Assembly (NCBI GenBank): GCA_020847545.1
Contig: JADLBV010000033.1
Coordinates: 1 to 64,000 of the forward strand
Source of the DNA: Phycisphaerales bacterium
Lineage (GTDB): Bacteria; Planctomycetota; Phycisphaerae; Tepidisphaerales; Tepidisphaeraceae
Length of the DNA stretch: 64,000 bases
Reading direction: 5' to 3'
This document shows, in pieces, positions 1 through 64,000 of the stretch. A model generated the notes under the pieces. The model did no database searches. It was not told where the DNA came from and saw only the letters and a program-made list of their open reading frames with translations. The position numbers and the translations under genes were made by a program. The stretch's first letter is position 1, and every line of letters begins with the position of its first letter.

Positions 1-144
1 CCGCACGATCCATCGCAGGGCATCGAACACCTCGCGAAGATCGTGCTCACGCTGCGGCGCATCCTCACGCATCAGCGTGAGATACGGGACCACGAACGCC
101 CATTCATCGTCCTTGACGTCACTGGGGTACGGCTTCCTTGCCAT
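1..144 (-). CDS. IS5-family transposase, N-terminal part (DUF4096 domain), partial
   Basis: The reverse complement from 144 reads an open frame of 48 codons running off the window edge. It begins MARKPYPSDV and contains DDEWAFVVPYL, EDAPQREHDLREVF and ALRWIVR. This is the N-terminal DUF4096 (helix-turn-helix-like) domain typical of IS5-family DDE transposases, which bind the element ends and catalyse cut-and-paste transposition. Catalytic residues lie beyond the window. The frame is intact as far as visible, so nothing here shows that the element is dead. Confidence 0.85.
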   Translation of the reverse strand, partial: MARKPYPSDVKDDEWAFVVPYLTLMREDAPQREHDLREVFDALRWIVR

Positions 145-188
145 CCCACCAGTATCGCAGGTTCATTCCCAAAGTGCATAACACCCTC
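1..188 (-). mobile_element. Right-hand end of an IS5-type insertion sequence (cut by window edge)
   Basis: The left edge carries the 5' end of an IS5-family transposase gene on the minus strand. Outside it, at 174-188, lies a sequence that reads GAGGGTGTTATGCAC on the minus strand, the form expected of an IS5-group terminal inverted repeat. It abuts CTAA, which fits a YTAR-type target. The other end of the element lies outside the window, so the inverted repeat cannot be confirmed by its partner. The exact boundary near 188 is inference. Confidence 0.6.
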
Positions 189-197
189 TAAGAAAAT

Positions 198-292
198 GTG
201 TCACCGAGGCACAGAGCACACACAGAAGAGAAGAATAGAATAGTTAAATATTCTCCGTGTATTTCTCTGTGCCCTCTGTGCCTCTGTGGCAA
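198..292. repeat. Interspersed cacagagg-type inverted repeat, copy 1
   Basis: A GTGTCACCGAGGCACAGAG-like arm is followed, after an AT-rich centre, by the complementary arm CTCTGTGCC...CTCTGTGCCTCTGTGGC. Together they form an imperfect hairpin of about 95 bases. A second copy with the same arms lies at about 9007-9151. Repeats of this wording recur in many planctomycete and other environmental genomes (recalled, not searched). It lies between an IS end and the moaC stop codon, where it could act as a transcription end for the minus-strand operon. No protein is encoded. Confidence 0.7.
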
Positions 293-309
293 ATTTCCAA
301 TATTACCCC

Positions 310-828
310 CTATCCCCCTTTCCCTCCGGTCTTGCTCACCAGACGAATGCCATCAATCACCATGGTTTTGTCGATCGCCTTGCACATGTCGTAAATGGTC
401 AGGGCGGCGATTGAGACGGCCGTCAACGCTTCCATCTCGACGCCGGTTTTGGCGTTGATGCGGGTGGTGGATTGGATGCGGATGGAGAGTCGCTCCCCCT
501 CATTGCCGGCCGCATCGCCGCTCAGTTGCGGGATGTCGAAGTCGATGTTGACGCTGTCGAGGGACAAGGGGTGGCAGAGGGGGATCAGATCGCCGGTGCG
601 TTTGGCGGCCATGATGCCGGCGAGGCGGGCGGTCCCCAGCACCTCACCCTTGGGGAGTTGTTCCTCGGCAATGGCGGTCAATGTCGCCGCGTTCATGTGG
701 ATAAACCCCTCGGCGATGGCGATGCGGGTGGTGATGGGCTTGTGTCCCACATCGACCATGCGGGCGCGCCCTTGTTCGTCGAGGTGGGAGAGTTTGGCGG
801 ATTTGTTCCTGGTGTTGGATTTGGGCAT
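310..828 (-). CDS. moaC: Cyclic pyranopterin monophosphate synthase MoaC
   Basis: This is the second step of molybdenum cofactor synthesis: it converts the cyclic nucleotide made by MoaA into cyclic pyranopterin monophosphate in the cytoplasm. The 172-residue length is slightly above the usual 160. The family signatures are LCHPL at 84-88 (catalytic His86), [11 protein letters not shown] at 129-139 and YDMCK at 146-150 (catalytic Asp147 and Lys150). It lies 6 bases after kdsA and is probably cotranscribed with it. No moaA, moaB, moaD or moaE is in the window, so its linkage to kdsA is not a pathway cluster. The C-terminus ends in a Gly-rich KTGGKGG tail. Confidence 0.95.
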
Positions 829-834
829 GATCGA

Positions 835-1644
835 TCACCACTCCTTTCGCAGTTGGGCGATTTGCAGGCAACTTTTGAGGATCGGCTCCACCTGATTGAG
901 ATTCAGCACCGTGGCGGCGTCGCTTTTGGCATTTTGGGGGTCGGGGTGGCATTCGAGGAATAATCCATCGACACCGGCCGCCACGGCCGCGCGGGCCAGC
1001 AGGGGTGCGTATTGGGGATTGCCGCCGCTGGAGCCGCCCAGGCCGGCAGGTTGCTGGGTGGAGTGGGTGATGTCGAAGAGGACCGGCACGCCCAGTTCCT
1101 TCATCACGGCCAGGCCGGTGAAGTCGTTGACCAGACGATTGTAGCCGAAGAAGGTGCCGCGCTCGGTAAGCATGGTCTTGGAGTTGCCGGTGGTTTGCAC
1201 CTTGTGCAGGGCATTTTTCATTTCTGAGGGGGACATGAACTGCCCTTTTTTGATGTTGATGGTTCGGCCGGTGCGGCCACAGGCGGATAAGAGATCGGTC
1301 TGACGGGCCAGGAAGGCGGGGATCTGGAGGATGTCCACCACCTGTGCCACGGCGGCGGCCTGATGCGGTTCATGCACATCGGTTAAAAGTGGAACACCCA
1401 TCTCCCTGCCGATGGTCTCCAGTTGGCGAAGTCCCTCTTGGAGACCCGGGCCGCGAAAGGAGTTTTCGCTGGAGCGGTTGGCCTTGTCGAAAGAGGCTTT
1501 GAAGATGTAGGTCAACCCCAGATGGGCGCAAATGGCCTTCATCTCCCGTGCGATGTGCAGGGATAGATCAATCGATTCCAGCACGCAGGGACCGGCGATC
1601 ACGAAGAGGGGTGTTTTATTCAATCCCAGCAAATGTTCCATCAT
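835..1644 (-). CDS. kdsA: 3-deoxy-8-phosphooctulonate synthase (metal-dependent class)
   Basis: KdsA condenses phosphoenolpyruvate with arabinose 5-phosphate to give KDO 8-phosphate, the precursor of the LPS inner-core sugar KDO. At 269 residues it has normal length. It carries IAGPC (Cys20), DITHS (His194), LECHPDP (Glu231) and KSDA (Asp242). The spacing of these four residues equals that of the metal ligands Cys11, His185, Glu222 and Asp233 of the Aquifex enzyme, which marks the metal-dependent class rather than the E. coli type. It starts with ATGATG just 3 bases after the lipid kinase gene. An operon of lipid kinase, kdsA and moaC is inferred from spacing. Confidence 0.96.
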   Translation of the reverse strand: MMEHLLGLNKTPLFVIAGPCVLESIDLSLHIAREMKAICAHLGLTYIFKASFDKANRSSENSFRGPGLQEGLRQLETIGREMGVPLLTDVHEPHQAAAVAQVVDILQIPAFLARQTDLLSACGRTGRTINIKKGQFMSPSEMKNALHKVQTTGNSKTMLTERGTFFGYNRLVNDFTGLAVMKELGVPVLFDITHSTQQPAGLGGSSGGNPQYAPLLARAAVAAGVDGLFLECHPDPQNAKSDAATVLNLNQVEPILKSCLQIAQLRKEW

Positions 1645-1647
1645 TTA

Positions 1648-2583
1648 TTACTCCACCACGAACCGCAGTTTATGTTCCAGCATCCTGATCCGGACGGGTG
1701 TGAAACCGGCCGGCTCACCATCCACCTGCACCGCCATGGGCCGATCCGATTCGATCTCCACCCGGCGGGCCTTGAGATAGACCGACCCTTCCAGTTGGTG
1801 ATGTTCACCGGCGGCCGCGTGGGCCAAGAGTTTTATCATCTGCCATCTTGACCCGCACGGCAACGCGCACAGATCCAGCACCCCATCATCAGATCGGGCG
1901 TGCGGGAGCATAGGGAAGCCGATCCCATATTCGCGGACATTGCCGATAAACGCCACACCGGGGATTGGGCCAAAGACCCGCGCCCCATCGGCGTGAACCG
2001 TAATCGGGGAATAATCATACCCGCCCACCACTTGCATGGCGGGCCAAACATAGCTGCTTTTGCGGATCGGGCCGCGACGGCGGCGGTCCACCTCATGGAC
2101 GATTTGGGCGTCGATCCCCACCCCCGCCATCAATAAAAAGAGTCGGTCGTTCGCCTTGGCCGTGTCGAGGGGGATGATTTTGAGTTGTCGGATCGCATCG
2201 CTGACCTGCTGATCGAGGCGGGATTTGTCCCAACGGAGTCCCAGATGCTGGGCCATGAGATTGGCCGTCCCCATCGGGACCATCAGCAGGGGCGGCCAGT
2301 GTTGCGGCGGGCAATGGTCCACCATTCGGCTGGCGACGGATCGCAGGGTTCCATCCCCGCCGATGATGATGATGCACCGGAGGTTTGGGTCGCAAAGGGT
2401 GGCCGGGTCGATGCTCTCCGGCCGGTCGGTCAAAAAATCGCAGGCAAAACCCTCCTGATTCAGGCGCTCGCAGAGGGTTCGCCCGATTCCCAATGCCGAT
2501 CCCCGGCCGGCGATGGGGTTGGCGAAGAGGAGCACCTTCTGCCTGGGGGGGGCGGGTATCACACACGGGGGGATTTTGGACAT
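1648..2583 (-). CDS. Diacylglycerol kinase family lipid kinase (DagK/YegS type)
   Basis: The 311-residue cytosolic or membrane-peripheral lipid kinase probably phosphorylates diacylglycerol or a related lipid using ATP. It has the N-terminal LFANPIAGRG strand-loop, the nucleotide-binding GGDGTL at 75-80, the GTANLMAQ motif, and a C-terminal beta domain ending in QVDGEPAG followed by RFVVE. These are typical of the DAGK_cat family. It is the first gene of a minus-strand operon with kdsA and moaC, so a role in envelope lipid recycling is plausible. The true substrate (diacylglycerol, sphingoid base or other lipid) cannot be told from sequence alone. Confidence 0.9.
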   Translation of the reverse strand: MSKIPPCVIPAPPRQKVLLFANPIAGRGSALGIGRTLCERLNQEGFACDFLTDRPESIDPATLCDPNLRCIIIIGGDGTLRSVASRMVDHCPPQHWPPLLMVPMGTANLMAQHLGLRWDKSRLDQQVSDAIRQLKIIPLDTAKANDRLFLLMAGVGIDAQIVHEVDRRRRGPIRKSSYVWPAMQVVGGYDYSPITVHADGARVFGPIPGVAFIGNVREYGIGFPMLPHARSDDGVLDLCALPCGSRWQMIKLLAHAAAGEHHQLEGSVYLKARRVEIESDRPMAVQVDGEPAGFTPVRIRMLEHKLRFVVE

Positions 2584-2683
2584 TTGGTTGACCGGGTAAA
2601 GTGTGGTGGCCTAACATGGAGACGTTGATAAGCGGTATGAGGGGAACCTATTGGGTTGTCATCCATCACGGAAGGAGTCCGGC

Positions 2684-3427
2684 GTGCGGCTGTTGATCGC
2701 GATTCCGGTGTACAACGAACGCCAGTACGTCCAGCAGGTGCTGGACAAGGTGATGGTACATCACGATCAGGTGTTGCTGGTGGATGATGGGAGCACGGAT
2801 GGGACGGCACAATACCTGATGGAGCGGCCGGACATCCAATTGATCCGCCATGAGGCAAACCGGGGGTATGGCCAGAGTCTGATCGATGCCTTCGCCTTCG
2901 CGGATGACAAGGGGTATGACTGGGTGATCACCATGGACTGCGACGAGCAGCATGAGCCGGAGCGCATCCCCGAATTTATCCGGGAGATTAAGAAGGATCG
3001 GTGGGACATCATCAGCGGCTCGCGCTATCTGAAGGCGATGACGGACAATGACCTGCCGCCGGGGGATCGGCGGACGATCAACGCAACGATCACATCCCTG
3101 ATCAACAATTTGTTTGAGACGAAGCTGACCGATGCCTTTTGCGGATTCAAAGCCCATCGTGTGGAAGCGATGCGGCGATTGAAATTGGATGAGCCGGGTT
3201 ATGCGTTTCCGTTGCAGTTGTGGCCGCAGGCGTTTGTGGCGGGGTTGCGGATCACCGAGATTCCGGTTCGGCTGATCTACAATGACCCCAACCGGCATTT
3301 TGGGGGGGCGCTGGACAATTCGGAGAATCGTCTGCGGCATTATCTGGATGTGTTGAATGGGGAGATGAGGCGGCTGGGGGTCAAATCCAAACAGGCCGAT
3401 GAGGTTTGTTCAAGCTGCTGTCAATGA
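2684..3427 (+). CDS. Glycosyltransferase family 2
   Basis: A GT-A fold transferase of 247 residues. LIAIPVYNE opens the domain, VDDGSTDGT supplies the nucleotide-sugar binding Asp pair, and MDCDEQHEP is the DxD-type metal site near residues 84-91. It resembles dolichyl-phosphate-glucose/mannose synthases, but has no C-terminal membrane helices. The start is taken at GTG 2684 because AAGGAG lies 6 bases upstream; the longer frame from TTG 2651 has no such signal. The stop overlaps the next gene's ATGA. The sugar donor and acceptor are unknown. Confidence 0.88.
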   Translation: MRLLIAIPVYNERQYVQQVLDKVMVHHDQVLLVDDGSTDGTAQYLMERPDIQLIRHEANRGYGQSLIDAFAFADDKGYDWVITMDCDEQHEPERIPEFIREIKKDRWDIISGSRYLKAMTDNDLPPGDRRTINATITSLINNLFETKLTDAFCGFKAHRVEAMRRLKLDEPGYAFPLQLWPQAFVAGLRITEIPVRLIYNDPNRHFGGALDNSENRLRHYLDVLNGEMRRLGVKSKQADEVCSSCCQ

Positions 3428-4935
3428 GGCGCGGGCCAATGGATGATCCACAATGGAAGGCGCCGACGGAGGATGGCCAAATCCTGATCTGGCCACCGCC
3501 GGATCAGATTCTCGAACAGACCGGCCGGAACAACCGATTGCTCAGTGAGGCGAAAAGCCCCATTCAGGGGGTTGCGTTGTCGGCATTAAGGCAGCGACAG
3601 CGGCAATGGCTGGGGCATGAGCGGGCGGATCGGCCGATCATCGCCACCGGCCACCAAAGCGAGCTGTATCATCCGGGGGTGTGGGCCAAAAATATCCTGA
3701 TCGACTTGGTGGCGCAACGACTGGGCGGGGATGGGGTGCATGTCGCGGTGGACAGCGATGAACCCAAGCATCTGAATGTGCGCTGGCCGGGGGGGAGTGA
3801 GCCGTTGACGGATGATCCACAATTGTCGACGGCCGCGTGGAGCGGGTTGCTGGAGGGACCGACGCCCGCCTATCTGGATCATATTGAGGGGCATCTGCGG
3901 CGGTCGGCCCAGGGGTGGGGGTTTGCATCGACGATGATGATCTGGCCCTTTTTGCAGTCGATGCGAAAGCTGGCGATGGAGTCGGCCGGTTTGTCGGCCG
4001 GTTTGATCAATGCCATGCACCAGTTGGATTGGGAATTGGGGTTGAAACACCACGCGTTGGCGGCGTCGCCAGTGTGGGAATCGGCCCCTTATCTGCTCTT
4101 TGTCCATCATCTGATGGCAATGGCTGGAGAGTTTGCGACACAATACAACGGGGCATTGGCCGACTATCGCACCCGCGAGGGGATCGCCAATCCCGGCCGG
4201 CCGATGCCCGATTTGAAACTGGAATCACAGCGCTGCGAATCCCCCTTTTGGGTCGATGATATGAAATCGGGCCTGCGTCGGCGGGCGATGCTGCAATGGG
4301 AGCGGGATCGCTGGGTGTTGCATCATGATGGGAATGAATTCGCATTTGATCCGCACAAGGCGGGTTGGTCGGCGGCGGATGAATTGATCGATTGGCTGAG
4401 GGCGGCACGGGTTCGACTGTCGCCGCGGGCCTTGATGTTGACAACCTATCTGCGTCTGATGGTGGCCGATCAGTTTGTGCATGGGATCGGCGGGGGAATG
4501 TATGATCGGGTGGCGGATGACCTGATCGTGCGGACGTTCGGCATTGAGCCGCCAAAATTCGCCGTCACCACCGCGACGCTCCATTTTCCGCTGGCGGTGG
4601 GAAGAAGCCGGGCCTGTCTGCCGTGCATCAGACAAGAGGGACATCGGTTGCGCCACGGTGTTCTGGGGGAGGAAAAGATGGAGATGGTTCGCAAGATCGA
4701 TGAGCTGCCAAGAAAATCGATGGAACGGTCGGCCCTTTTCAGTGCGATGCACCGGCGGCTGGATGAGTCGGCCCGCAACGAGGAGATTGTACGGTGGGAG
4801 GAGCGATATCGTCAGGCACAGGTGGCCGACGTCGAGGATCAGGACATTTTCAATCGCGAACTATTTTATGCCCTTCAGCCGCGTGACCGGCTGGAGGCGT
4901 TGATCGGAAAATACCAACAGACCTTTGCGTTTTGA
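3424..4935 (+). CDS. BshC-like conserved protein of unknown function
   Basis: About 503 residues, starting at an ATG that overlaps the previous stop by 4 bases; ATG 3439 is an alternative with GAGG upstream. No annotated function is recognised directly. The layout resembles BshC, the cysteine-adding enzyme of bacillithiol synthesis. An N-terminal IIATGHQSELYHPGVW matches the BshC GGQQAG region, VDSDEPKHL matches its GEDHD region, and a distal LSPRALMLTTYL...GIGGGMYD...EPPKF block matches its RPLMQEFLIPT...GPGEINY...MPP block. The correspondence is from memory and distant. A glutaredoxin-like gene lies two genes downstream. A thiol-related role is inference only. Confidence 0.55.
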   Translation: MRRGPMDDPQWKAPTEDGQILIWPPPDQILEQTGRNNRLLSEAKSPIQGVALSALRQRQRQWLGHERADRPIIATGHQSELYHPGVWAKNILIDLVAQRLGGDGVHVAVDSDEPKHLNVRWPGGSEPLTDDPQLSTAAWSGLLEGPTPAYLDHIEGHLRRSAQGWGFASTMMIWPFLQSMRKLAMESAGLSAGLINAMHQLDWELGLKHHALAASPVWESAPYLLFVHHLMAMAGEFATQYNGALADYRTREGIANPGRPMPDLKLESQRCESPFWVDDMKSGLRRRAMLQWERDRWVLHHDGNEFAFDPHKAGWSAADELIDWLRAARVRLSPRALMLTTYLRLMVADQFVHGIGGGMYDRVADDLIVRTFGIEPPKFAVTTATLHFPLAVGRSRACLPCIRQEGHRLRHGVLGEEKMEMVRKIDELPRKSMERSALFSAMHRRLDESARNEEIVRWEERYRQAQVADVEDQDIFNRELFYALQPRDRLEALIGKYQQTFAF

Positions 4936-4942
4936 TGCGGCG

Positions 4943-5791
4943 ATGAAACTGGCCTTTTCAACCAACGCGTACACGCTCCATTCGCTGGTAGAAGCCATCG
5001 AGGGGATCGCCGTCGCGGGGTTTGATGGGGTGGAGATTCTGGCCGATGCGCCCCATTTGTGGCCACCATCGGCCGATGCGAAACAAATCGCGACGATTCG
5101 TCGGCAACTGGAGCGATTGAAGCTTCAGGTCAGCAATCTGAACGCCAATTGCTCGTTTGGATATTGGAAGGATGCCCCGCCGGAACCTTATTTTGAGCCG
5201 AGTCTGATTTCGCCCAATCCACGTCATCGCGCCGACCGGATTCGGCTGATTTGCAGGACATTGGAACTGGCGCATGAATTGGGATCGGCGAATGTCAGCA
5301 TCACCAGCGGGAGGATGCTGGGGGGAATGCCGCCGGAGAAGGCGGCAAAACAGTTCATCGAGTCGATCAAGCCGATTCTGGACCTGGCCGGGCGGTTGAA
5401 GATTGATCTGGGGATCGAATGCGAGCCGGGGTTGTTCATCGAATATGTGTCGGAGCTGCGGGATTGGATTGAGAGGCTGAACCATCCCCGTTTGGGGGCG
5501 AATCTGGATGCGGGTCATTGTCAAGTGATCGGCGAGGAGATTCCACAGGCCATTGATACCCTGCGCGGGAGAATCTGGAATCTGCATGTGGAGGACATTC
5601 CGGGGCGCAAACATTATCACCTGATCCCCGGACAGGGGACGATGAATTGGCCGGCGCTGGTTGGGGCATTGCGGGAGATCGAATTCAACCGGTTTATGAC
5701 GGTTGAATTGTACACCTGCACACAGGACCCACAGGGGGCGGCGTTGGAGAGTTATCGGTTTCTTGCTCAACTGGTTCACGGCCATGGATGA
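4943..5791 (+). CDS. Sugar phosphate isomerase/epimerase family TIM-barrel protein
   Basis: 282 residues of the xylose-isomerase-like TIM-barrel superfamily (AP endonuclease family 2 fold). Family features are the start MKLAFSTNAY, GFDGVEIL, the metal-binding Glu of IECEPG, LGANLDAGHC, LHVEDIPGRKHYH and the late VELYT. Members isomerise or epimerise sugars and inositols with a divalent metal. ATG 4943 is chosen because it follows the upstream stop by 7 bases; the TTG at 4925 lies inside the previous gene. The stop overlaps the start of the glutaredoxin-like gene. The substrate is unknown. Confidence 0.85.
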   Translation: MKLAFSTNAYTLHSLVEAIEGIAVAGFDGVEILADAPHLWPPSADAKQIATIRRQLERLKLQVSNLNANCSFGYWKDAPPEPYFEPSLISPNPRHRADRIRLICRTLELAHELGSANVSITSGRMLGGMPPEKAAKQFIESIKPILDLAGRLKIDLGIECEPGLFIEYVSELRDWIERLNHPRLGANLDAGHCQVIGEEIPQAIDTLRGRIWNLHVEDIPGRKHYHLIPGQGTMNWPALVGALREIEFNRFMTVELYTCTQDPQGAALESYRFLAQLVHGHG

Positions 5792-6041
5792 ACTGATTTT
5801 ATACGGCAAACCCGGCTGCCATCTGTGCGATGTGATGAAAGGGGTGATCCTTGAGGTGGCCAAAAGCCGCACGTTAAACCTGCGGGTGGTCAATATTCTT
5901 GACGATCCCCAAATCCATCAGCTCTACCGATACGAAATCCCCGTCCTGCTGGTCAATGGCCGGGAGATCGCCCGGCACCGCGTGACGGCCGGTCAACTTG
6001 AGTCAGCGCTTAAATCCAAAGAGCCATCGGCCGGTTCGTAA
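5784..6041 (+). CDS. Glutaredoxin-like (DUF836-type) protein with CxxC
   Basis: A small thioredoxin-fold protein of 85 residues. It starts [10 protein letters not shown] and has a redox CHLC motif at 12-15, a cis-proline region EIPVLLV and a GREIARHRV strand, as in the glutaredoxin-like family often seen in planctomycetes. It probably reduces disulfides in the cytoplasm. Its ATG lies inside the end of the isomerase gene (8-base overlap), implying translational coupling. The neighbouring BshC-like gene makes a low-molecular-weight thiol link worth testing. No partner is identified in the sequence. Confidence 0.82.
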
Positions 6042-6062
6042 ATCAGTTCGACGCTTACATCA

Positions 6063-6078
6063 AAACGCATTGGCGTTT
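6063..6078. promoter_or_regulatory. Small palindrome in the leuS leader
   Basis: AAACGC and GCGTTT face each other around ATTG, 12 bases before the leuS ATG. The stem is only 6 bp and no T-run follows, so it is not a terminator. It could be an operator or a leader hairpin. Low certainty. Confidence 0.3.
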
Positions 6079-6090
6079 ATAGTCTGTTCC

Positions 6091-8976
6091 ATGGCATACA
6101 ACTTCACCGCCATTGAGAAAAAGTGGCAGCAGTACTGGCTTGAAAACAAGACCTTCGCCGCACTGGACCCGGCCGACGCGGGTGGGATGTCCAAGGCGTT
6201 TATTCTGGACATGTTCCCCTACCCCAGCGGGTCGGGGCTGCATGTGGGACACCCCGAAGGTTACACCGCCACCGACATCATCTCCCGTCATCTGCGGATG
6301 AAGGGGGTCAATGTCCTGCATCCGATGGGTTGGGATGCGTTTGGATTGCCGGCCGAGCAGTATGCCATCAAGACCAACACCCACCCCCGTCAGTCAACCG
6401 AGCGGAACATCGAAAATTTCCGAAGGCAGATTCAGATGCTCGGCCTCAGTTACGACTGGGACCGTGAGGTGGACACCACTGACCCGGAGTATTACCGCTG
6501 GACGCAGTGGATTTTCCTGCAACTGTTTAACAGTTACTTTGACCCGATCGATCAGAAAGCCAAGCCGATCAAGCACCTGTTGCAGGAACTGATGAACCAG
6601 AACCTGGTGGTCGCCCCCGATGGGAGCGTGGTCTTGAACCCGACACAGGAGGGGATGGAGAGCATCGCCGGCGAGATGCGCATCGAGCGGCTCTGGCGCG
6701 AATTGCCCCCCGATGAGCAGCGTGATGTGCTGGACGCCCAGCGTCTGGCCTACATGGATGAGGTTCCGGTCAACTGGTGTCCGGGGCTGGGGACGGTCCT
6801 CTCCAACGAGGAGGTGATCGACGGCAAGAGCGAGGTGGGTGGCTTCGCGGTCGAACGTCGGCCGATGCGGCAATGGATGTTGCGGATCACGGCCTATGCC
6901 GACCGATTGCTGGCGGATCTGGATGCGCTGCAATGGCCCGAATCACTCAAGGAGATGCAGCGTAACTGGATCGGCAAGAGCGTCGGCGCGGAGGTCGATT
7001 TTGAGATCGATGGCCCGGATGACCACGCGGTGACGGTCTTCACAACCCGGCCGGACACGCTCTATGGGGCAACTTATATGGTGCTGGCCCCCGAACATCC
7101 GCTGGTGGAGCAAATCACCACGCCACCTCAACGCGAGGCGGTTGAGTCCTACCGCAAAACAGTCGCCTCCCGCAGTGATCGGGAGCGAATGGCGGATGGG
7201 AAACAAAAAACCGGCGTCTTTACCGGCGCGCACGCCATCAATCCGGTCAATGATGAGAAAATCCCGGTTTACATCGCCGATTATGTTTTGATGGGGTACG
7301 GAACCGGCGCGATCATGGCCGTGCCGGCGCACGATGAGCGAGATTTTGAGTTTGCCAAGGCGAACAACCTGCCGATCCGGCCGGTGGTTAAGCCGGCCGA
7401 TGGATCAACGCCGCCGGCCGACCGGGCCTTTGTCGGCGAAGGGATCGCGATCAATTCCGATCTGATCAATGACCTGCCCACTCAACAGGCCAAGGAAAAG
7501 ATCATCGCGATTTTGGATGGTGAGTCGGCCGCCCACCGTTCGGTTCAATACAAACTGCGGGATTGGCTCTTCTCGCGACAGCGTTATTGGGGAGAGCCGT
7601 TTCCGATCCTGTTGGACACCGAAGGCCGCGCGGTGGCGATAGATGAGTCGGAGCTGCCACTGCGACTTCCTGAAATGGCCGACTTCAAACCCACAGGGAC
7701 ACCAGAGCCGCCCTTGAGCAAGGCACTTGACTGGCTAACGGTCAAACGTGACGGCAGGACCTACACGCGCGAAACCAACACCATGCCGCAGTGGGCCGGA
7801 TCGTGCTGGTATTACCTTCGCTATATCGACCCGCACAACAAGGATCGGCTGGTCGACCGGGAAAAAGAACGCTACTGGATGCCGGTCGATCTGTATGTCG
7901 GGGGGGTCGAGCACGCGGTGCTGCACCTTCTCTACGCCCGATTCTGGCACAAGGTGTTGTTTGACCTGGGACATGTCAGCTCCAACGAACCCTTCGCCCG
8001 GCTGGTCAATCAGGGGTTGATTCTGGGTCAGACCGAATACCACATCTTCCAAACCGCTGATGGTTCACCCGTCAGCGCTTCAGAAGTTCGCGACATCGGC
8101 GAAGAAAACACCGGATCGGGGATTCAACTGATCGCCCTGCACAAAACCAGCGGCGAAAAGTTGATCGGCCATCGTCTGGAGGAGGATGAGATCGAAAAGT
8201 CCTCCGATGGATATGTGTTGCGCGGCAACCCGGCCATTCGCGTCGATGCCCGCAGTTTCAAAATGTCCAAATCCCGCGGCAACGTGGTCAATCCCGACCA
8301 TATTGTGCGCGACTACGGCGCCGATTGTTTCCGTCTCTATGAGATGTACATGGGGCCGCTGGAGGCGCAAAAACCGTGGAACACGCGCGACATCGTCGGC
8401 ATGGCCCGGTTCCTCAACTCGGTCTGGCGAAACCTCGTCGGCGACGAGGAATCAGCCGATGCCCCCTCCCCGGCCGGCGCGGCCGTGCGCATCAGCGATG
8501 GACCAACCCCCGATGCGCTGGATCGACAGATGCACCGGACGATCAAAAAAGTGGGTGAGGACATCACCACCCTGCGCTTCAACACCGCCATCGCGGAGCT
8601 GATCAAATTGAACAACGAAATGGGAAAGCTGGACGACATGCCGCGTGAACTGGCCGAAAATTTCACGCTCTTGCTCGCCCCTTTCGCCCCGCACATCGCC
8701 GAGGAGATCTGGCAACGGCTGGGACACCACAAGAGCCTCGCCCGCCGACCCTGGCCGACATTTAATGAATCAAAACTAGCCGAATCGACGCTACAACTCC
8801 CCGTGCAGGTCAACGGCAAACTGCGCGACAAGATCACCGTCCCCGCCGACGCCGATCAGCAAACGATCCTCGCCGCGGCCTCGGAATCGGAGAAGGTGAA
8901 GCCCTGGCTAACGGGCAAAACCATCCGCAAACAACTGTACGTGCCTGGGAAACTGGTCAACTTTGTGGTGGGATAG
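6091..8976 (+). CDS. leuS: Leucine-tRNA ligase
   Basis: Class I aminoacyl-tRNA synthetase that charges tRNA-Leu. It has the HIGH-type HVGH at 51-54 in [16 protein letters not shown], a zinc/editing insertion with [12 protein letters not shown] and the later [17 protein letters not shown] editing-site block, and KMSKS at 724-728. At 961 residues it is about 100 longer than the E. coli enzyme. The C-terminus carries the usual anticodon-binding helix bundle and a final [12 protein letters not shown] domain. ATG 6091 is selected because MAYNF is the natural N-terminus; upstream in-frame codons lie in the glutaredoxin gene. A 49-base gap separates it from that gene. Confidence 0.97.
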
Positions 8977-9006
8977 GTCATCACAGGTGTCTGATCATTG
9001 AAGATA

Positions 9007-9151
9007 ATGTGCCACTGAGCCACAGAGTACACAGAGGAAATACACAAAGGACTTTTTGTCCTCTTGTCACTTTATCTCCTTGCCTCCTTGCCTCAATACT
9101 CTTTTTCTCTGTGTCTTCCTCTGTGATCTCCGTGGCTCAGTGGTTGCATTT
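9007..9151. repeat. Interspersed cacagagg-type inverted repeat, copy 2
   Basis: The left arm (GCCACTGAGCCACAGAG followed by TACACAGAGGAAA) and the right arm (CTCTGTGTCTTCCTCTGTG then CCGTGGCTCAGTGG) are imperfect complements around a pyrimidine-rich centre with repeated CCTTGCCTC. It matches copy 1 at 198-292 in the arms but differs in the centre. It lies between the convergent ends of leuS and hslV. Such repeats could end transcription from both sides. Confidence 0.72.
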
Positions 9152-9175
9152 TTTCCCACCATCGGGCAGGCAGCA

Positions 9176-9715
9176 TTACAACGTCTCCACCTTGATGTGG
9201 GTGTTGGTGTAGATGCAGATTTCGCCGGCGATTCTCAGGGCGGATTCGACGATTTGGCGGGCGTTGAGATTGGAATGCCCCAGCAGCGCCTTGGCGGCCG
9301 AGGCGGCGTAGGGGCCGCCGGAGCCGATGCCGATGATTCCATCGGTTGGCTCGATGACATCGCCGGCGCCGCTGACGATCAGGCTGACCTCCTTGTCAGC
9401 GACCGCCAGCATCGCCTCCAGCCGGCGCAGCACCCGGTCGGTGCGCCATTCCTTGGCCAGCTCGATGACCGCCCGGCGGGTGTTGTCGGGGTATTCGCTG
9501 AGTCGTTTTTCGAAGCGTTCGAGCAGCGCGAAGGCATCGGCGGCGCTGCCGGCGAAACCGGTTAAGACCTTGCCGCCGGCGAGTTTGCGGATTTTGACCG
9601 CATCCGCCTTGGCGACGACTTGGCCGAGTGTGACCTGCCCATCGCCGCCGAGGGCGACCTGTCCATCTCGTCGGACGCTCAATATCGTGGTTGATCTCGC
9701 GGGAATTTGTGCCAT
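9176..9715 (-). CDS. hslV: ATP-dependent protease subunit HslV
   Basis: Proteasome-like threonine peptidase that forms a double hexameric ring and degrades proteins fed by the HslU ATPase. The 179-residue protein has a short propeptide MAQIPARS, then TTILSVRR with the nucleophile Thr9, GGDGQVTLG, and [15 protein letters not shown] near the end. Length and motifs are normal. ATG 9715 is chosen over the upstream in-frame start at 9775 because the propeptide then has the expected size. No hslU is adjacent, which is unusual since hslVU are normally paired. It is divergent from the vWA gene with 58 bases between the starts. Confidence 0.95.
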
Positions 9716-9773
9716 GGGATAGACTCTTACCGGTTTGGGGGCATCTGGGCAAGCGGGTGCGGGGCATATTGGC

Positions 9774-12032
9774 ATGTCGGTCGATTCGTGGATTCAATTT
9801 CAGAGCCTGTGGATGGGGCTGGGGAGCGCGATTCTTTCTGGTCTCATTGTGGGGATGGTGTTGTGGCGGCGCATGAGATTGGGATGGTGGGGGATGGTGT
9901 TGGGATTGGCGGGATTGGTTGTACTGTGCCTGGGGGCGGGGGGTGTTGCGCTCAAGTGGACTGGCCGCGCAACGGTGGTGGTGATGGTGGATTGTTCCGC
10001 CAGCACGCGGGGGGCGCGCTATCGGGAGGCGGGAATGTTGCGGCGGAGGGTGGATGAATTGCTGGGTGGGAGGCTGGCGCGGGTGGTCTATTTTTCGGAT
10101 CACAACATCGAAGGGAAGTTGGATCGGCAACCGGAGGAGATGGAGTCGCCAAGGACGGTCTTTTCGCCGCCGGAGGGGGTGGAGACGGTGGTCTTGTTCA
10201 GTGATGGACAATTTGAATTGCCGACGGTAACGCCGAGAGTTTTTGCGGTGGTGGACCCGATGCTGGATGGGCCGGACGATGCGGCCGTGACGGGGATGGA
10301 ACAGGTTGGGGATCGGGTGCTGGTCAGAACCCGTGTGCGGGGGGTGGGTCGGATGATTTGTATCGACGGAAAGTCCCAATCGATTGTGCCGCCGGGGCAG
10401 GCGGTTGTGGCGAAGGTTGCGGTGGATTCGGCGATCATGGCCCGTTTTGACAAGGGGGATGCGTGGCCGGAGAACGATGCGATGGAACTGCGGTCGATGC
10501 GGGAGATGGGTCAGCGCTGGTGGGTGGGATCGGCAGTGCCGGAGGGGTGGATTTCATATTCCACCGATCGGCTTCCCATTGATCCGGCCGCTTATATGGA
10601 CCCGTCGATCATTGTTCTCAATAACGTGTCGGCACATCTGTTGGGGGATATTCAACAACGGCGGTTGGAACAATATGTGCGAGACCTGGGCGGGGTGGTG
10701 TTGATTGTCGGGGGGGATCAATCGTTTTTGGCCGGTGGGGATGTACGTGGCGCGCTGGAGGAATTATCCCCCCTGTCGAGCCACGCGCCGGGGCCGAGTG
10801 CGCATTGGGTTGTGTTGGTGGATGGCAGCGGTTCGATGAATCAACCGGAAAAGGGCGACACGCGATGGTCGGTTGCATTGGAGGGGGTGCGCGCGGTGGT
10901 GGATCAATTGCCGTCGGAGGATTTGTTGAGCCTTGGATCGTTTTCGGACCAGATTCACTGGTGGTCGCGGGGTAAATCCGTGAATGGGACAAACTGGCCG
11001 CAACCGATTCCATCGCCGCGCGGGCCGACGAATTTGTCCGATGTTCTTAATCAACTAGGCCAGTCATTCAATGACGGTCTGCCCAAGCAACTGTTGTTGT
11101 TGACCGATGGGCAAGCCCCCCCACCCGATGCGGATCAACTGGTGGAACAATTTAAGAAGATCGATCTTCACCTGTATTTATTGGCGATTGGAGAGGGAGA
11201 GGCCATCGACACACTGAATCAGATCGCCACGCGCACCGGCGGGCGGATGATTCAGCAGATGGACCCACGTCAATGGGTTGAATCGGCCGACCAGCTTCTG
11301 CGAACGGCGCAATATCACCCCATGGAGAATGTGCCGCTGACGATGCGATGGAGCGGTCCCATTCCATGGACCGATCCACACTTGTCATCTTGGAATCGGG
11401 TCTGGTTGAAGCCGGATGCCCAATTGTGGGCAGAGGCCGAACTGGATGGCAAGTCCATTCCCTTGGCGGCGCATTGGCGGGTGGGGTTGGGAAGGGTCGC
11501 GGCGATGGCCTTTTTGGCTCCACCTGTTGATACGGCAGCGCTGGCGGACCAATTGGCCCAATCACCTCGTGATCCACACTGGAATATTTCATGGTATTTT
11601 GGTCCCAAGATCGATCTGCTGGTTGAATCGGCCGGTGGGAAATGGATCAACAACGCCGCGTTGACATTGCAACTGGGTGATCAATCATTCCCCATCCCCC
11701 AGACCGCTCCGGGCCGATACGAATTGAGCTTCGATGCTCCGCGCGATTCCTCCATCGTCACAGTTCTGTTGGGAAAAGACGTATTGGACCGCCGAGCGCT
11801 GGCGGGTATGTATTCGACTGAATTTTCCGCCATCGGAAACAACCTGAATCAATTGCGCGAATTGACAATGCGATCCGGCGGAAGGTTGATCGGACCGGAT
11901 GATCATCACCGATTGGAATTGGAAGATTCCGCGCGGGTGATTTCACTGCGAAGTGAATGTTATTTCCTCGGCGCCATGTTGATCCTGTTGGCGGCCGTGC
12001 GGTTGCGGGCAAAAACAATTTCTTTTTCATGA
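9774..12032 (+). CDS. vWA-domain membrane protein with amidotransferase-like insert
   Basis: 752 residues. Two N-terminal membrane helices (about 15-32 and 40-60) are followed by a first vWA-like segment with DCSAS at 73-77, a glutamine-amidotransferase-like stretch ([13 protein letters not shown]...[17 protein letters not shown], about 280-325), a second vWA with intact MIDAS DGSGS at 350-354 and [11 protein letters not shown], a beta-rich region, and a final helix near 730-747. The order resembles BatA/BatB-type or YegN-like membrane proteins of planctomycetes that are thought to bind metal-dependent protein ligands at the envelope. Function is not established. It is a single gene, divergent from hslV. 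Confidence 0.8.
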
Positions 12033-12139
12033 TTTGCGCGGTTGTCAGGGCGGGGTGTCGGTAGTAAGGTGCGGATTGACGCGCATCCGGACTTTTCGGG
12101 GGCCATTCTGCCGCAAGGTTTTATCAAAACAAAGGAGCC

Positions 12140-16372
<4,233 letters not shown>

Positions 16373-17374
16373 CTAATTGGGCAACAGACGGGCAAGTACA
16401 GGCGCGTAATAGGAGATGATCATATCGGCGCCGGCCCGTTTGATGGCGATCAGCGATTCGAGAATCGCGCGGTCTCGGTCAATCCACCCGTTGCGGGCGG
16501 CCGCCTCGATCATGGCGTATTCACCGCTCACTTGATAGGCAACCAGCGGCACCTCAATGGACCCTCGAACAGCGCGGATCACATCCAGATAAGCCCCGGC
16601 CGGCTTGACCATCACCATGTCCGCCCCCTGCTCGACATCCTGCTTTGCTTCCGTAATCGCCTCATCGATGCCACGGGCCGGGTCCATCTGATAAGAACGT
16701 CTGTCGCCAAATTCCGGGGCCGAATCGGCCGCATCGCGGAATGGGCCATAAAAGGCACTGGCGTATTTGACCGAATAGGAGAGGATCGACAAATCGGTAA
16801 AACCGGCCGAATCCAGCCCCTTTCGCAACGCGCCGACCACCCCATCCATCATCCCGCTGGGCGCAACCACCGCGGCCCCGGCACGGGCGTGATTGATCGC
16901 CTGTTTGACCAGTTGTTCCACCGTGCGGTCGTTGTCCACCGTGGATCGGTCGGCCGTCAACGGGCCGCAATGGCCGTGGCTGGTGTATTCACAAAAGCAC
17001 AAATCGGTGATGCCGGCCATGTGGATTTTCTGTGCCGTCACGGATCGCAACAGCCGACAGACGACGTTGTTTTCATCCAATGCGGCCGAACCCTCGGTGT
17101 CTTTTTTCGCCCGATCAATGACCCCAAATGCCAGATACGCCCCAAATCCCTCATTCGCACGCTCGGCCAGCCAAGGAACCGCCACATCCACCGACATCTG
17201 ATGCACCCCCGGCATGGAAGCCACCTCGCGTCGGACATTTTCACCTTCAACCACAAACACCGGCACAATGATGTCGCCGCGCCGGAGGCTCACGCTCTGA
17301 AGCATCCGACGCAACGGTTCGTGCAGACGCAATCGTCTCATTCGGCGCGGAAGATTCATCGGTGATTCGGACAT
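16373..17374 (-). CDS. hemB: Delta-aminolevulinic acid dehydratase (porphobilinogen synthase)
   Basis: Condenses two 5-aminolevulinate molecules to porphobilinogen for haem and other tetrapyrroles. At 333 residues it has normal length. The zinc-site cysteines Cys126, Cys128 and Cys136 lie in DLCFCEYTSHGHCG, so this is the zinc-dependent type. The catalytic lysines are Lys203 (SYSVKYASAFYGPFRDA) and Lys257 (MVKPAGAYLD). It sits 18 bases after the GT39 gene and 48 before ligA in the same direction. No other haem gene is in the window. Confidence 0.97.
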   Translation of the reverse strand: MSESPMNLPRRMRRLRLHEPLRRMLQSVSLRRGDIIVPVFVVEGENVRREVASMPGVHQMSVDVAVPWLAERANEGFGAYLAFGVIDRAKKDTEGSAALDENNVVCRLLRSVTAQKIHMAGITDLCFCEYTSHGHCGPLTADRSTVDNDRTVEQLVKQAINHARAGAAVVAPSGMMDGVVGALRKGLDSAGFTDLSILSYSVKYASAFYGPFRDAADSAPEFGDRRSYQMDPARGIDEAITEAKQDVEQGADMVMVKPAGAYLDVIRAVRGSIEVPLVAYQVSGEYAMIEAAARNGWIDRDRAILESLIAIKRAGADMIISYYAPVLARLLPN

Positions 17375-17392
17375 GGGGCAGAAAATTATACC

Positions 17393-19219
17393 CTATTCCA
17401 ACGGCGGACCACAGAACGGCCCTTCCTTGCGTTGCATGGCTTCCATCACGCCGATGTGGCCCGGAACCGGATATCGTTCTAAGTGCGGGTCAAACCGCAG
17501 TTTATAAAGCGTGAAACGATCCTGTGGCGAGGTTTCACGGCGGGTTTTTTCGCTTTGCACGATCTCCCACACATGCCCCAGTTTTTGCAATTCCGACTCA
17601 TCGCGGGCGCGGGTGACGACATACACTTCCGGAGCGGTGATGGTCTGATCGCGCAAAAAGGTCAGATTGTGCAGCAATCGGGCATCGGCGGGGAGATAAA
17701 ATTGCAGTCGGAAAAAATCGAGCGTATAGGTGGCGGCGTTGATCATCAACGGCTTGCCCGGCGGAACCAGCCGATTGACCTCCCGCAAAAACCGCATGTC
17801 GGCGGCCGTGTTGTCACTGTTGGGCGCGGCGATGCTCTGTGCCCAACCAAACGCAACCACCATGCCCAGCAGCAGCGAAGACATGACCACACCCCCCCGC
17901 CGTCGCGACAGGCCGACGTAAAATAGCCAGACGCAGACCAGCCAGACACCCGCCAATCCAACCGTCACCCATCGCGGCCCGGGAATCCATCTTTGAAACA
18001 CCCCCAAGGCAATCGCGCCCGGTAGCCCAAAGACCAACAGCCCAAACCAAGGCTTCCGCGACCATTCCGGACCTTTGCCATTGAATAAGACCTTGGAAGC
18101 CTCAAATAATCCGATGCCGCTGAGAATCCCCCAAGGCGCAATCACCGGCACAAGATAATGGTGGTGTTTTCGGCCGGGGATGGACAAGACGACAATCGGC
18201 ACAATCGCCCAACACCAGAGAAATCGCTCAAAACCACTCCGTTTGTCCCATGCCGCGCGGGCCGTGGCGAACAGGCCGATGATGGCGAAGGGTGTCCAGG
18301 GCAACAATGCCGATCCCGGCAACATCACCAGATAATGCCACCACGGTTTGGCGAACTGAAAATTCTCCTCTCCCTGCCCGCGATAGTCATACATCCAGTT
18401 GTCCCAGATGCCCGGATATCGCCGCCACGCCAGATAAGGCCATGCGATGGCAAGAATCAGGAAAATAATCCACCCCCATAGCCAGACATATCGGCTGATC
18501 CGGCTTGAATTGCGGCTGCCCAGCAGAAACACGCCAACCGTCGCGACGACCGGAATCGTGCCGACCAGCGGCCCTTTGACCAGATTGCTCAATCCCAGGA
18601 GGATGAAGAACCCCAGCACTTCCCATTGCCGCCAGGTGAAAATTCGTACGATGAACGATCTTGCTGAAATCGAAAGCGGTTCTTCATCCTCCGAAAATTC
18701 CGCCTTCACAAAAAGTGCCATCGCAAGGCAGACGATCGCCGCCAGATAAATGTCATCCTCGGCCAGGCTGGCGTATTGGTACAACTCGTACATCGTCGCC
18801 ATGGCCGCCCCGCCCAGCAGGCCGATGGTGCGCCCAAAATGCCGTCCGGCCATCCACGCCACCAGCAGCACGACACTCGCCCCCATGACCGCCGATGGAA
18901 ATCGCACGACCCATACCCGATCCGACCGCCCGAAAATCAGATCCGAGGCCGCGATGAACCAGTGCGGCAAGGGGGGACGTTCCAACCAGGGCCGTCCGCC
19001 GCTCTGTGGCATCAGCCATTGGCCTGTTTGGATCATCTCACGGGCAAGTTCCGGCAACCTCGCCTCGTGCATTGTCAACGGCCGGCCACTGATCGCCGAC
19101 CAGCCATACAACGCAACGCACAACAGCAGCAACAATAGATAGTCCGAACCGCGCATCCGCGGCAATGCGGGCAAACTCGACTGGATGGTGAGGGTGCATG
19201 TAGTCACTTGGGCCTGCAT
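17393..19219 (-). CDS. GT39-like (ArnT/PMT type) membrane glycosyltransferase
   Basis: 608 residues with about ten to twelve hydrophobic membrane segments. It has a first extracytoplasmic loop EARLPELAREM with a GRPWLERPPLPHW block, typical of lipid-linked-sugar transferases of the ArnT/PMT superfamily. Such enzymes move a sugar from a polyprenyl phosphate carrier to lipid A, a glycan or a protein at the outer face of the inner membrane. A soluble C-terminal part of about 150 residues follows. The start ATG directly follows the stop of the small zinc-ribbon gene, implying translational coupling. Donor and acceptor are unknown. Confidence 0.85.
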   Translation of the reverse strand: MQAQVTTCTLTIQSSLPALPRMRGSDYLLLLLLCVALYGWSAISGRPLTMHEARLPELAREMIQTGQWLMPQSGGRPWLERPPLPHWFIAASDLIFGRSDRVWVVRFPSAVMGASVVLLVAWMAGRHFGRTIGLLGGAAMATMYELYQYASLAEDDIYLAAIVCLAMALFVKAEFSEDEEPLSISARSFIVRIFTWRQWEVLGFFILLGLSNLVKGPLVGTIPVVATVGVFLLGSRNSSRISRYVWLWGWIIFLILAIAWPYLAWRRYPGIWDNWMYDYRGQGEENFQFAKPWWHYLVMLPGSALLPWTPFAIIGLFATARAAWDKRSGFERFLWCWAIVPIVVLSIPGRKHHHYLVPVIAPWGILSGIGLFEASKVLFNGKGPEWSRKPWFGLLVFGLPGAIALGVFQRWIPGPRWVTVGLAGVWLVCVWLFYVGLSRRRGGVVMSSLLLGMVVAFGWAQSIAAPNSDNTAADMRFLREVNRLVPPGKPLMINAATYTLDFFRLQFYLPADARLLHNLTFLRDQTITAPEVYVVTRARDESELQKLGHVWEIVQSEKTRRETSPQDRFTLYKLRFDPHLERYPVPGHIGVMEAMQRKEGPFCGPPLE

Positions 19220-19453
19220 TCAACGAACGATAAAAAATCGTGAATCGGTTCCCCCCTGTCCCACCGCGAATCGCACCGGTTTGCCGCATTTTGGACAGCG
19301 GCCATGATAACTTTGCCCATCCCGATCCCGATAGATCCGCTGATAAACCCCGCAACAGGCGAATTGCACGGATAGATAAGGCCTTGCGGTCGATTCATCG
19401 ACCGGCTTTTGATCCGATGACAAATCGTGTTTGTAATCGCGCGGATCGCTCAT
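19220..19453 (-). CDS. Small zinc-ribbon-like conserved protein
   Basis: 77 residues. A central CC pair (FACCGVYQRIY) and a CPKC motif (GRCPKCGKPVRF) form a likely four-Cys zinc ribbon, and the C-terminus reads GTDSRFFIVR. I recognise this as a recurrent small planctomycete protein without known role. Its ATG overlaps the stop of the cyclodeaminase-family gene by 4 bases and its own stop touches the GT39 start, so the three genes are almost certainly cotranscribed. That tight packing supports it as a real gene. Confidence 0.82.
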   Translation of the reverse strand: MSDPRDYKHDLSSDQKPVDESTARPYLSVQFACCGVYQRIYRDRDGQSYHGRCPKCGKPVRFAVGQGGTDSRFFIVR

Positions 19454-20076
19454 GGTCCCTTGTCACAACGGGCCTGAATTCGCGGCGAAACCCGCTGGAT
19501 GAGTGTCAGCGCATGCGACAACATTTGGCCGCAGGTTGATTCAATTGACCGGCGTTCATCCACCTCAGTGATGTCGCCAAGATTCACACGGACGTTGTAA
19601 ACCGCGCAGCGGACCGTTGCCATCGCCAGATCGGCGCTCACCGCCAGATCCGACAGCAGGTAATAATTGACCCGATCCACCATCCGGTCACACAATTCCA
19701 AAATCGCAACCCCCGTGGCGGCCATGGTTTGCGGCGCGCGAATACAGGCCAGCAACGCCGCCGGCAATCGGTCGATTCGTTCGGCGTTGTCGATAGGTAA
19801 TTTTTTGATCGTGGAAATCACTTCAAAGGCCGCCTGATCCTCCTCCATCAACTGCGTCAGTATCCGCCGGGCGCGATGAAAGGATTCCAGAGCCGATTTC
19901 AACTCCCCGGCATAAACGGCCAAATCCTTCTTTCCGACGCTGTAATTCAGCACCATCTCCCCCATCGATGCCGCCAACGCCCCCACCAGCGCCGCCACGC
20001 TGCCACCCCCCGGCGTTGGCTTTTTGGCGGCGGCGGCGTCCAGAAATTCTCGGATTGTCACATCCTGATTGAGCAT
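19450..20076 (-). CDS. Formimidoyltetrahydrofolate cyclodeaminase family protein (FTCD_C/FchA)
   Basis: 208 residues, largely helical. The family opening TIREFLDAAAAKKPTPGGGSVAALVGAL is followed by helices with RDI-like polar faces (AFEVISTIKK, CAVYNVRVNLGDI). The family covers formiminotetrahydrofolate cyclodeaminase and methenyltetrahydrofolate cyclohydrolases, which interconvert one-carbon folates. The partner formiminotransferase domain is absent, so a cyclohydrolase role is equally possible. It begins 6 bases after the M16 peptidase and overlaps the next gene by 4 bases. Confidence 0.85.
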   Translation of the reverse strand: MLNQDVTIREFLDAAAAKKPTPGGGSVAALVGALAASMGEMVLNYSVGKKDLAVYAGELKSALESFHRARRILTQLMEEDQAAFEVISTIKKLPIDNAERIDRLPAALLACIRAPQTMAATGVAILELCDRMVDRVNYYLLSDLAVSADLAMATVRCAVYNVRVNLGDITEVDERRSIESTCGQMLSHALTLIQRVSPRIQARCDKGP

Positions 20077-20082
20077 GTTGGA

Positions 20083-22977
20083 TCAATCCCCCCCGCCGCT
20101 GTCGTGCTGCACGCCGCGCGGGGTCAAATCGACCGGCGGGAAGGATGAATATTTTCGCTCACCCGTCTCGATTTTAACCGCTTCCGGCATCGGCGTGCTG
20201 ATCGTCACAACACAGTTTTTCAACCGCGCGGATGACACATCCCGCACCTGTTCCAACGAGACGGCGTTGATCTTACTGGCAAACAATTCGTGATGGTCAA
20301 ATCCCATCCCATACAATTCATCCAGCGCGGCCGTCGATGCCTGCTCCGAAGGCGTTTCGTTGCTCATGGCGTCGCTGATGGTGATCAGTTGTTTGGACCG
20401 GTCAAACCACTGCGGGTTTACATCCTGCGCCGTTCCCTGCACACGGGCAATATTCTGCAAAATGACATCCACCACTTCGTTGACGTTGCGCGGATCGCAA
20501 CCGGCATAAACCAGGAACGTGCCTTTGTATTTATCGCTGCGCCCCGGCTGATTGACGGCATGAACCACATAGACCAGTCCACGGCCGCGCAAAATCTCAT
20601 GGAGATAGCCGGTTGGATAGGTGTATCCACTGGTCATCGTATCAGCCACGGCCAGCGGATAATTGGCCGGCTCGCCAACGACCGTGTCGGCATCATACCC
20701 GATCACCACACCCGCCAGCGGTTGTGCGGTTTTCTGCACTTCCACCCTGCGAACATTCACGGATGGTTCGCCGGTCGGCGCGGTGGTCGAGAGTGTTTGG
20801 CTCAGGATCGGATTGGGTTCGATGGCGGGCAATTTCTCGCCGGTTCCCAAATACTGATTGGCCAAAGACTTGGCTTCCTGCGGGTCGATATCGCCAAATA
20901 TCGCCAGTACGCGCGGCGCTTTTAACACCTTGCTCTCATACCACTGCGTCAGATTGTCGGATGTCAATTTATTGACGTTTTCCTCCGTGCCAATCGTGGT
21001 GAACTGATAGGGTGAATCCATCGGCCCATAAAAAACCTTCTTAAAGTATCTGAATGCCTGAGAAGTCCAGTCCGCATCCTGCGACGCGATGGCGGCCAGA
21101 ATCCGCTGCTTCATTGTCTCCAGCTCATCTGCCGCAAACGAAGGATGATTGACCACATCGCCATAGACCTCCATCGTCCTGGCCAGATTGTCTTTCAGGC
21201 AGGTGGCCGACCAGTACCAGGAGTTGTTGCCGCAACCGGTGCTGATGTCGCCTCCAATGGAATCGAAATATTCGGCGATCTGTTGTGCGGAACGGGTTTT
21301 AGTGCCGCGCGGCAGCAACAGCATGGTCAGATTGCCCGTGCCATTGCTGGCGGCATCTTCTGCGGTCAAACCACCCAGGGCGTACATGCGGATTTCGACA
21401 ATCGGCGAGGTGGTGATGCGTTTGGTGAGCAGGATCGTGCCATTGTCCAATACAATTCGCTGGATTTTTGACGCGGCCACCTCGTCGGTGGATTGGGTGG
21501 TCGGGGTTGTGGGACGGATCAAATCAACCGCTTTGGGGAGTCCACCGGCACCAACATATTCGGCCGGCAACATCACGGTTGTCAGTAACTTCTGCTTGTT
21601 AAAATACTTGCGCGCAACCTGTTGAACCTGCTCGGCCGTCACGTTTTGGATGCGCTGGGAATACAGGTCCGTAAAGTGTGGATCGCCGGTACTCATGAAG
21701 TCGGTTGCCAGCGAGGCGGCGATGTTTTCCGCCCCCTGCATGGACCGCACACGGTTGACGCGGACCTGGGTTTTGGCCCTTTCCAGCCGTTCGGTGCTGA
21801 TACCATCCGCTTGAATCTGCTCGATCAATTTCATCACGGCCTGCGTCGCCTGGTCGATCTTTTCAGGTTCCAACTGGAGATAAAAGGAGAATTCTCCCTG
21901 CACATAACTGGGCGTATCACTGGAGGCGCTGACACCCGTGACCAGATGTTGTTTGTCTCGCAATTCTTCGGGGAGGATGGCGCTGTCACCCCAAGAGAGG
22001 ATGGCCGCCAGAAGGTCCAGTGAATACAAATCCGGGTCCTGCAACTGGATGGTGGGGAAAGACAATTCCAGCGTCGCCTGTCCGAGCTTGGGGAAGGTCG
22101 CCACGATCGTACGCGGGGCCATGACGGGTGGTTCGGGTGGCAATTCACGGGTGAATGCCCGGCCGGGTTTGGCATCGGAGAGGTATTTTTGCATCGCCTT
22201 GAGCATGATCTCCGGGTCCATGTCGGCCGCGACGGAGAAGACCATGTTGTTGGGGATGTAGGCCAATTTGTAATAGTCGTAGACATCATCGCGACTGAGA
22301 CCTTGAATCACCTCCTGATACCCAATGACCGGAACGCGCGCGGGGCTGACCAGATAGCGGTTGATGGCGCTCATGTAGGCGAACTGGCGCATCGGTTCAC
22401 CTTTGCCTTTTTCCAGTTCGCGCTGCACCACTTGATATTCGCGGTGGTATTCATCGGGTGTGATCAACGCGCCCAACATCCAGCCGGTCAGCAGATCGGC
22501 GGCCTGTTCGAGATGGTCGGGCGTGGTGTTGATGAAATAGGCGGTGTGTTCGGCGGTGGTGTAGGCGTTGGAGTCATTACCGATGGCCTGGAGTAGATTG
22601 CGGTTTTCGGCCTCGGTCCGGCGTTGGCTGGAGCCGCCGGCGACGAGGTGTTCGAGCAGATGGCTCAGGCCGCCGCCGAGCCATTTGCCTTCATATACAC
22701 CGCCCGTGTAGACATAACCGCGCACCGCGCAAACGGGGGAGGCGACACGCTTGGTGATAACCACAGTTCCGTTGTAAAGAATGGAGACGATTTCATCCTT
22801 CTGGTTGACCAGACGGTAGCGTTCAGCGGCGTAATTTTTGTCAGGTGTGGTCTCGGCTGCGGCCGGAGCGGCTGCGGCGGCTTGCGACGGCTCTGTGGTT
22901 GGTGGTTGCGCTTCGCTGATGCACCCGAACACCGACAACATGCCCGCGGCCGCCACGACAATCCATCGTCTGGTCAT
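20083..22977 (-). CDS. M16-family two-domain zinc peptidase, putative lipoprotein
   Basis: 964 residues with an N-terminal signal peptide ending in a lipobox-like VFGC (Cys19), which suggests anchoring in the envelope. The first M16 domain has the inverted zinc motif HLLEH at 106-110 and a downstream Glu in VVQRELEKG. The second half (about 500-960) has the M16 fold (GTGNLTMLLLPRG, then a further domain) but no HxxEH, as is usual for the inactive half of such proteins. It probably degrades peptides in the periplasm. ATG 22977 is chosen because the longer frame from 23064 would overlap the response-regulator gene and lose the signal peptide. Confidence 0.9.
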   Translation of the reverse strand: MTRRWIVVAAAGMLSVFGCISEAQPPTTEPSQAAAAAPAAAETTPDKNYAAERYRLVNQKDEIVSILYNGTVVITKRVASPVCAVRGYVYTGGVYEGKWLGGGLSHLLEHLVAGGSSQRRTEAENRNLLQAIGNDSNAYTTAEHTAYFINTTPDHLEQAADLLTGWMLGALITPDEYHREYQVVQRELEKGKGEPMRQFAYMSAINRYLVSPARVPVIGYQEVIQGLSRDDVYDYYKLAYIPNNMVFSVAADMDPEIMLKAMQKYLSDAKPGRAFTRELPPEPPVMAPRTIVATFPKLGQATLELSFPTIQLQDPDLYSLDLLAAILSWGDSAILPEELRDKQHLVTGVSASSDTPSYVQGEFSFYLQLEPEKIDQATQAVMKLIEQIQADGISTERLERAKTQVRVNRVRSMQGAENIAASLATDFMSTGDPHFTDLYSQRIQNVTAEQVQQVARKYFNKQKLLTTVMLPAEYVGAGGLPKAVDLIRPTTPTTQSTDEVAASKIQRIVLDNGTILLTKRITTSPIVEIRMYALGGLTAEDAASNGTGNLTMLLLPRGTKTRSAQQIAEYFDSIGGDISTGCGNNSWYWSATCLKDNLARTMEVYGDVVNHPSFAADELETMKQRILAAIASQDADWTSQAFRYFKKVFYGPMDSPYQFTTIGTEENVNKLTSDNLTQWYESKVLKAPRVLAIFGDIDPQEAKSLANQYLGTGEKLPAIEPNPILSQTLSTTAPTGEPSVNVRRVEVQKTAQPLAGVVIGYDADTVVGEPANYPLAVADTMTSGYTYPTGYLHEILRGRGLVYVVHAVNQPGRSDKYKGTFLVYAGCDPRNVNEVVDVILQNIARVQGTAQDVNPQWFDRSKQLITISDAMSNETPSEQASTAALDELYGMGFDHHELFASKINAVSLEQVRDVSSARLKNCVVTISTPMPEAVKIETGERKYSSFPPVDLTPRGVQHDSGGGD

Positions 22978-23029
22978 ATTGATTGCTCCATTGATCGTAA
23001 TAAATTGTACCTTTGGAAGCACACCGGCG

Positions 23030-23521
23030 TTATCCGATGGTCTCCTCATCCTGTTCGATTTCATTCAGATAGGTCAGTGCCCGCTCCAGCTCACCCTTGA
23101 GATGCCGGACGCGAAGAAGGCTTTTGACGCGAGTCAACAATTCAAATTTATTCACCGGCTTGGAGACAAAATCATCCGTGCCGCAATCGGTGGCTTCCTC
23201 GATGTCACCCAGTTCGTTGAGCGCCGTCACCATCAGGATTTGGATGTCTCGGGTTTTGGGGTCTCCCTTGAGTTTGCGACAAACCTGAAAACCGCTCATG
23301 CGCGGCATCATGATGTCCAAAAGAATCAGGTCCGGTTGATGCTGTTCGACTTTTTCGAGAGCCTCCACCCCATCGGCGGCCGTCACCAGCCGCACCGGCA
23401 GCGATTCCAGAAATGCCTGGAGCAGTTCGACGTTTTGTTGATTGTCATCCACGATCAGAACCGTGGATTGCGGCAGAAAAGTCTCGTTGTTGACGTTCGC
23501 CGGCGGGTTTTGTTCGCTCAT
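23030..23521 (-). CDS. Single-domain response regulator
   Basis: 163 residues with one receiver domain (about 18-140). It has the acidic pair Asp25-Asp26 in VLIVDDNQQN, phospho-acceptor Asp69 in LLDIMMP, a Thr/Ala site MVTAL and Lys121 in SKPVN. A C-terminal helix (VKSLLRVRHLKGELERAL) probably forms a coiled coil. It has no DNA-binding domain, so it likely signals by protein contact. No histidine kinase is nearby. Confidence 0.93.
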   Translation of the reverse strand: MSEQNPPANVNNETFLPQSTVLIVDDNQQNVELLQAFLESLPVRLVTAADGVEALEKVEQHQPDLILLDIMMPRMSGFQVCRKLKGDPKTRDIQILMVTALNELGDIEEATDCGTDDFVSKPVNKFELLTRVKSLLRVRHLKGELERALTYLNEIEQDEETIG

Positions 23522-23680
23522 AATACCTTCATGTCAAGACAGGCAATCCACGCATCCCACCGCGATGGCGCCCACACTCAATCGACTATACGACTGGCCT
23601 TAAAGCCTGTAAAGCAAATCCCAACCGGCCTATTGTTCATTGGATATGAAGCCTGTGAGAGTAACTGTTCTTCCTGGCAT

Positions 23681-24115
23681 TCACCGGATCGGCAGAATTT
23701 CGACCAGTTCCACCCAATTACCGGCCGGGTCCAGCAGCAGCAAACTGTCGCGTCCGGCCAACAGGCCGCGCTGATGGGTGTATTCCAATTCCGCTTCGAT
23801 CAATTTCAGTTCGATCTGGGCCAGTGATCGCACCTCAATCGTCACCGGTTTCATATCCATAACGACGGGGCCTTGATCGATCCATTCAAAACAGAGGTTG
23901 AAATTGTCTGAACGGTAAACCAGCCCGTTGGTTACTTCCATCGGTTCAAATTCGAGCAGGTTCAGATAAAACGCATCGAGCGCCGGCCGATCTTTTGGTC
24001 TTGTGACCATTTTGACATCCGCAACCGCCACCAGACGAACGGGCAATGGTTCATCAAGTCGCCTTCGGCGATCCTCCACCGGCCGAAATTCACCGCGACT
24101 TGGCTCCAGTTCCAC
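23681..24115 (-). CDS. VOC (glyoxalase/bleomycin resistance) family protein
   Basis: 144 residues. The segment VKMVTRPKDRPALDAFYLNLLEFEPMEV followed by LLLLDPAGNWVELVEI is the paired beta-alpha-beta arrangement of the vicinal oxygen chelate fold, the terminal GNWVELVE being typical. The usual metal His/Glu set is incomplete: the terminal Glu is present but no clear N-terminal His. Catalytic activity is therefore uncertain. It lies 22 bases after polA in the same direction, so it is probably cotranscribed. Confidence 0.72.
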   Translation of the reverse strand: MELEPSRGEFRPVEDRRRRLDEPLPVRLVAVADVKMVTRPKDRPALDAFYLNLLEFEPMEVTNGLVYRSDNFNLCFEWIDQGPVVMDMKPVTIEVRSLAQIELKLIEAELEYTHQRGLLAGRDSLLLLDPAGNWVELVEILPIR

Positions 24116-24137
24116 TGTTTTGTCGCTCCGTGTTAAT

Positions 24138-26921
24138 TTATTTCACTTCCTGCCAGTTTTTCCCCCACCCTGATTCTACCTTTAACGGAACGATCAAACC
24201 AAGTTGTTTGCCCGCATCCACCATCAGACGGCGAACCATCGCGGCTTCTTCCTCGGCCACGTTAGCGGGGGTTTCAAAGACCAGCTCATCATGCACCTGC
24301 AACAGCATTTTGCTGGGCCGGCCTTCGCGTTGGATGCAATCATGCACATTGAGCATGGCGATTTTGATCAGGTCCGCCGCCGATCCCTGCACGACGCTGT
24401 TGATCGCCATGCGTTCGCCGGCGTTGCGCAACGACACCACGGCGCTGGAAATTTCCGGGATCGGACGACGCCGGCCCATGATCGTTTCAACATAGCCGTG
24501 AGCCTGCGCATCCATGACGCATTTTTGGAGGAATTTGTGGATGCTGGGAAACCGTTTGTGGTATGAGGCGATCAGTTCCTCGGCCGCGGGGATGCTCAGG
24601 CCGTCGATGCGTTTGGCCAGACCATAGGCGCTGACACCGTAGATGATGCCGAAATTGATGATTTTCGCCTGCGCCCGCTGTTCACGGCTGACCTGATCCA
24701 ATGGTACACCAAACACCTCGGCCGCCACGGCCCGGTGAATGTCCTCATCGCGGTCAAATGCCTTCATCAGCGCCGGCTCATGTGTGAAATGCGCCAGCAT
24801 GCGCAGTTCAATCTGACTGTAATCGGCCGTCAGCAGCACGTTGTGTTCGCGGTCGCCGGGCACAAAAGCCGAGCGAATCCGCCGCCCTTCATCGGTGCGG
24901 ATGGGGATGTTCTGTAAATTCGGATCGCTGCTGCTCAACCGGCCGGTGGCGGCGCCGGTCTGGTTGAAACTGGTGTGAATTCTTCCGGTTTTCGGGTTCA
25001 CATACTCGGTCAGATTGTCCAGATAGGTGTTCTTCAGCTTCACCAGGCTGCGATATTCCAATATCAGCTTCGGGCATGGATGTTCACTCGCCAGTTTTTC
25101 CAGCACCTCCACATCCGTGCTGGCGCCGGTCTTGGTGCGTTTGACGATCTTGAGTTTCAGTTTGTTGAATAGCACCTCCGCCAGTTGCTTTGGGGAGTCG
25201 GGATTAAATTCGCAACCGGCCGCCGACATGATCTGCTCACGCAGCGTCTCGATGCGTTCACCGAGCACCTCGCTCTGCTCTTTCAGCACCTTTGGATCAA
25301 CGGCGATGCCATTGCGTTCCATCTCCGCCAGCACATTGATCAGCGGCGTTTCCAGTTCATCATTCAGTTTTTTGACCGCGGGCAATTGTTTCAGCCTGGC
25401 TTGCAATAAATCGGCCAACCGCAGCGCAATGTCCGCATCTTCCGAGGCATATTGGGCGACCCGCCCCAATTCAACTCGTTCCATTGATATCTGCTGTTTG
25501 CCCTTGCCGATCAGTTCGGCCGTCGCCACCTTGCGGAAATTCAGCAACTCCAGCGCCAGCCGATCGATCCCATATTGCATCCGGCCCGGATCGATCAGAA
25601 ACATCGCCACCATGCTGTCCAGTTCGATGCCGTTCAGTCGCACCCCCGCCTGACGCATCACCAGCAGGTCATATTTCAGGTTGTGTCCCACCTTTTTGAT
25701 CGACGAATCTTCCAGAATCGGCTTGATGTCGCGCAATACTCTTTGACATTCCAGATGTTCGCTCCCGGCCGGCCCGCGCACGGGGATGTAAAACCCCTGA
25801 CCATGTTTCCAACTGAAGCTCATGCCGATCATGTTGGAATTCATTGCCCCCAGATCATCGGTCTCGGTGTCGAATGCGAAGCGCTTCTGACTTCGCAATT
25901 GTTTCATAAAATCCACAAAGTCGTTCTCGGTTGCCACCAGGCGATAATCGCAACCCTCCGCGGTGAGGATTCCTTCCGATGAGCCATCGGGCTTTGCTTT
26001 GTCTAAATCGCCAAACAAGCTTTCATTAAACCATGCCGTCTTGGGCGATTGCGGTGCGCTGGCCTGATCCTCAAGCCGACTGAGCAAGCCGGTAAACCCC
26101 AGTTCCTGAAAATGCGGCCGAAGCCCCGCCGCATTCAGTCCGCGAAAGATGCACGATTCGGGGTCAAAATCAAACTTCACATCATTTTTCAACGTCACCA
26201 GCGGGCGCGCGAGCGCCAGATTGTCGCGGTGCTTCTCAAAACTCTCCCGCATCTTGGGCGTCAATTCGTTGAGATGATCCAGCACCGCATCCGCACGCCC
26301 ATATTTATTAATCAATTTGGCGGCCGTCTTTTCCCCGATTCCCGGTATTCCCGGCACATTGTCGGTGGTGTCACCCATCAATGTCTGCACTTCCACCGCC
26401 TCGGCCGGGGTGTAACCATGCTTTTGCTCGATCATCGCCGCGTCGATCACCTCATCCCCCTGCACATCGTACATGAACGTGCCGTCATTCAAGATTTGCC
26501 GCAAATCCTTATCCTTGGAGACGATATACACATCCCAATCCCCACCCTGCAGCCGTTTGGCCATCGTCGCGATCAGGTCATCGGCCTCAAAACCGGGAAC
26601 CACAAAGATCGGCACCCCCGCATCCTTGACGATGCGCAAAATACGCTGTTCCTGCGGTTCAAAATCGGCCGGCCGTTCCTTTCGGTTGGCTTTGTACTGA
26701 GGATAAATATCCTTGCGGAAGACAGTTTCGTCGCCGCTGTCGATCACCATCGCCAGATAATCCGGCTTTCGCTGACGAACCAGATTCAGCAGCATCTGCG
26801 TGAAGACGTATGTTGCCTTGGTCGGCTCGCCGGCGGGGCTGGTCAAATCGCGAAACGGCGCGAAATAGGAACGATAGATGTGGGCATGTCCGTCAATGAT
26901 ATAAAACGATTTTTTGGCCAT
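24138..26921 (-). CDS. polA: DNA polymerase I
   Basis: 927 residues, the expected length. The N-terminal 5'-3' exonuclease domain has FYIIDGHAHIYRSYFAP, GFEADDLIAT and VPGIPGIGEKTAAKL. The middle 3'-5' exonuclease has FDTETDDL, so the proofreading Asp and Glu are kept. The polymerase domain carries DYSQIELRMLAHF (motif A), the O-helix region RAQAKIINFGIIYG (motif B) and VHDELVFE (motif C). It fills gaps and replaces RNA primers in replication and repair. It starts after an 88-base gap from the GlmU-like gene. Confidence 0.97.
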   Translation of the reverse strand: MAKKSFYIIDGHAHIYRSYFAPFRDLTSPAGEPTKATYVFTQMLLNLVRQRKPDYLAMVIDSGDETVFRKDIYPQYKANRKERPADFEPQEQRILRIVKDAGVPIFVVPGFEADDLIATMAKRLQGGDWDVYIVSKDKDLRQILNDGTFMYDVQGDEVIDAAMIEQKHGYTPAEAVEVQTLMGDTTDNVPGIPGIGEKTAAKLINKYGRADAVLDHLNELTPKMRESFEKHRDNLALARPLVTLKNDVKFDFDPESCIFRGLNAAGLRPHFQELGFTGLLSRLEDQASAPQSPKTAWFNESLFGDLDKAKPDGSSEGILTAEGCDYRLVATENDFVDFMKQLRSQKRFAFDTETDDLGAMNSNMIGMSFSWKHGQGFYIPVRGPAGSEHLECQRVLRDIKPILEDSSIKKVGHNLKYDLLVMRQAGVRLNGIELDSMVAMFLIDPGRMQYGIDRLALELLNFRKVATAELIGKGKQQISMERVELGRVAQYASEDADIALRLADLLQARLKQLPAVKKLNDELETPLINVLAEMERNGIAVDPKVLKEQSEVLGERIETLREQIMSAAGCEFNPDSPKQLAEVLFNKLKLKIVKRTKTGASTDVEVLEKLASEHPCPKLILEYRSLVKLKNTYLDNLTEYVNPKTGRIHTSFNQTGAATGRLSSSDPNLQNIPIRTDEGRRIRSAFVPGDREHNVLLTADYSQIELRMLAHFTHEPALMKAFDRDEDIHRAVAAEVFGVPLDQVSREQRAQAKIINFGIIYGVSAYGLAKRIDGLSIPAAEELIASYHKRFPSIHKFLQKCVMDAQAHGYVETIMGRRRPIPEISSAVVSLRNAGERMAINSVVQGSAADLIKIAMLNVHDCIQREGRPSKMLLQVHDELVFETPANVAEEEAAMVRRLMVDAGKQLGLIVPLKVESGWGKNWQEVK

Positions 26922-27009
26922 CGGTTCCCGTCAACAATTCTCTCCTTCATTATAGGAGCGAAGTCTCCACGATGGCACTTGGGGCGTGAAAATAATCCGT
27001 GGATGAGCC

Positions 27010-28242
27010 TTATCGCTCGAAGGTGGGCGCGATGGTGGCGATGTAACGCATGATGTTTTCATCCAAGGGCGTCCATGCCCGATCGCGCCGGGCGAAAACC
27101 CTGCGGGTGACTTCAATGGCTTTGTCCAGCATATAAGGCTGGTCACCCTCCTCGGTCAAAAAGCTGTAGCTGGGGATGTATCGTGGCAGATGATCGCCGC
27201 GTCCGACCATGCCGCAAAAACCAACATAACTTCCCGCCTTGAAGACCGATTGCACGGCCGTCTTGACGTGATCGCCGATCAATGACCCCAGAAAATGCCG
27301 TCCGGAACAGACCTCCTTGCCTTCGATACGGGTGTGGACCTCCCCGTAGGTGTTTTTCATGTTGCTGGTGGTGGTTCCCGCGCCCAGATTCACCCATTTG
27401 CCGACATAGCTGTCGCCGACATAGCCGTAATGCACCTTGTTGGTGTATCCCAGCAGGATCGAATTGGAGATTTCGCCGCCGACTTTTGACATCATGCCGA
27501 TGCTCGTGCCCGCCTTGATGAAGGTCTGTGGCATAATCTGGCAATACCGCCCGATAAAACATGGGCCGTGAACAACCGCATTGGCGCCGATTGAAGCGTG
27601 ATCCCCCACATAGATCGGCCCGCGCGTGGCATCCAGCACACATCCAGGCTGTAACGACACCCCCTCTTCCAACCAGACATCCGACTCATTCACCAGATGA
27701 AACGGCCCGGCGGGGCGGGGGTGAGGCATCTCCCGCAATCGGCTCCAGTCGGCCACCAGGGATTCCTCATTCCAGCCGATCAGGTCGCACAGCGAATTGG
27801 CAAGTCGGGTCTGCGGCATCGTTCTGGGCAGATCCCGAAGGTCCTGCCAGCGCTGCGACCGCCCCAATACATCCTCTGGTGACAGGCCAGGGCTTTGCAC
27901 ATAGGCGCTGCGCACCAACTCCAGTTCATCCAGATCAATGCAGAGCTGATGGGGGTGTTCAAATCGGGTCAGATGAACCGTCCGGCCATTGACCAGCAGC
28001 GCGGGCTGGTCGTCCAACGGCTGGTTTACGGTCGCCGGCATGGGCAATTTCGGCAGCAACCGGTTCTGGCAATAGTCGACCATCTCCGGACGAACCCACA
28101 ACGACAGCCTCGACGGTTCCAGATACCGCAACTGCTTTTCAATCAGCGTGGACATCCCCGTTGCCAGTGTGAAGACCGGCCGGCTGAGCGCCAACGGCGC
28201 AAATCGATTCCAGCGCCACCCCTCAAATATAACGATATGCAT
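27010..28242 (-). CDS. GlmU-like UDP-GlcNAc diphosphorylase/acetyltransferase (alternative bacterial type)
   Basis: 410 residues. The N-terminal half starts MHIVIFEGWRWNRFAPLALS and continues RPVFTLATGM, as in the alternative GlmU family known from Bacteroidetes, which lacks the classical LxxGxGxRM loop. The C-terminal half is a left-handed beta helix of hexapeptide repeats (YVGDHASIGANAVVHGPCFIG, ILLGYTNKVHYGYVGDSYVG, NLGAGTTTSN), where the Asn of NLGAGT is typical of sugar-nucleotide acetyltransferases. The likely role is synthesis of UDP-GlcNAc or a related sugar nucleotide for peptidoglycan or LPS. A glmM-type mutase is present at 37 kb. Substrate assignment is family-based inference. Confidence 0.8.
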   Translation of the reverse strand: MHIVIFEGWRWNRFAPLALSRPVFTLATGMSTLIEKQLRYLEPSRLSLWVRPEMVDYCQNRLLPKLPMPATVNQPLDDQPALLVNGRTVHLTRFEHPHQLCIDLDELELVRSAYVQSPGLSPEDVLGRSQRWQDLRDLPRTMPQTRLANSLCDLIGWNEESLVADWSRLREMPHPRPAGPFHLVNESDVWLEEGVSLQPGCVLDATRGPIYVGDHASIGANAVVHGPCFIGRYCQIMPQTFIKAGTSIGMMSKVGGEISNSILLGYTNKVHYGYVGDSYVGKWVNLGAGTTTSNMKNTYGEVHTRIEGKEVCSGRHFLGSLIGDHVKTAVQSVFKAGSYVGFCGMVGRGDHLPRYIPSYSFLTEEGDQPYMLDKAIEVTRRVFARRDRAWTPLDENIMRYIATIAPTFER

Positions 28243-28335
28243 AGAACCCCATCATAAATCCACCACCCATTCTCCACCATGTCCAACATTTGTGAATCGG
28301 ATAAATTAGCCCGTCACTTGGGTAATGGAAATGCC

Positions 28336-29175
28336 TTATGTCGGCTCATTTTCCACTTCTACCGGCGGTTCCGATAAAGAAGCCGGTGCAACGCCTGTGA
28401 CCTTGACCGCCCGCAATGCCAAGAACATGGGTATTTCCTTGCGGGCGACATTTTCGGCGTGCGCGCGAGGCCCTGAAGTGCTGGTTTTGTGGCTCGCCCA
28501 CTCCTCCAGCGCATCCACCAGAAGCCCGGCCTGTCGCATTGATTTGATGTAACTTTCGATCGGCCGATGAAACGTCCAGGTGTATTGGTCCGGCGCCTTG
28601 CCGGGATGGGTCACGATCGGGCTTTTGCGGGGGATCAGATACCGGTCCACACGCCGATATTGCGTTTTTCGGGCCTCATCCCAACCCCACGATGTCTCTT
28701 TGGGGGAACGAAAACAGGGGTGCATCATAATAACCACACATTTGCCCATCGGTTTTAATACCTTAGCCACGGCCGAGAAGACCGCGCCGATGGGATGAAT
28801 GTTCTGGATCGCCAAGACACACGCCGCTCCGTCAAACGCGCTTATTGGTACGCCGGCCAGTTCCTTCGCATCTCCCACCTGATATCGAATCGAGGCGGGT
28901 CCGCGACGTTTGGCCAATTCGATCAGGTCGGCCGCCGCATCCACGCCCATTGCCTGGGCGCCCCGTTGTTGCAACAGCCGACACAGCACCCCCTGTCCAC
29001 ACGCCACATCAATGATGTTCTGTTCCGGTTGGACATCCAGCAACCGCATCACACCCGGCAGGACCACCCTTTTGTGATATTCCGAACCATCCTCCCCCAC
29101 CAACTGGTCGTACCAATCCGCAACCTTATCCCAATCCGTGGTTATCCCGGCCGATCCCGGTTTATTTTTCGACAT
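28336..29175 (-). CDS. Class I SAM-dependent methyltransferase
   Basis: 279 residues. A Rossmann-fold methyltransferase domain (about 40-190) has motif I IIDVACGQGV at 54-63, DAAADLIELAKRR and LKPMGKCVVIMMHPCF. The N-terminus DWDKVADWYDQLVGEDGSEYH is typical of UbiE/Methyltransf_11-type enzymes. The C-terminal tail is rich in Pro and Glu. The acceptor is unknown. It is followed in the minus direction by the GlmU-like gene 93 bases on. Confidence 0.85.
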   Translation of the reverse strand: MSKNKPGSAGITTDWDKVADWYDQLVGEDGSEYHKRVVLPGVMRLLDVQPEQNIIDVACGQGVLCRLLQQRGAQAMGVDAAADLIELAKRRGPASIRYQVGDAKELAGVPISAFDGAACVLAIQNIHPIGAVFSAVAKVLKPMGKCVVIMMHPCFRSPKETSWGWDEARKTQYRRVDRYLIPRKSPIVTHPGKAPDQYTWTFHRPIESYIKSMRQAGLLVDALEEWASHKTSTSGPRAHAENVARKEIPMFLALRAVKVTGVAPASLSEPPVEVENEPT

Positions 29176-29231
29176 GGGGGAATGGTAAAGAGGCCGGGTG
29201 CTATGAGCCAGAGGCTGGAGTCTGGTATCGA

Positions 29232-31070
29232 CTACCCTTCCGCCAGTTCCTTCTGGTAACGCTTCATCAACCCCGCGCGGGAGATCAGGCCGATCACTTT
29301 TCCCTCGTTGCCGGTAATATCCACCGGCAGACGGGCCACATCGTGACGGGCAAAGACATCCAACACCGCTTCGAGCGTGTCGGTGCTTTGGACCATCGGC
29401 ACATCGGTCCGCATCAATTCCCCCACCGTGAGGAGTGGGATCGCCTCGCGATCGATCAGGGCCGATTTGATCTCGTCGGCCGTCACCATCCCCGCGTACA
29501 CGCCCTGACGATCAACGACGACATAATCCTTGGATTCGGATGAGGTGATCATCTCCCATATCCGCATGAAGGGATCATCCATCCGCACCACCGTCGCCGG
29601 TTCCAACGACACCTGTTCCACCATCAGCCGGCGCAGCAGCATCACATCCGCCACCGCACCCAGCCGAACGCCTCGTTTTCGCAGGATCATGGTGTAGATT
29701 GAATCCTGATACAAAAACCGCGCCCCGCTGGTGGCGATGATGCACGCCAGCATCGCCGGCACGACGATCTGATAATCGCGGGTCACCTCAAATGTGATCA
29801 ACATCGCGGCCAACGGCGCATGAACCACCGCCGCCAGTACCGCACCCATCCCCACCAGCGCATACGCATGGGGTTCGCCACCGATCCCCCCCGCCGTCAA
29901 TAATACCCCCACCATGCCGCCGCTGACCGCTCCCAGAAACAGCGATGGCGCGATGATTCCTCCCGCACCGCCCGATCCGAGCGTCAGACAGGTTCCCACC
30001 ACTTTCGTCACACACAGCACACCCAGCACCAGCAGCAAAAACACCCAATGAAACTGATGATAAAACTCCGGCCCCAGCATTGGCCTGACCGCGCCATAAC
30101 CATCTCCAAAAAAGGCCGGCATCGAATAGAGCGACCACGGAATGAATTTCTGCTTCCCCAGCCCCCACCCCAGCGCCACGATGTAGATCACTCCCATCCC
30201 ACCCAGAAACGCCCCACCAATCGCCGGTTTGACGGCCGTCGGCACACGCATTTTCTCAAACCGCACCTCCATCCAATGCATCAACCTCGTGACGCAAACC
30301 CCCACGATGGCGCACAGCACACCCAGCAATGCGAAACTCCACACCTGGGAAAAATGAAATTCGATGGGGATGTCCATCCGTGGAAGCGTGAAGATCGCCG
30401 CGTATGGCTGGTGAAAGACCTGCTGAAAAATCGACTGCGTGGCGAAATTGGCGATCACCGAAGCCACCACCACCGGCGCGAAGGTCCGAATGGAAAAATC
30501 CCGCAAGATCACTTCCAGTGTAAAGAGCACCCCGCCGATTGGCGCGTTGAAAATCGCCGATATTCCAGCGGCCGACCCGCATCCGATCAAGACCGGCCCG
30601 TGTTGTCGGGCGACACGAAACAGCCTCCCCACCCCAGAAGCGATCCCCGCCCCGATCTGCACGATCGGCCCCTCCGCGCCGGCCGACCCACCCGAACCAA
30701 TGGTGATCGCCGCCGTCACGATGCGTTCCAGAGCCACCTTCGGGTCGATCCGCCCGCCGGTTCGGCTGACCGATTCCATCACGTCAATAATTCCCCGTCC
30801 TTCACGAATGCGGATGATGTATCGCGTGAGAATCCCCACCGCCAACCCACCGCCCGCCGGGATCAGCACCAGCAGGAAAATCCACTTCCCATACAGCACC
30901 CCCGGGCTGATGCGTTCATACAACACCCCGCGAATCACTTCGATCAATTCATGGAAACCCACCGCCGCGCCGGCCGTCAACACCCCGATGACAAACGCCA
31001 GCAAAAGCAGCACTGTCTCCGGCCGAATTCTCATGCGCATCCCTGATACACCCCATCGGACCGATTTCAT
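29232..31070 (-). CDS. ClC-family chloride channel/transporter with CBS domain pair
   Basis: About 612 residues with ten or more membrane helices and a cytosolic CBS pair at the C-terminus (MRTDVPMVQSTDTLEAVLDVF and the preceding block). The ClC core is clear: GSGGSAGAEGPIVQIGAG with the gating Glu in GAEGP, GSAAGISAIFNAPIGGVLF and GAGGIIAPSLFLG. The canonical anion motif GSGIP is replaced by GRGIIDVM, and the second (proton) glutamate position reads Val in FTLEVI. Substrate and channel-versus-exchanger mode are therefore open. ATG 31070 is a choice among several near starts (31091, 31040, 31034). Confidence 0.9.
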   Translation of the reverse strand: MKSVRWGVSGMRMRIRPETVLLLLAFVIGVLTAGAAVGFHELIEVIRGVLYERISPGVLYGKWIFLLVLIPAGGGLAVGILTRYIIRIREGRGIIDVMESVSRTGGRIDPKVALERIVTAAITIGSGGSAGAEGPIVQIGAGIASGVGRLFRVARQHGPVLIGCGSAAGISAIFNAPIGGVLFTLEVILRDFSIRTFAPVVVASVIANFATQSIFQQVFHQPYAAIFTLPRMDIPIEFHFSQVWSFALLGVLCAIVGVCVTRLMHWMEVRFEKMRVPTAVKPAIGGAFLGGMGVIYIVALGWGLGKQKFIPWSLYSMPAFFGDGYGAVRPMLGPEFYHQFHWVFLLLVLGVLCVTKVVGTCLTLGSGGAGGIIAPSLFLGAVSGGMVGVLLTAGGIGGEPHAYALVGMGAVLAAVVHAPLAAMLITFEVTRDYQIVVPAMLACIIATSGARFLYQDSIYTMILRKRGVRLGAVADVMLLRRLMVEQVSLEPATVVRMDDPFMRIWEMITSSESKDYVVVDRQGVYAGMVTADEIKSALIDREAIPLLTVGELMRTDVPMVQSTDTLEAVLDVFARHDVARLPVDITGNEGKVIGLISRAGLMKRYQKELAEG

Positions 31071-31159
31071 GGTTGCGGAGGATAGCAACAAAGAAAGATG
31101 GCCGGTAGAAGCATCGGGTTTGGTGGACGGGGGCTGATTGCTGAAAAATAACCACTCAT

Positions 31160-31188
31160 TTGACCCTGACCAAAGACCGACCTATATT
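31160..31188 (+). promoter_or_regulatory. Sigma70-type promoter of arsR-arsM
   Basis: TTGACC at 31160-31165 and TATATT at 31183-31188 are spaced by exactly 17 bases and point toward arsR. Transcription would begin near 31195, about 20 bases before the arsR ATG. It is one of the best-formed promoters in the window and overlaps the putative ArsR operator. Confidence 0.7.
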
Positions 31189-31205
31189 TCGTTATGTGGC
31201 GAATT
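31186..31205. promoter_or_regulatory. Putative ArsR operator (TTCG-N8-CGAA)
   Basis: The inverted repeat ATTTCG...CGAATT has the TTCG and CGAA cores separated by 8 bases, resembling operators of ArsR/SmtB regulators. It begins at the end of the -10 element and covers the start site, so bound ArsR would block initiation until arsenite releases it. The mechanism is inferred from the family. Confidence 0.55.
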
Positions 31206-31213
31206 GAGAATAT

Positions 31214-31633
31214 ATGATTCGTGATTTTTTGGATATTGCCACCGCCTTGTCGGATATGAATCGCACACGGGTGCTGTTGGCGCTTCGGCATGGTGAATTA
31301 TGCGTTTGTCAGATTGTTGAACTTCTTTGCCTCGCTCCATCCACGACATCCAAACACCTGTCGATCCTGAAGCGGGCGGAACTGGTTGATGCCCGCAAGC
31401 AGGCCCGCTGGATGTATTATGCCCTGCCAGCCAACCCCACGCCGATTGTCCAGCAGGCAATTGCATGGACCTTCAATGCACTGGAGCAATCCTCACAAAC
31501 AAAAGATGACGACAAGCTGCTGGCGGACATCTTGAAGCAAAACCCGGCGGACCTTTGCCGCCGACAATCTGGAAAAGTGAACTGTTATTCCCCTGTTCCT
31601 GAAAATGCAACCAAACAAAAGGAAATGCCATGA
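31214..31633 (+). CDS. arsR: ArsR-family metalloregulator
   Basis: 139 residues. A winged-helix domain (about 1-90) has [25 protein letters not shown], where the vicinal Cys30 and Cys32 in the CVC motif of the alpha-3 helix are the arsenite-binding site of classical ArsR repressors. The DNA-recognition helix is [11 protein letters not shown] longer C-terminal tail includes CRR and NCYSP, and the two extra Cys may contribute. The stop overlaps arsM's start by 4 bases (ATGA), so the two are translationally coupled. It probably represses its own operon. Confidence 0.93.
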
Positions 31634-32505
31634 ATCAAAACAAGATCGATTCGGTCAAAGACAAATATGGAGAGGTGGCCGCCAGTGGACTGTCCAGTCG
31701 TGACAGCGGTATAAAGGCGGTGGCCGAGGCGTTTGGCTACACGCCCGAAGAGTTGTCATCCATACCGGCCGAAGCCAACATGGGTTTGTCCTGTGGAAAT
31801 CCCACGGCATTTGCCAGCCTCAAAAGTGGCGAAGTCGTGGTGGATCTGGGTTGTGGAGGGGGATTGGATGTTTTTCTTGCTTCTCAAAAAGTCGGCCCAA
31901 CCGGCAAGGCCATCGGCATTGACATGACGCCACGGATGATTGAACTGGCTCGTCGAAATGCCGAATTATCGGGGACTGGGAATGTGGAATTCCATCAGGC
32001 CACCATCGATAAATTGCCAATCGCCAGTGGGTCGGTGGATTGCATCATCAGCAACTGCGTGATCAATCTCGCCCCCGACAAACCGGCCGTCTATCGCGAG
32101 ATGGCTCGTGTTCTTAAGCCGGGCGGGCGATTGGCCATCAGCGACATCGCACTCAAAAAGCCCCTGCCAGCGGAATTGGCGAAGAATATATATGCGTATG
32201 TCGGGTGCATTGCCGGTGCGATCCAGATCAATGAGTTTCAAGATGGCTTGCAGGCGGCCGGTTTTGATGCGGTGCAGGTCATCGACAGCGGCAAGGACCT
32301 CAATGCTTATTCCAAGGCGGATGGGCAAAGTGGATGCTGTTCGCCGTCGATGGTGCAGGTTTCCATCAACCAAAAGGTTACACAAAACGACAAACCCGTC
32401 GCCGCCAAGGTGCTGCATCGGCCGCTGAGCGACCTGTTAAGCCAATATAACATCAACGAATATGCGGCGAGCGTGAAGGTTTATGCGATTAAACCCGAAG
32501 GATGA
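31630..32505 (+). CDS. arsM: Arsenite S-adenosylmethionine methyltransferase ArsM
   Basis: 291 residues. It methylates As(III) to mono-, di- and trimethylated forms in the cytosol. The start [11 protein letters not shown] is followed by Cys55 in [13 protein letters not shown] motif [12 protein letters not shown], Cys143 in [10 protein letters not shown] and Cys193 in YVGCIAGA; the three Cys match the conserved arsenic-binding set. A CC pair (236-237) in SGCCSP near the C-terminus is a further candidate thiol site. Operon partner of arsR. Its product has a C-terminal extension of about 50 residues (INQKVTQ onward) beyond the catalytic fold. Confidence 0.93.
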
Positions 32506-32635
32506 ATACGCTTGCCAAAACAACAATGTAGCCAATCCAAGGCTTGAAATATCGGCTCCAATCCCCTACTTTTCTGCCCTTCCGGCGGGGATGGTTGACC
32601 TGCCGTTGTTCAATTTCACACAAGAGGTTTTAAGA

Positions 32636-33220
32636 ATGAACGCCATTGTTGGTAAACCAGCACCCCAGTTTTCGCTTGATGCGGTTCATCAGGGCCAGTT
32701 TCACAAGGTTTCGCTGGATGACTATAAGAAAAAGTGGCTTGTGGTCTTCTTTTATCCGTTGAACTTCACCTTTGTCTGTCCGACTGAAATCCTCGCCTTC
32801 TCCGACCGGTATGATGAATTTCATAAGCTCGGCGCCGAGCTGGTCGGCGTCAGCGTGGATAGTAAATATTCCCACCTGGCATGGACCGACAAGACTCGTA
32901 AAGAAGGTGGTATTCAGGGGTTGCGTTATCCCCTGCTGGCTGACTTGAACCGCAGCATGGCCCGCGACTATGGTGTATTGACTGATGAAGGCGTCGCGTT
33001 GCGTGGGTTGTTTCTGATTGACCCCAATGGAATCGTTCAACACGCCACAATCAACAATCTGGGTGTTGGTCGGTCGGTGGATGAAACCCTTCGCATTCTT
33101 CAGGCATTCCAGTTTGTTCGCGAACATGGAGATGTTTGCCCCGCCGATTGGCAGCCGGGCGAGGATGGCATGAAGGCTGACCCGCTGGAATCCAAATTAT
33201 ATTTCGCCAAACAAGCATAG
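32636..33220 (+). CDS. Typical 2-Cys peroxiredoxin (AhpC/TSA family)
   Basis: 194 residues. It reduces peroxides with thioredoxin-type reductants. Peroxidatic Cys48 lies in NFTFVCPTE, resolving Cys168 in GDVCPADW, and the YF-like C-terminus LYFAKQA is present, as in typical 2-Cys enzymes. ATG 32636 is chosen with AAGAGG upstream; the frame extends back to 32483 but the extra part has no family similarity. It follows arsM with a 130-base gap, so cotranscription is uncertain. Arsenic stress and peroxide defence may be linked. Confidence 0.95.
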
Positions 33221-33241
33221 CCGTCCACAATAGGAGATATC

Positions 33242-34546
33242 ATGGCCAGGATTCGACCTTTCGCGGGGATACATTACGCCAAGCGTCCGGAACTCAATTT
33301 TTCCAACGTCATCGCCCCGCCGTACGATGTGCTGGATGATAAGGGCAAGACGCGACTTCAGGCCGCCTCGCCGGAGAACATTGTCAACATCGACCTGCCG
33401 CACCTGCCGGCCAAGACCGCCGGGCCGGATGAGGTGTACGCCCAGTCGGCCGCCACGCTGAAGGATTGGCTGGCCAAAGGCATCCTTCAACGCGACCAAC
33501 GCCCCGCCACTTATGTCTATTCGCAAACCTATGAACATGGCGGGCGGAGTTTTCATCGACGTGGGTTTATCGCATTGGTTCGCCTGTCGGAATTTGGACA
33601 GGGACAGGTCGTACCCCATGAAAAAACCTACAAAGGGCCGATTGAAGATCGACTGAAACTCATGCGGGCCACCAAGGTTCAGCTATCGCCGATCTTCGGC
33701 CTGTTCAGCGATCCGCGAAATAAGATCACTAACCTGCTCTACAGCAAAGTCGCCAAGCCTTATCTGACCGGCACGTTGGAAGGGGTGAAAAACGACCTGT
33801 GGACCGTGATCGACGCCGAGGTTGAAAATCAGTTGATCGACATGATGAAAGAGACCCCCATCTACATCGCCGATGGGCATCATCGATACACCACCGCGCT
33901 GCAATACAAAAAGGAGATGGAGGAAAAAAATGGCGGGCCACTCCCGCCCAACCACCCGGCCAACTGGTGCATGTTCGTGCTGGTGGGGATGCAGGATCCC
34001 GGATTGCTGATCCTGCCGACACATCGACTGATTGGCGGGTTGCAAGGGTTTGATATGGCTGGGTTTACGGCCGCATTGGGCAATGACTTTGAAGTCATCA
34101 CCACGCCCCTTCGGCCGGACCATGTGGATGAGTTCGCCCAAACCCTTGCCGGATACCCCGGCCACAGCTTTGGCCTGTACGATGGCAAAACGAAAAAGCT
34201 CTATGTTCTGCGCCTGAAAAACGAGCAAATCCTCAAGCCCTATGAACCCAATCAGAGCGATGCGTGGCGTTCATTGGATGTGGCGATCTTGCAGCGTTAT
34301 CTGCTGGATGAGGTGATTCAACCCAAGTTCAATGGCGGTAAGGAGTTAACCAAAGGTTACACGGCCGACCCGCACGCCATTGCTTCGCAGGTGGACAGCG
34401 GAGCTTATCAATTGGCGTTGATCTTGAAGCCGACACCGTTGCACGCATTGGAAGAGCTTGGCAAGCATGGTGAGGTCATGCCGCAGAAGAGCACCTATTT
34501 TTATCCCAAACTGGCCACGGGGATGGTGATTAACCCGTTGGAATAG
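33242..34546 (+). CDS. DUF1015 family protein
   Basis: 434 residues of the DUF1015 (SerK-like) family. It has the opening MARIRPFAGIHY, NVIAPPYDVL, the acidic/His core IADGHHRYTTAL and PTHRLIGGL. Some archaeal relatives are ADP-dependent serine kinases, while bacterial members are mostly uncharacterised. It is 21 bases downstream of the peroxiredoxin gene and ends before a new promoter for the M16 pair. A specific function is not claimed. Confidence 0.88.
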   Translation: MARIRPFAGIHYAKRPELNFSNVIAPPYDVLDDKGKTRLQAASPENIVNIDLPHLPAKTAGPDEVYAQSAATLKDWLAKGILQRDQRPATYVYSQTYEHGGRSFHRRGFIALVRLSEFGQGQVVPHEKTYKGPIEDRLKLMRATKVQLSPIFGLFSDPRNKITNLLYSKVAKPYLTGTLEGVKNDLWTVIDAEVENQLIDMMKETPIYIADGHHRYTTALQYKKEMEEKNGGPLPPNHPANWCMFVLVGMQDPGLLILPTHRLIGGLQGFDMAGFTAALGNDFEVITTPLRPDHVDEFAQTLAGYPGHSFGLYDGKTKKLYVLRLKNEQILKPYEPNQSDAWRSLDVAILQRYLLDEVIQPKFNGGKELTKGYTADPHAIASQVDSGAYQLALILKPTPLHALEELGKHGEVMPQKSTYFYPKLATGMVINPLE

Positions 34547-34600
34547 CGAAAGTTATGATTTTTTTGACCGGCAAGCATTACTCACAAGACGCCGAGCGCC

Positions 34601-34606
34601 TATAAT
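34601..34606 (+). promoter_or_regulatory. -10 element upstream of the M16 pair
   Basis: A perfect TATAAT lies 34 bases before the TTG start of the first M16 gene. No good -35 is visible at 17 bases (only TTACTC). A TTGACC at 34564 is too far upstream. It fits a promoter between the DUF1015 and M16 genes, but support is partial. Confidence 0.45.
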
Positions 34607-34639
34607 TTCGCACCTCTTTGTCCGCACGAAGGAGCCTCA

Positions 34640-35875
34640 TTGGGCGAACGTTATTTTCAGCACACATTTGAAAACGGCCTGACACTATTGGCCGAGAAGA
34701 TGCCCGCCATGCAGTCGGCGGCGATGTCATTGTTGGTCCCGGCAGGGTCTTGTACGGACCCGGTGGACCGCACCGGCTCGTCGACCGTAATATCCGACCT
34801 GATCCTGCGCGGGGCCGGCGACCGCGACAGCCACGCCTTGACCGATTATCTCGACAGTCTGGGGCTGCAACGCGCATCGAGCGTCGGGGTACATCACACC
34901 CGGTTGGGATGCGCGGCATTGGCGGAAAATGTCATGACCGGCCTGGCGACGTATGCTGACATTGTTCAGCGGCCGCAGATGCCTCAAAGCGGCTTTGACG
35001 CCGCCCGCGATCTGGCATTGCAGGCGCTGGCGGGGCTGGACGATGATCCAAGACAAAAGTTGCTGGTGAAGCTGCGGGAATGGCATTTTCCATCGCCGTT
35101 TGGGCGCAATTCGATGGGTACGAAGGAGGACCTGGAAAAACTGACGCTTGATTTGTGCCGGGCGGATTTTGGGCATCGGTTTCATGCCGGCGGCGCGATT
35201 CTGGCGGTGGCGGGGAATGTTGATTTCAACGCGTTGCGCGAACAGACACAGGCGCATTTTGGCGCGTGGAAGTCTGGCGTTGGCGACGAATTGCGGATCA
35301 TGCCGCCGCCGGGTATGTATCACCATGAGCCACAGCAGAGCGAGCAGACGCACATCGGCATCGCGTATCCATCGATCACGGAAGACCATCCGGATTATTA
35401 TGTGGTTCGGCTGGCGGTGGAGGTGCTCAGCGGCGGGATGAGCGGGCGGTTGTTCACCGAAGTGAGGGAAAAACGGGCGTTGTGTTACAGCGTCTGGGCC
35501 GGATACAGCAGTCTGAAAACGCAGGGGAGCATCATGGGGTATGCCGGCACAAGCAATGATCGCGCCCAGGCGACGCTGGATTGTCTGGTGGGTGAATTGC
35601 ATCGCCTGAGCGATGGGATCACCATCGAGGAACTGACGCGGGCCAAGACCGGCCTGAAGGCCGCGACGATCATGCAGGGGGAGTCGACCAGCGCCCGCGC
35701 GGGGGCGATTGCCCATGATTATTTCATTCGCGGGCGGATTCGCACGCTCGATGAGATTAAAAACGCGGTCGATTCGGTGTCGCTGGAGCAGGTGAATGCG
35801 TATCTGGCGAGCCACCGCCCCGGGCCGTTCACGATGGTGATTGTCGGGCCAAAGGAACTGCGCCTGCCGGAATAA
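34640..35875 (+). CDS. M16-family peptidase homologue, inactive subunit
   Basis: 411 residues with a TTG start preceded by GAAGGAG at 34628-34634. The fold is M16 (FENGLTLLAEKM opening, GSSTVISDLILRGAG, then the typical second half with SGGMSGRLFTEVREKRALCYSVWA). The HxxEH zinc motif is absent: the corresponding stretch reads STVISDLIL. The SGRLF-type glycine loop is kept. It is likely the non-catalytic partner of the next gene, as in MPP-alpha and beta or PqqF-like pairs. Eleven bases separate the two genes. Confidence 0.88.
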   Translation: MGERYFQHTFENGLTLLAEKMPAMQSAAMSLLVPAGSCTDPVDRTGSSTVISDLILRGAGDRDSHALTDYLDSLGLQRASSVGVHHTRLGCAALAENVMTGLATYADIVQRPQMPQSGFDAARDLALQALAGLDDDPRQKLLVKLREWHFPSPFGRNSMGTKEDLEKLTLDLCRADFGHRFHAGGAILAVAGNVDFNALREQTQAHFGAWKSGVGDELRIMPPPGMYHHEPQQSEQTHIGIAYPSITEDHPDYYVVRLAVEVLSGGMSGRLFTEVREKRALCYSVWAGYSSLKTQGSIMGYAGTSNDRAQATLDCLVGELHRLSDGITIEELTRAKTGLKAATIMQGESTSARAGAIAHDYFIRGRIRTLDEIKNAVDSVSLEQVNAYLASHRPGPFTMVIVGPKELRLPE

Positions 35876-35886
35876 GGATTTAATTT

Positions 35887-37107
35887 ATGCCGCTGAAGTT
35901 TCATCATCAGACATTAAGCAACGGCTTGGACATCGTGGCCGAGATCAATCCGGATGCGCATAGTTTTGCGGCCGGATTGTTCGTCAAGACGGGATCGCGC
36001 GATGAGGAGTCATCGATCAACGGTGTGTCGCATTTTCTGGAACACATGATGTTCAAGGGATCGGATCGGTACACCTGGGAGGATGTCAACCGGATATTTG
36101 ATGAGATCGGCGCGCGATACAACGCCTTTACCAGTCAGGAGATGACGGCGTATTACGCCAATGTTTTGCCGGAGTTTACTGAGAAGGCGGTTGAGCATCT
36201 GGCTCATCTGCTGAGACCGGCGATTCGACAAAGCGATTTTGACACGGAAAAGAAGGTCATTCTCGAAGAGATCGCGATGTATCTGGATGATCCGGGACAT
36301 CGGCTTTATGAGAAGCTAATGGAGTTGCATTTTGGCAATCATCCGCTGTCGCAAAGCGTGCTGGGGCCGGCCGAGTCGATCCGGAATCTGAAGCGCGATC
36401 AGATGGCGGGGTATTTCAACAGCCATTACGGGCCGGGGAACATGGTTTTGTCGGTGACCGGCAACATGGATTTCAATGAGGTGGTGAAACTGGCCGAGCG
36501 GTATATGGGATTGTGGCCAAAGGTGCAGGCGGCGCGCGATCAGCCGTTGCCATTGTATAAGCCGCAGGAACAGGATTTGGTCGATGCCAAGCTCAATCGA
36601 TGTTATACGATGGGGATGACCCCCGGCCCCAGTGCCCAGGATGAGCGGCGGTTCGCGGCCAGGGTGCTGGCGGATGTCATTGGTGATTCGGATGGTTCGC
36701 GTTTTTATTGGGCGCTGGTGGACAACGCCATCGCCGAGGATGCGGACTTTGGGTTTTACCCGCACGATGGATGCGGGAGTTTTTATTTTGCCCTGACAAC
36801 CGACCCCAAACGCACCAAACAGGCGATGAAGATCGCGCTTGATGAACTGCAACGAATCCGTCGCGACCTGAACAACGATGAGGTCGATCGGGCCAAGAAT
36901 AAAATCGCCAGCGGCATCGTATTGCAGGGAGAAGTGCCGCTGGGGCGGATGCGGTCCATCGGCAGCCAGTGGATTTACAACAAGGAATATCGCTCGCTGG
37001 AACAGGACATGGAGACACTGCTGGCGGTGACGCCAAAATCATTGCAGCAGTTGATGGATGATTTTTCATTTGATCCGATGACCATTGTCAGTCTTGGGCC
37101 GGGGTGA
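35887..37107 (+). CDS. M16-family zinc peptidase, active subunit
   Basis: 406 residues with the intact inverted zinc motif HFLEH at 49-53 and the third ligand Glu in EKKVILEEIAMY. Substrate-groove features include LVDAKLNRCYTMG and SDGSRFYWALVDN. Homologues include mitochondrial processing peptidase and PqqF-like enzymes. Partner of the inactive subunit immediately upstream. No signal peptide is visible, so the pair probably acts in the cytosol. Confidence 0.92.
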   Translation: MPLKFHHQTLSNGLDIVAEINPDAHSFAAGLFVKTGSRDEESSINGVSHFLEHMMFKGSDRYTWEDVNRIFDEIGARYNAFTSQEMTAYYANVLPEFTEKAVEHLAHLLRPAIRQSDFDTEKKVILEEIAMYLDDPGHRLYEKLMELHFGNHPLSQSVLGPAESIRNLKRDQMAGYFNSHYGPGNMVLSVTGNMDFNEVVKLAERYMGLWPKVQAARDQPLPLYKPQEQDLVDAKLNRCYTMGMTPGPSAQDERRFAARVLADVIGDSDGSRFYWALVDNAIAEDADFGFYPHDGCGSFYFALTTDPKRTKQAMKIALDELQRIRRDLNNDEVDRAKNKIASGIVLQGEVPLGRMRSIGSQWIYNKEYRSLEQDMETLLAVTPKSLQQLMDDFSFDPMTIVSLGPG

Positions 37108-37134
37108 AACATTCACATTAACAGGTGATGGTCG

Positions 37135-38511
37135 ATGGAAGCATTGATGATCGGGGTATCGGGGATGCGGGGGACGGTGGGTGGGACGTTGACGCCGCCG
37201 GTGGTGGGGCAAATGGCGGCGGCGTTTGCCTTGTGGTTGCAATCGTCGCCACGTCCTGATCCAAGCAGGCCGCCACGCATTGTATTTGGGCGAGATTCTC
37301 GGCCATCGGGGCATTGGGTGCGCGATGCGGCATTGTCGGCGCTGGTTGCATCTGGCGCGGAAGTGATCGATCTGGATGTCGTCACCACCCCCGGCGTGGC
37401 GATGATGGTGAAGCATTTGCAGGCCGACGGCGCGATGATCGCCACGGCGTCGCACAATCCCATCCAATGGAACGGGCTGAAAATGCTCAATCACCAGGCC
37501 GTCGCCCTGCCGCCGGAAGAGGCGGAACGGGTTAAACAGTTGTTCAACGAAAACCAGCCGGGATTTGTCCGCGTGGGGCAGTTGATCCCGCCGCAGCGTA
37601 ACAGCGAAACTCATGCGTTGCACAACAAGCGGGTGTTGGATCACGTTGATGTGCTGGGCATCTCGACCAAGCGATTCAAGGTGGTGCTGGACAGCGTCAA
37701 TGGGGCGGGATGTGTCGCCACGGCGACATTGTTGAGCAAACTCGGCTGCCAGTTGGTGCATCTCAATGGAACGCCCGATGGTCAGTTTCAACATGAGCCG
37801 GAACCGACCGAGGCGAATTTGACCGGTTTGGCCGATGAGGTGCGGCGACAGAAGGCGGCCGTCGGTTTTGCGCAGGACCCGGACGCCGACCGATTGGCGG
37901 TGGTGGATGAAAACGGGACGTACATCGGCGAGGAATACACGCTGGCGTTGTGCGCCAAGTGGATATTGAGCAAACGGCCCGGCGTGGCATGTGCCAATCT
38001 CTCCACCAGCCGGATGCTGGATGACATCGCCGCGGCCAATGGATCGAAGGTGGTCCGCACACCGGTCGGCGAGGCCAATGTGGTGCAGGCGATGATGAAG
38101 CACAACGCGGTCATTGGCGGCGAAGGGAACGGCGGCGTGATCGACACCCGCATCGTCCCCGGCCGCGACAGTCTGGTGGCGATTGGATATATCCTGAATC
38201 TGATGGCCGCCACCGGCAAAACGATCTCGCAACTGGTTACGGAGATTCCGCGATACCAGATCATCAAGACCAAATTTGAGTGTCGGCGAGAGGATGCCAA
38301 CCGCGCGGTCGAGGCGGTCAAAAAGGAATTCGCCAGCGAAAAGATCGACACGCAGGATGGGATTCGCATTGACTGGCCCACGGCGTGGGTTCATGCACGC
38401 CCCAGCAACACCGAGCCGATCATGCGGATCATCGCCGAAGCCCCCGACCGCCCCACCGCCGAGCGGAAAATCGCCGCGGTTCAGGCGGTGGTTGGCCGCG
38501 CGTTGAAATAA
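37135..38511 (+). CDS. Phosphoglucosamine/phosphohexomutase (archaeal GlmM type)
   Basis: 458 residues of the alpha-D-phosphohexomutase superfamily. It has MIGVSGMRG at the start, the phosphoserine motif ATASHNP with Ser106, the metal-binding DPDADR at 248-253, the sugar-binding GGEGNGGVI and the phosphate-binding RPSNTEP. The GGEGNGGV motif is that of archaeal phosphoglucosamine mutases rather than the bacterial GEQSGH. The likely reaction is glucosamine 6-phosphate to glucosamine 1-phosphate for UDP-GlcNAc, though a phosphomannomutase role is possible. A 490-residue open frame on the opposite strand is a shadow. Confidence 0.9.
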   Translation: MEALMIGVSGMRGTVGGTLTPPVVGQMAAAFALWLQSSPRPDPSRPPRIVFGRDSRPSGHWVRDAALSALVASGAEVIDLDVVTTPGVAMMVKHLQADGAMIATASHNPIQWNGLKMLNHQAVALPPEEAERVKQLFNENQPGFVRVGQLIPPQRNSETHALHNKRVLDHVDVLGISTKRFKVVLDSVNGAGCVATATLLSKLGCQLVHLNGTPDGQFQHEPEPTEANLTGLADEVRRQKAAVGFAQDPDADRLAVVDENGTYIGEEYTLALCAKWILSKRPGVACANLSTSRMLDDIAAANGSKVVRTPVGEANVVQAMMKHNAVIGGEGNGGVIDTRIVPGRDSLVAIGYILNLMAATGKTISQLVTEIPRYQIIKTKFECRREDANRAVEAVKKEFASEKIDTQDGIRIDWPTAWVHARPSNTEPIMRIIAEAPDRPTAERKIAAVQAVVGRALK

Positions 38512-38533
38512 TGTGACACGATTGCGGTATAAT
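38503..38533 (+). promoter_or_regulatory. Possible promoter of hflX
   Basis: A consensus TATAAT at 38528-38533, preceded by TTGAAA at 38503-38508 with a 19-base spacer, lies just upstream of the presumed TTG start of hflX. The spacer is slightly long. The -35 lies inside the end of glmM. Confidence 0.45.
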
Positions 38534-38566
38534 GGCATTGGTCACAGCGAAAGGAGCATCGGTCGA

Positions 38567-39937
38567 TTGGCAGAGTTGAAGCGAACGGAATTGTCGGTCC
38601 ACCAGGAGCGGGCGGTGCTGGTGGGGGTGATTTTGCCGCAATCGACGGCCGATCCGCGCAATCCGTTGGGGGAGCTGGGTTCGCTGGCCAAGACGGCCGG
38701 CGCGAAGGTCGTCGGGCAGATTTTACAAAAACGCCAACACCCGGACGCGGGCACATACGTCGGCAGCGGCAAGGCGATTGAGATTGCCCAACTGGCCATG
38801 CAAAACAAGGCGGATGTGGTGGTGTTTGACAATGATTTGTCGCCCGGACAAATCGGCTCGCTGGAAAAGATCATCAACGAAGAGGCGCAAAGCAAACGTG
38901 GCGAGGGGATCAAGGTTCTGGACCGCTCGGAATTGATTCTGGACATTTTTGCGGGGCGGGCACAAACGCACGAGGCCAAGTTGCAGGTGGAACTGGCGCA
39001 GATGCAGTACACCTATCCGCGACTGACGCGGATGTGGGGGCATCTGGAACGCATCGCCGGCGGCGCGCCGGCCGGCATCGGCACGCGCGGCCCGGGCGAA
39101 CAGCAGTTGGAAATCGACCGTCGACTGGTGCGAAAACGGATCTCCGAACTCAAAGGTGAGATCGATAAAATCCAGGACCGCAAGTCGAGGCTGGTGGCCA
39201 AACGCAATCAGGAACATTTCACGGTCTGCATTGTCGGGGACACCAACGCGGGCAAGAGCACGCTGTTCAACACACTGACGGCGGCGGGAACCTACGCCGA
39301 TGACAAACTATTCGCGACGCTGGACACCAAAACCCGCGCGTGGCGGCTGGAACGCGGTACCGAGGTGCTGCTGAGCGACACGGTGGGGTTCGTGCGTGAT
39401 CTGCCGCACAATCTGGTGGCATCATTTAAGGCGACGTTGGAGGAGGCGGTTCATGCGGACCTGCTGCTGCATGTGCTGGACGTGGGTCATCCGCACGCCG
39501 AGCAGCAATTCAGGAGCGTGCATCAGGTGTTGGAGGAGATCGGGGCCAAGGACAAGCCGGAAATTTTGCTGTTAAACAAAATTGATGTTGAGGAAGGGGC
39601 CGATGCTTGGCCGACATGGCGAACGTTGTATCCCGGCTCCATTCCCATCAGCGCCAAGACGGGACAAGGGTTGGATGAGCTGCATGAGACGGTCTATCGA
39701 CATGTGCTTGGCCAGCAAGTGGAGGTAACGCTGGAGGCGGATGTGACCGATGGCCGGCTGCTGGCGTTCATCGAATCGCACAGCCGTGTGAACGGGAGGG
39801 AATTTATGGATGACCGGGTGGAGATCGTTGCGGTGATGGGCAAGCAGACGCTGGCGGAACTGGCCCGCAATGGCAAGCTGGTCATCAAATCGGCGAAATC
39901 GGCATCTGGAGAGATGCAATCAGCGGTCAGGGAATGA
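38567..39937 (+). CDS. hflX: GTPase HflX
   Basis: Ribosome-binding GTPase that splits stalled 70S ribosomes under stress. It is about 456 residues, with an N-terminal HflX domain (LGSLAKTAGAKVV, VGSGKAIEIAQL, NDLSPGQIGSLEK, the GTRGPGEQQLEIDRRL block) and a G domain with GDTNAGKST (G1), DTVGFVRDLPH (G3), NKID (G4) and SAKTGQG (G5). TTG 38567 is preferred, with AAGGAG 10 bases upstream and a TATAAT further up; the GTG at 38513 lies near the end of glmM. It overlaps the CvpA-like gene by 11 bases, tail to tail. Confidence 0.93.
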   Translation: MAELKRTELSVHQERAVLVGVILPQSTADPRNPLGELGSLAKTAGAKVVGQILQKRQHPDAGTYVGSGKAIEIAQLAMQNKADVVVFDNDLSPGQIGSLEKIINEEAQSKRGEGIKVLDRSELILDIFAGRAQTHEAKLQVELAQMQYTYPRLTRMWGHLERIAGGAPAGIGTRGPGEQQLEIDRRLVRKRISELKGEIDKIQDRKSRLVAKRNQEHFTVCIVGDTNAGKSTLFNTLTAAGTYADDKLFATLDTKTRAWRLERGTEVLLSDTVGFVRDLPHNLVASFKATLEEAVHADLLLHVLDVGHPHAEQQFRSVHQVLEEIGAKDKPEILLLNKIDVEEGADAWPTWRTLYPGSIPISAKTGQGLDELHETVYRHVLGQQVEVTLEADVTDGRLLAFIESHSRVNGREFMDDRVEIVAVMGKQTLAELARNGKLVIKSAKSASGEMQSAVRE

Positions 39938-41792
39938 CCTGATCGAAGTTCTGGATCGGCTGGTTGCGAAAATCGAGTGATCGGATGTGGGTGTTGGCGG
40001 GGACGACATAGGCGATCCACAAATCGGTGGGCGTGCCCTCTTCTCGATTGAGGCCCATCACCAGCCCGTCGGCGCGATATTGGGCGATGAGTTTGTCGCT
40101 GGTCCCCTGCTTGATGCTGGTCCAGGCGCCGTTAGGCTTGTAATGCCGGCCGGCGGCGTCCACCAATTCAATGTCACCGAGCGAATTGGCCCATGCCCAC
40201 TTGTCGGCATTTTCCTGTGGATTGGCGAAGCCGCTGATCTGCACCATCGTCATGCCCGGCGGAACATACATGTCGCGCACGACATATTCACCCTGCGCCA
40301 TCCTCTGAATCGAATCCACGGCGGTGATGTTGAGCATGGAAAATTTGCGGTCGGTCAGTGAAAACGTGCCCGAGGCGATCTGGCCGTTGCGGACGTTGTC
40401 ATCGGGGGTGCCGACATTGATGGAGGTGAAAAGACTGCGCGAACCATCGATGTTGCTGTAACGAAACGGTGCGGGGATGGCGGCGCCGGGCGCGCCGGGC
40501 ATCGCACCGGGAGGGCCGGGCATGCCAGGCATTCCCGGCGGGCCGGGGGTGGGGCCGGGAGCGGCCGGTTGTTTCTGGGTTGCCCCTTTACGCAAAACCT
40601 GGATCAATGGCGATGGTGAAATCGAAGGGTCGATTTTCTTGCCGGCCAGATCTACCTTGGCCAGCCGTTTGACTTCAATGAAGACGCCGGGGTTGATGGT
40701 CAGTCCTTCATCCTTTGCGCCTTGGGCGACATCCGATTCGTTCACCAGAAAAACCAGATCGGCCCCCATGTCCTCGCCGGTGATTGAAACAAAAAGCGGA
40801 TCATCGACGCGGTTGTTGATCAGCAGGTTGGCATTTTCAAGCGTACCGATGGGATGATAATTTTTGCCATTGGCCACCAGCCGGACAGCGCCGGGGCTGA
40901 AGCGGAAAATCTTGTCCTTGTCGGTGGCGTTGATGTCGAAAATGGTGCGAACCACCAGCAATACCTGATCCGTAGCGGGCTTGAGGATCACCGGTAACTT
41001 GCGGGTGCGAATCGTACTCACCTCCGCATCCGACTGGGCAACCTGTGACAGCGAATAGACACCATTCACTTTTACCCATTCGGCCACACCGGGAATGTTG
41101 ATGGCGGTGTGAGATGCGCCGGGCTGTACGCCCAGCCTGCTGGCGAACATCTCCATGGCGTAATCGGGGTGGATCGAATGGACGGTTCGCTGGCCGGCCA
41201 ATGAGCCGCCGCTGAGATGGTCGGCCAATCCCAGCACCATCTCATCGACCGATGGGAATAGCGATTGAGCGCGGGCGTTGTCTTCGACATCAGCACTGGC
41301 GCCGATTTGGTCAACCGATATTTCGTCGAAAACCTGCGCATCGTACATCCGGTTGTCGATGGTCACCTTGACTGGACGGTCGGTGACCGGATAGCGGGAA
41401 AAATAGGCGATGGTCGTGCCAAACGGCAGAGACTGGGCCGCGAGGGCAAAGATGCCGGTGGCGAAGATGCCGGCGATGATTCCCATGATCGCGCCGCCGA
41501 CCTTGTCCACCACGGCCGGAAAGCGAACGTTGCCGGGAATGGCTTTGTCAAAGATCAATCGCAGGATGACATATATCGCGGCGAAGAGAATGATCAGCGA
41601 CATGGCCAGCGCCTGATCGCCAAAACGCCCCTTGAGCAGCATCATCACAAGCGTCTCGTGATAACCAAATGCCAGCATCGCGGCGATGATGGCGATGAAG
41701 GCCGAGATCGTGGCGCCGAAAAAACCCTGGACATAGTGAAAAAAGGCGATCAGGCCGATCAGGACAATGATGATGATGTTGAAAAGGCTCAT
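39927..41792 (-). CDS. CvpA-family membrane protein with large planctomycete extension
   Basis: 621 residues. The N-terminal 130 or so form a CvpA-type helical bundle (TM1 ILIGLIAFFHYV, then three or four helices to GIFALAAQSLPFG). About 270 residues of novel sequence follow, then a Gly-Pro-rich collagen-like linker coded at about 40475-40590 (GPPGMPGMPGPPG) and a C-terminal domain of about 190 residues beginning IPAPFRYSN. CvpA itself is a colicin V production/envelope factor. The extension is not in E. coli CvpA. Second gene of a two-gene unit with the GspE-like pseudo-ATPase, 54 bases apart. Confidence 0.75.
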   Translation of the reverse strand: MSLFNIIIIVLIGLIAFFHYVQGFFGATISAFIAIIAAMLAFGYHETLVMMLLKGRFGDQALAMSLIILFAAIYVILRLIFDKAIPGNVRFPAVVDKVGGAIMGIIAGIFATGIFALAAQSLPFGTTIAYFSRYPVTDRPVKVTIDNRMYDAQVFDEISVDQIGASADVEDNARAQSLFPSVDEMVLGLADHLSGGSLAGQRTVHSIHPDYAMEMFASRLGVQPGASHTAINIPGVAEWVKVNGVYSLSQVAQSDAEVSTIRTRKLPVILKPATDQVLLVVRTIFDINATDKDKIFRFSPGAVRLVANGKNYHPIGTLENANLLINNRVDDPLFVSITGEDMGADLVFLVNESDVAQGAKDEGLTINPGVFIEVKRLAKVDLAGKKIDPSISPSPLIQVLRKGATQKQPAAPGPTPGPPGMPGMPGPPGAMPGAPGAAIPAPFRYSNIDGSRSLFTSINVGTPDDNVRNGQIASGTFSLTDRKFSMLNITAVDSIQRMAQGEYVVRDMYVPPGMTMVQISGFANPQENADKWAWANSLGDIELVDAAGRHYKPNGAWTSIKQGTSDKLIAQYRADGLVMGLNREEGTPTDLWIAYVVPANTHIRSLDFRNQPIQNFDQVIP

Positions 41793-41846
41793 GGATTTCT
41801 CGAAAGCGGCCGGCGATGAAACCGGCCGGTCATAGTAGGTTGACGA

Positions 41847-43559
41847 CTACGCGACGGCCGGGTTTTGTGGGTTTTGCGGTCCCTTATCGGGTGGCCGGGA
41901 TGCGGGGCGGCTCGACCCTTCACTGCCCGCTTTTAAGACCCGCAAAACCTCCTGAATGCTGGTATCGCCCGCCTCGACGAGGCTTAACGCCTGTTCCTGC
42001 AAATACTTGGAACGCTGCTTGCGGAAGATGGCTTTCAGTTGATTGATCGATCCGCCGGAAGTGACGATTTGACGCACTTCATCGTCCACCTGCAGGATTT
42101 CGTAAATGCCGGTTCGGCCGTGGAATCGCAGGTCATGGCAGAATTCGCACGATAGCGGATTCCCCTTGGCATCACGCAGCGGTTCGGTGCGGGCCTGAAA
42201 GAGCTTGCTGATGCGGTCAGGGTCCATGTTCATTTTGCGCAACGTGGCGGGGTCGGGGGCGTATCCCACCTTGCAGGCGGTGCAGAGTTTTCGCAGCACC
42301 CGGCCATTGATGATCAATTCCAGATGCTGCATGGCCTGTTTGTCGTTGCCGACAATTTTTCGCCAGTTGGACAGGGCCTCAAATGTGCTGGCGGCGCGGG
42401 TGCCGATGTAGACGCGATGGCCGGCGGCGGCAAATTTGATGAGGATCGAGGCGCTTTTGGGATCGCGCACCTCGTTCATCATGAACACATCCGGTTCGCG
42501 GTCGATCACCCATTGCACGCGCTCGGTCTCTTCGGTGTTGGTGGCGCTGCGCGGGAGATTTTCCTGTGTGATCCCTTCAAGGTCCTGATCCGGGTCGCGC
42601 TCGACGGTGATGATATGGCTTAAAAAGGCGTCGTGGGAGCGAACCAGGGCATACAACAAGGATGTCAGGCCATGTTCGCTTGGGGCGCTGACCAGAACGA
42701 TCCCCTTGTTGTCGGCGACCGATTCCTTGATCTTCACCATTTGCGATTCGGACAACCCAAGTTGATCAAGTGTGAGCGAATGGCGGGTCTTGGCATCAGT
42801 GCGAAGGGTCATGGATTCGCCCGATGAACTGCCGCTGGTCATCAGTTGCAGCTCACGGCGCTTGCCATCGAGCGTAGCGCGGAAACCGCCCGCCTGTGGC
42901 TTGCGTTTTTCCTTGAGATCCAGGCCGGCCAGATTTTTCACAAATGAGACCGCCCCACTGCTCGCGCCGCGAGGTAATGACAAGGAATTGTAGTACACCC
43001 CATCCACCTCAAACTGCACCGCGGCCGCCCCTTCGCTGGGCGTCACATCGATGCGCTGCGCCCCTTTACGCAATGGATCGGTCAGTATTTGCTGGACGGA
43101 ATCATATGCGGCCCGTTCGGGTGTCTCGGCCGGCGGCGCGGCCACCGGCGAGCCGGCGCGGTTGAACAACAACACCTCACCCTCGGCCACCGTGACCTCG
43201 GCCGGCTTGCGGCCAAAGCTCTTGATCCAGTCGCTGAATTGTTTTTGCAGATCCCCCAGCCCGACTTTGCGATACCGGATGAACAAATAGGCCGCCGCCG
43301 CGACGAGCATCACCAGCAGCATGACCCCGAACGCGGCCCAGAATCCTCCCATGTAGAAAAAGAGGATCAGCGCCAAAATCCCCGCTGACATCTGGCCGAT
43401 GTTGTTCTCGATGCGCGGCAGATGCGCCGCCGGCGCATCCTTGTCCATCCACGTCAACCATCGCGCCCAGATCAGAAAGACCACCACCAGCGGAATCGTC
43501 TTCCAGACGCTGATGTATTCCCCGACCGGCACCTGTGCCAGCAGCAGACTCAAATCCAT
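41847..43559 (-). CDS. GspE/PilB-like membrane protein with degenerate ATPase motifs
   Basis: 570 residues. Two or three N-terminal membrane helices (about 18-34, 57-73, 76-95) precede a type II secretion/pilus ATPase fold. The Walker A region (291-300) reads SAPSEHGLTS, so the essential Lys is Leu298 and the Gly pattern is lost. Walker B is MMNEVRDPKSA (360-370) and the His box reads AGHRVYIGTR without its His. The four-Cys zinc site (Cys426, Cys429, Cys471, Cys474) and the FHGRTGIYEIL block are intact. Nucleotide hydrolysis is unlikely, so a structural role is inferred. Cotranscribed with the CvpA-like gene. Confidence 0.82.
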   Translation of the reverse strand: MDLSLLLAQVPVGEYISVWKTIPLVVVFLIWARWLTWMDKDAPAAHLPRIENNIGQMSAGILALILFFYMGGFWAAFGVMLLVMLVAAAAYLFIRYRKVGLGDLQKQFSDWIKSFGRKPAEVTVAEGEVLLFNRAGSPVAAPPAETPERAAYDSVQQILTDPLRKGAQRIDVTPSEGAAAVQFEVDGVYYNSLSLPRGASSGAVSFVKNLAGLDLKEKRKPQAGGFRATLDGKRRELQLMTSGSSSGESMTLRTDAKTRHSLTLDQLGLSESQMVKIKESVADNKGIVLVSAPSEHGLTSLLYALVRSHDAFLSHIITVERDPDQDLEGITQENLPRSATNTEETERVQWVIDREPDVFMMNEVRDPKSASILIKFAAAGHRVYIGTRAASTFEALSNWRKIVGNDKQAMQHLELIINGRVLRKLCTACKVGYAPDPATLRKMNMDPDRISKLFQARTEPLRDAKGNPLSCEFCHDLRFHGRTGIYEILQVDDEVRQIVTSGGSINQLKAIFRKQRSKYLQEQALSLVEAGDTSIQEVLRVLKAGSEGSSRPASRPPDKGPQNPQNPAVA

Positions 43560-43794
43560 TCATGGCTCCTTCGGTCCGACAAAGCCGCATCGCCCCCTTT
43601 TGGCTGACCGTATTCTAATAATAAGACAGGTGTTACGCCAATTATTGTTGTTCGAGCCGATTGAGAATCCAGTGGTTTACGAGACTACATCCGAGCGCAG
43701 CGCCACACACCCCTTCAGCCGACAGAAATTCGGGGAGAAATGATGGAACTGGGCGGCTTTTCCGAGAAATCCTCGAACAGTCGATGTCCTGGCC
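43560..43794. other. Non-coding gap, no feature seen
   Basis: A 235-base gap between the PhyH stop and the GspE-like start, both on the minus strand. It probably carries the promoter of the GspE-like/CvpA operon, but I could not identify convincing -35/-10 elements, and no hairpin terminator was found. Confidence 0.4.
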
Positions 43795-44556
43795 TTACAG
43801 CTTACCAGCTTCAGCCAGTTCCCGCGTCAGCGACTTTTGATAGGCCGCCTTGCGATCGAAATCTTCGCGTGCATGACGGGCGTAATAGACAAAACCCAGC
43901 GCCCGCCGAGAGCGGTCACTACTTGTATTGCCATCGGCACGGTGGATCGTCAACGAGTGGTGAACCAGCAGATCCCCGGGTTTGGCGTGAATCGGAACCT
44001 CCGCTGCGTAGTCGGCGTCCGCGTAATCGGAAATGCCTTGCGAAAACCCCAGCGTCGTCGTCCGCGCGTGCGACCGAATGCCCTTGCGATGCGAGCCGGG
44101 GATGTATCGCACGCAGCCGTTGGCCTCATCCACCTCATCCAACGCCAACCACATCGTGACTGCTTCGTTGGGCTCGAGCATGAAATAATACCCATCCTGA
44201 TGCGGCGGCGTGGGTGAGCCGATCTTCGCCGGCTTGTTGAACCATTGGAGGTTCGCCCCCTGCACCGCACTGCCCAGCAGCAGCTCGGCTACGCCGACAA
44301 ATTGTTCGCTAAAGAACATCCGTCCGAAAAAAGGATCATGGTTTGACAGGTCCTGAAGCTGTTTGAGCGTCTCAGGGCGGTCCTTGTCCTCATAGAACTT
44401 ATGCTTTGCCGGTAGATATGGCACGACCTCCCGCACAAACTCATCCATGCGGCTTTGAACTTGAGCCACCTGAAGCGGATTGAGAAATGAGGGGATCACA
44501 ACATAGCCATCGCGATCAAACGATTCCTTGATTTGCGTGGGGGTGAGGATGGTCAT
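43795..44556 (-). CDS. Phytanoyl-CoA dioxygenase (PhyH) family protein
   Basis: 253 residues with the Fe(II)/2-oxoglutarate oxygenase fold. The metal triad is His119 and Asp121 in PPHQDGYYF plus His205 in HSLTIHRADGN, and an Arg near 214-218 is in place to bind 2-oxoglutarate. Such enzymes hydroxylate varied small molecules, and the substrate here is unknown. It is divergent from an AraC regulator, a common arrangement for regulated catabolic oxygenases. The ATG has AGGAG upstream on the minus strand. Confidence 0.92.
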   Translation of the reverse strand: MTILTPTQIKESFDRDGYVVIPSFLNPLQVAQVQSRMDEFVREVVPYLPAKHKFYEDKDRPETLKQLQDLSNHDPFFGRMFFSEQFVGVAELLLGSAVQGANLQWFNKPAKIGSPTPPHQDGYYFMLEPNEAVTMWLALDEVDEANGCVRYIPGSHRKGIRSHARTTTLGFSQGISDYADADYAAEVPIHAKPGDLLVHHSLTIHRADGNTSSDRSRRALGFVYYARHAREDFDRKAAYQKSLTRELAEAGKL

Positions 44557-44678
44557 TGGATTTGCTCCTGATTGAGAATATTACCTTTAAATACGACCGT
44601 TCCCTCAATATTATACTTGTATATGAAGCAGTCTATTGTGAATATTGCCGTTTTGTTGTCATAATTGCCGCTATCCTG
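44557..44678. promoter_or_regulatory. AT-rich divergent promoter region with three AATATT sites
   Basis: The gap between the PhyH and AraC starts is very AT-rich compared with its surroundings. AATATT occurs at 44578, 44607 and 44641, with similar flanks. A minus-strand TATAAT at 44615-44610 could serve the PhyH gene, and TTGTGA-N18-CATAAT (44636-44665) could serve the AraC gene. AraC binding is inferred from gene order only. Confidence 0.4.
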
Positions 44679-45518
44679 ATGTTGACCGAATACCAAAGGA
44701 TGATTCGTTTCCACCTTCATAGTTATGGTGAGTTTGACCACGTTCGGCGAATCGGACCGGCGGTTTGGCCGTATTTTGACCTGCTGTTTATCCACGCAGG
44801 TCATGTCAAGCTACGCATTTGCCGGCGTAAAGAGCTTGAATTGCACAGCGGCGAGTCGATCCTGATTTATCCGCATACCCATTTTGAAGGTTATTCTCTG
44901 GCCGACCTCTCGCGGGCATCCGTGCAGCATTTTGCAATCGACGACCACCATGATTCCCCTAATCACCCGCCATTTGACGGTTTGGTAAAACTGCGCAATG
45001 GCTTTCAAGCCTACCCCGCCGAGTCGGGATGGCGGATCGAAGCGGATGTCGCCCGCGCGATGAAACTGGCCACCGTTGAACCCACACCTCTGGTCCATGA
45101 AATGCGTTGTGCCCTGCTGACGTTGATACTGGGTGGGCTGTCCCGACGATCAAATCAACAGGCGATTGGGCCGATGACTGGTAGCACATCCGATGTCTCT
45201 TTCGATGCACTGGTTGGATGGGCCGCGCAGAACCTGTCTCGCGGCATCACCGTTCACCACCTGGCGCAACGTGCGGGGCTTTCTTTCAGTCATTTTCGTG
45301 CCCGTTTTGAGCAACATTATGGACGCACCGCCGGTGCATTTCTACGCGACCTGCGTCTGCGTGAAGCATCGCGCCTTTTGCGTGAAACCCGCACGCCGAT
45401 CAAACAAATCGCCGTCCATACCGGATACGGCGAAGCCGCCACACTACATCATGCCTTCCGCAAGGACCATGGCATTACTCCGGCACAATACCGTACTCAA
45501 TTTGCGCCGCGAGGTTAA
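44679..45518 (+). CDS. AraC-family transcriptional regulator
   Basis: About 279 residues. The N-terminal cupin-like sensor has ELELHSGESILIYPHTHFEGY. The C-terminal double helix-turn-helix (from about residue 175) has VHHLAQRAGLSFSHFRARFEQHYGRTAG followed by AVHTGYGEAATLHHAFRKDHGITPAQYR, the canonical AraC/XylS signature. The start is taken at ATG 44679; ATG 44700 would also fit, given the possible promoter. It is divergent from the PhyH gene, its probable target. Confidence 0.9.
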   Translation: MLTEYQRMIRFHLHSYGEFDHVRRIGPAVWPYFDLLFIHAGHVKLRICRRKELELHSGESILIYPHTHFEGYSLADLSRASVQHFAIDDHHDSPNHPPFDGLVKLRNGFQAYPAESGWRIEADVARAMKLATVEPTPLVHEMRCALLTLILGGLSRRSNQQAIGPMTGSTSDVSFDALVGWAAQNLSRGITVHHLAQRAGLSFSHFRARFEQHYGRTAGAFLRDLRLREASRLLRETRTPIKQIAVHTGYGEAATLHHAFRKDHGITPAQYRTQFAPRG

Positions 45519-45549
45519 ACACGCAATCGCTATTTGTTTTATGTCTGGC

Positions 45550-45966
45550 TTACCGTTCCGGGTGATTCGGGTCGATGACATGGATCGAAGGGGCGGGGTT
45601 GGGATCCGCTTTGGGCGATGGAACTTGGCCGGTCAGGGGGATGATGATGGATTTTTGTTCTTCTCCCCGGCGCATCACCTCATAGGCCCGTTTCATGTCG
45701 CCGGCCAGTTCGCGGGCGGTCAGGCCGCCGGTGGATAGGAACATCAGCACGATTGCCCCAACCTGCAAAATGGCGGTGAACACATACGCCACGACGGCGA
45801 ACGCTCCCGGTTCCTTGCCGCTGATCATGTGGGCCACCGCATCAAGTAAAATGATGAGCACGATTGCCGCCATCGCGGCATAATACTGCGGCCGGTTTTT
45901 GACCAGGCTTGGGAAGACCACGCAGACGAAGAAAAACGCCACCAGTGCGGCCGTGACTCCTTGCAT
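45550..45966 (-). CDS. Small three-helix membrane protein of unknown function
   Basis: 138 residues. Three hydrophobic segments (ALVAFFFVCVVFPSLV, YYAAMAAIVLIILLDAVAHM, VVAYVFTAILQVGAIVLMF) are followed by a charged segment and a Pro-rich tail (PSPKADPNPAPSIHV). No family is recognised. It is the last gene of an operon after the MauE-like gene (24 bases), which makes it a candidate part of the same envelope module. Confidence 0.7.
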   Translation of the reverse strand: MQGVTAALVAFFFVCVVFPSLVKNRPQYYAAMAAIVLIILLDAVAHMISGKEPGAFAVVAYVFTAILQVGAIVLMFLSTGGLTARELAGDMKRAYEVMRRGEEQKSIIIPLTGQVPSPKADPNPAPSIHVIDPNHPER

Positions 45967-45990
45967 GACATTCCAGAATACCGCGCCGAC

Positions 45991-46422
45991 TCATTTTTGC
46001 GTAGTGGCGCATCGACATTTGATCCATGAAAGGGCCAACACCACCAATAGAATCAGCAGATCCCGACCCATCAACCAAAGCGGATGGATAGTCGCATCGG
46101 ATCCACCAAAACAGCCACAATCCAGCCTCAAGCCGCGAACCATGGCGCTCGCCTGCGCGGCCGTGAAAATCAGCATTAACATCACCAACCAAAGCAGCGA
46201 CCCGCTCACCATCCGATTGGCCAGCAGCGCCAATCCGCACAGCAGTTCCAGCCAGGGAAGCCAAACCGCCAGAACCGCCCCACCGACGAAGCCGGTCAAT
46301 TCATAGGCCCGAATCTGCGTGGCAAAACGCAGCGGATCGGCCAGTTTGACCGCACCCGCATAAATAAATACCCCGGCCACTCCCAGCCGAAGGATCAACA
46401 ATATCCATTTCTTCCAACTCAT
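45991..46422 (-). CDS. MauE/DoxX-like membrane protein
   Basis: 143 residues with four membrane helices. It starts MSWKKWILLILRLGVAGVFI and then has YAGAVKL. The loop RLDCGCFGG carries a CxC pair typical of MauE/DoxX-type proteins, which support thiol or disulfide chemistry in the envelope. ATG 46422 is preferred to an upstream in-frame ATG (46449), since GGAGGG lies just before it and it overlaps the rhodanese stop by 4 bases. Genes for MauE-like and rhodanese-like proteins are often adjacent in planctomycetes. Confidence 0.82.
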   Translation of the reverse strand: MSWKKWILLILRLGVAGVFIYAGAVKLADPLRFATQIRAYELTGFVGGAVLAVWLPWLELLCGLALLANRMVSGSLLWLVMLMLIFTAAQASAMVRGLRLDCGCFGGSDATIHPLWLMGRDLLILLVVLALSWIKCRCATTQK

Positions 46423-46844
46423 GGCCCACCCTCCTGCCATGCTTGCCACCCGACGGCCAGCGTGAAGACGGGCGTATCAGGAAAAATCATCCGCAGGCGC
46501 TGTGCGATTTTTCCCGGCTCATCGGAAGTTGCCTGTTGTCCATACACCACAATCGCACGGCCTCCCAGATCAATCTCTTGCACCGCCGGCAACAGTTTCT
46601 CCCATTCCCGCTCATTCAACCGCAGCGCCCCCGGAATGTGCCCCCGCTGGTATTCTTCCTCGGCCCGCACATCAATCCACAAGACATGCCCGCCCCACCG
46701 CCGGGCGGTTTGGGCCGACACCGCATCGGCCGGCAGGATGATTTGGGCAAACGATGGGCCATGCGGATGCCACAAGGCCGTCGCCACGCCCAAAATCGCG
46801 GACAACCCCAGCAACACGGCCCATTGCATCATCGTACGCTTCAC
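46419..46844 (-). CDS. Membrane-anchored rhodanese-like protein lacking the catalytic Cys
   Basis: 141 residues. One N-terminal membrane helix (MQWAVLLGLSAILGVATALW) is followed by a rhodanese domain with VLWIDVRAEEEYQRGHIPGALRL and GWQAWQEGG. The active loop reads VVYGQQATSDEP where an active enzyme has Cys after VVY, so sulfur transfer is unlikely. A structural or sensing role is inferred. It lies between dinB (25 bases upstream) and the MauE-like gene (4-base overlap). Confidence 0.82.
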   Translation of the reverse strand: MKRTMMQWAVLLGLSAILGVATALWHPHGPSFAQIILPADAVSAQTARRWGGHVLWIDVRAEEEYQRGHIPGALRLNEREWEKLLPAVQEIDLGGRAIVVYGQQATSDEPGKIAQRLRMIFPDTPVFTLAVGWQAWQEGGP

Positions 46845-46869
46845 ACCCGCATTTTATTCCCCGTTGCCG

Positions 46870-48081
46870 TTACTCCCAACCGGTCAATTCCGGAATCTGC
46901 GTGAAGGCGATGCGGGTGGGGGCGGCCTCCTTCGACTCGTGCATCGCGCCAAAATAAACCGTGTCCGGCCCGAACCGTTCATTAAGCCGATCCATTGTCG
47001 TGGCCAGTTTCAACCGACGTTGTTCGGCCGGAAACAACGGCGGGCTGGTGGATTGATTTGGCACCAGATCATACAACGTCACCGCCACCTGGACCGGGGC
47101 GCTGAATCTTGGCCGCAGCGGCCACAGGGCCTCGAACGCCTGAATCATCGTCTGCGTGTCCTGGCACATTCCCAGCGCCATCGAGGCGTTCCAGCCGCTT
47201 TCAAAGAAGGTGAAGGAGAGATAGACCTCCAGCCGGCCCGCCCAGTAATTGAGCCGCCGCAATCTCGCCGCCACCTTGTGGATCATCCGGATCAACACCC
47301 CCCGCGCCCCATCCTCCGTGCGCAGTTTCGGCGGCAGCACATGCGAATGCCCCACCGTGGCCCGGCGGGTGGGCGGCTCATGGACATCGTACCCCCGCAA
47401 CCAGTGCCACCAGCGCTGGCCGACGATGCCCCCCCATATCTGTTTCATCTTCTCCTCATCCAGGGCGTACAGTTGTTCGATGGTCAAAACCCCCTTGCGG
47501 TTGAGCCGTTTGAGCATGCGCGGGCCGATGCCCGGCAAATCATCGAGGGCAAAGCGAAAGAGCGCCTTGGGCAAATCCCCTTCCTGAAAGATCGTCAACC
47601 CATCGGGCTTTTGCGCATCGGCCGCCACTTTTGCCAACAGCCGGTTGGGCGCGATGCCGATGGAGCATTTGATCCATTCATATTCCCGCGCGATCGCCCG
47701 TTTCATCTCCCCGGCCAACCTGGCCGCCACGTCCGGGTGGGCCTCGGCCGGAAACAATCGGCAGGAAAACTCATCAATCGAATGCACCCCGCGCACCGGC
47801 AGGCAACTTTCCAGAATCCGCTTGATCTGGTGATGGATGCGGACATATTCCATCGGCCGGGCCTCGACAATCCGCAACGACCGGCATTTTTTGGCCTCCC
47901 AGACGGGTGTGCCGGTGCGAATCCCCAGGCGTTTGGCCTCATAACTGGCGGCGATGCAGCAGGTGGTGTCCACCTTGGCCGCCACCACGGCCACCGGCCT
48001 GCCCCGCAATTCCGGCCGAAGCTGCTGCTCCACCGAGGCGAAATAGGAATTCATATCCACATACAAAACCCGCAACGGCAT
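46870..48081 (-). CDS. Y-family DNA polymerase (DinB-like)
   Basis: 403 residues. It copies damaged DNA with low fidelity. Catalytic acidic residues are Asp9 in LYVDMNSYFASVEQ and Asp103-Glu104 in HSIDEFSC, with the thumb HhH DLPGIGPRMLKRL and the little-finger domain ending PTRIAFTQIPEL. The LFG-type clamp motif normally at the end is not clearly present. It is first in an operon with rhodanese, MauE and a membrane protein, an odd pairing. No LexA box was found by eye. Confidence 0.9.
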   Translation of the reverse strand: MPLRVLYVDMNSYFASVEQQLRPELRGRPVAVVAAKVDTTCCIAASYEAKRLGIRTGTPVWEAKKCRSLRIVEARPMEYVRIHHQIKRILESCLPVRGVHSIDEFSCRLFPAEAHPDVAARLAGEMKRAIAREYEWIKCSIGIAPNRLLAKVAADAQKPDGLTIFQEGDLPKALFRFALDDLPGIGPRMLKRLNRKGVLTIEQLYALDEEKMKQIWGGIVGQRWWHWLRGYDVHEPPTRRATVGHSHVLPPKLRTEDGARGVLIRMIHKVAARLRRLNYWAGRLEVYLSFTFFESGWNASMALGMCQDTQTMIQAFEALWPLRPRFSAPVQVAVTLYDLVPNQSTSPPLFPAEQRRLKLATTMDRLNERFGPDTVYFGAMHESKEAAPTRIAFTQIPELTGWE

Positions 48082-48182
48082 GGCAAACCTCCGGCCGGCC
48101 CGCGACGGTGGATATAATACCTAACAAAACCCTATCTGCATCGGTTTAGGGGAAATTAAATTCAAAAGGTGCGGCCAAAAAT

Positions 48183-48215
48183 CAGGGGCCACGGTTGGAT
48201 GAACCGTGGCCCCTG
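48183..48215 (-). terminator. Rho-independent terminator of the delta-60 repeat protein gene
   Basis: A perfect 14-bp inverted repeat, CAGGGGCCACGGTT and AACCGTGGCCCCTG, with a 5-base loop. On the minus strand it is followed by ATTTTTGG, a short U-run. It begins 27 bases after the stop of the surface-protein gene. The only textbook terminator I found in the window. Confidence 0.85.
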
Positions 48216-48241
48216 GGTTGATGAGTTAAAAAGTGACGGAA

Positions 48242-50314
48242 TTACCAGTTGGCGACGACCGGAATGTCTCCGGTCAGGCCAAAGGCAAAGCCGCTGTCGC
48301 CGCCGGTGTAACCACGGGTGGCGTCGTTGTCGAACGACCAGCCGCCGTTGCGGTAGACGCCGACGCGGGTGGCGCCCGATCCGACCCAGTCGCCCAGGAT
48401 CGGCAGATCGCCGCTCAGGCCGAAGGCAAAGCCGCTGTCGCCACCAGTGTAGCCGCGAGTGCCATCGTCGTCGAAAGCCCAGCCGCCATTGCGGTAGACG
48501 CCGATGTCGCTGCGGCCGACACCCTTCCAGTCACCGACAATCGGGACGTCACCGGCCAGACCGAAGTCAAAGCCCGCATCGCCGCCGCTGGCACCGATGG
48601 TGCCGTCGCTATCCAGCGCCCATCCGCCGTTGCGGAAGACGCCGACATCCGATTTGCCGTCGCCGTTCCAGTCGCCGATGATCGGAACATCGCCCGCCTG
48701 GCCGTAGCCGAACTGGGCATCGCCACCCTGGAAGCCGATGGTTCCGTTGGAATCCAGAATCCACAGGCCGTCGCGGAAGACGCCGATGTCGGTTTTGCCG
48801 TCGCCATTCCAGTCGCCGACCACAGGCTTGTCGCCCGCTTGTCCGAGGGTGAACTGGGCGTCGCCAACCTGGAAACCGGCGATGCCGTTGGTGTCGAGAA
48901 TCCATGTGCCGTCGCGGAAGATGCCGGCGCGTTCCTTGCCGACGCCGTTCCAGTCGCCGACGACCGGCTTGTCGCCGGTGGTGCCGAGGGTGAAACCGCT
49001 GTCGCCTCCGGTGTAGCCCGGCACGGCGTCGCTGTCGACCGCCCAGCCGCCGTTACGGAAGATGCCCACGGTCTGCGCGGGCAGGAAGTTATAACGCGCC
49101 AGGCCAATGTCGGTGGTCGTTCCGGTGGCCAAGCCGGCGGCGACGATCTTGCCGGTGGATTGCAACGCGACCGCCGCGGCGTTGTCGCCACCGGTGCTGA
49201 AATCGGTGGTGATCTTGCCGGCGTTGCCCCAGGTGGTGTCCACGGTGCCGTTGCCATTGAAGCGTGCAACCGCGAAGTTGCCGGCGCCCACGCCGCCGGT
49301 GAAACCGGCCGTGACGATCTTGCCATCACCGGTCAGGGCGACGCTGCGGGCCTGGTCGAGGCTGCTGGTGAAATCGAGCGTGGTGGTTCCGCCGGAACCG
49401 AATGTGGAATCAATCGTGCCGTTGGAATTGAAACGGGCCAATCCCACGGCCGTATTCAGCGGGCCGGACAATTGCGTATCACCCGCAACGACGATTTTGT
49501 CCCCCTGCAACACCAGCGCCCGGGCGGTATCGGTGTTGCCGGCAAAGTCGACGGTGGCGACGCCGCCGGTGCCGAAGGATCCATCCTGCTGGCCGGTGCT
49601 GGTGAATCGCATGAGCGTGAAATCCTCACCGGTGGCGGTGACCAGAAGCCGCTGGCTGCCATCCAGGACGGCGCCGGTCGCCGCGGGCAGGGCGGCGCTG
49701 GAGATCATGCCGTTGGTTCCATAAGTAGTATCGACCGAGCCGTTGGAATTGAGTCGGACGATCGCCAGTTGGGTGCTGCCCGCTCCGCCGCTGCTGACCG
49801 TGCCGACGACGAGGATCTTGTCCCCCTGCATGACCACGCCGGTGGCGTTGTCCTGTTGCAGGAAATTGACGACGACCTTGCCGCCGGTGCCGAAATTGGT
49901 GTCCAGCGTGCCATCGGTCTTGTAACGGGCGATGGCAAAGTCGGAATTGATGCCATCCGAATAAAAGGCCCGGCCGGCCAGAATAATCTTGCCATCCGTT
50001 TGCAGCGCGATGGCATTGGCTTCATCCTGGTTGCCAAAGAAATCGGTGGCCGACTTGCCCGCCCCGCCGAAACCGGAGGGGACCAACGTGCCGTTGGAGT
50101 TGTATTTGGTCAGGGCAAAATCGGAACTGTTGACCTGGTTGCCGGTGGCGGTGCTGCCGGCGACGAAGATGTTGTCCGAACCGTCGACCACCATCGCCGA
50201 GCCGGTGTCGTTGCGATTGAGAATGTCGGTGGTGGTTTTCCCCAGTGTGCCGAACGTCGGGTCAAGTACGCCTGCCGACAGCAGTCGGCGTTCTTCCAAT
50301 GCCTCAATGTGCAT
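48242..50314 (-). CDS. Exported delta-60 repeat and VCBS-like repeat surface protein
   Basis: 690 residues, starting MHIEALEERRLLSAG, the planctomycete LEPR-XLL leader (residues 5-12 match LEERRLLS). The first part has at least six delta-60 type repeats with the core DxTFGxGGxxTxDF (for example GVLDPTFGTLGKTTTD, DTNFGTGGKVVV, DSTFGSGGTTTLDF), predicted to form a beta-propeller. The last 275 residues are six 47-residue repeats. ATG 50314 with GGAGAT upstream is chosen over the longer frame to 50413. Likely cell-surface or extracellular; ligand unknown. Its opposite strand is open for 727 codons, an artefact. Confidence 0.85.
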   Translation of the reverse strand: MHIEALEERRLLSAGVLDPTFGTLGKTTTDILNRNDTGSAMVVDGSDNIFVAGSTATGNQVNSSDFALTKYNSNGTLVPSGFGGAGKSATDFFGNQDEANAIALQTDGKIILAGRAFYSDGINSDFAIARYKTDGTLDTNFGTGGKVVVNFLQQDNATGVVMQGDKILVVGTVSSGGAGSTQLAIVRLNSNGSVDTTYGTNGMISSAALPAATGAVLDGSQRLLVTATGEDFTLMRFTSTGQQDGSFGTGGVATVDFAGNTDTARALVLQGDKIVVAGDTQLSGPLNTAVGLARFNSNGTIDSTFGSGGTTTLDFTSSLDQARSVALTGDGKIVTAGFTGGVGAGNFAVARFNGNGTVDTTWGNAGKITTDFSTGGDNAAAVALQSTGKIVAAGLATGTTTDIGLARYNFLPAQTVGIFRNGGWAVDSDAVPGYTGGDSGFTLGTTGDKPVVGDWNGVGKERAGIFRDGTWILDTNGIAGFQVGDAQFTLGQAGDKPVVGDWNGDGKTDIGVFRDGLWILDSNGTIGFQGGDAQFGYGQAGDVPIIGDWNGDGKSDVGVFRNGGWALDSDGTIGASGGDAGFDFGLAGDVPIVGDWKGVGRSDIGVYRNGGWAFDDDGTRGYTGGDSGFAFGLSGDLPILGDWVGSGATRVGVYRNGGWSFDNDATRGYTGGDSGFAFGLTGDIPVVANW
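48245..49069 (-). repeat. Six tandem 141-base repeats coding 47-residue units
   Basis: The 3' part of the surface-protein gene has a period of 47 residues (VGIFRNGGWAVDSD...GDKPVVGDWNG pattern): five full units plus a 40-residue last one. Each unit has an FRNGGW-like turn, a DxDG stretch resembling calcium-binding VCBS/FG-GAP repeats and a GDW end. Units 5 and 6 are the most alike. The unit probably arose by recent duplication. Confidence 0.9.
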
Positions 50315-50650
50315 GTTGATCTCCAATATCCTTTCCCATGGAACCGAGCGGTACTCGGCAACCGTGCCGGCCGACATCGTGTTCTGTATCCCGTCATGCA
50401 ACCGCTTCTTCAATAGAAGTCAAAGTGCCTGACTTGGGCGGAAGTATAACCGAGAAACACAAGATGCGAGAATAGGCCAATTCGAGGGAATTGAAGTGTC
50501 GATGCGAAACCAAGACCCTAACTTTCGTTTTATGTCGATTTTACTGTTTGGAAATAAGCCAATTTGCCAGCACTCCATGACGCAATATAATGCAAAACAA
50601 GCAATATATGGAATAATCCGTCTTTGGCTCCACAAACATCCCTACGGCTC
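50315..50650. other. Non-coding gap upstream of the surface-protein gene
   Basis: 336 bases between the sulfotransferase stop and the delta-60 surface-protein start, both on the minus strand. The middle (about 50500-50640) is notably AT-rich. A minus-strand TATACT near 50450 could be a -10 element, but no good -35 is spaced from it. No RNA gene is recognised. Confidence 0.4.
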
Positions 50651-51553
50651 TCATCCCAGCCCATCATAGCCGTAGCGTACCATCAATGGGTCGGTCCGCA
50701 CCGATTGATAAAACCGATTGAGTTCCGGATCGTTCAAAAATGCCAACCCCCGGCCGGCGTTGACCGATTGACAGGATTTGGCGATGGCCTGATCGCTCAC
50801 AGTGGGCAACTGACAGAAATCCACCAGTTGCCGCAGATGTTTTTTTGGCTTTTCCAAAAATCGCTCATAGACCACCGTGACCTGCGGGTTGGGCAACCCC
50901 TCCATCACCCGCTCGGCCCGACCGACATATTCTTCCCACAGGGAAAACCCACCTTCAATCGACAAACAGCGGGCTGATCCGCGATAACCGGCACGTTGTA
51001 ATCTTGAGCGTGTGCTGGTGCGGTTGTATCGCTGGTCAAATTTGGCCTGCCGCCCCTGCAACAGCTTGCGCTCGCGAACCATCAGGCTTGATGCCACATC
51101 GATGCCGTTGCGGACGATGTTGATGATCTTCGCCTTGGGAAACAACTTTAGCCACAGGGGGAGCGTGAAGACATTGCGCGGGTCTTTCCACCCCCACGGG
51201 CGACCAAGTGCGTCTATCGAGCGATATTGCACCGAATTTTTCAATCCCATGAATCGTCGGGCGCTCCGCGACAGCAGATCGCCGCGCAGACACCGGACGC
51301 TCATCTCAACGGCCGATTCATGGGGCAAAAACGCCAGAAAACCGGCCGGATGATCCCATGTGGCGTTGACATTCTTGAACAAAAGGTCATTAAGTTCAAG
51401 AAAATATATCGCCTCGTGATCCCCCTGCACCTTGGCCCCCAGAAACAACCCCAATTCATCCAGCAACTGCGCGATCATCGTTGTGCCGGAACGGTGCATC
51501 CCCAGCAGGATCACAGGATCGACTGCGCATGCGATTGCCGGAGGTTCTGCCAT
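50651..51553 (-). CDS. Sulfotransferase family protein
   Basis: 300 residues. The 5'-phosphosulfate-binding loop LLGMHRSGTTM lies at 16-26 and the 3'-phosphate-binding motif is KIINIVRNGIDVASSL, so PAPS is the likely sulfate donor. The rest has the expected helical profile. ATG 51553 is favoured because it starts 10 bases after the giant surface-protein stop; longer frames overlap that gene. The tight link suggests the enzyme modifies the surface protein or its attached glycan. This is inference from position. Confidence 0.88.
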   Translation of the reverse strand: MAEPPAIACAVDPVILLGMHRSGTTMIAQLLDELGLFLGAKVQGDHEAIYFLELNDLLFKNVNATWDHPAGFLAFLPHESAVEMSVRCLRGDLLSRSARRFMGLKNSVQYRSIDALGRPWGWKDPRNVFTLPLWLKLFPKAKIINIVRNGIDVASSLMVRERKLLQGRQAKFDQRYNRTSTRSRLQRAGYRGSARCLSIEGGFSLWEEYVGRAERVMEGLPNPQVTVVYERFLEKPKKHLRQLVDFCQLPTVSDQAIAKSCQSVNAGRGLAFLNDPELNRFYQSVRTDPLMVRYGYDGLG

Positions 51554-51563
51554 GGCCGATCGC

Positions 51564-54500
51564 TTATCCGATGATCGTCCCATTGATCGCCCCCTTGATC
51601 GTTCGGCGATAGATGGGTGATCCGGAGATGACGGCACCCGCCTCCACGTTGCCATTGACCACCAGATTCATCAGCGGCCCGCCGACGGTGGCCGTCACGC
51701 CACTGAGGACTGAACCGCCGACCTGTAACAGATTCATCCGTTGCGTGGTGATCGTCAACGGCGTTACACCATTGCCGGCCGATCCATCCACCGACAGCGA
51801 CCCGATGTAGCCGAAGGGAGTATTGACCGAACCATACAGATTGCCCGCGCGGATCAACAGCGAACCAATATTGCCCGCCTGTGCCAGCAGGGTCGTGGCG
51901 GCGTTCAGTGATCCGCCAACCAGATTGACCCGGCCAATGTTCGCCCCGGCGGTGATATTGCCGTTGACGTTGCCGCCGGCGATGTTGATCGAATTGATGT
52001 TGACACCGGCGGCGATGTTGTTGGCGATGACATTCGATCCGATCCCGGCGTCCGCAATGGCTGTTAGATTACCGATGGTGCCCAGCACGGTCAGCGAACC
52101 GACCATCTGGCCATAGAGACGGAACTGGCCGACATTTCCGGTGACGTTGACGTTGGAATTCATCGCCGCGCCCGGAACTCTCGGAGTGCCGATCATCAGC
52201 CGCTGAATGTTGCCATTGATCTGCAACTGATCGCCCGTCGAGCCAAGGGTGTAGGCCGAAACAATGCTGCCGACGCTGCCGTTGATGATCAGAGACCCGT
52301 CAGCCAGCGCGCCGCCCAATTGCAAACTGCCCAGGGCCATGCGGGTGGCGTTTTGACCCATGATGGTGATGTCGCCGATCAGGTTGTTGCCGACGAAGAT
52401 GCGGTTGATCCGGCTGGTGGCGTAGATGCTGCCGACCAGATCGTTGGAGACCACCAGGGAATTGATGATGCCGCTGGGGCCGACCGCGTTGATGTACGAA
52501 TCGTTGGCCAGACTGCCTCGGACTGTGATGTTTCCGATCGGTCCGGAGACCGTGATGCCGGTGCGGAAGACATCCGTGGCCGGCGCGAAGACGCCGATCC
52601 GGCCGGTCAGGATCGACAGCCCATCAATCAGGCTGCGGGTGCGGATTGAACCGATTGAATCGGCGAAGGCGAATTGCATCGGATAACTGTCCGGGGTTCC
52701 TTCGCCTTTGATCGGATTGTTGGGAGTATCCTCGGTCGTTGCGCGGATGCGATAGGCCGATACGGTGTTCAGCGAACGCGAACCCGTAGCACGGACATCC
52801 TCCAGCACGCCGGTGTCGGTGACATTGGCGATCTGTGGCGCCACCGCCGAAGTGCCAAGGAAGGCGTGCAGATCATTCACCCGGCTCAAGGGCACGCCCG
52901 AGAACGGATCGTACGAATGACCCAGGATCTGAACCGCACCTTCACTCTGTCTGACTGAAGGCGAATAGGCGCCGGCGCTGATGTTGGCGCCGCTGCCGTT
53001 GGCCACCAGATAACCCAGCGTGAATCCGCTGTTGATGTTCACCGAACGGATGCCATAGCCGGATGCCGCGATGCCGGACATCTGGCCGGTGGTGGAGTTG
53101 AGCACAAGCGAGTCGAGCATCCCAAACCCACCCGCCTGTATCGGCCCGATGCTGCCGCCGCTGATCCAGGCACCGAGGATACCGCCGATGCCGCTGGTGG
53201 TGATCGATCCGATGTTGTAGATCGCCCGCCCGATGGTCTGCGAGTTGGTGGGCAGCACAAACAGTTTTCTCGCCTCCAGTGCCTCATCAAAACTGGTGGC
53301 GACCATGATGTTGGCGTTGATGATCGAACCGTTCACCAGTGAGATGTCGCCAATGCTCCCCAGCGAGACCACATCACCGCGAATGTCCGATCCCAGCCCC
53401 TGATTGGTGACGGAATATATCCGCCCGTTGGAATACAAGCCCGCCAGCGAAAACGCGCCGTTGCCGCTGTAGGCGATCCCTTCTCCTATGTTGGCGTTGA
53501 TGATTCCATCGTCCGTGAGGATCGGGCCATTGATCCCTTCAAACAAATTCGGGATGTTGATCCGGTCGTTGTTGGGAGACAGCGTTCCGATGATTCCGCC
53601 GACATTGAAGTTGCCCATCCCCTGATTGGCGGCGGCGGAAATAATGTCGCCACTGACGGCGATGCCGTTGCGCTGATCGCCAAATGGAAGTTCATTTGAG
53701 AAGACGCCGGTTTTTTCAACGGCCGCGCCGGTGTGGCTGCGCGCCAGCCCCAGGGTGGTTTTGCTGAACAGAGTACCGATGGAGAGCGCCTCGATATTCA
53801 CCAGCTCGCCGCCGGTGTTGTTGACGATCGAGCTGAACGCCGTTGATGCGCCGGCAATGTCGTAGATATCCGTGATGGCCGTGCCACCGATGTTGACGTC
53901 CAACGCCGCCTGCCTGCTGTTGAGGCTCAGGTTGGGAGCGGCGGGGTATCCGGTAAATCGGCCGGTGACAAGAGGCGTGGTGCGAACCACCGATTGACCC
54001 GTTCCGTTGATGGTCAGCCGGCCGATCTCAACCGTGGGATTGAACCCGCCGCCGCTGGAGGTGATGTTGACCGGACCGGTTGTGGTGACATCAATGATCG
54101 CCAATCCCGCGCCGCCGCGCACGCCATAGGCGGTCATGGAGACACTGCCGGCCGGGAGCGATGGGTTGGAACCGGGTGTATTGGGAACAAAATTGGGATT
54201 GCGCGCCGCCACCGGTGTGATGGTGATCTGCGACCCCGAATCATCCGACACCGTGACCGACTGGCCCGGATCATAGGTGGCGGGTTCAACCGTACCGACA
54301 CCGAAGAAACGATCCTGCCAGATTGTGCCGCCGACGCGAAGATACCGCACATTGCCGCCGGCGCCGGTGGAGAGAATCGGCCCGCCGCCGGTGATGGTGC
54401 CGAAATCACCGGCCACGTCGATCAGATCAATGAACCCATCCAACCCCAGCGCATCCGCATTGGCCAGCAATTGCGGCGGAGTGGACACCGCCATATCGCC

Positions 54501-56435
54501 AGCCCGCACGATGCCGATCCCCATGTCGGTGATCAGCTTGCCGCCAAATGTCCCGGCGGCATCCACCACCTGATAATTCCCCCCGATGGAATCATCCTTG
54601 GTCAGCAGATTATTGACCAGCATCAACCCGGAAGTCGTCCGCAGCAACCCCACATTGCCGTTGGGGACGATCAACTGCATCCCCGAATCGGGGATGGTGT
54701 TATTTTCCCGGCCAATGACGGCCGCCTGTACCGCGCGCAGATTGCCATTGGCAATGTCGATGGTCTTGTCGCCACGAGCGGTGATCGTGCCTCCGGAAAC
54801 CAACGCCCCCAGATCGCCCGAATCCACCTCGATGGGGGTCGTCTCAAGCGAAATCGGGAAATCGGTTGATGGGAACGCCGATCCGAGGAATTGCGCCTGC
54901 GGCAACCACTGATCGCCGGCCGTGACGATGCCACCCAGCGCAATGTCTCCCGCACCGGCCATGCGCAGTGAATAACTGACGTTGCCGAATGTATTACCCG
55001 AACCAGTGAAGGTGGGGTCCGTTGCGAGTCCGACTGCCAATCGATAAACCCCGGGCCGGTCCGCCTTGAACTGGAACGGCTGCGAAACCACCGCTCCCTG
55101 ATCGACGTTGCTGAAATCGGTCGCGATCAACCTTCCGGTCGGATCGAAAACCCCAAGGTTCAATGCGCCGGGGAATTCCGCCTCCAGTTGAACGGTATAC
55201 GTCTGCCCCGCCAGCAGCGAGACGGCGTAATAATCGTTCAAATCCACCGAATTGACATTCGCTTCCAGTTCGCCCGACACATTGATGATGCTTGCCCCCA
55301 GGTCGCGATCGGCGATCGTTCCCAGATATTGCGGCGTGGCGAATGTGTCGTTGTTGAACTCCGCGATGCCCCCCAGCCGACCATGTTCAAACGGATACAC
55401 ATCATTGGCGATGAATTGCCGATCCTCCACCTCCACCTGCTGTGTGCCCATGCTCGGCACCAGTTGGCTGTGGGTGACATGCGTCTTGCCGGTGTATCCG
55501 CCGGTCAACGACACGATCTGCCCGACCGTTCCACCCACCTCGATATCTACGCCGGTCTGATAGGTGGACAACCCCTGCGCCGCCGTCACCGCATCGACCG
55601 CATCCGTCCCGATTGAGGCGTAGCTGATGATGTTTCGTGCATCGCCCGAAACCGTAAAGTTGTTGCTTAAAAACGTAGCCCCCGAAAAATCATTGCCCGC
55701 ATCGCCGGTCAACAGCCACCCGGCATAAAACGTCTCTATCGAACCGGTGATGTTGACCCGACCCGTCACCGTCCCCGCAAATGCGAACGTCCCCAGCGTC
55801 TGCTGATTGGCGATCACCAGCCCGGCAACCACATTGCGTGGATCGTTGCCCAGATCATCCACCGCCGGCCGAACGCCAAGCGCCCCACCCAGCGTGCCGG
55901 CCAGAATTGCGCGGCTGTCTTCATTTTCTGAATCGTTGATGTCTTTGGTCCGCGCCCCCAGAAAGATCGACCCCGCTCCATCAGGAGAATTGACGTTGAT
56001 GATCGGTCCAAGGTTGCTCTGCACGTTCAATCCGCTGGACAGCGAGCCGGTATAAGGCGTCATCGCCCCGGTGTCCGGATCGATGGCGGATATCGCGATA
56101 AAGGAATTTTCATCCCCTTGTGTGACATAGACCTGGAACAGATCCGCCCCGGTCCCATCCGCCGCACTCGAAGGGGCCAGGTTTCCCAATGTCAGCGCGT
56201 TGGTGTTCTCATCCACATACCCCGCGATGAATTCCGCCACCGCGTTGCCCCCCACCGCGATGCGTACGATCTGATCGTCGGCGTCCTTGTACAAAACCGT
56301 GTTAACGATGGGAGCGCCGTTGGGCGTAAAACCCCCGCCGGCGATGGTCGTCAACAGTTGCCGCTTTTCCAGCGACTCAATCATCACAGGGCCACGGGTG
56401 CGCTGAATCAGACCGGACTTGCGGGGCGATGACAT
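51564..56435 (-). CDS. Giant LEPR-XLL-type surface protein with beta-helix repeats
   Basis: 1623 residues. The N-terminus is MSSPRKSGLI then LEKRQLL at 22-28, a planctomycete LEPR-XLL-type leader. A pre-peptidase-like (PPC) domain is visible around 375-500 (NSVDLNDYYAVSLLAGQTYTV...GVYRLAVG). Most of the rest consists of imperfect short repeats rich in Gly, Ile, Asn and Val (for example NITVRGSLANDSYI, GSIYATSRINRIFVG), predicted to form a long right-handed beta helix. It is probably exported to the cell surface. AGGAG precedes the ATG. The sulfotransferase gene follows 10 bases later. Confidence 0.82.
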   Translation of the reverse strand: MSSPRKSGLIQRTRGPVMIESLEKRQLLTTIAGGGFTPNGAPIVNTVLYKDADDQIVRIAVGGNAVAEFIAGYVDENTNALTLGNLAPSSAADGTGADLFQVYVTQGDENSFIAISAIDPDTGAMTPYTGSLSSGLNVQSNLGPIINVNSPDGAGSIFLGARTKDINDSENEDSRAILAGTLGGALGVRPAVDDLGNDPRNVVAGLVIANQQTLGTFAFAGTVTGRVNITGSIETFYAGWLLTGDAGNDFSGATFLSNNFTVSGDARNIISYASIGTDAVDAVTAAQGLSTYQTGVDIEVGGTVGQIVSLTGGYTGKTHVTHSQLVPSMGTQQVEVEDRQFIANDVYPFEHGRLGGIAEFNNDTFATPQYLGTIADRDLGASIINVSGELEANVNSVDLNDYYAVSLLAGQTYTVQLEAEFPGALNLGVFDPTGRLIATDFSNVDQGAVVSQPFQFKADRPGVYRLAVGLATDPTFTGSGNTFGNVSYSLRMAGAGDIALGGIVTAGDQWLPQAQFLGSAFPSTDFPISLETTPIEVDSGDLGALVSGGTITARGDKTIDIANGNLRAVQAAVIGRENNTIPDSGMQLIVPNGNVGLLRTTSGLMLVNNLLTKDDSIGGNYQVVDAAGTFGGKLITDMGIGIVRAGDMAVSTPPQLLANADALGLDGFIDLIDVAGDFGTITGGGPILSTGAGGNVRYLRVGGTIWQDRFFGVGTVEPATYDPGQSVTVSDDSGSQITITPVAARNPNFVPNTPGSNPSLPAGSVSMTAYGVRGGAGLAIIDVTTTGPVNITSSGGGFNPTVEIGRLTINGTGQSVVRTTPLVTGRFTGYPAAPNLSLNSRQAALDVNIGGTAITDIYDIAGASTAFSSIVNNTGGELVNIEALSIGTLFSKTTLGLARSHTGAAVEKTGVFSNELPFGDQRNGIAVSGDIISAAANQGMGNFNVGGIIGTLSPNNDRINIPNLFEGINGPILTDDGIINANIGEGIAYSGNGAFSLAGLYSNGRIYSVTNQGLGSDIRGDVVSLGSIGDISLVNGSIINANIMVATSFDEALEARKLFVLPTNSQTIGRAIYNIGSITTSGIGGILGAWISGGSIGPIQAGGFGMLDSLVLNSTTGQMSGIAASGYGIRSVNINSGFTLGYLVANGSGANISAGAYSPSVRQSEGAVQILGHSYDPFSGVPLSRVNDLHAFLGTSAVAPQIANVTDTGVLEDVRATGSRSLNTVSAYRIRATTEDTPNNPIKGEGTPDSYPMQFAFADSIGSIRTRSLIDGLSILTGRIGVFAPATDVFRTGITVSGPIGNITVRGSLANDSYINAVGPSGIINSLVVSNDLVGSIYATSRINRIFVGNNLIGDITIMGQNATRMALGSLQLGGALADGSLIINGSVGSIVSAYTLGSTGDQLQINGNIQRLMIGTPRVPGAAMNSNVNVTGNVGQFRLYGQMVGSLTVLGTIGNLTAIADAGIGSNVIANNIAAGVNINSINIAGGNVNGNITAGANIGRVNLVGGSLNAATTLLAQAGNIGSLLIRAGNLYGSVNTPFGYIGSLSVDGSAGNGVTPLTITTQRMNLLQVGGSVLSGVTATVGGPLMNLVVNGNVEAGAVISGSPIYRRTIKGAINGTIIG

Positions 56436-56633
56436 GGATGCTTCTCCTGAAGGTGAATATCTCGGCGGACACCCGCGGGTGAGCGGAGTAATGACACTGG
56501 TTTAGGAACGTTCCACCCTGAATTTTATTTCCAGTCATTCCCAATCATTACCAGTGCCCTCAGCGGTCGTTTGTATCATTGCTTCGTGGGGGTGTCAACG
56601 AACTCCAAGTGTATCAACAGCCTGTAAATACGC
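56436..56633. other. Leader region of the giant surface protein
   Basis: 198 bases between the GT87 stop and the surface-protein start. It holds a perfect palindrome CACCCGCGGGTG at 56470-56481, 35 bases before the start on the minus strand, which could be an operator. No clear promoter and no coding frame. Confidence 0.4.
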
Positions 56634-57839
56634 TCAATCCCGCCCCACTGGCAATGACACCCCACGCGGGGTAAATATCGCGCTTTTTGTCGTTCCAAAT
56701 AGCACATATCCGACCAGAATCAGACCTCCCAACGGCTGCGGCCCAAGGGTCATATAAGCCCGCCCGCCAAACCATGCCGCGATGTGGACCGAAAGCATCA
56801 GCAGATAGGCCAAAACCAACACCCCAAGCTCCCAAGTCGGACGATTGTTGGCAAACGCCTGTACCAGCACCCATGCCGTCGCTGGAGCAAGAATCAGATA
56901 CGTCACCGTCTCCGTGGCCGGCCCAAAGACGGTCATCCAACCACATCCCAGCACAAACGCCGTCACCAACAGCCGATCCATCCCCCAACCCCGACGTTGT
57001 CCCAGCCAGCAGATTCCCGCCATCCAAGCTGCCAACAGGATTTCGATCAGCTTGTAAGTCCTGTCGCTGATGTCCAGACCAAACCAAACCTTGGCGAGCA
57101 GCCTAACATCCCGATACCACTCGCTGACCGGCACCATCTGGCGATTTTCCTGCCAGATGTAGGCAAACCAGTCACGGTATTGGCCACGGACATATTCCGG
57201 GCGTTGCAAGATGAACGGCAGCAACAATCCGATACCCAATGCCAACGCCAGCCGCCAACCCAGGTGTCTTGGATACAACAACACCAGCAACAGCCCCAGT
57301 GCGATGGGATAAACTTTGAATAATGTTGAAATGGCCAGGCACACCGCGGCAAGTGTCCAGCGTTTATCCATCACCGCCGCCAAACTGGCCAGCAACAATC
57401 CGACAACCAGCGCGTTGGGTTGTCCATTGTTGATGTTTGCCAAAGCATCTGGAAAAACCAGCAGGAAAATGATCGCCGCTAACGCCGCGTCACAATGTCT
57501 TGGCAGACTTCGTCGACAGCACCACAACAACCCACACACCAGGACCGCCACGTTGATCCATCGCCAGACAACACCACCCAATTTGGGCGGCAGCCACGAG
57601 ACCGGCACCAGACCGGCCGCCACGATCGGGCTGTAGCGATATCCCAAGGCGCTCTTGAGATATAAGTCCTCTCCCCGCCACCACTTCTGAGCGGCTTCAT
57701 AAAAAACCGGATAAACGCTTTGTCGATGCGGCGACTGCACTCCCACGCGCACGCTGACAAACACAACGGCGGCGATCCATAAAATAATGGTCCCTTTGGC
57801 CAGCGCCGGCCAATGATTCCATCGTTCAGCCCAGGTCAT
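56634..57839 (-). CDS. GT87-family (DUF2029) membrane glycosyltransferase
   Basis: 401 residues with about ten membrane segments. It has the family pattern in the N-terminal loop (DLYLKSALGYRYSPI) and NINNGQPNALVVGLL. GT87 enzymes use polyprenyl-linked mannose or similar donors on the extracytoplasmic side. It is the last gene of the glycoconjugate cluster and overlaps the YdjC gene by 14 bases. The exact sugar is unknown. Confidence 0.85.
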   Translation of the reverse strand: MTWAERWNHWPALAKGTIILWIAAVVFVSVRVGVQSPHRQSVYPVFYEAAQKWWRGEDLYLKSALGYRYSPIVAAGLVPVSWLPPKLGGVVWRWINVAVLVCGLLWCCRRSLPRHCDAALAAIIFLLVFPDALANINNGQPNALVVGLLLASLAAVMDKRWTLAAVCLAISTLFKVYPIALGLLLVLLYPRHLGWRLALALGIGLLLPFILQRPEYVRGQYRDWFAYIWQENRQMVPVSEWYRDVRLLAKVWFGLDISDRTYKLIEILLAAWMAGICWLGQRRGWGMDRLLVTAFVLGCGWMTVFGPATETVTYLILAPATAWVLVQAFANNRPTWELGVLVLAYLLMLSVHIAAWFGGRAYMTLGPQPLGGLILVGYVLFGTTKSAIFTPRGVSLPVGRD

Positions 57840-58692
57840 GTTTCCCCCAGAGTTTAGATTTTGTGGTCAGCATGGAGCGCAAGGATTCCCAATATTGGCT
57901 TTGAGTCAACGCTTGTAACTCCTGTTGACGCTGAGAGATATAGCTGTCGCGGCCGATGAGCGATTCATCGTGTCGGCCCGGATGCACTACCCATTCCACA
58001 ACTCCTGATTTTGGCATGAGTTGTAAGAATTGTTGCCAAGGGAATGGACGATTAAAATCGCGTTGGTCCAACATGCCAAAATAAAAATCGTTCGTTTTAA
58101 TTTGATTTTGCGATAGGTCGATGCTTGCGCGCCGGCCGAGCCAATTGGCCGCCCGTCGGCGTAGTCGAGTGGTCTTCACAAATTTCAGCATCGAGGGCGG
58201 TTCGATGGTGATGCGCGAGATCGAAGGTAATAATTTTTGATCGATCGCGCGGATCAAAGCCTGACGAATGATCGGCAACTGATGGGCATGGTGGTGGGCA
58301 TCCACATAGGCGGGTGGTCGGCCAAGGATTGTGACGAATTCCCTCGCTTGTGCCGCGATTTCATCGAATACGGCCGATGGGGCGATTCGGCCGGTCAAGG
58401 CGCGCATCCAAAGCGCGCCGTTGCCCAATAATTTCCCTTCACGATCCGTCAAGCCAGACCGTTGCATGTTGGTCAGGGGTTGTCCGCCACCAGTCAGGAC
58501 AAGGTGCAGGCCGACATCCAATTTCGGTGCTTGTGATAACAAATCCACGGATGAGCGGACATGATCGCCCGTGGTGACCATCATGCTGGTGGCGGTCACC
58601 GGGCCATTCAGATGGGCGTCGATGATGCCTTGGCTGGTGGCGCGGCCAAAGCCAAAATCATCGGCCGTGACGATCAGTGCCGGCGGGTTCAT
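57826..58692 (-). CDS. YdjC/ChbG-family carbohydrate deacetylase
   Basis: 288 residues. Metal and catalytic motifs are VTADDFGFG (Asp11, Asp12), GLHLVL (His63) and DAHHHAHQLP (131-140), with HPG near the C-terminus. The family removes N-acetyl groups from sugars. Relatives include HpnK of hopanoid synthesis and chitooligosaccharide deacetylases. It overlaps its GT2 neighbour by 4 bases and GT87 by 14, so the three enzymes act in one pathway. Which acetylated sugar is used is not known. Confidence 0.9.
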   Translation of the reverse strand: MNPPALIVTADDFGFGRATSQGIIDAHLNGPVTATSMMVTTGDHVRSSVDLLSQAPKLDVGLHLVLTGGGQPLTNMQRSGLTDREGKLLGNGALWMRALTGRIAPSAVFDEIAAQAREFVTILGRPPAYVDAHHHAHQLPIIRQALIRAIDQKLLPSISRITIEPPSMLKFVKTTRLRRRAANWLGRRASIDLSQNQIKTNDFYFGMLDQRDFNRPFPWQQFLQLMPKSGVVEWVVHPGRHDESLIGRDSYISQRQQELQALTQSQYWESLRSMLTTKSKLWGKHDLG

Positions 58693-59507
58693 TTGGCAAG
58701 AGGAGCGGGTTGGGCCGTGACCGCAGTGGGTTGAGATTCGAGGGTTTGTTGACGCAAACTTTTGCGCAATTTCAGCGTTTCAAACAGCATCGGCCACCCA
58801 TGTTTGACCATCCGCACGGTGGTGGGGTCCACATAGCTGAAATGGACGGGTGCTTCGCCGGTTTTCATGCCGGCCGCGCCGGCGCGTGCGAGCAGTTCCA
58901 CATCAAAAAAGAACCCATCGGTGCGCATGTGGGGTGATAATCGTCGCCAGGCGTCGGCGGTCATCCCTTTGAGGCCTGCCTGTGTGTCCAAAATGGTGAT
59001 CGGCAACATCCGACGGAGCCACCAGTTAAATGTGCGGCTCATCAGATGGCGTTTGTAGATGGATGGAAAATCGCGCGGGCTGATCAGGTATCTTGAATCC
59101 GCATGAATTCGATTGACGACCGCCAGATCAAACCCTTTTTGCAGCACATCCAGCAGTTTGATCGCTTCATCCGGATCATAGGCCAGATCGACATCGGTGA
59201 AAAAGCGATATTCTGTGTCGGCCATGTCCAGGCCGCGGCGCAGGGCGTATCCTTTGCCGCGATTTTCGGTGTAAGCATCAACCCGTAAGTGGGGTGAGTC
59301 TTCGGCCAGTAGTTCGGTCAGCCTTCGTGGTGTGTCATCGGAACATCCATCGCAGACGAACAACACGCACCAATCGGGATTCTCATCCACGAATTGACGC
59401 AGGCGAATCACGGTTTTGTCGATGAATGCGATGGCGTTGTAGGTGGGAACCACCAGCGTGGCGCGCGGGGAGAATCCTTTGTGGTCCGGCGTTGAAAGAA
59501 ATGACAT
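58689..59507 (-). CDS. Glycosyltransferase family 2 (dolichyl-phosphate sugar synthase-like)
   Basis: 272 residues. ATLVVPTYNA, VCDGCSDDTPRR, FFTDVDLAYDPDE (the DxD motif) and the C-terminal TQAGLKGM and DGFFFDVELLARA are typical of Alg5/DPM1-like enzymes that charge polyprenyl phosphate with a sugar. No membrane anchor is seen. It could supply the donor for the neighbouring GT87 transferase, which is inferred from operon and families. Confidence 0.9.
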   Translation of the reverse strand: MSFLSTPDHKGFSPRATLVVPTYNAIAFIDKTVIRLRQFVDENPDWCVLFVCDGCSDDTPRRLTELLAEDSPHLRVDAYTENRGKGYALRRGLDMADTEYRFFTDVDLAYDPDEAIKLLDVLQKGFDLAVVNRIHADSRYLISPRDFPSIYKRHLMSRTFNWWLRRMLPITILDTQAGLKGMTADAWRRLSPHMRTDGFFFDVELLARAGAAGMKTGEAPVHFSYVDPTTVRMVKHGWPMLFETLKLRKSLRQQTLESQPTAVTAQPAPLAK

Positions 59508-59536
59508 GATTCACGCTCCGCGCTGGATTCATTGGG

Positions 59537-59553
59537 CCGGGCATCATGCCCGG
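59537..59553. repeat. Inverted repeat CCGGGCAT-C-ATGCCCGG between GT genes
   Basis: A perfect 8-base inverted repeat around one base, in the 69-base gap between GT4 and GT2. It is too short and lacks a T-run for a terminator. It may be a REP-like or regulatory element. Confidence 0.4.
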
Positions 59554-59576
59554 ACTATGTTCGGCGCGGGTGTATT

Positions 59577-60830
59577 TTAGCGTTGACGGTCGTGGATGCC
59601 AGTTTTGGGGTCAAAAAGACCGGTAATCATCCGTTCAAACTGAGGGAGTGTCTGTTGGTCGCAATAGGCGGATTCAAAGGCTTGCCTGGCGGCGGATTTC
59701 ATCGTCTTGAATGCGGCCGGATCGGTCAGGGCCGACTCGATAAACCGAACCACCGAATCCTCATCCCCTTCGCGCACGCTTAATCCGCAATCAAACCGCG
59801 CGATGGCCTCATCCACATTGCTGCCGGTCGGCCCGACATACAAAATCGGCAATCCCATTGCCAGATTGGCGTGCAACTTGCTGGGACTCATCACGCCGGC
59901 CATGTCTTGGCGAAGAGTGATCAGCGCGCAACTGGCCGCGGCCATAATTCGGATCGTATCCTGTTTTTGCTGCACGTATCCATGAAGAATCAGGTTATCC
60001 AAACCCTCGCGGTTTTTGATTTCCTGCAGATCGTTCCAGGCTTTGCCACCGCCGACGAAAAGGAAGACCACGTCGCGCCCGCGCAACCGCCGGGCGGCTT
60101 CGATGATCGTATCGAATCGATGGCCGAATCCGGCATTGCCCAGATAAAGGATGATAAATTTGCCCGCCAGCGGAGGTTTTTGAGTATCCTCCCATGCCGG
60201 CAATGCCGTAGACGACGGGGAGAAGAATTCGGCCTTTTCCCAGTTGGGAATCACCGACGTTGGAATCGGCCGATTGGGAGAGGCGTAGTCGCCCAGCAAG
60301 AGATTCGCCATCGCATGGTCAAGGCAGATCAGGCGATCAAGCCGGCGAAACAAGGCGCGGTTGAGCATTCGCATGGTCCTGCTCATCGCCCCCCCTTTTT
60401 TCATGATCCCGGCCCGCTCGATCGCGTCCGGGTAACAATCCATGTTCCACAGGACCAACTTCGTCCGCGGGTGCAAAGCGCGATGCAGCACGGATGTCCA
60501 TGCGATATAGGGGGGTGTTGTCAGTGAGATGATCACATCCTGCGCCGGTAGTTTCATCATGCGATGCGCCGCTCCGAGATAAAAACTGGAGTAGTCGATG
60601 CAGCGTTTGATGATTGTTTTTTTGCCCAGCCGCGGTGTCCAGAGTCGGTAGATACGCGGGTTCTCACCGGCCGATTGTTCCAATTGGGAGGCTTCAACAT
60701 ACCCCCCCCTGCTGGCGATGATGGTGACTTCATGCCCATCGGCGGCCAGACCTTCCGCCAAAGATGCAGCCAGGTGGGCGGTAGGGCTGATATCGGGGGC
60801 ATAAAACTGGTTGATGATCGTGATTCGCAT
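59577..60830 (-). CDS. Glycosyltransferase family 4
   Basis: 417 residues of GT-B fold. The N-terminal domain starts MRITIINQFYAPDISPTAHL (WcaI/WbuB-like), and the C-terminal donor-binding domain has IILYLGNAGFGHRFDTI, VVFLFVGGG and SPSKLHANLAMGLPILYVG, where SPSKLHANLAMG is the expected E/SPxK-type motif. It is followed by GT2 after 69 bases and preceded by the STAS gene. ATG 60830 is preferred to 60842. It probably builds a polyprenyl-linked oligosaccharide or exopolysaccharide. Confidence 0.9.
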   Translation of the reverse strand: MRITIINQFYAPDISPTAHLAASLAEGLAADGHEVTIIASRGGYVEASQLEQSAGENPRIYRLWTPRLGKKTIIKRCIDYSSFYLGAAHRMMKLPAQDVIISLTTPPYIAWTSVLHRALHPRTKLVLWNMDCYPDAIERAGIMKKGGAMSRTMRMLNRALFRRLDRLICLDHAMANLLLGDYASPNRPIPTSVIPNWEKAEFFSPSSTALPAWEDTQKPPLAGKFIILYLGNAGFGHRFDTIIEAARRLRGRDVVFLFVGGGKAWNDLQEIKNREGLDNLILHGYVQQKQDTIRIMAAASCALITLRQDMAGVMSPSKLHANLAMGLPILYVGPTGSNVDEAIARFDCGLSVREGDEDSVVRFIESALTDPAAFKTMKSAARQAFESAYCDQQTLPQFERMITGLFDPKTGIHDRQR

Positions 60831-60851
60831 GAAAGCAAACAACCCGGGCGA

Positions 60852-61190
60852 TTATTTTCTGGATTCGATTTGCAAGGTGGCCAGGGCCGTGGTGACGTTG
60901 TCGCTGAAGGTGAAGATTTTGTCCAGCCCGGTGACGAGAAACGTGCCCCATGTTTGGGTATTGATGCCGCACAAAACCAGCCGGCCACCCGTGGTGATCG
61001 ATTGTTTTCGCACCCGCAGCAGTTGGGAGATGTTGGATGAATTGATGAAATGGATCGCGTCAAAATCCAGCACCACATCCAGCGGACGGGAACCGGCGGC
61101 CTGTTCGATGGCAAGCATGTCCTCACTGAACTGGGGATCGTCACCCAGGTGCGCTACCGCGATCGTATCGGACCATTTTTCAACCGGCAT
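60852..61190 (-). CDS. STAS-domain protein (anti-sigma factor antagonist-like)
   Basis: 112 residues, a single STAS domain. The core LDVVLDFDAIHFINSSNISQLLRVRK has Ser51 and Ser52 at the site that is phosphorylated in SpoIIAA-like proteins. It probably acts in a partner-switching signal pathway. No anti-sigma kinase is adjacent. It lies 21 bases upstream of the GT4 gene, so it may regulate polysaccharide synthesis. Confidence 0.88.
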   Translation of the reverse strand: MPVEKWSDTIAVAHLGDDPQFSEDMLAIEQAAGSRPLDVVLDFDAIHFINSSNISQLLRVRKQSITTGGRLVLCGINTQTWGTFLVTGLDKIFTFSDNVTTALATLQIESRK

Positions 61191-61273
61191 GGCGCTGTCC
61201 CATTACGAGTTCGTCCATGAACAAAGCCAACCTAACGACGATGCGCGAATTTGGCAATTTGAAATTACTTGAT

Positions 61274-62242
61274 TCACCTACTGCGGATCAGTTGATCATC
61301 CGCGATGCCCAATTCGCGACGGCTGGATTCGATGTCGCGAAGGAATCGGCTTCCATCGGTATAATAACCGGCGGTGGGTTGAAGATCGGGCAGCAGCCGC
61401 CGCCAGTAGGCGTTGAATCGGCTCATCAGGGCTTCGCGAAGATATTTGCTGAGCATCGACGCCAAGGCGACCGACAGACTGCGGGTTTCGGCTTTTTCGG
61501 CGAAGATCAGACGGACCGTTTGGCCCGATTGCGACAGTTGATATTCGGCGTATCCATCCTGTTCTCGCACGATTTGCAATGACCAATCCTCAAACATCAG
61601 CCGCAACAGTCGGCCATAATGTTCGCGGCCACCCTGCCGGTCGCAAAAGATCACCAACCCCTGCCGGCCAAAGGTCCGCAGCAAATAATCTAAATGCCGC
61701 GCGACAATCGAAAAGAGCATGCTCCCCTTGTTGCGGGTCTGCTCGACCATCTGATTCAACCGGCGTTCCGGAATGATCTGTGCGCGAAGACTCGCGCAGC
61801 GTATCCCGCCTCGGCGCATCTCATCGCGGGCGGCATTGGCGAAGATGCGGATGGGAGCGGATTCCTGTTCCAACGGAAATCGTTCATCGGCCGGGGGTTG
61901 ATACCAGGGGTAAGTTCGCAATTCCGTGGTGATGTCGGGGGCGATGTGATGAAGAAAGTCGTCCAGCCCATCACACCAGTCGACGGTGGCGGCAAAGATC
62001 GACAAGACCGAGCGTTCCAATTCTTTTAATCCACCACTGGAGGAATAAACCAGTTTGCTGTCGTTGACGTGCAGTCGTCGTCCGCTTTTGAGGCGGTTCT
62101 TGGAAACGACGCCGCGCAGGGCATGCCATAAACAGGGCAGTTCATCGGCCGGCTCGCCGGGCAATTCAAAGGCGCAACACCCGACCACCAGCGGCCCAAG
62201 AAGGGGTCCGTACCCGGCCTCGTCAATGCCTGCCAGAATCAT
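61274..62242 (-). CDS. Enlarged ribonuclease HII-like protein
   Basis: 322 residues, about 100 longer than usual RNase HII. The fold signature AGIDEAGYGPLLGPLVVG (Asp7, Glu8) is clear, NDSKLVY (Asp61) follows, and FCDRQGG (Asp201) offers a third carboxylate. The final conserved region reads EKAETRSLSVALASMLSKYLRE where RNase HII normally has KGD, so one metal residue is Glu. The insert (about 75-195) is unlike the standard enzyme. RNA/DNA hybrid cleavage is plausible but substrate may differ. No typical rnhB is in the window. Confidence 0.78.
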   Translation of the reverse strand: MILAGIDEAGYGPLLGPLVVGCCAFELPGEPADELPCLWHALRGVVSKNRLKSGRRLHVNDSKLVYSSSGGLKELERSVLSIFAATVDWCDGLDDFLHHIAPDITTELRTYPWYQPPADERFPLEQESAPIRIFANAARDEMRRGGIRCASLRAQIIPERRLNQMVEQTRNKGSMLFSIVARHLDYLLRTFGRQGLVIFCDRQGGREHYGRLLRLMFEDWSLQIVREQDGYAEYQLSQSGQTVRLIFAEKAETRSLSVALASMLSKYLREALMSRFNAYWRRLLPDLQPTAGYYTDGSRFLRDIESSRRELGIADDQLIRSR

Positions 62243-62279
62243 GCGGGGCGATTATATCGACAGACGCCTTGGTGTGAAC

Positions 62280-62307
62280 TTGACAGGGGACAAAAGGGTA
62301 TTAGATT
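62280..62307 (+). promoter_or_regulatory. Promoter of tRNA-Asp
   Basis: A consensus -35 TTGACA at 62280-62285 and TAGATT at 62302-62307 (16-base spacer) lie just before the tRNA. The predicted start near 62314 gives a short leader before 62328. The -10 matches consensus at 4 of 6 positions. Confidence 0.6.
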
Positions 62308-62327
62308 ACGGCCCTTACATCCGAGCC

Positions 62328-62401
<74 letters not shown>

Positions 62402-62412
62402 TTGAATTTTGC

Positions 62413-62901
62413 CTATTTTTTCCCCAGCGAACGCTGGTGTTTGAAGAAATTTCGCAGCAATTCAGCACATTGTACGCCCAGAATCCCGCTTGTGACCTCG
62501 ACACGGTGGTTCAGGCGGGCATCTTCCACCATGCGATATAGCGTGCGAACGGCCCCGGCCTTGGGGTCGTCACACCCATAGATCAACCTGGGCACACGGG
62601 CGTTGACGATCGCGCCGGCGCACATGGGGCAAGGTTCGAGCGTCACCGCGAGTACACAATCCAGCAGCCGCCAATGGTCGAGAGTCAGTCCGGCCTGACG
62701 AAGCGCCAGGATTTCGGCATGGGCGGTGGGGTCATGGTCGATCTGTCGGCGATTGTAACCCCGGCCGACGATCCGGCCGGTGGGTTGATGGACAATGATG
62801 CAGCCGATGGGAACTTCATCGAGCGCGGCCGCCTTTTGCGCCTCTTCGATGGCCTGACGCATCCAATTTTCAGCGATTTCGGCGGTTGGGGTCATCGCCA
62901 T
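62413..62901 (-). CDS. tadA: tRNA-specific adenosine deaminase TadA
   Basis: 162 residues. It deaminates A34 of tRNA-Arg to inosine. The zinc site is His61-Ala-Glu63 in TAHAEILAL, where Glu63 is the proton shuttle, and PCPMC with Cys91 and Cys94. GCDDPKAGA is the typical TadA block. It is immediately before the Nfu-type gene in the genome (the Nfu stop abuts the tadA start region on the minus strand), so the two are probably cotranscribed. Confidence 0.94.
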   Translation of the reverse strand: MAMTPTAEIAENWMRQAIEEAQKAAALDEVPIGCIIVHQPTGRIVGRGYNRRQIDHDPTAHAEILALRQAGLTLDHWRLLDCVLAVTLEPCPMCAGAIVNARVPRLIYGCDDPKAGAVRTLYRMVEDARLNHRVEVTSGILGVQCAELLRNFFKHQRSLGKK

Positions 62902-63156
62902 TCAGGGGACGGGGACCACGCTGGTGATTTCGGGGACCTGATCGCGAATGTTGCGTTCGATTCCCATTTGCAGGGTCATCGTGCTGCTGGGACATCCATG
63001 ACAGGCACCATGAAAGCGGATTTGTACAACGCCGCTATCGAGGACATTGACCAGTTCGATGTCGCCACCGTCGGCCTGTACCGCCGGCCGGATCAGGTTG
63101 ATGACCGATTGTACCCGTTCCCGAATCGGTGCTGATTTTTGTGCGGCGGAACTCAT
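62902..63156 (-). CDS. NifU-like (Nfu-type) Fe-S scaffold protein
   Basis: 84 residues, an NifU C-terminal domain. RVQSVINLIRPAVQADGGDIEL and the cluster-binding CHGCPSS (Cys52, Cys55) with the typical SSTMTLQMGIE stretch are present. It carries Fe-S clusters to targets. ATG 63156 has GAGGTG just upstream and is favoured over the 63219 frame, whose first 21 residues are unlike the family. It is followed on the minus strand by tadA without a gap. Confidence 0.93.
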   Translation of the reverse strand: MSSAAQKSAPIRERVQSVINLIRPAVQADGGDIELVNVLDSGVVQIRFHGACHGCPSSTMTLQMGIERNIRDQVPEITSVVPVP

Positions 63157-63229
63157 GGACACCTCATATGGGAGTTGCAACTCATGGGAAATTATAGGGA
63201 CAAAGCAGGATTTGGACAACTGTTGCGAA

Positions 63230-64000
63230 TCAGGGATGATCCGCCGATGAAATGGTCTGTTCCATCGGGATCACGCGGGGGATGAGCAAAATCAGTTGTT
63301 CGAGGCGTTCGGCGGGGCCGTTTTGGACGAGAAAGGCATTGCCGATGCTGGTGGATCGGCGGCCTTCGGGGGAGGGGGCGATCAACAGGAAATGGCCCAC
63401 CGCGACATCGGCACGCAGGTTCAGGTCGTAGAGGTGTTCGGGGTGGACATACTGAATTTCCCGTTCATCGTTGTTGACGCTGTATTGAAGAACCTTGCGT
63501 TCGGTGCGAACGGTCGGGCATAGGGCCACGCGGATGGTGTCGGTTTTACGCGGGGCGGGTTGAAACGTGAGGGACATGAGATTGTCACATTGATCGTAAC
63601 TGCGGCCTTGAAGAAGGTTGTCGGCGTTGAAATAAAAGAGGTTCTGGGAGAGCAACCCCTTGTTCATCTCCAGTTCGGTGGAGTTGGCTTCGCGGGCCAC
63701 CATCGTGCTGTGACGGACCAGCGCCGGGTTTTTCTCGATGAAATCCTTGAAGAAGGGCCACTGGTCGTTTGATGCTTCGCCCACCCGGATTCCGTTTTTA
63801 TAGAGAAGGTCGTAGGTGGTGACATCGACGACCTGTTCGTTGACCTGTTTCCAGAACTCCTCGTTGCCGCTGACCGTGCCGATGGGGAGGGCCAGTTGAT
63901 AAATCTCAAGGCAGATAACCGACTGGATCGACGGCGCGGGGTCACGCGGGTCGGTGGTTTCGCCCATCAGCGAGAAACGACTGGAGCTGGAGGCCTGCTG
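63230..64000 (-). CDS. Unknown conserved protein, 5' end outside the window
   Basis: The open frame runs from the right edge to the stop at 63230, giving at least 256 codons. It continues upstream of the ATG at 63967 in frame (QASSSSRFSL), so the true start may be outside the window. Visible parts are ICLEIYQLALPIGTVSG, an acidic/helical middle, and a C-terminal region with RVALCPTVR, VGHFLLIAPSPEG and LILLIPRVIPMEQ. I do not recognise the family. The pattern suggests a secreted or envelope protein; this is a guess. Confidence 0.7.
   Translation of the reverse strand, partial: QQASSSSRFSLMGETTDPRDPAPSIQSVICLEIYQLALPIGTVSGNEEFWKQVNEQVVDVTTYDLLYKNGIRVGEASNDQWPFFKDFIEKNPALVRHSTMVAREANSTELEMNKGLLSQNLFYFNADNLLQGRSYDQCDNLMSLTFQPAPRKTDTIRVALCPTVRTERKVLQYSVNNDEREIQYVHPEHLYDLNLRADVAVGHFLLIAPSPEGRRSTSIGNAFLVQNGPAERLEQLILLIPRVIPMEQTISSADHP

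Follow-up and report, generated by a model that had tools for sequence, protein, structure and literature searches.

The window analysed here, a stretch of 64,000 nucleotides, provides strong sequence evidence for a pseudo-ATPase within a conserved gene module. Judged by gene order, pilT–(3TM)pilB-like–cvpA-like is the usual form of a putative old planctomycete membrane module, of which the window holds two thirds. The best explanation, and the one towards which we lean, is a PilT-powered membrane module in which the PilB partner has turned into a non-catalytic scaffold in the window's class. The preliminary description of the locus overlooked a third component of the module, the intact ATPase of PilT type.

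The pair in the window consists of a gene for a PilB/GspE-like pseudo-ATPase (41847..43559, minus strand, 570 aa) and a gene for a CvpA-like membrane protein (39927..41792, minus strand, 621 aa), both identified by ORF and domain searches. As originally described, the cvpA-like gene is the downstream one and 54 nt separate the two ORFs. It converges with an HflX-like gene (38513-39937, plus strand), the tails of the two overlapping by 11 nt at 39927-39937. Elsewhere in the window, at 31630-37107, genes for an ArsM-like methyltransferase, an AhpC-type peroxiredoxin and two M16-type peptidases follow one another; like the HflX-like gene, they were named by sequence look only.

Pfam places PF00437 in the PilB-like protein (E = 1.6e-53, residues 154-540) as a single domain after three membrane helices, and the PilB N2D-CTD core spans approximately residues 150-545. 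The three helices are hydrophobic and lie at about residues 18-44, 49-69 and 73-98, in agreement with the N-terminal membrane helices noted previously. In the AlphaFold model (pLDDT 91.9) the core gives TM scores (normalised by target) of 0.86-0.87 against crystal structures of PilF/PilB. The GspE/PilB fold assigned in the preliminary description is thus borne out, with the FHGRTGIYEIL block and the four-Cys (predicted zinc-type) site in place (C426, C429, C471 and C474; residues 426-474, 42138..42284, minus strand; these and the following motif coordinates were computed from residue numbers). In the degenerate Walker A motif (APSEHGLTS, residues 292-300, 42660..42686, minus strand) Leu298 occupies the lysine position, as first reported. 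The accompanying statement that the glycine pattern is gone holds for two Walker A glycines, while the last, G297, is kept. Similarly, the His box (residues 379-390, AGHRVYIGTRAA; 42390..42425, minus strand), described as lacking His, has Arg in place of the second His at position 388 but preserves the first, H381. The protein retains Arg253, Glu320 and Glu363 and has Gln at position 238, the arginine-finger positions 238 and 253 having been set by spacing to PilB R271/R286 (PMC5424180), not by direct alignment to that structure.

When 199 planctomycete genomes were searched, near-full-length relatives that include the TM region turned up in those sampled from the class, as well as in a few further families. 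A family model matched 298 of 298 class genomes at E<=1e-60, mostly over full length; a few low-scoring genomes among them may show a paralogue only, and when low scorers and others were searched again, 20 of 26 passed 1e-95. Among the matches listed, the best cover nearly all of the 544 columns of the model. Scanning GTDB contigs with a pattern derived from the degenerate clade produced 62 loci, which in nearly every case carry the label Phycisphaerae or Planctomycetota. We name the class Phycisphaerae because of these labels. One fragment (L133) is labelled Proteobacteria, which may be a binning error.

Residue conservation was compared between 31 intact relatives and 120 distinct sequences of the class, two having been set aside before the count (L129, which has the lysine, and L153, which is masked and truncated and has none). 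Alignment of the Walker A and B columns across these homologues revealed the Walker A lysine in 0 of 120 class sequences, 119 of which have a residue at position 298. What replaces the lysine varies freely between Leu, Val, Arg, Thr and Gln. Since the loss recurs across the class, Leu298 in the window is not an effect of chance or sequencing. Catalytic Glu363 of the GEIRD block is kept in 25% of class sequences, arginine-finger positions 238 and 253 in 14% and 20%, and His381 and His388 in 7% and 5%. The four Cys persist in 95-98%, R423, E537 and R540 in 100%, G297 in 100% (frequently followed by T/S), and ASP-box Glu320 in 99%. Measured against the closest relative, the PilB-like gene has a dN/dS of 0.09 (0.03 if the C-terminal part is taken by itself) and the cvpA-like gene one of 0.115; both genes are therefore maintained. 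As catalytic residues are lost class-wide and yet selection is strong, the PilB-like protein probably serves not as a motor but as a scaffold or adaptor.

Two deviations were seen among the members. L129:3409-5190, from a MAG, has the Walker A sequence GPPGSGKTT, the only lysine in the class sets, although it has lost the ASP-box Glu and the His box; it sits inside the degenerate clade on a very long branch, which we read as reversal, chance or contamination. In four loci (L065:7306-9069, L072:7164-8906, and L192, L193 of family f2) the four-Cys site has disappeared too (ALAKSSRE / PCPESGG), with pilT and cvpA still adjacent.

Loss of the lysine is no proof that ATP binding is lost. The retained G297 and Glu320 would be compatible with nucleotide binding without hydrolysis, and the window protein has Glu363 and Arg253 as well. 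The PilB-like protein might then be an ATP/ADP-dependent conformational switch or sensor instead of a passive scaffold. Invariance of G297, often with T/S next to it, and the near-universal Glu320, whose ASP-box counterpart is a Mg ligand in PilB (PMC5424180), speak for such a role. Nevertheless, most members have lost not only the lysine but also the loop Thr, the other glycines, both arginine fingers and the His box, and the free variation at position 298 points in the same direction. We consider a nucleotide switch rather unlikely.

The CvpA-like protein has four TM helices in residues 1-121, followed by low-confidence linkers. PF02674 (Colicin_V/CvpA) matches residues 5-124 at E = 1.5e-5, the 25.5 bits obtained lying below the curated cut-off of 29.3; 25 of 32 long relatives match at E<=0.01, the best at 6e-11. 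The extension of about 490 residues noticed earlier is confirmed, and the model (pLDDT 76.8, moderate) predicts two beta-sandwich domains in it, at approximately 231-386 and 436-621. The extension gave no Pfam match and no Foldseek match at E<=0.001. Its best structural matches (YxkC, YcdA, YjhA, 5bxg and MPT63) have Z of 5-6.8, below the safely specific level, and the resemblance of the predicted beta-sandwiches to DUF4352/MPT63 is suggestive only. MarP has a large extracytoplasmic domain after its CvpA domain. CvpA/MarP-type proteins (PF02674) and the CvpA-like protein appear to have the 4-TM CvpA domain in common; the extension of the latter, however, is a predicted beta-sandwich and not a serine protease, and its fixed partner is the PilB-like protein. 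No protease family was detected in it by Pfam, and the NCBIfam MarP model gave E = 0.27 over the TM part only.

In 60 of the 62 GTDB loci the PilB-like gene is followed directly by a cvpA-like gene, a contig end and a fragment accounting for the other two; a second sample shows the same in 60 of 60 loci. The two samples partly overlap, some contigs being the same records. The synteny of the pair is thus conserved across the class. Of the first 20 loci, 15 have an intact PilT-type gene upstream of the pair, and pilT is adjacent in 39/62 and 39/60 loci of the later samples, as counted from listings in which some contigs end too early to tell. In 8 of the first 20 loci (L054, L055, L056, L058, L061, L063, L067 and L073) a gene that is HisF-like by sequence look stands directly upstream of pilT.

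The module PilTs are intact and form a clade (94). The window's family has no pilT next to the PilB-like gene. The genome carries an orphan PilT with intact Walker A on contig C5 (L250:3937-5154), and this is the nearest own-genome relative of the module PilT clade (92, long end branch). Of 26 genomes belonging to the family, 25 have an unlinked PilT that is 70-95% identical to it, and by sequence the C5 orphan is probably the module PilT of this genome. More generally, 14 of 16 searched genomes without adjacent pilT have a module-type PilT elsewhere (526-594 bits, versus <=444 for other PilTs); of the other two, G223 has an ambiguous best PilT at 432 bits, and in G442 no module-type PilT was found.

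The same membrane-anchored PilB with GPTGxGK[ST], a Walker B block and a His box occurs in planctomycete families f30, f37, f51, f118 and f119 (31 sequences). Their cvpA-like partners are mostly 185-275 aa and lack the long extension. The cvpA-like gene is downstream in all but one genus (G024, G137, G194), where the loci L198, L208 and L205, respectively, were seen to encode an intact membrane PilB with no adjacent cvpA-like gene; two of the three have a 107-aa protein (MPLFEIETDAHIM...) closely downstream in its place.

The PilB-like and CvpA-like proteins could be merely co-transcribed neighbours with separate functions, given that they are linked through gene adjacency and that in the genus just mentioned the PilB-like gene has no cvpA next to it. 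We consider this improbable, for both adjacency and order hold in nearly all loci of several planctomycete lineages, even though pilT upstream and other genes nearby vary.

In a tree with the motif columns removed, membrane PilBs (intact and class sequences together) separate as a clade from canonical PilB/GspE (SH-aLRT 99), and in this clade the class sequences are one group (support 92). Since intact membrane PilB and CvpA pairs exist in other families, catalysis was lost secondarily. An always-scaffold family is ruled out by these intact relatives beside CvpA. The membrane module with a scaffold proposed in the preliminary description thus stands for the class, where catalytic loss goes with conserved CvpA pairing, but not for the whole family. 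Family f80 likewise has a degenerate PilB-like protein. The PilB-like tree joins f80 to the class with support of 62 and does not reject a single clade of f80 and f30 (p-AU 0.457); it is compatible with one shared loss, whereas the linked-PilT tree places f80 with intact f30 instead (99). Provided the operon was inherited together, this favours two losses, and by sequence catalysis was apparently lost separately in the window's class and in f80.

The same genome has separate GspE/PilB, PilT and PilC-type genes, with the pilC-type ones adjoining GspE/PilB genes, and its GspE/PilB genes used in the tree have intact motifs. The membrane PilB-like gene is therefore an extra, divergent paralogue. 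It is very unlikely to encode an ordinary active T2SS/T4P assembly ATPase with odd motif spelling: the fold and four-Cys site do match PilB/GspE, and the window keeps Glu363 and Arg253, yet a membrane anchor replaces the soluble N-terminal domain and the lysine, arginine fingers and His box are lost class-wide. An ordinary GspE of a T2SS/T4P cluster is ruled out by the separate GspE/PilB genes with pilC-type neighbours and by the tree. A decaying pseudogene, which the missing catalytic residues might suggest, is contradicted by frames open across the class and by the low dN/dS, and is almost certainly not the explanation.

The link among the PilB-like, CvpA-like and PilT proteins is drawn from gene adjacency; we infer the physical complex, the scaffold role, the coupling to PilT, the topology and the cellular process. 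In the PilT-powered module, the PilB-like subunit of the class would keep the PilB fold, membrane anchor, four-Cys site and C-terminal residues, with most residues for ATP binding and hydrolysis gone. This membrane-anchored scaffold would dock the intact module PilT (unlinked here, probably that of contig C5) at the inner membrane and connect this motor with the CvpA-like protein; the beta-sandwich domains of the latter would point towards the cell envelope. The process served may be pilus dynamics or another envelope task.

PilB/GspE extension ATPases (PF00437) have the N2D-CTD fold, the tetra-Cys site and the ASP-box Glu in common with the PilB-like protein. The latter differs by three N-terminal TM helices, by the absence of the Walker A lysine with arginine fingers and His box mostly lost in the class, and by a gene that adjoins cvpA and usually pilT too. 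A precedent for such a division of labour is the PilT-PilU pair of type IV pili, in which Walker-dead PilT still supports retraction via a second ATPase, PilU (PMC11656802). There, likewise, two paralogous PilT-family proteins are present, one able to act without hydrolysis (PMC11656802). Here, however, the non-catalytic partner is PilB-type, membrane-anchored and CvpA-linked, and any pilus role would be putative. We found no papers in the open-access literature on the module, whether on CvpA with PilT/PilB, on a pseudo-ATPase PilB or on planctomycete motors.

A broader reading, which we put forward tentatively, is a phylum-specific, pilus-independent envelope machine, in which a PilT-family motor would act via a PilB-like ring embedded in the membrane and a membrane/periplasmic effector of CvpA type, the ring being a pseudo-ATPase in the class and, separately, in f80. 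A pilus-motor pseudo-ATPase conserved class-wide, together with relatives that are intact and share its gene neighbourhood, constitutes a natural experiment on PilB without hydrolysis. The module connects CvpA, a poorly understood family, with a PilT-type motor and suggests an undescribed envelope system for the Planctomycetota.
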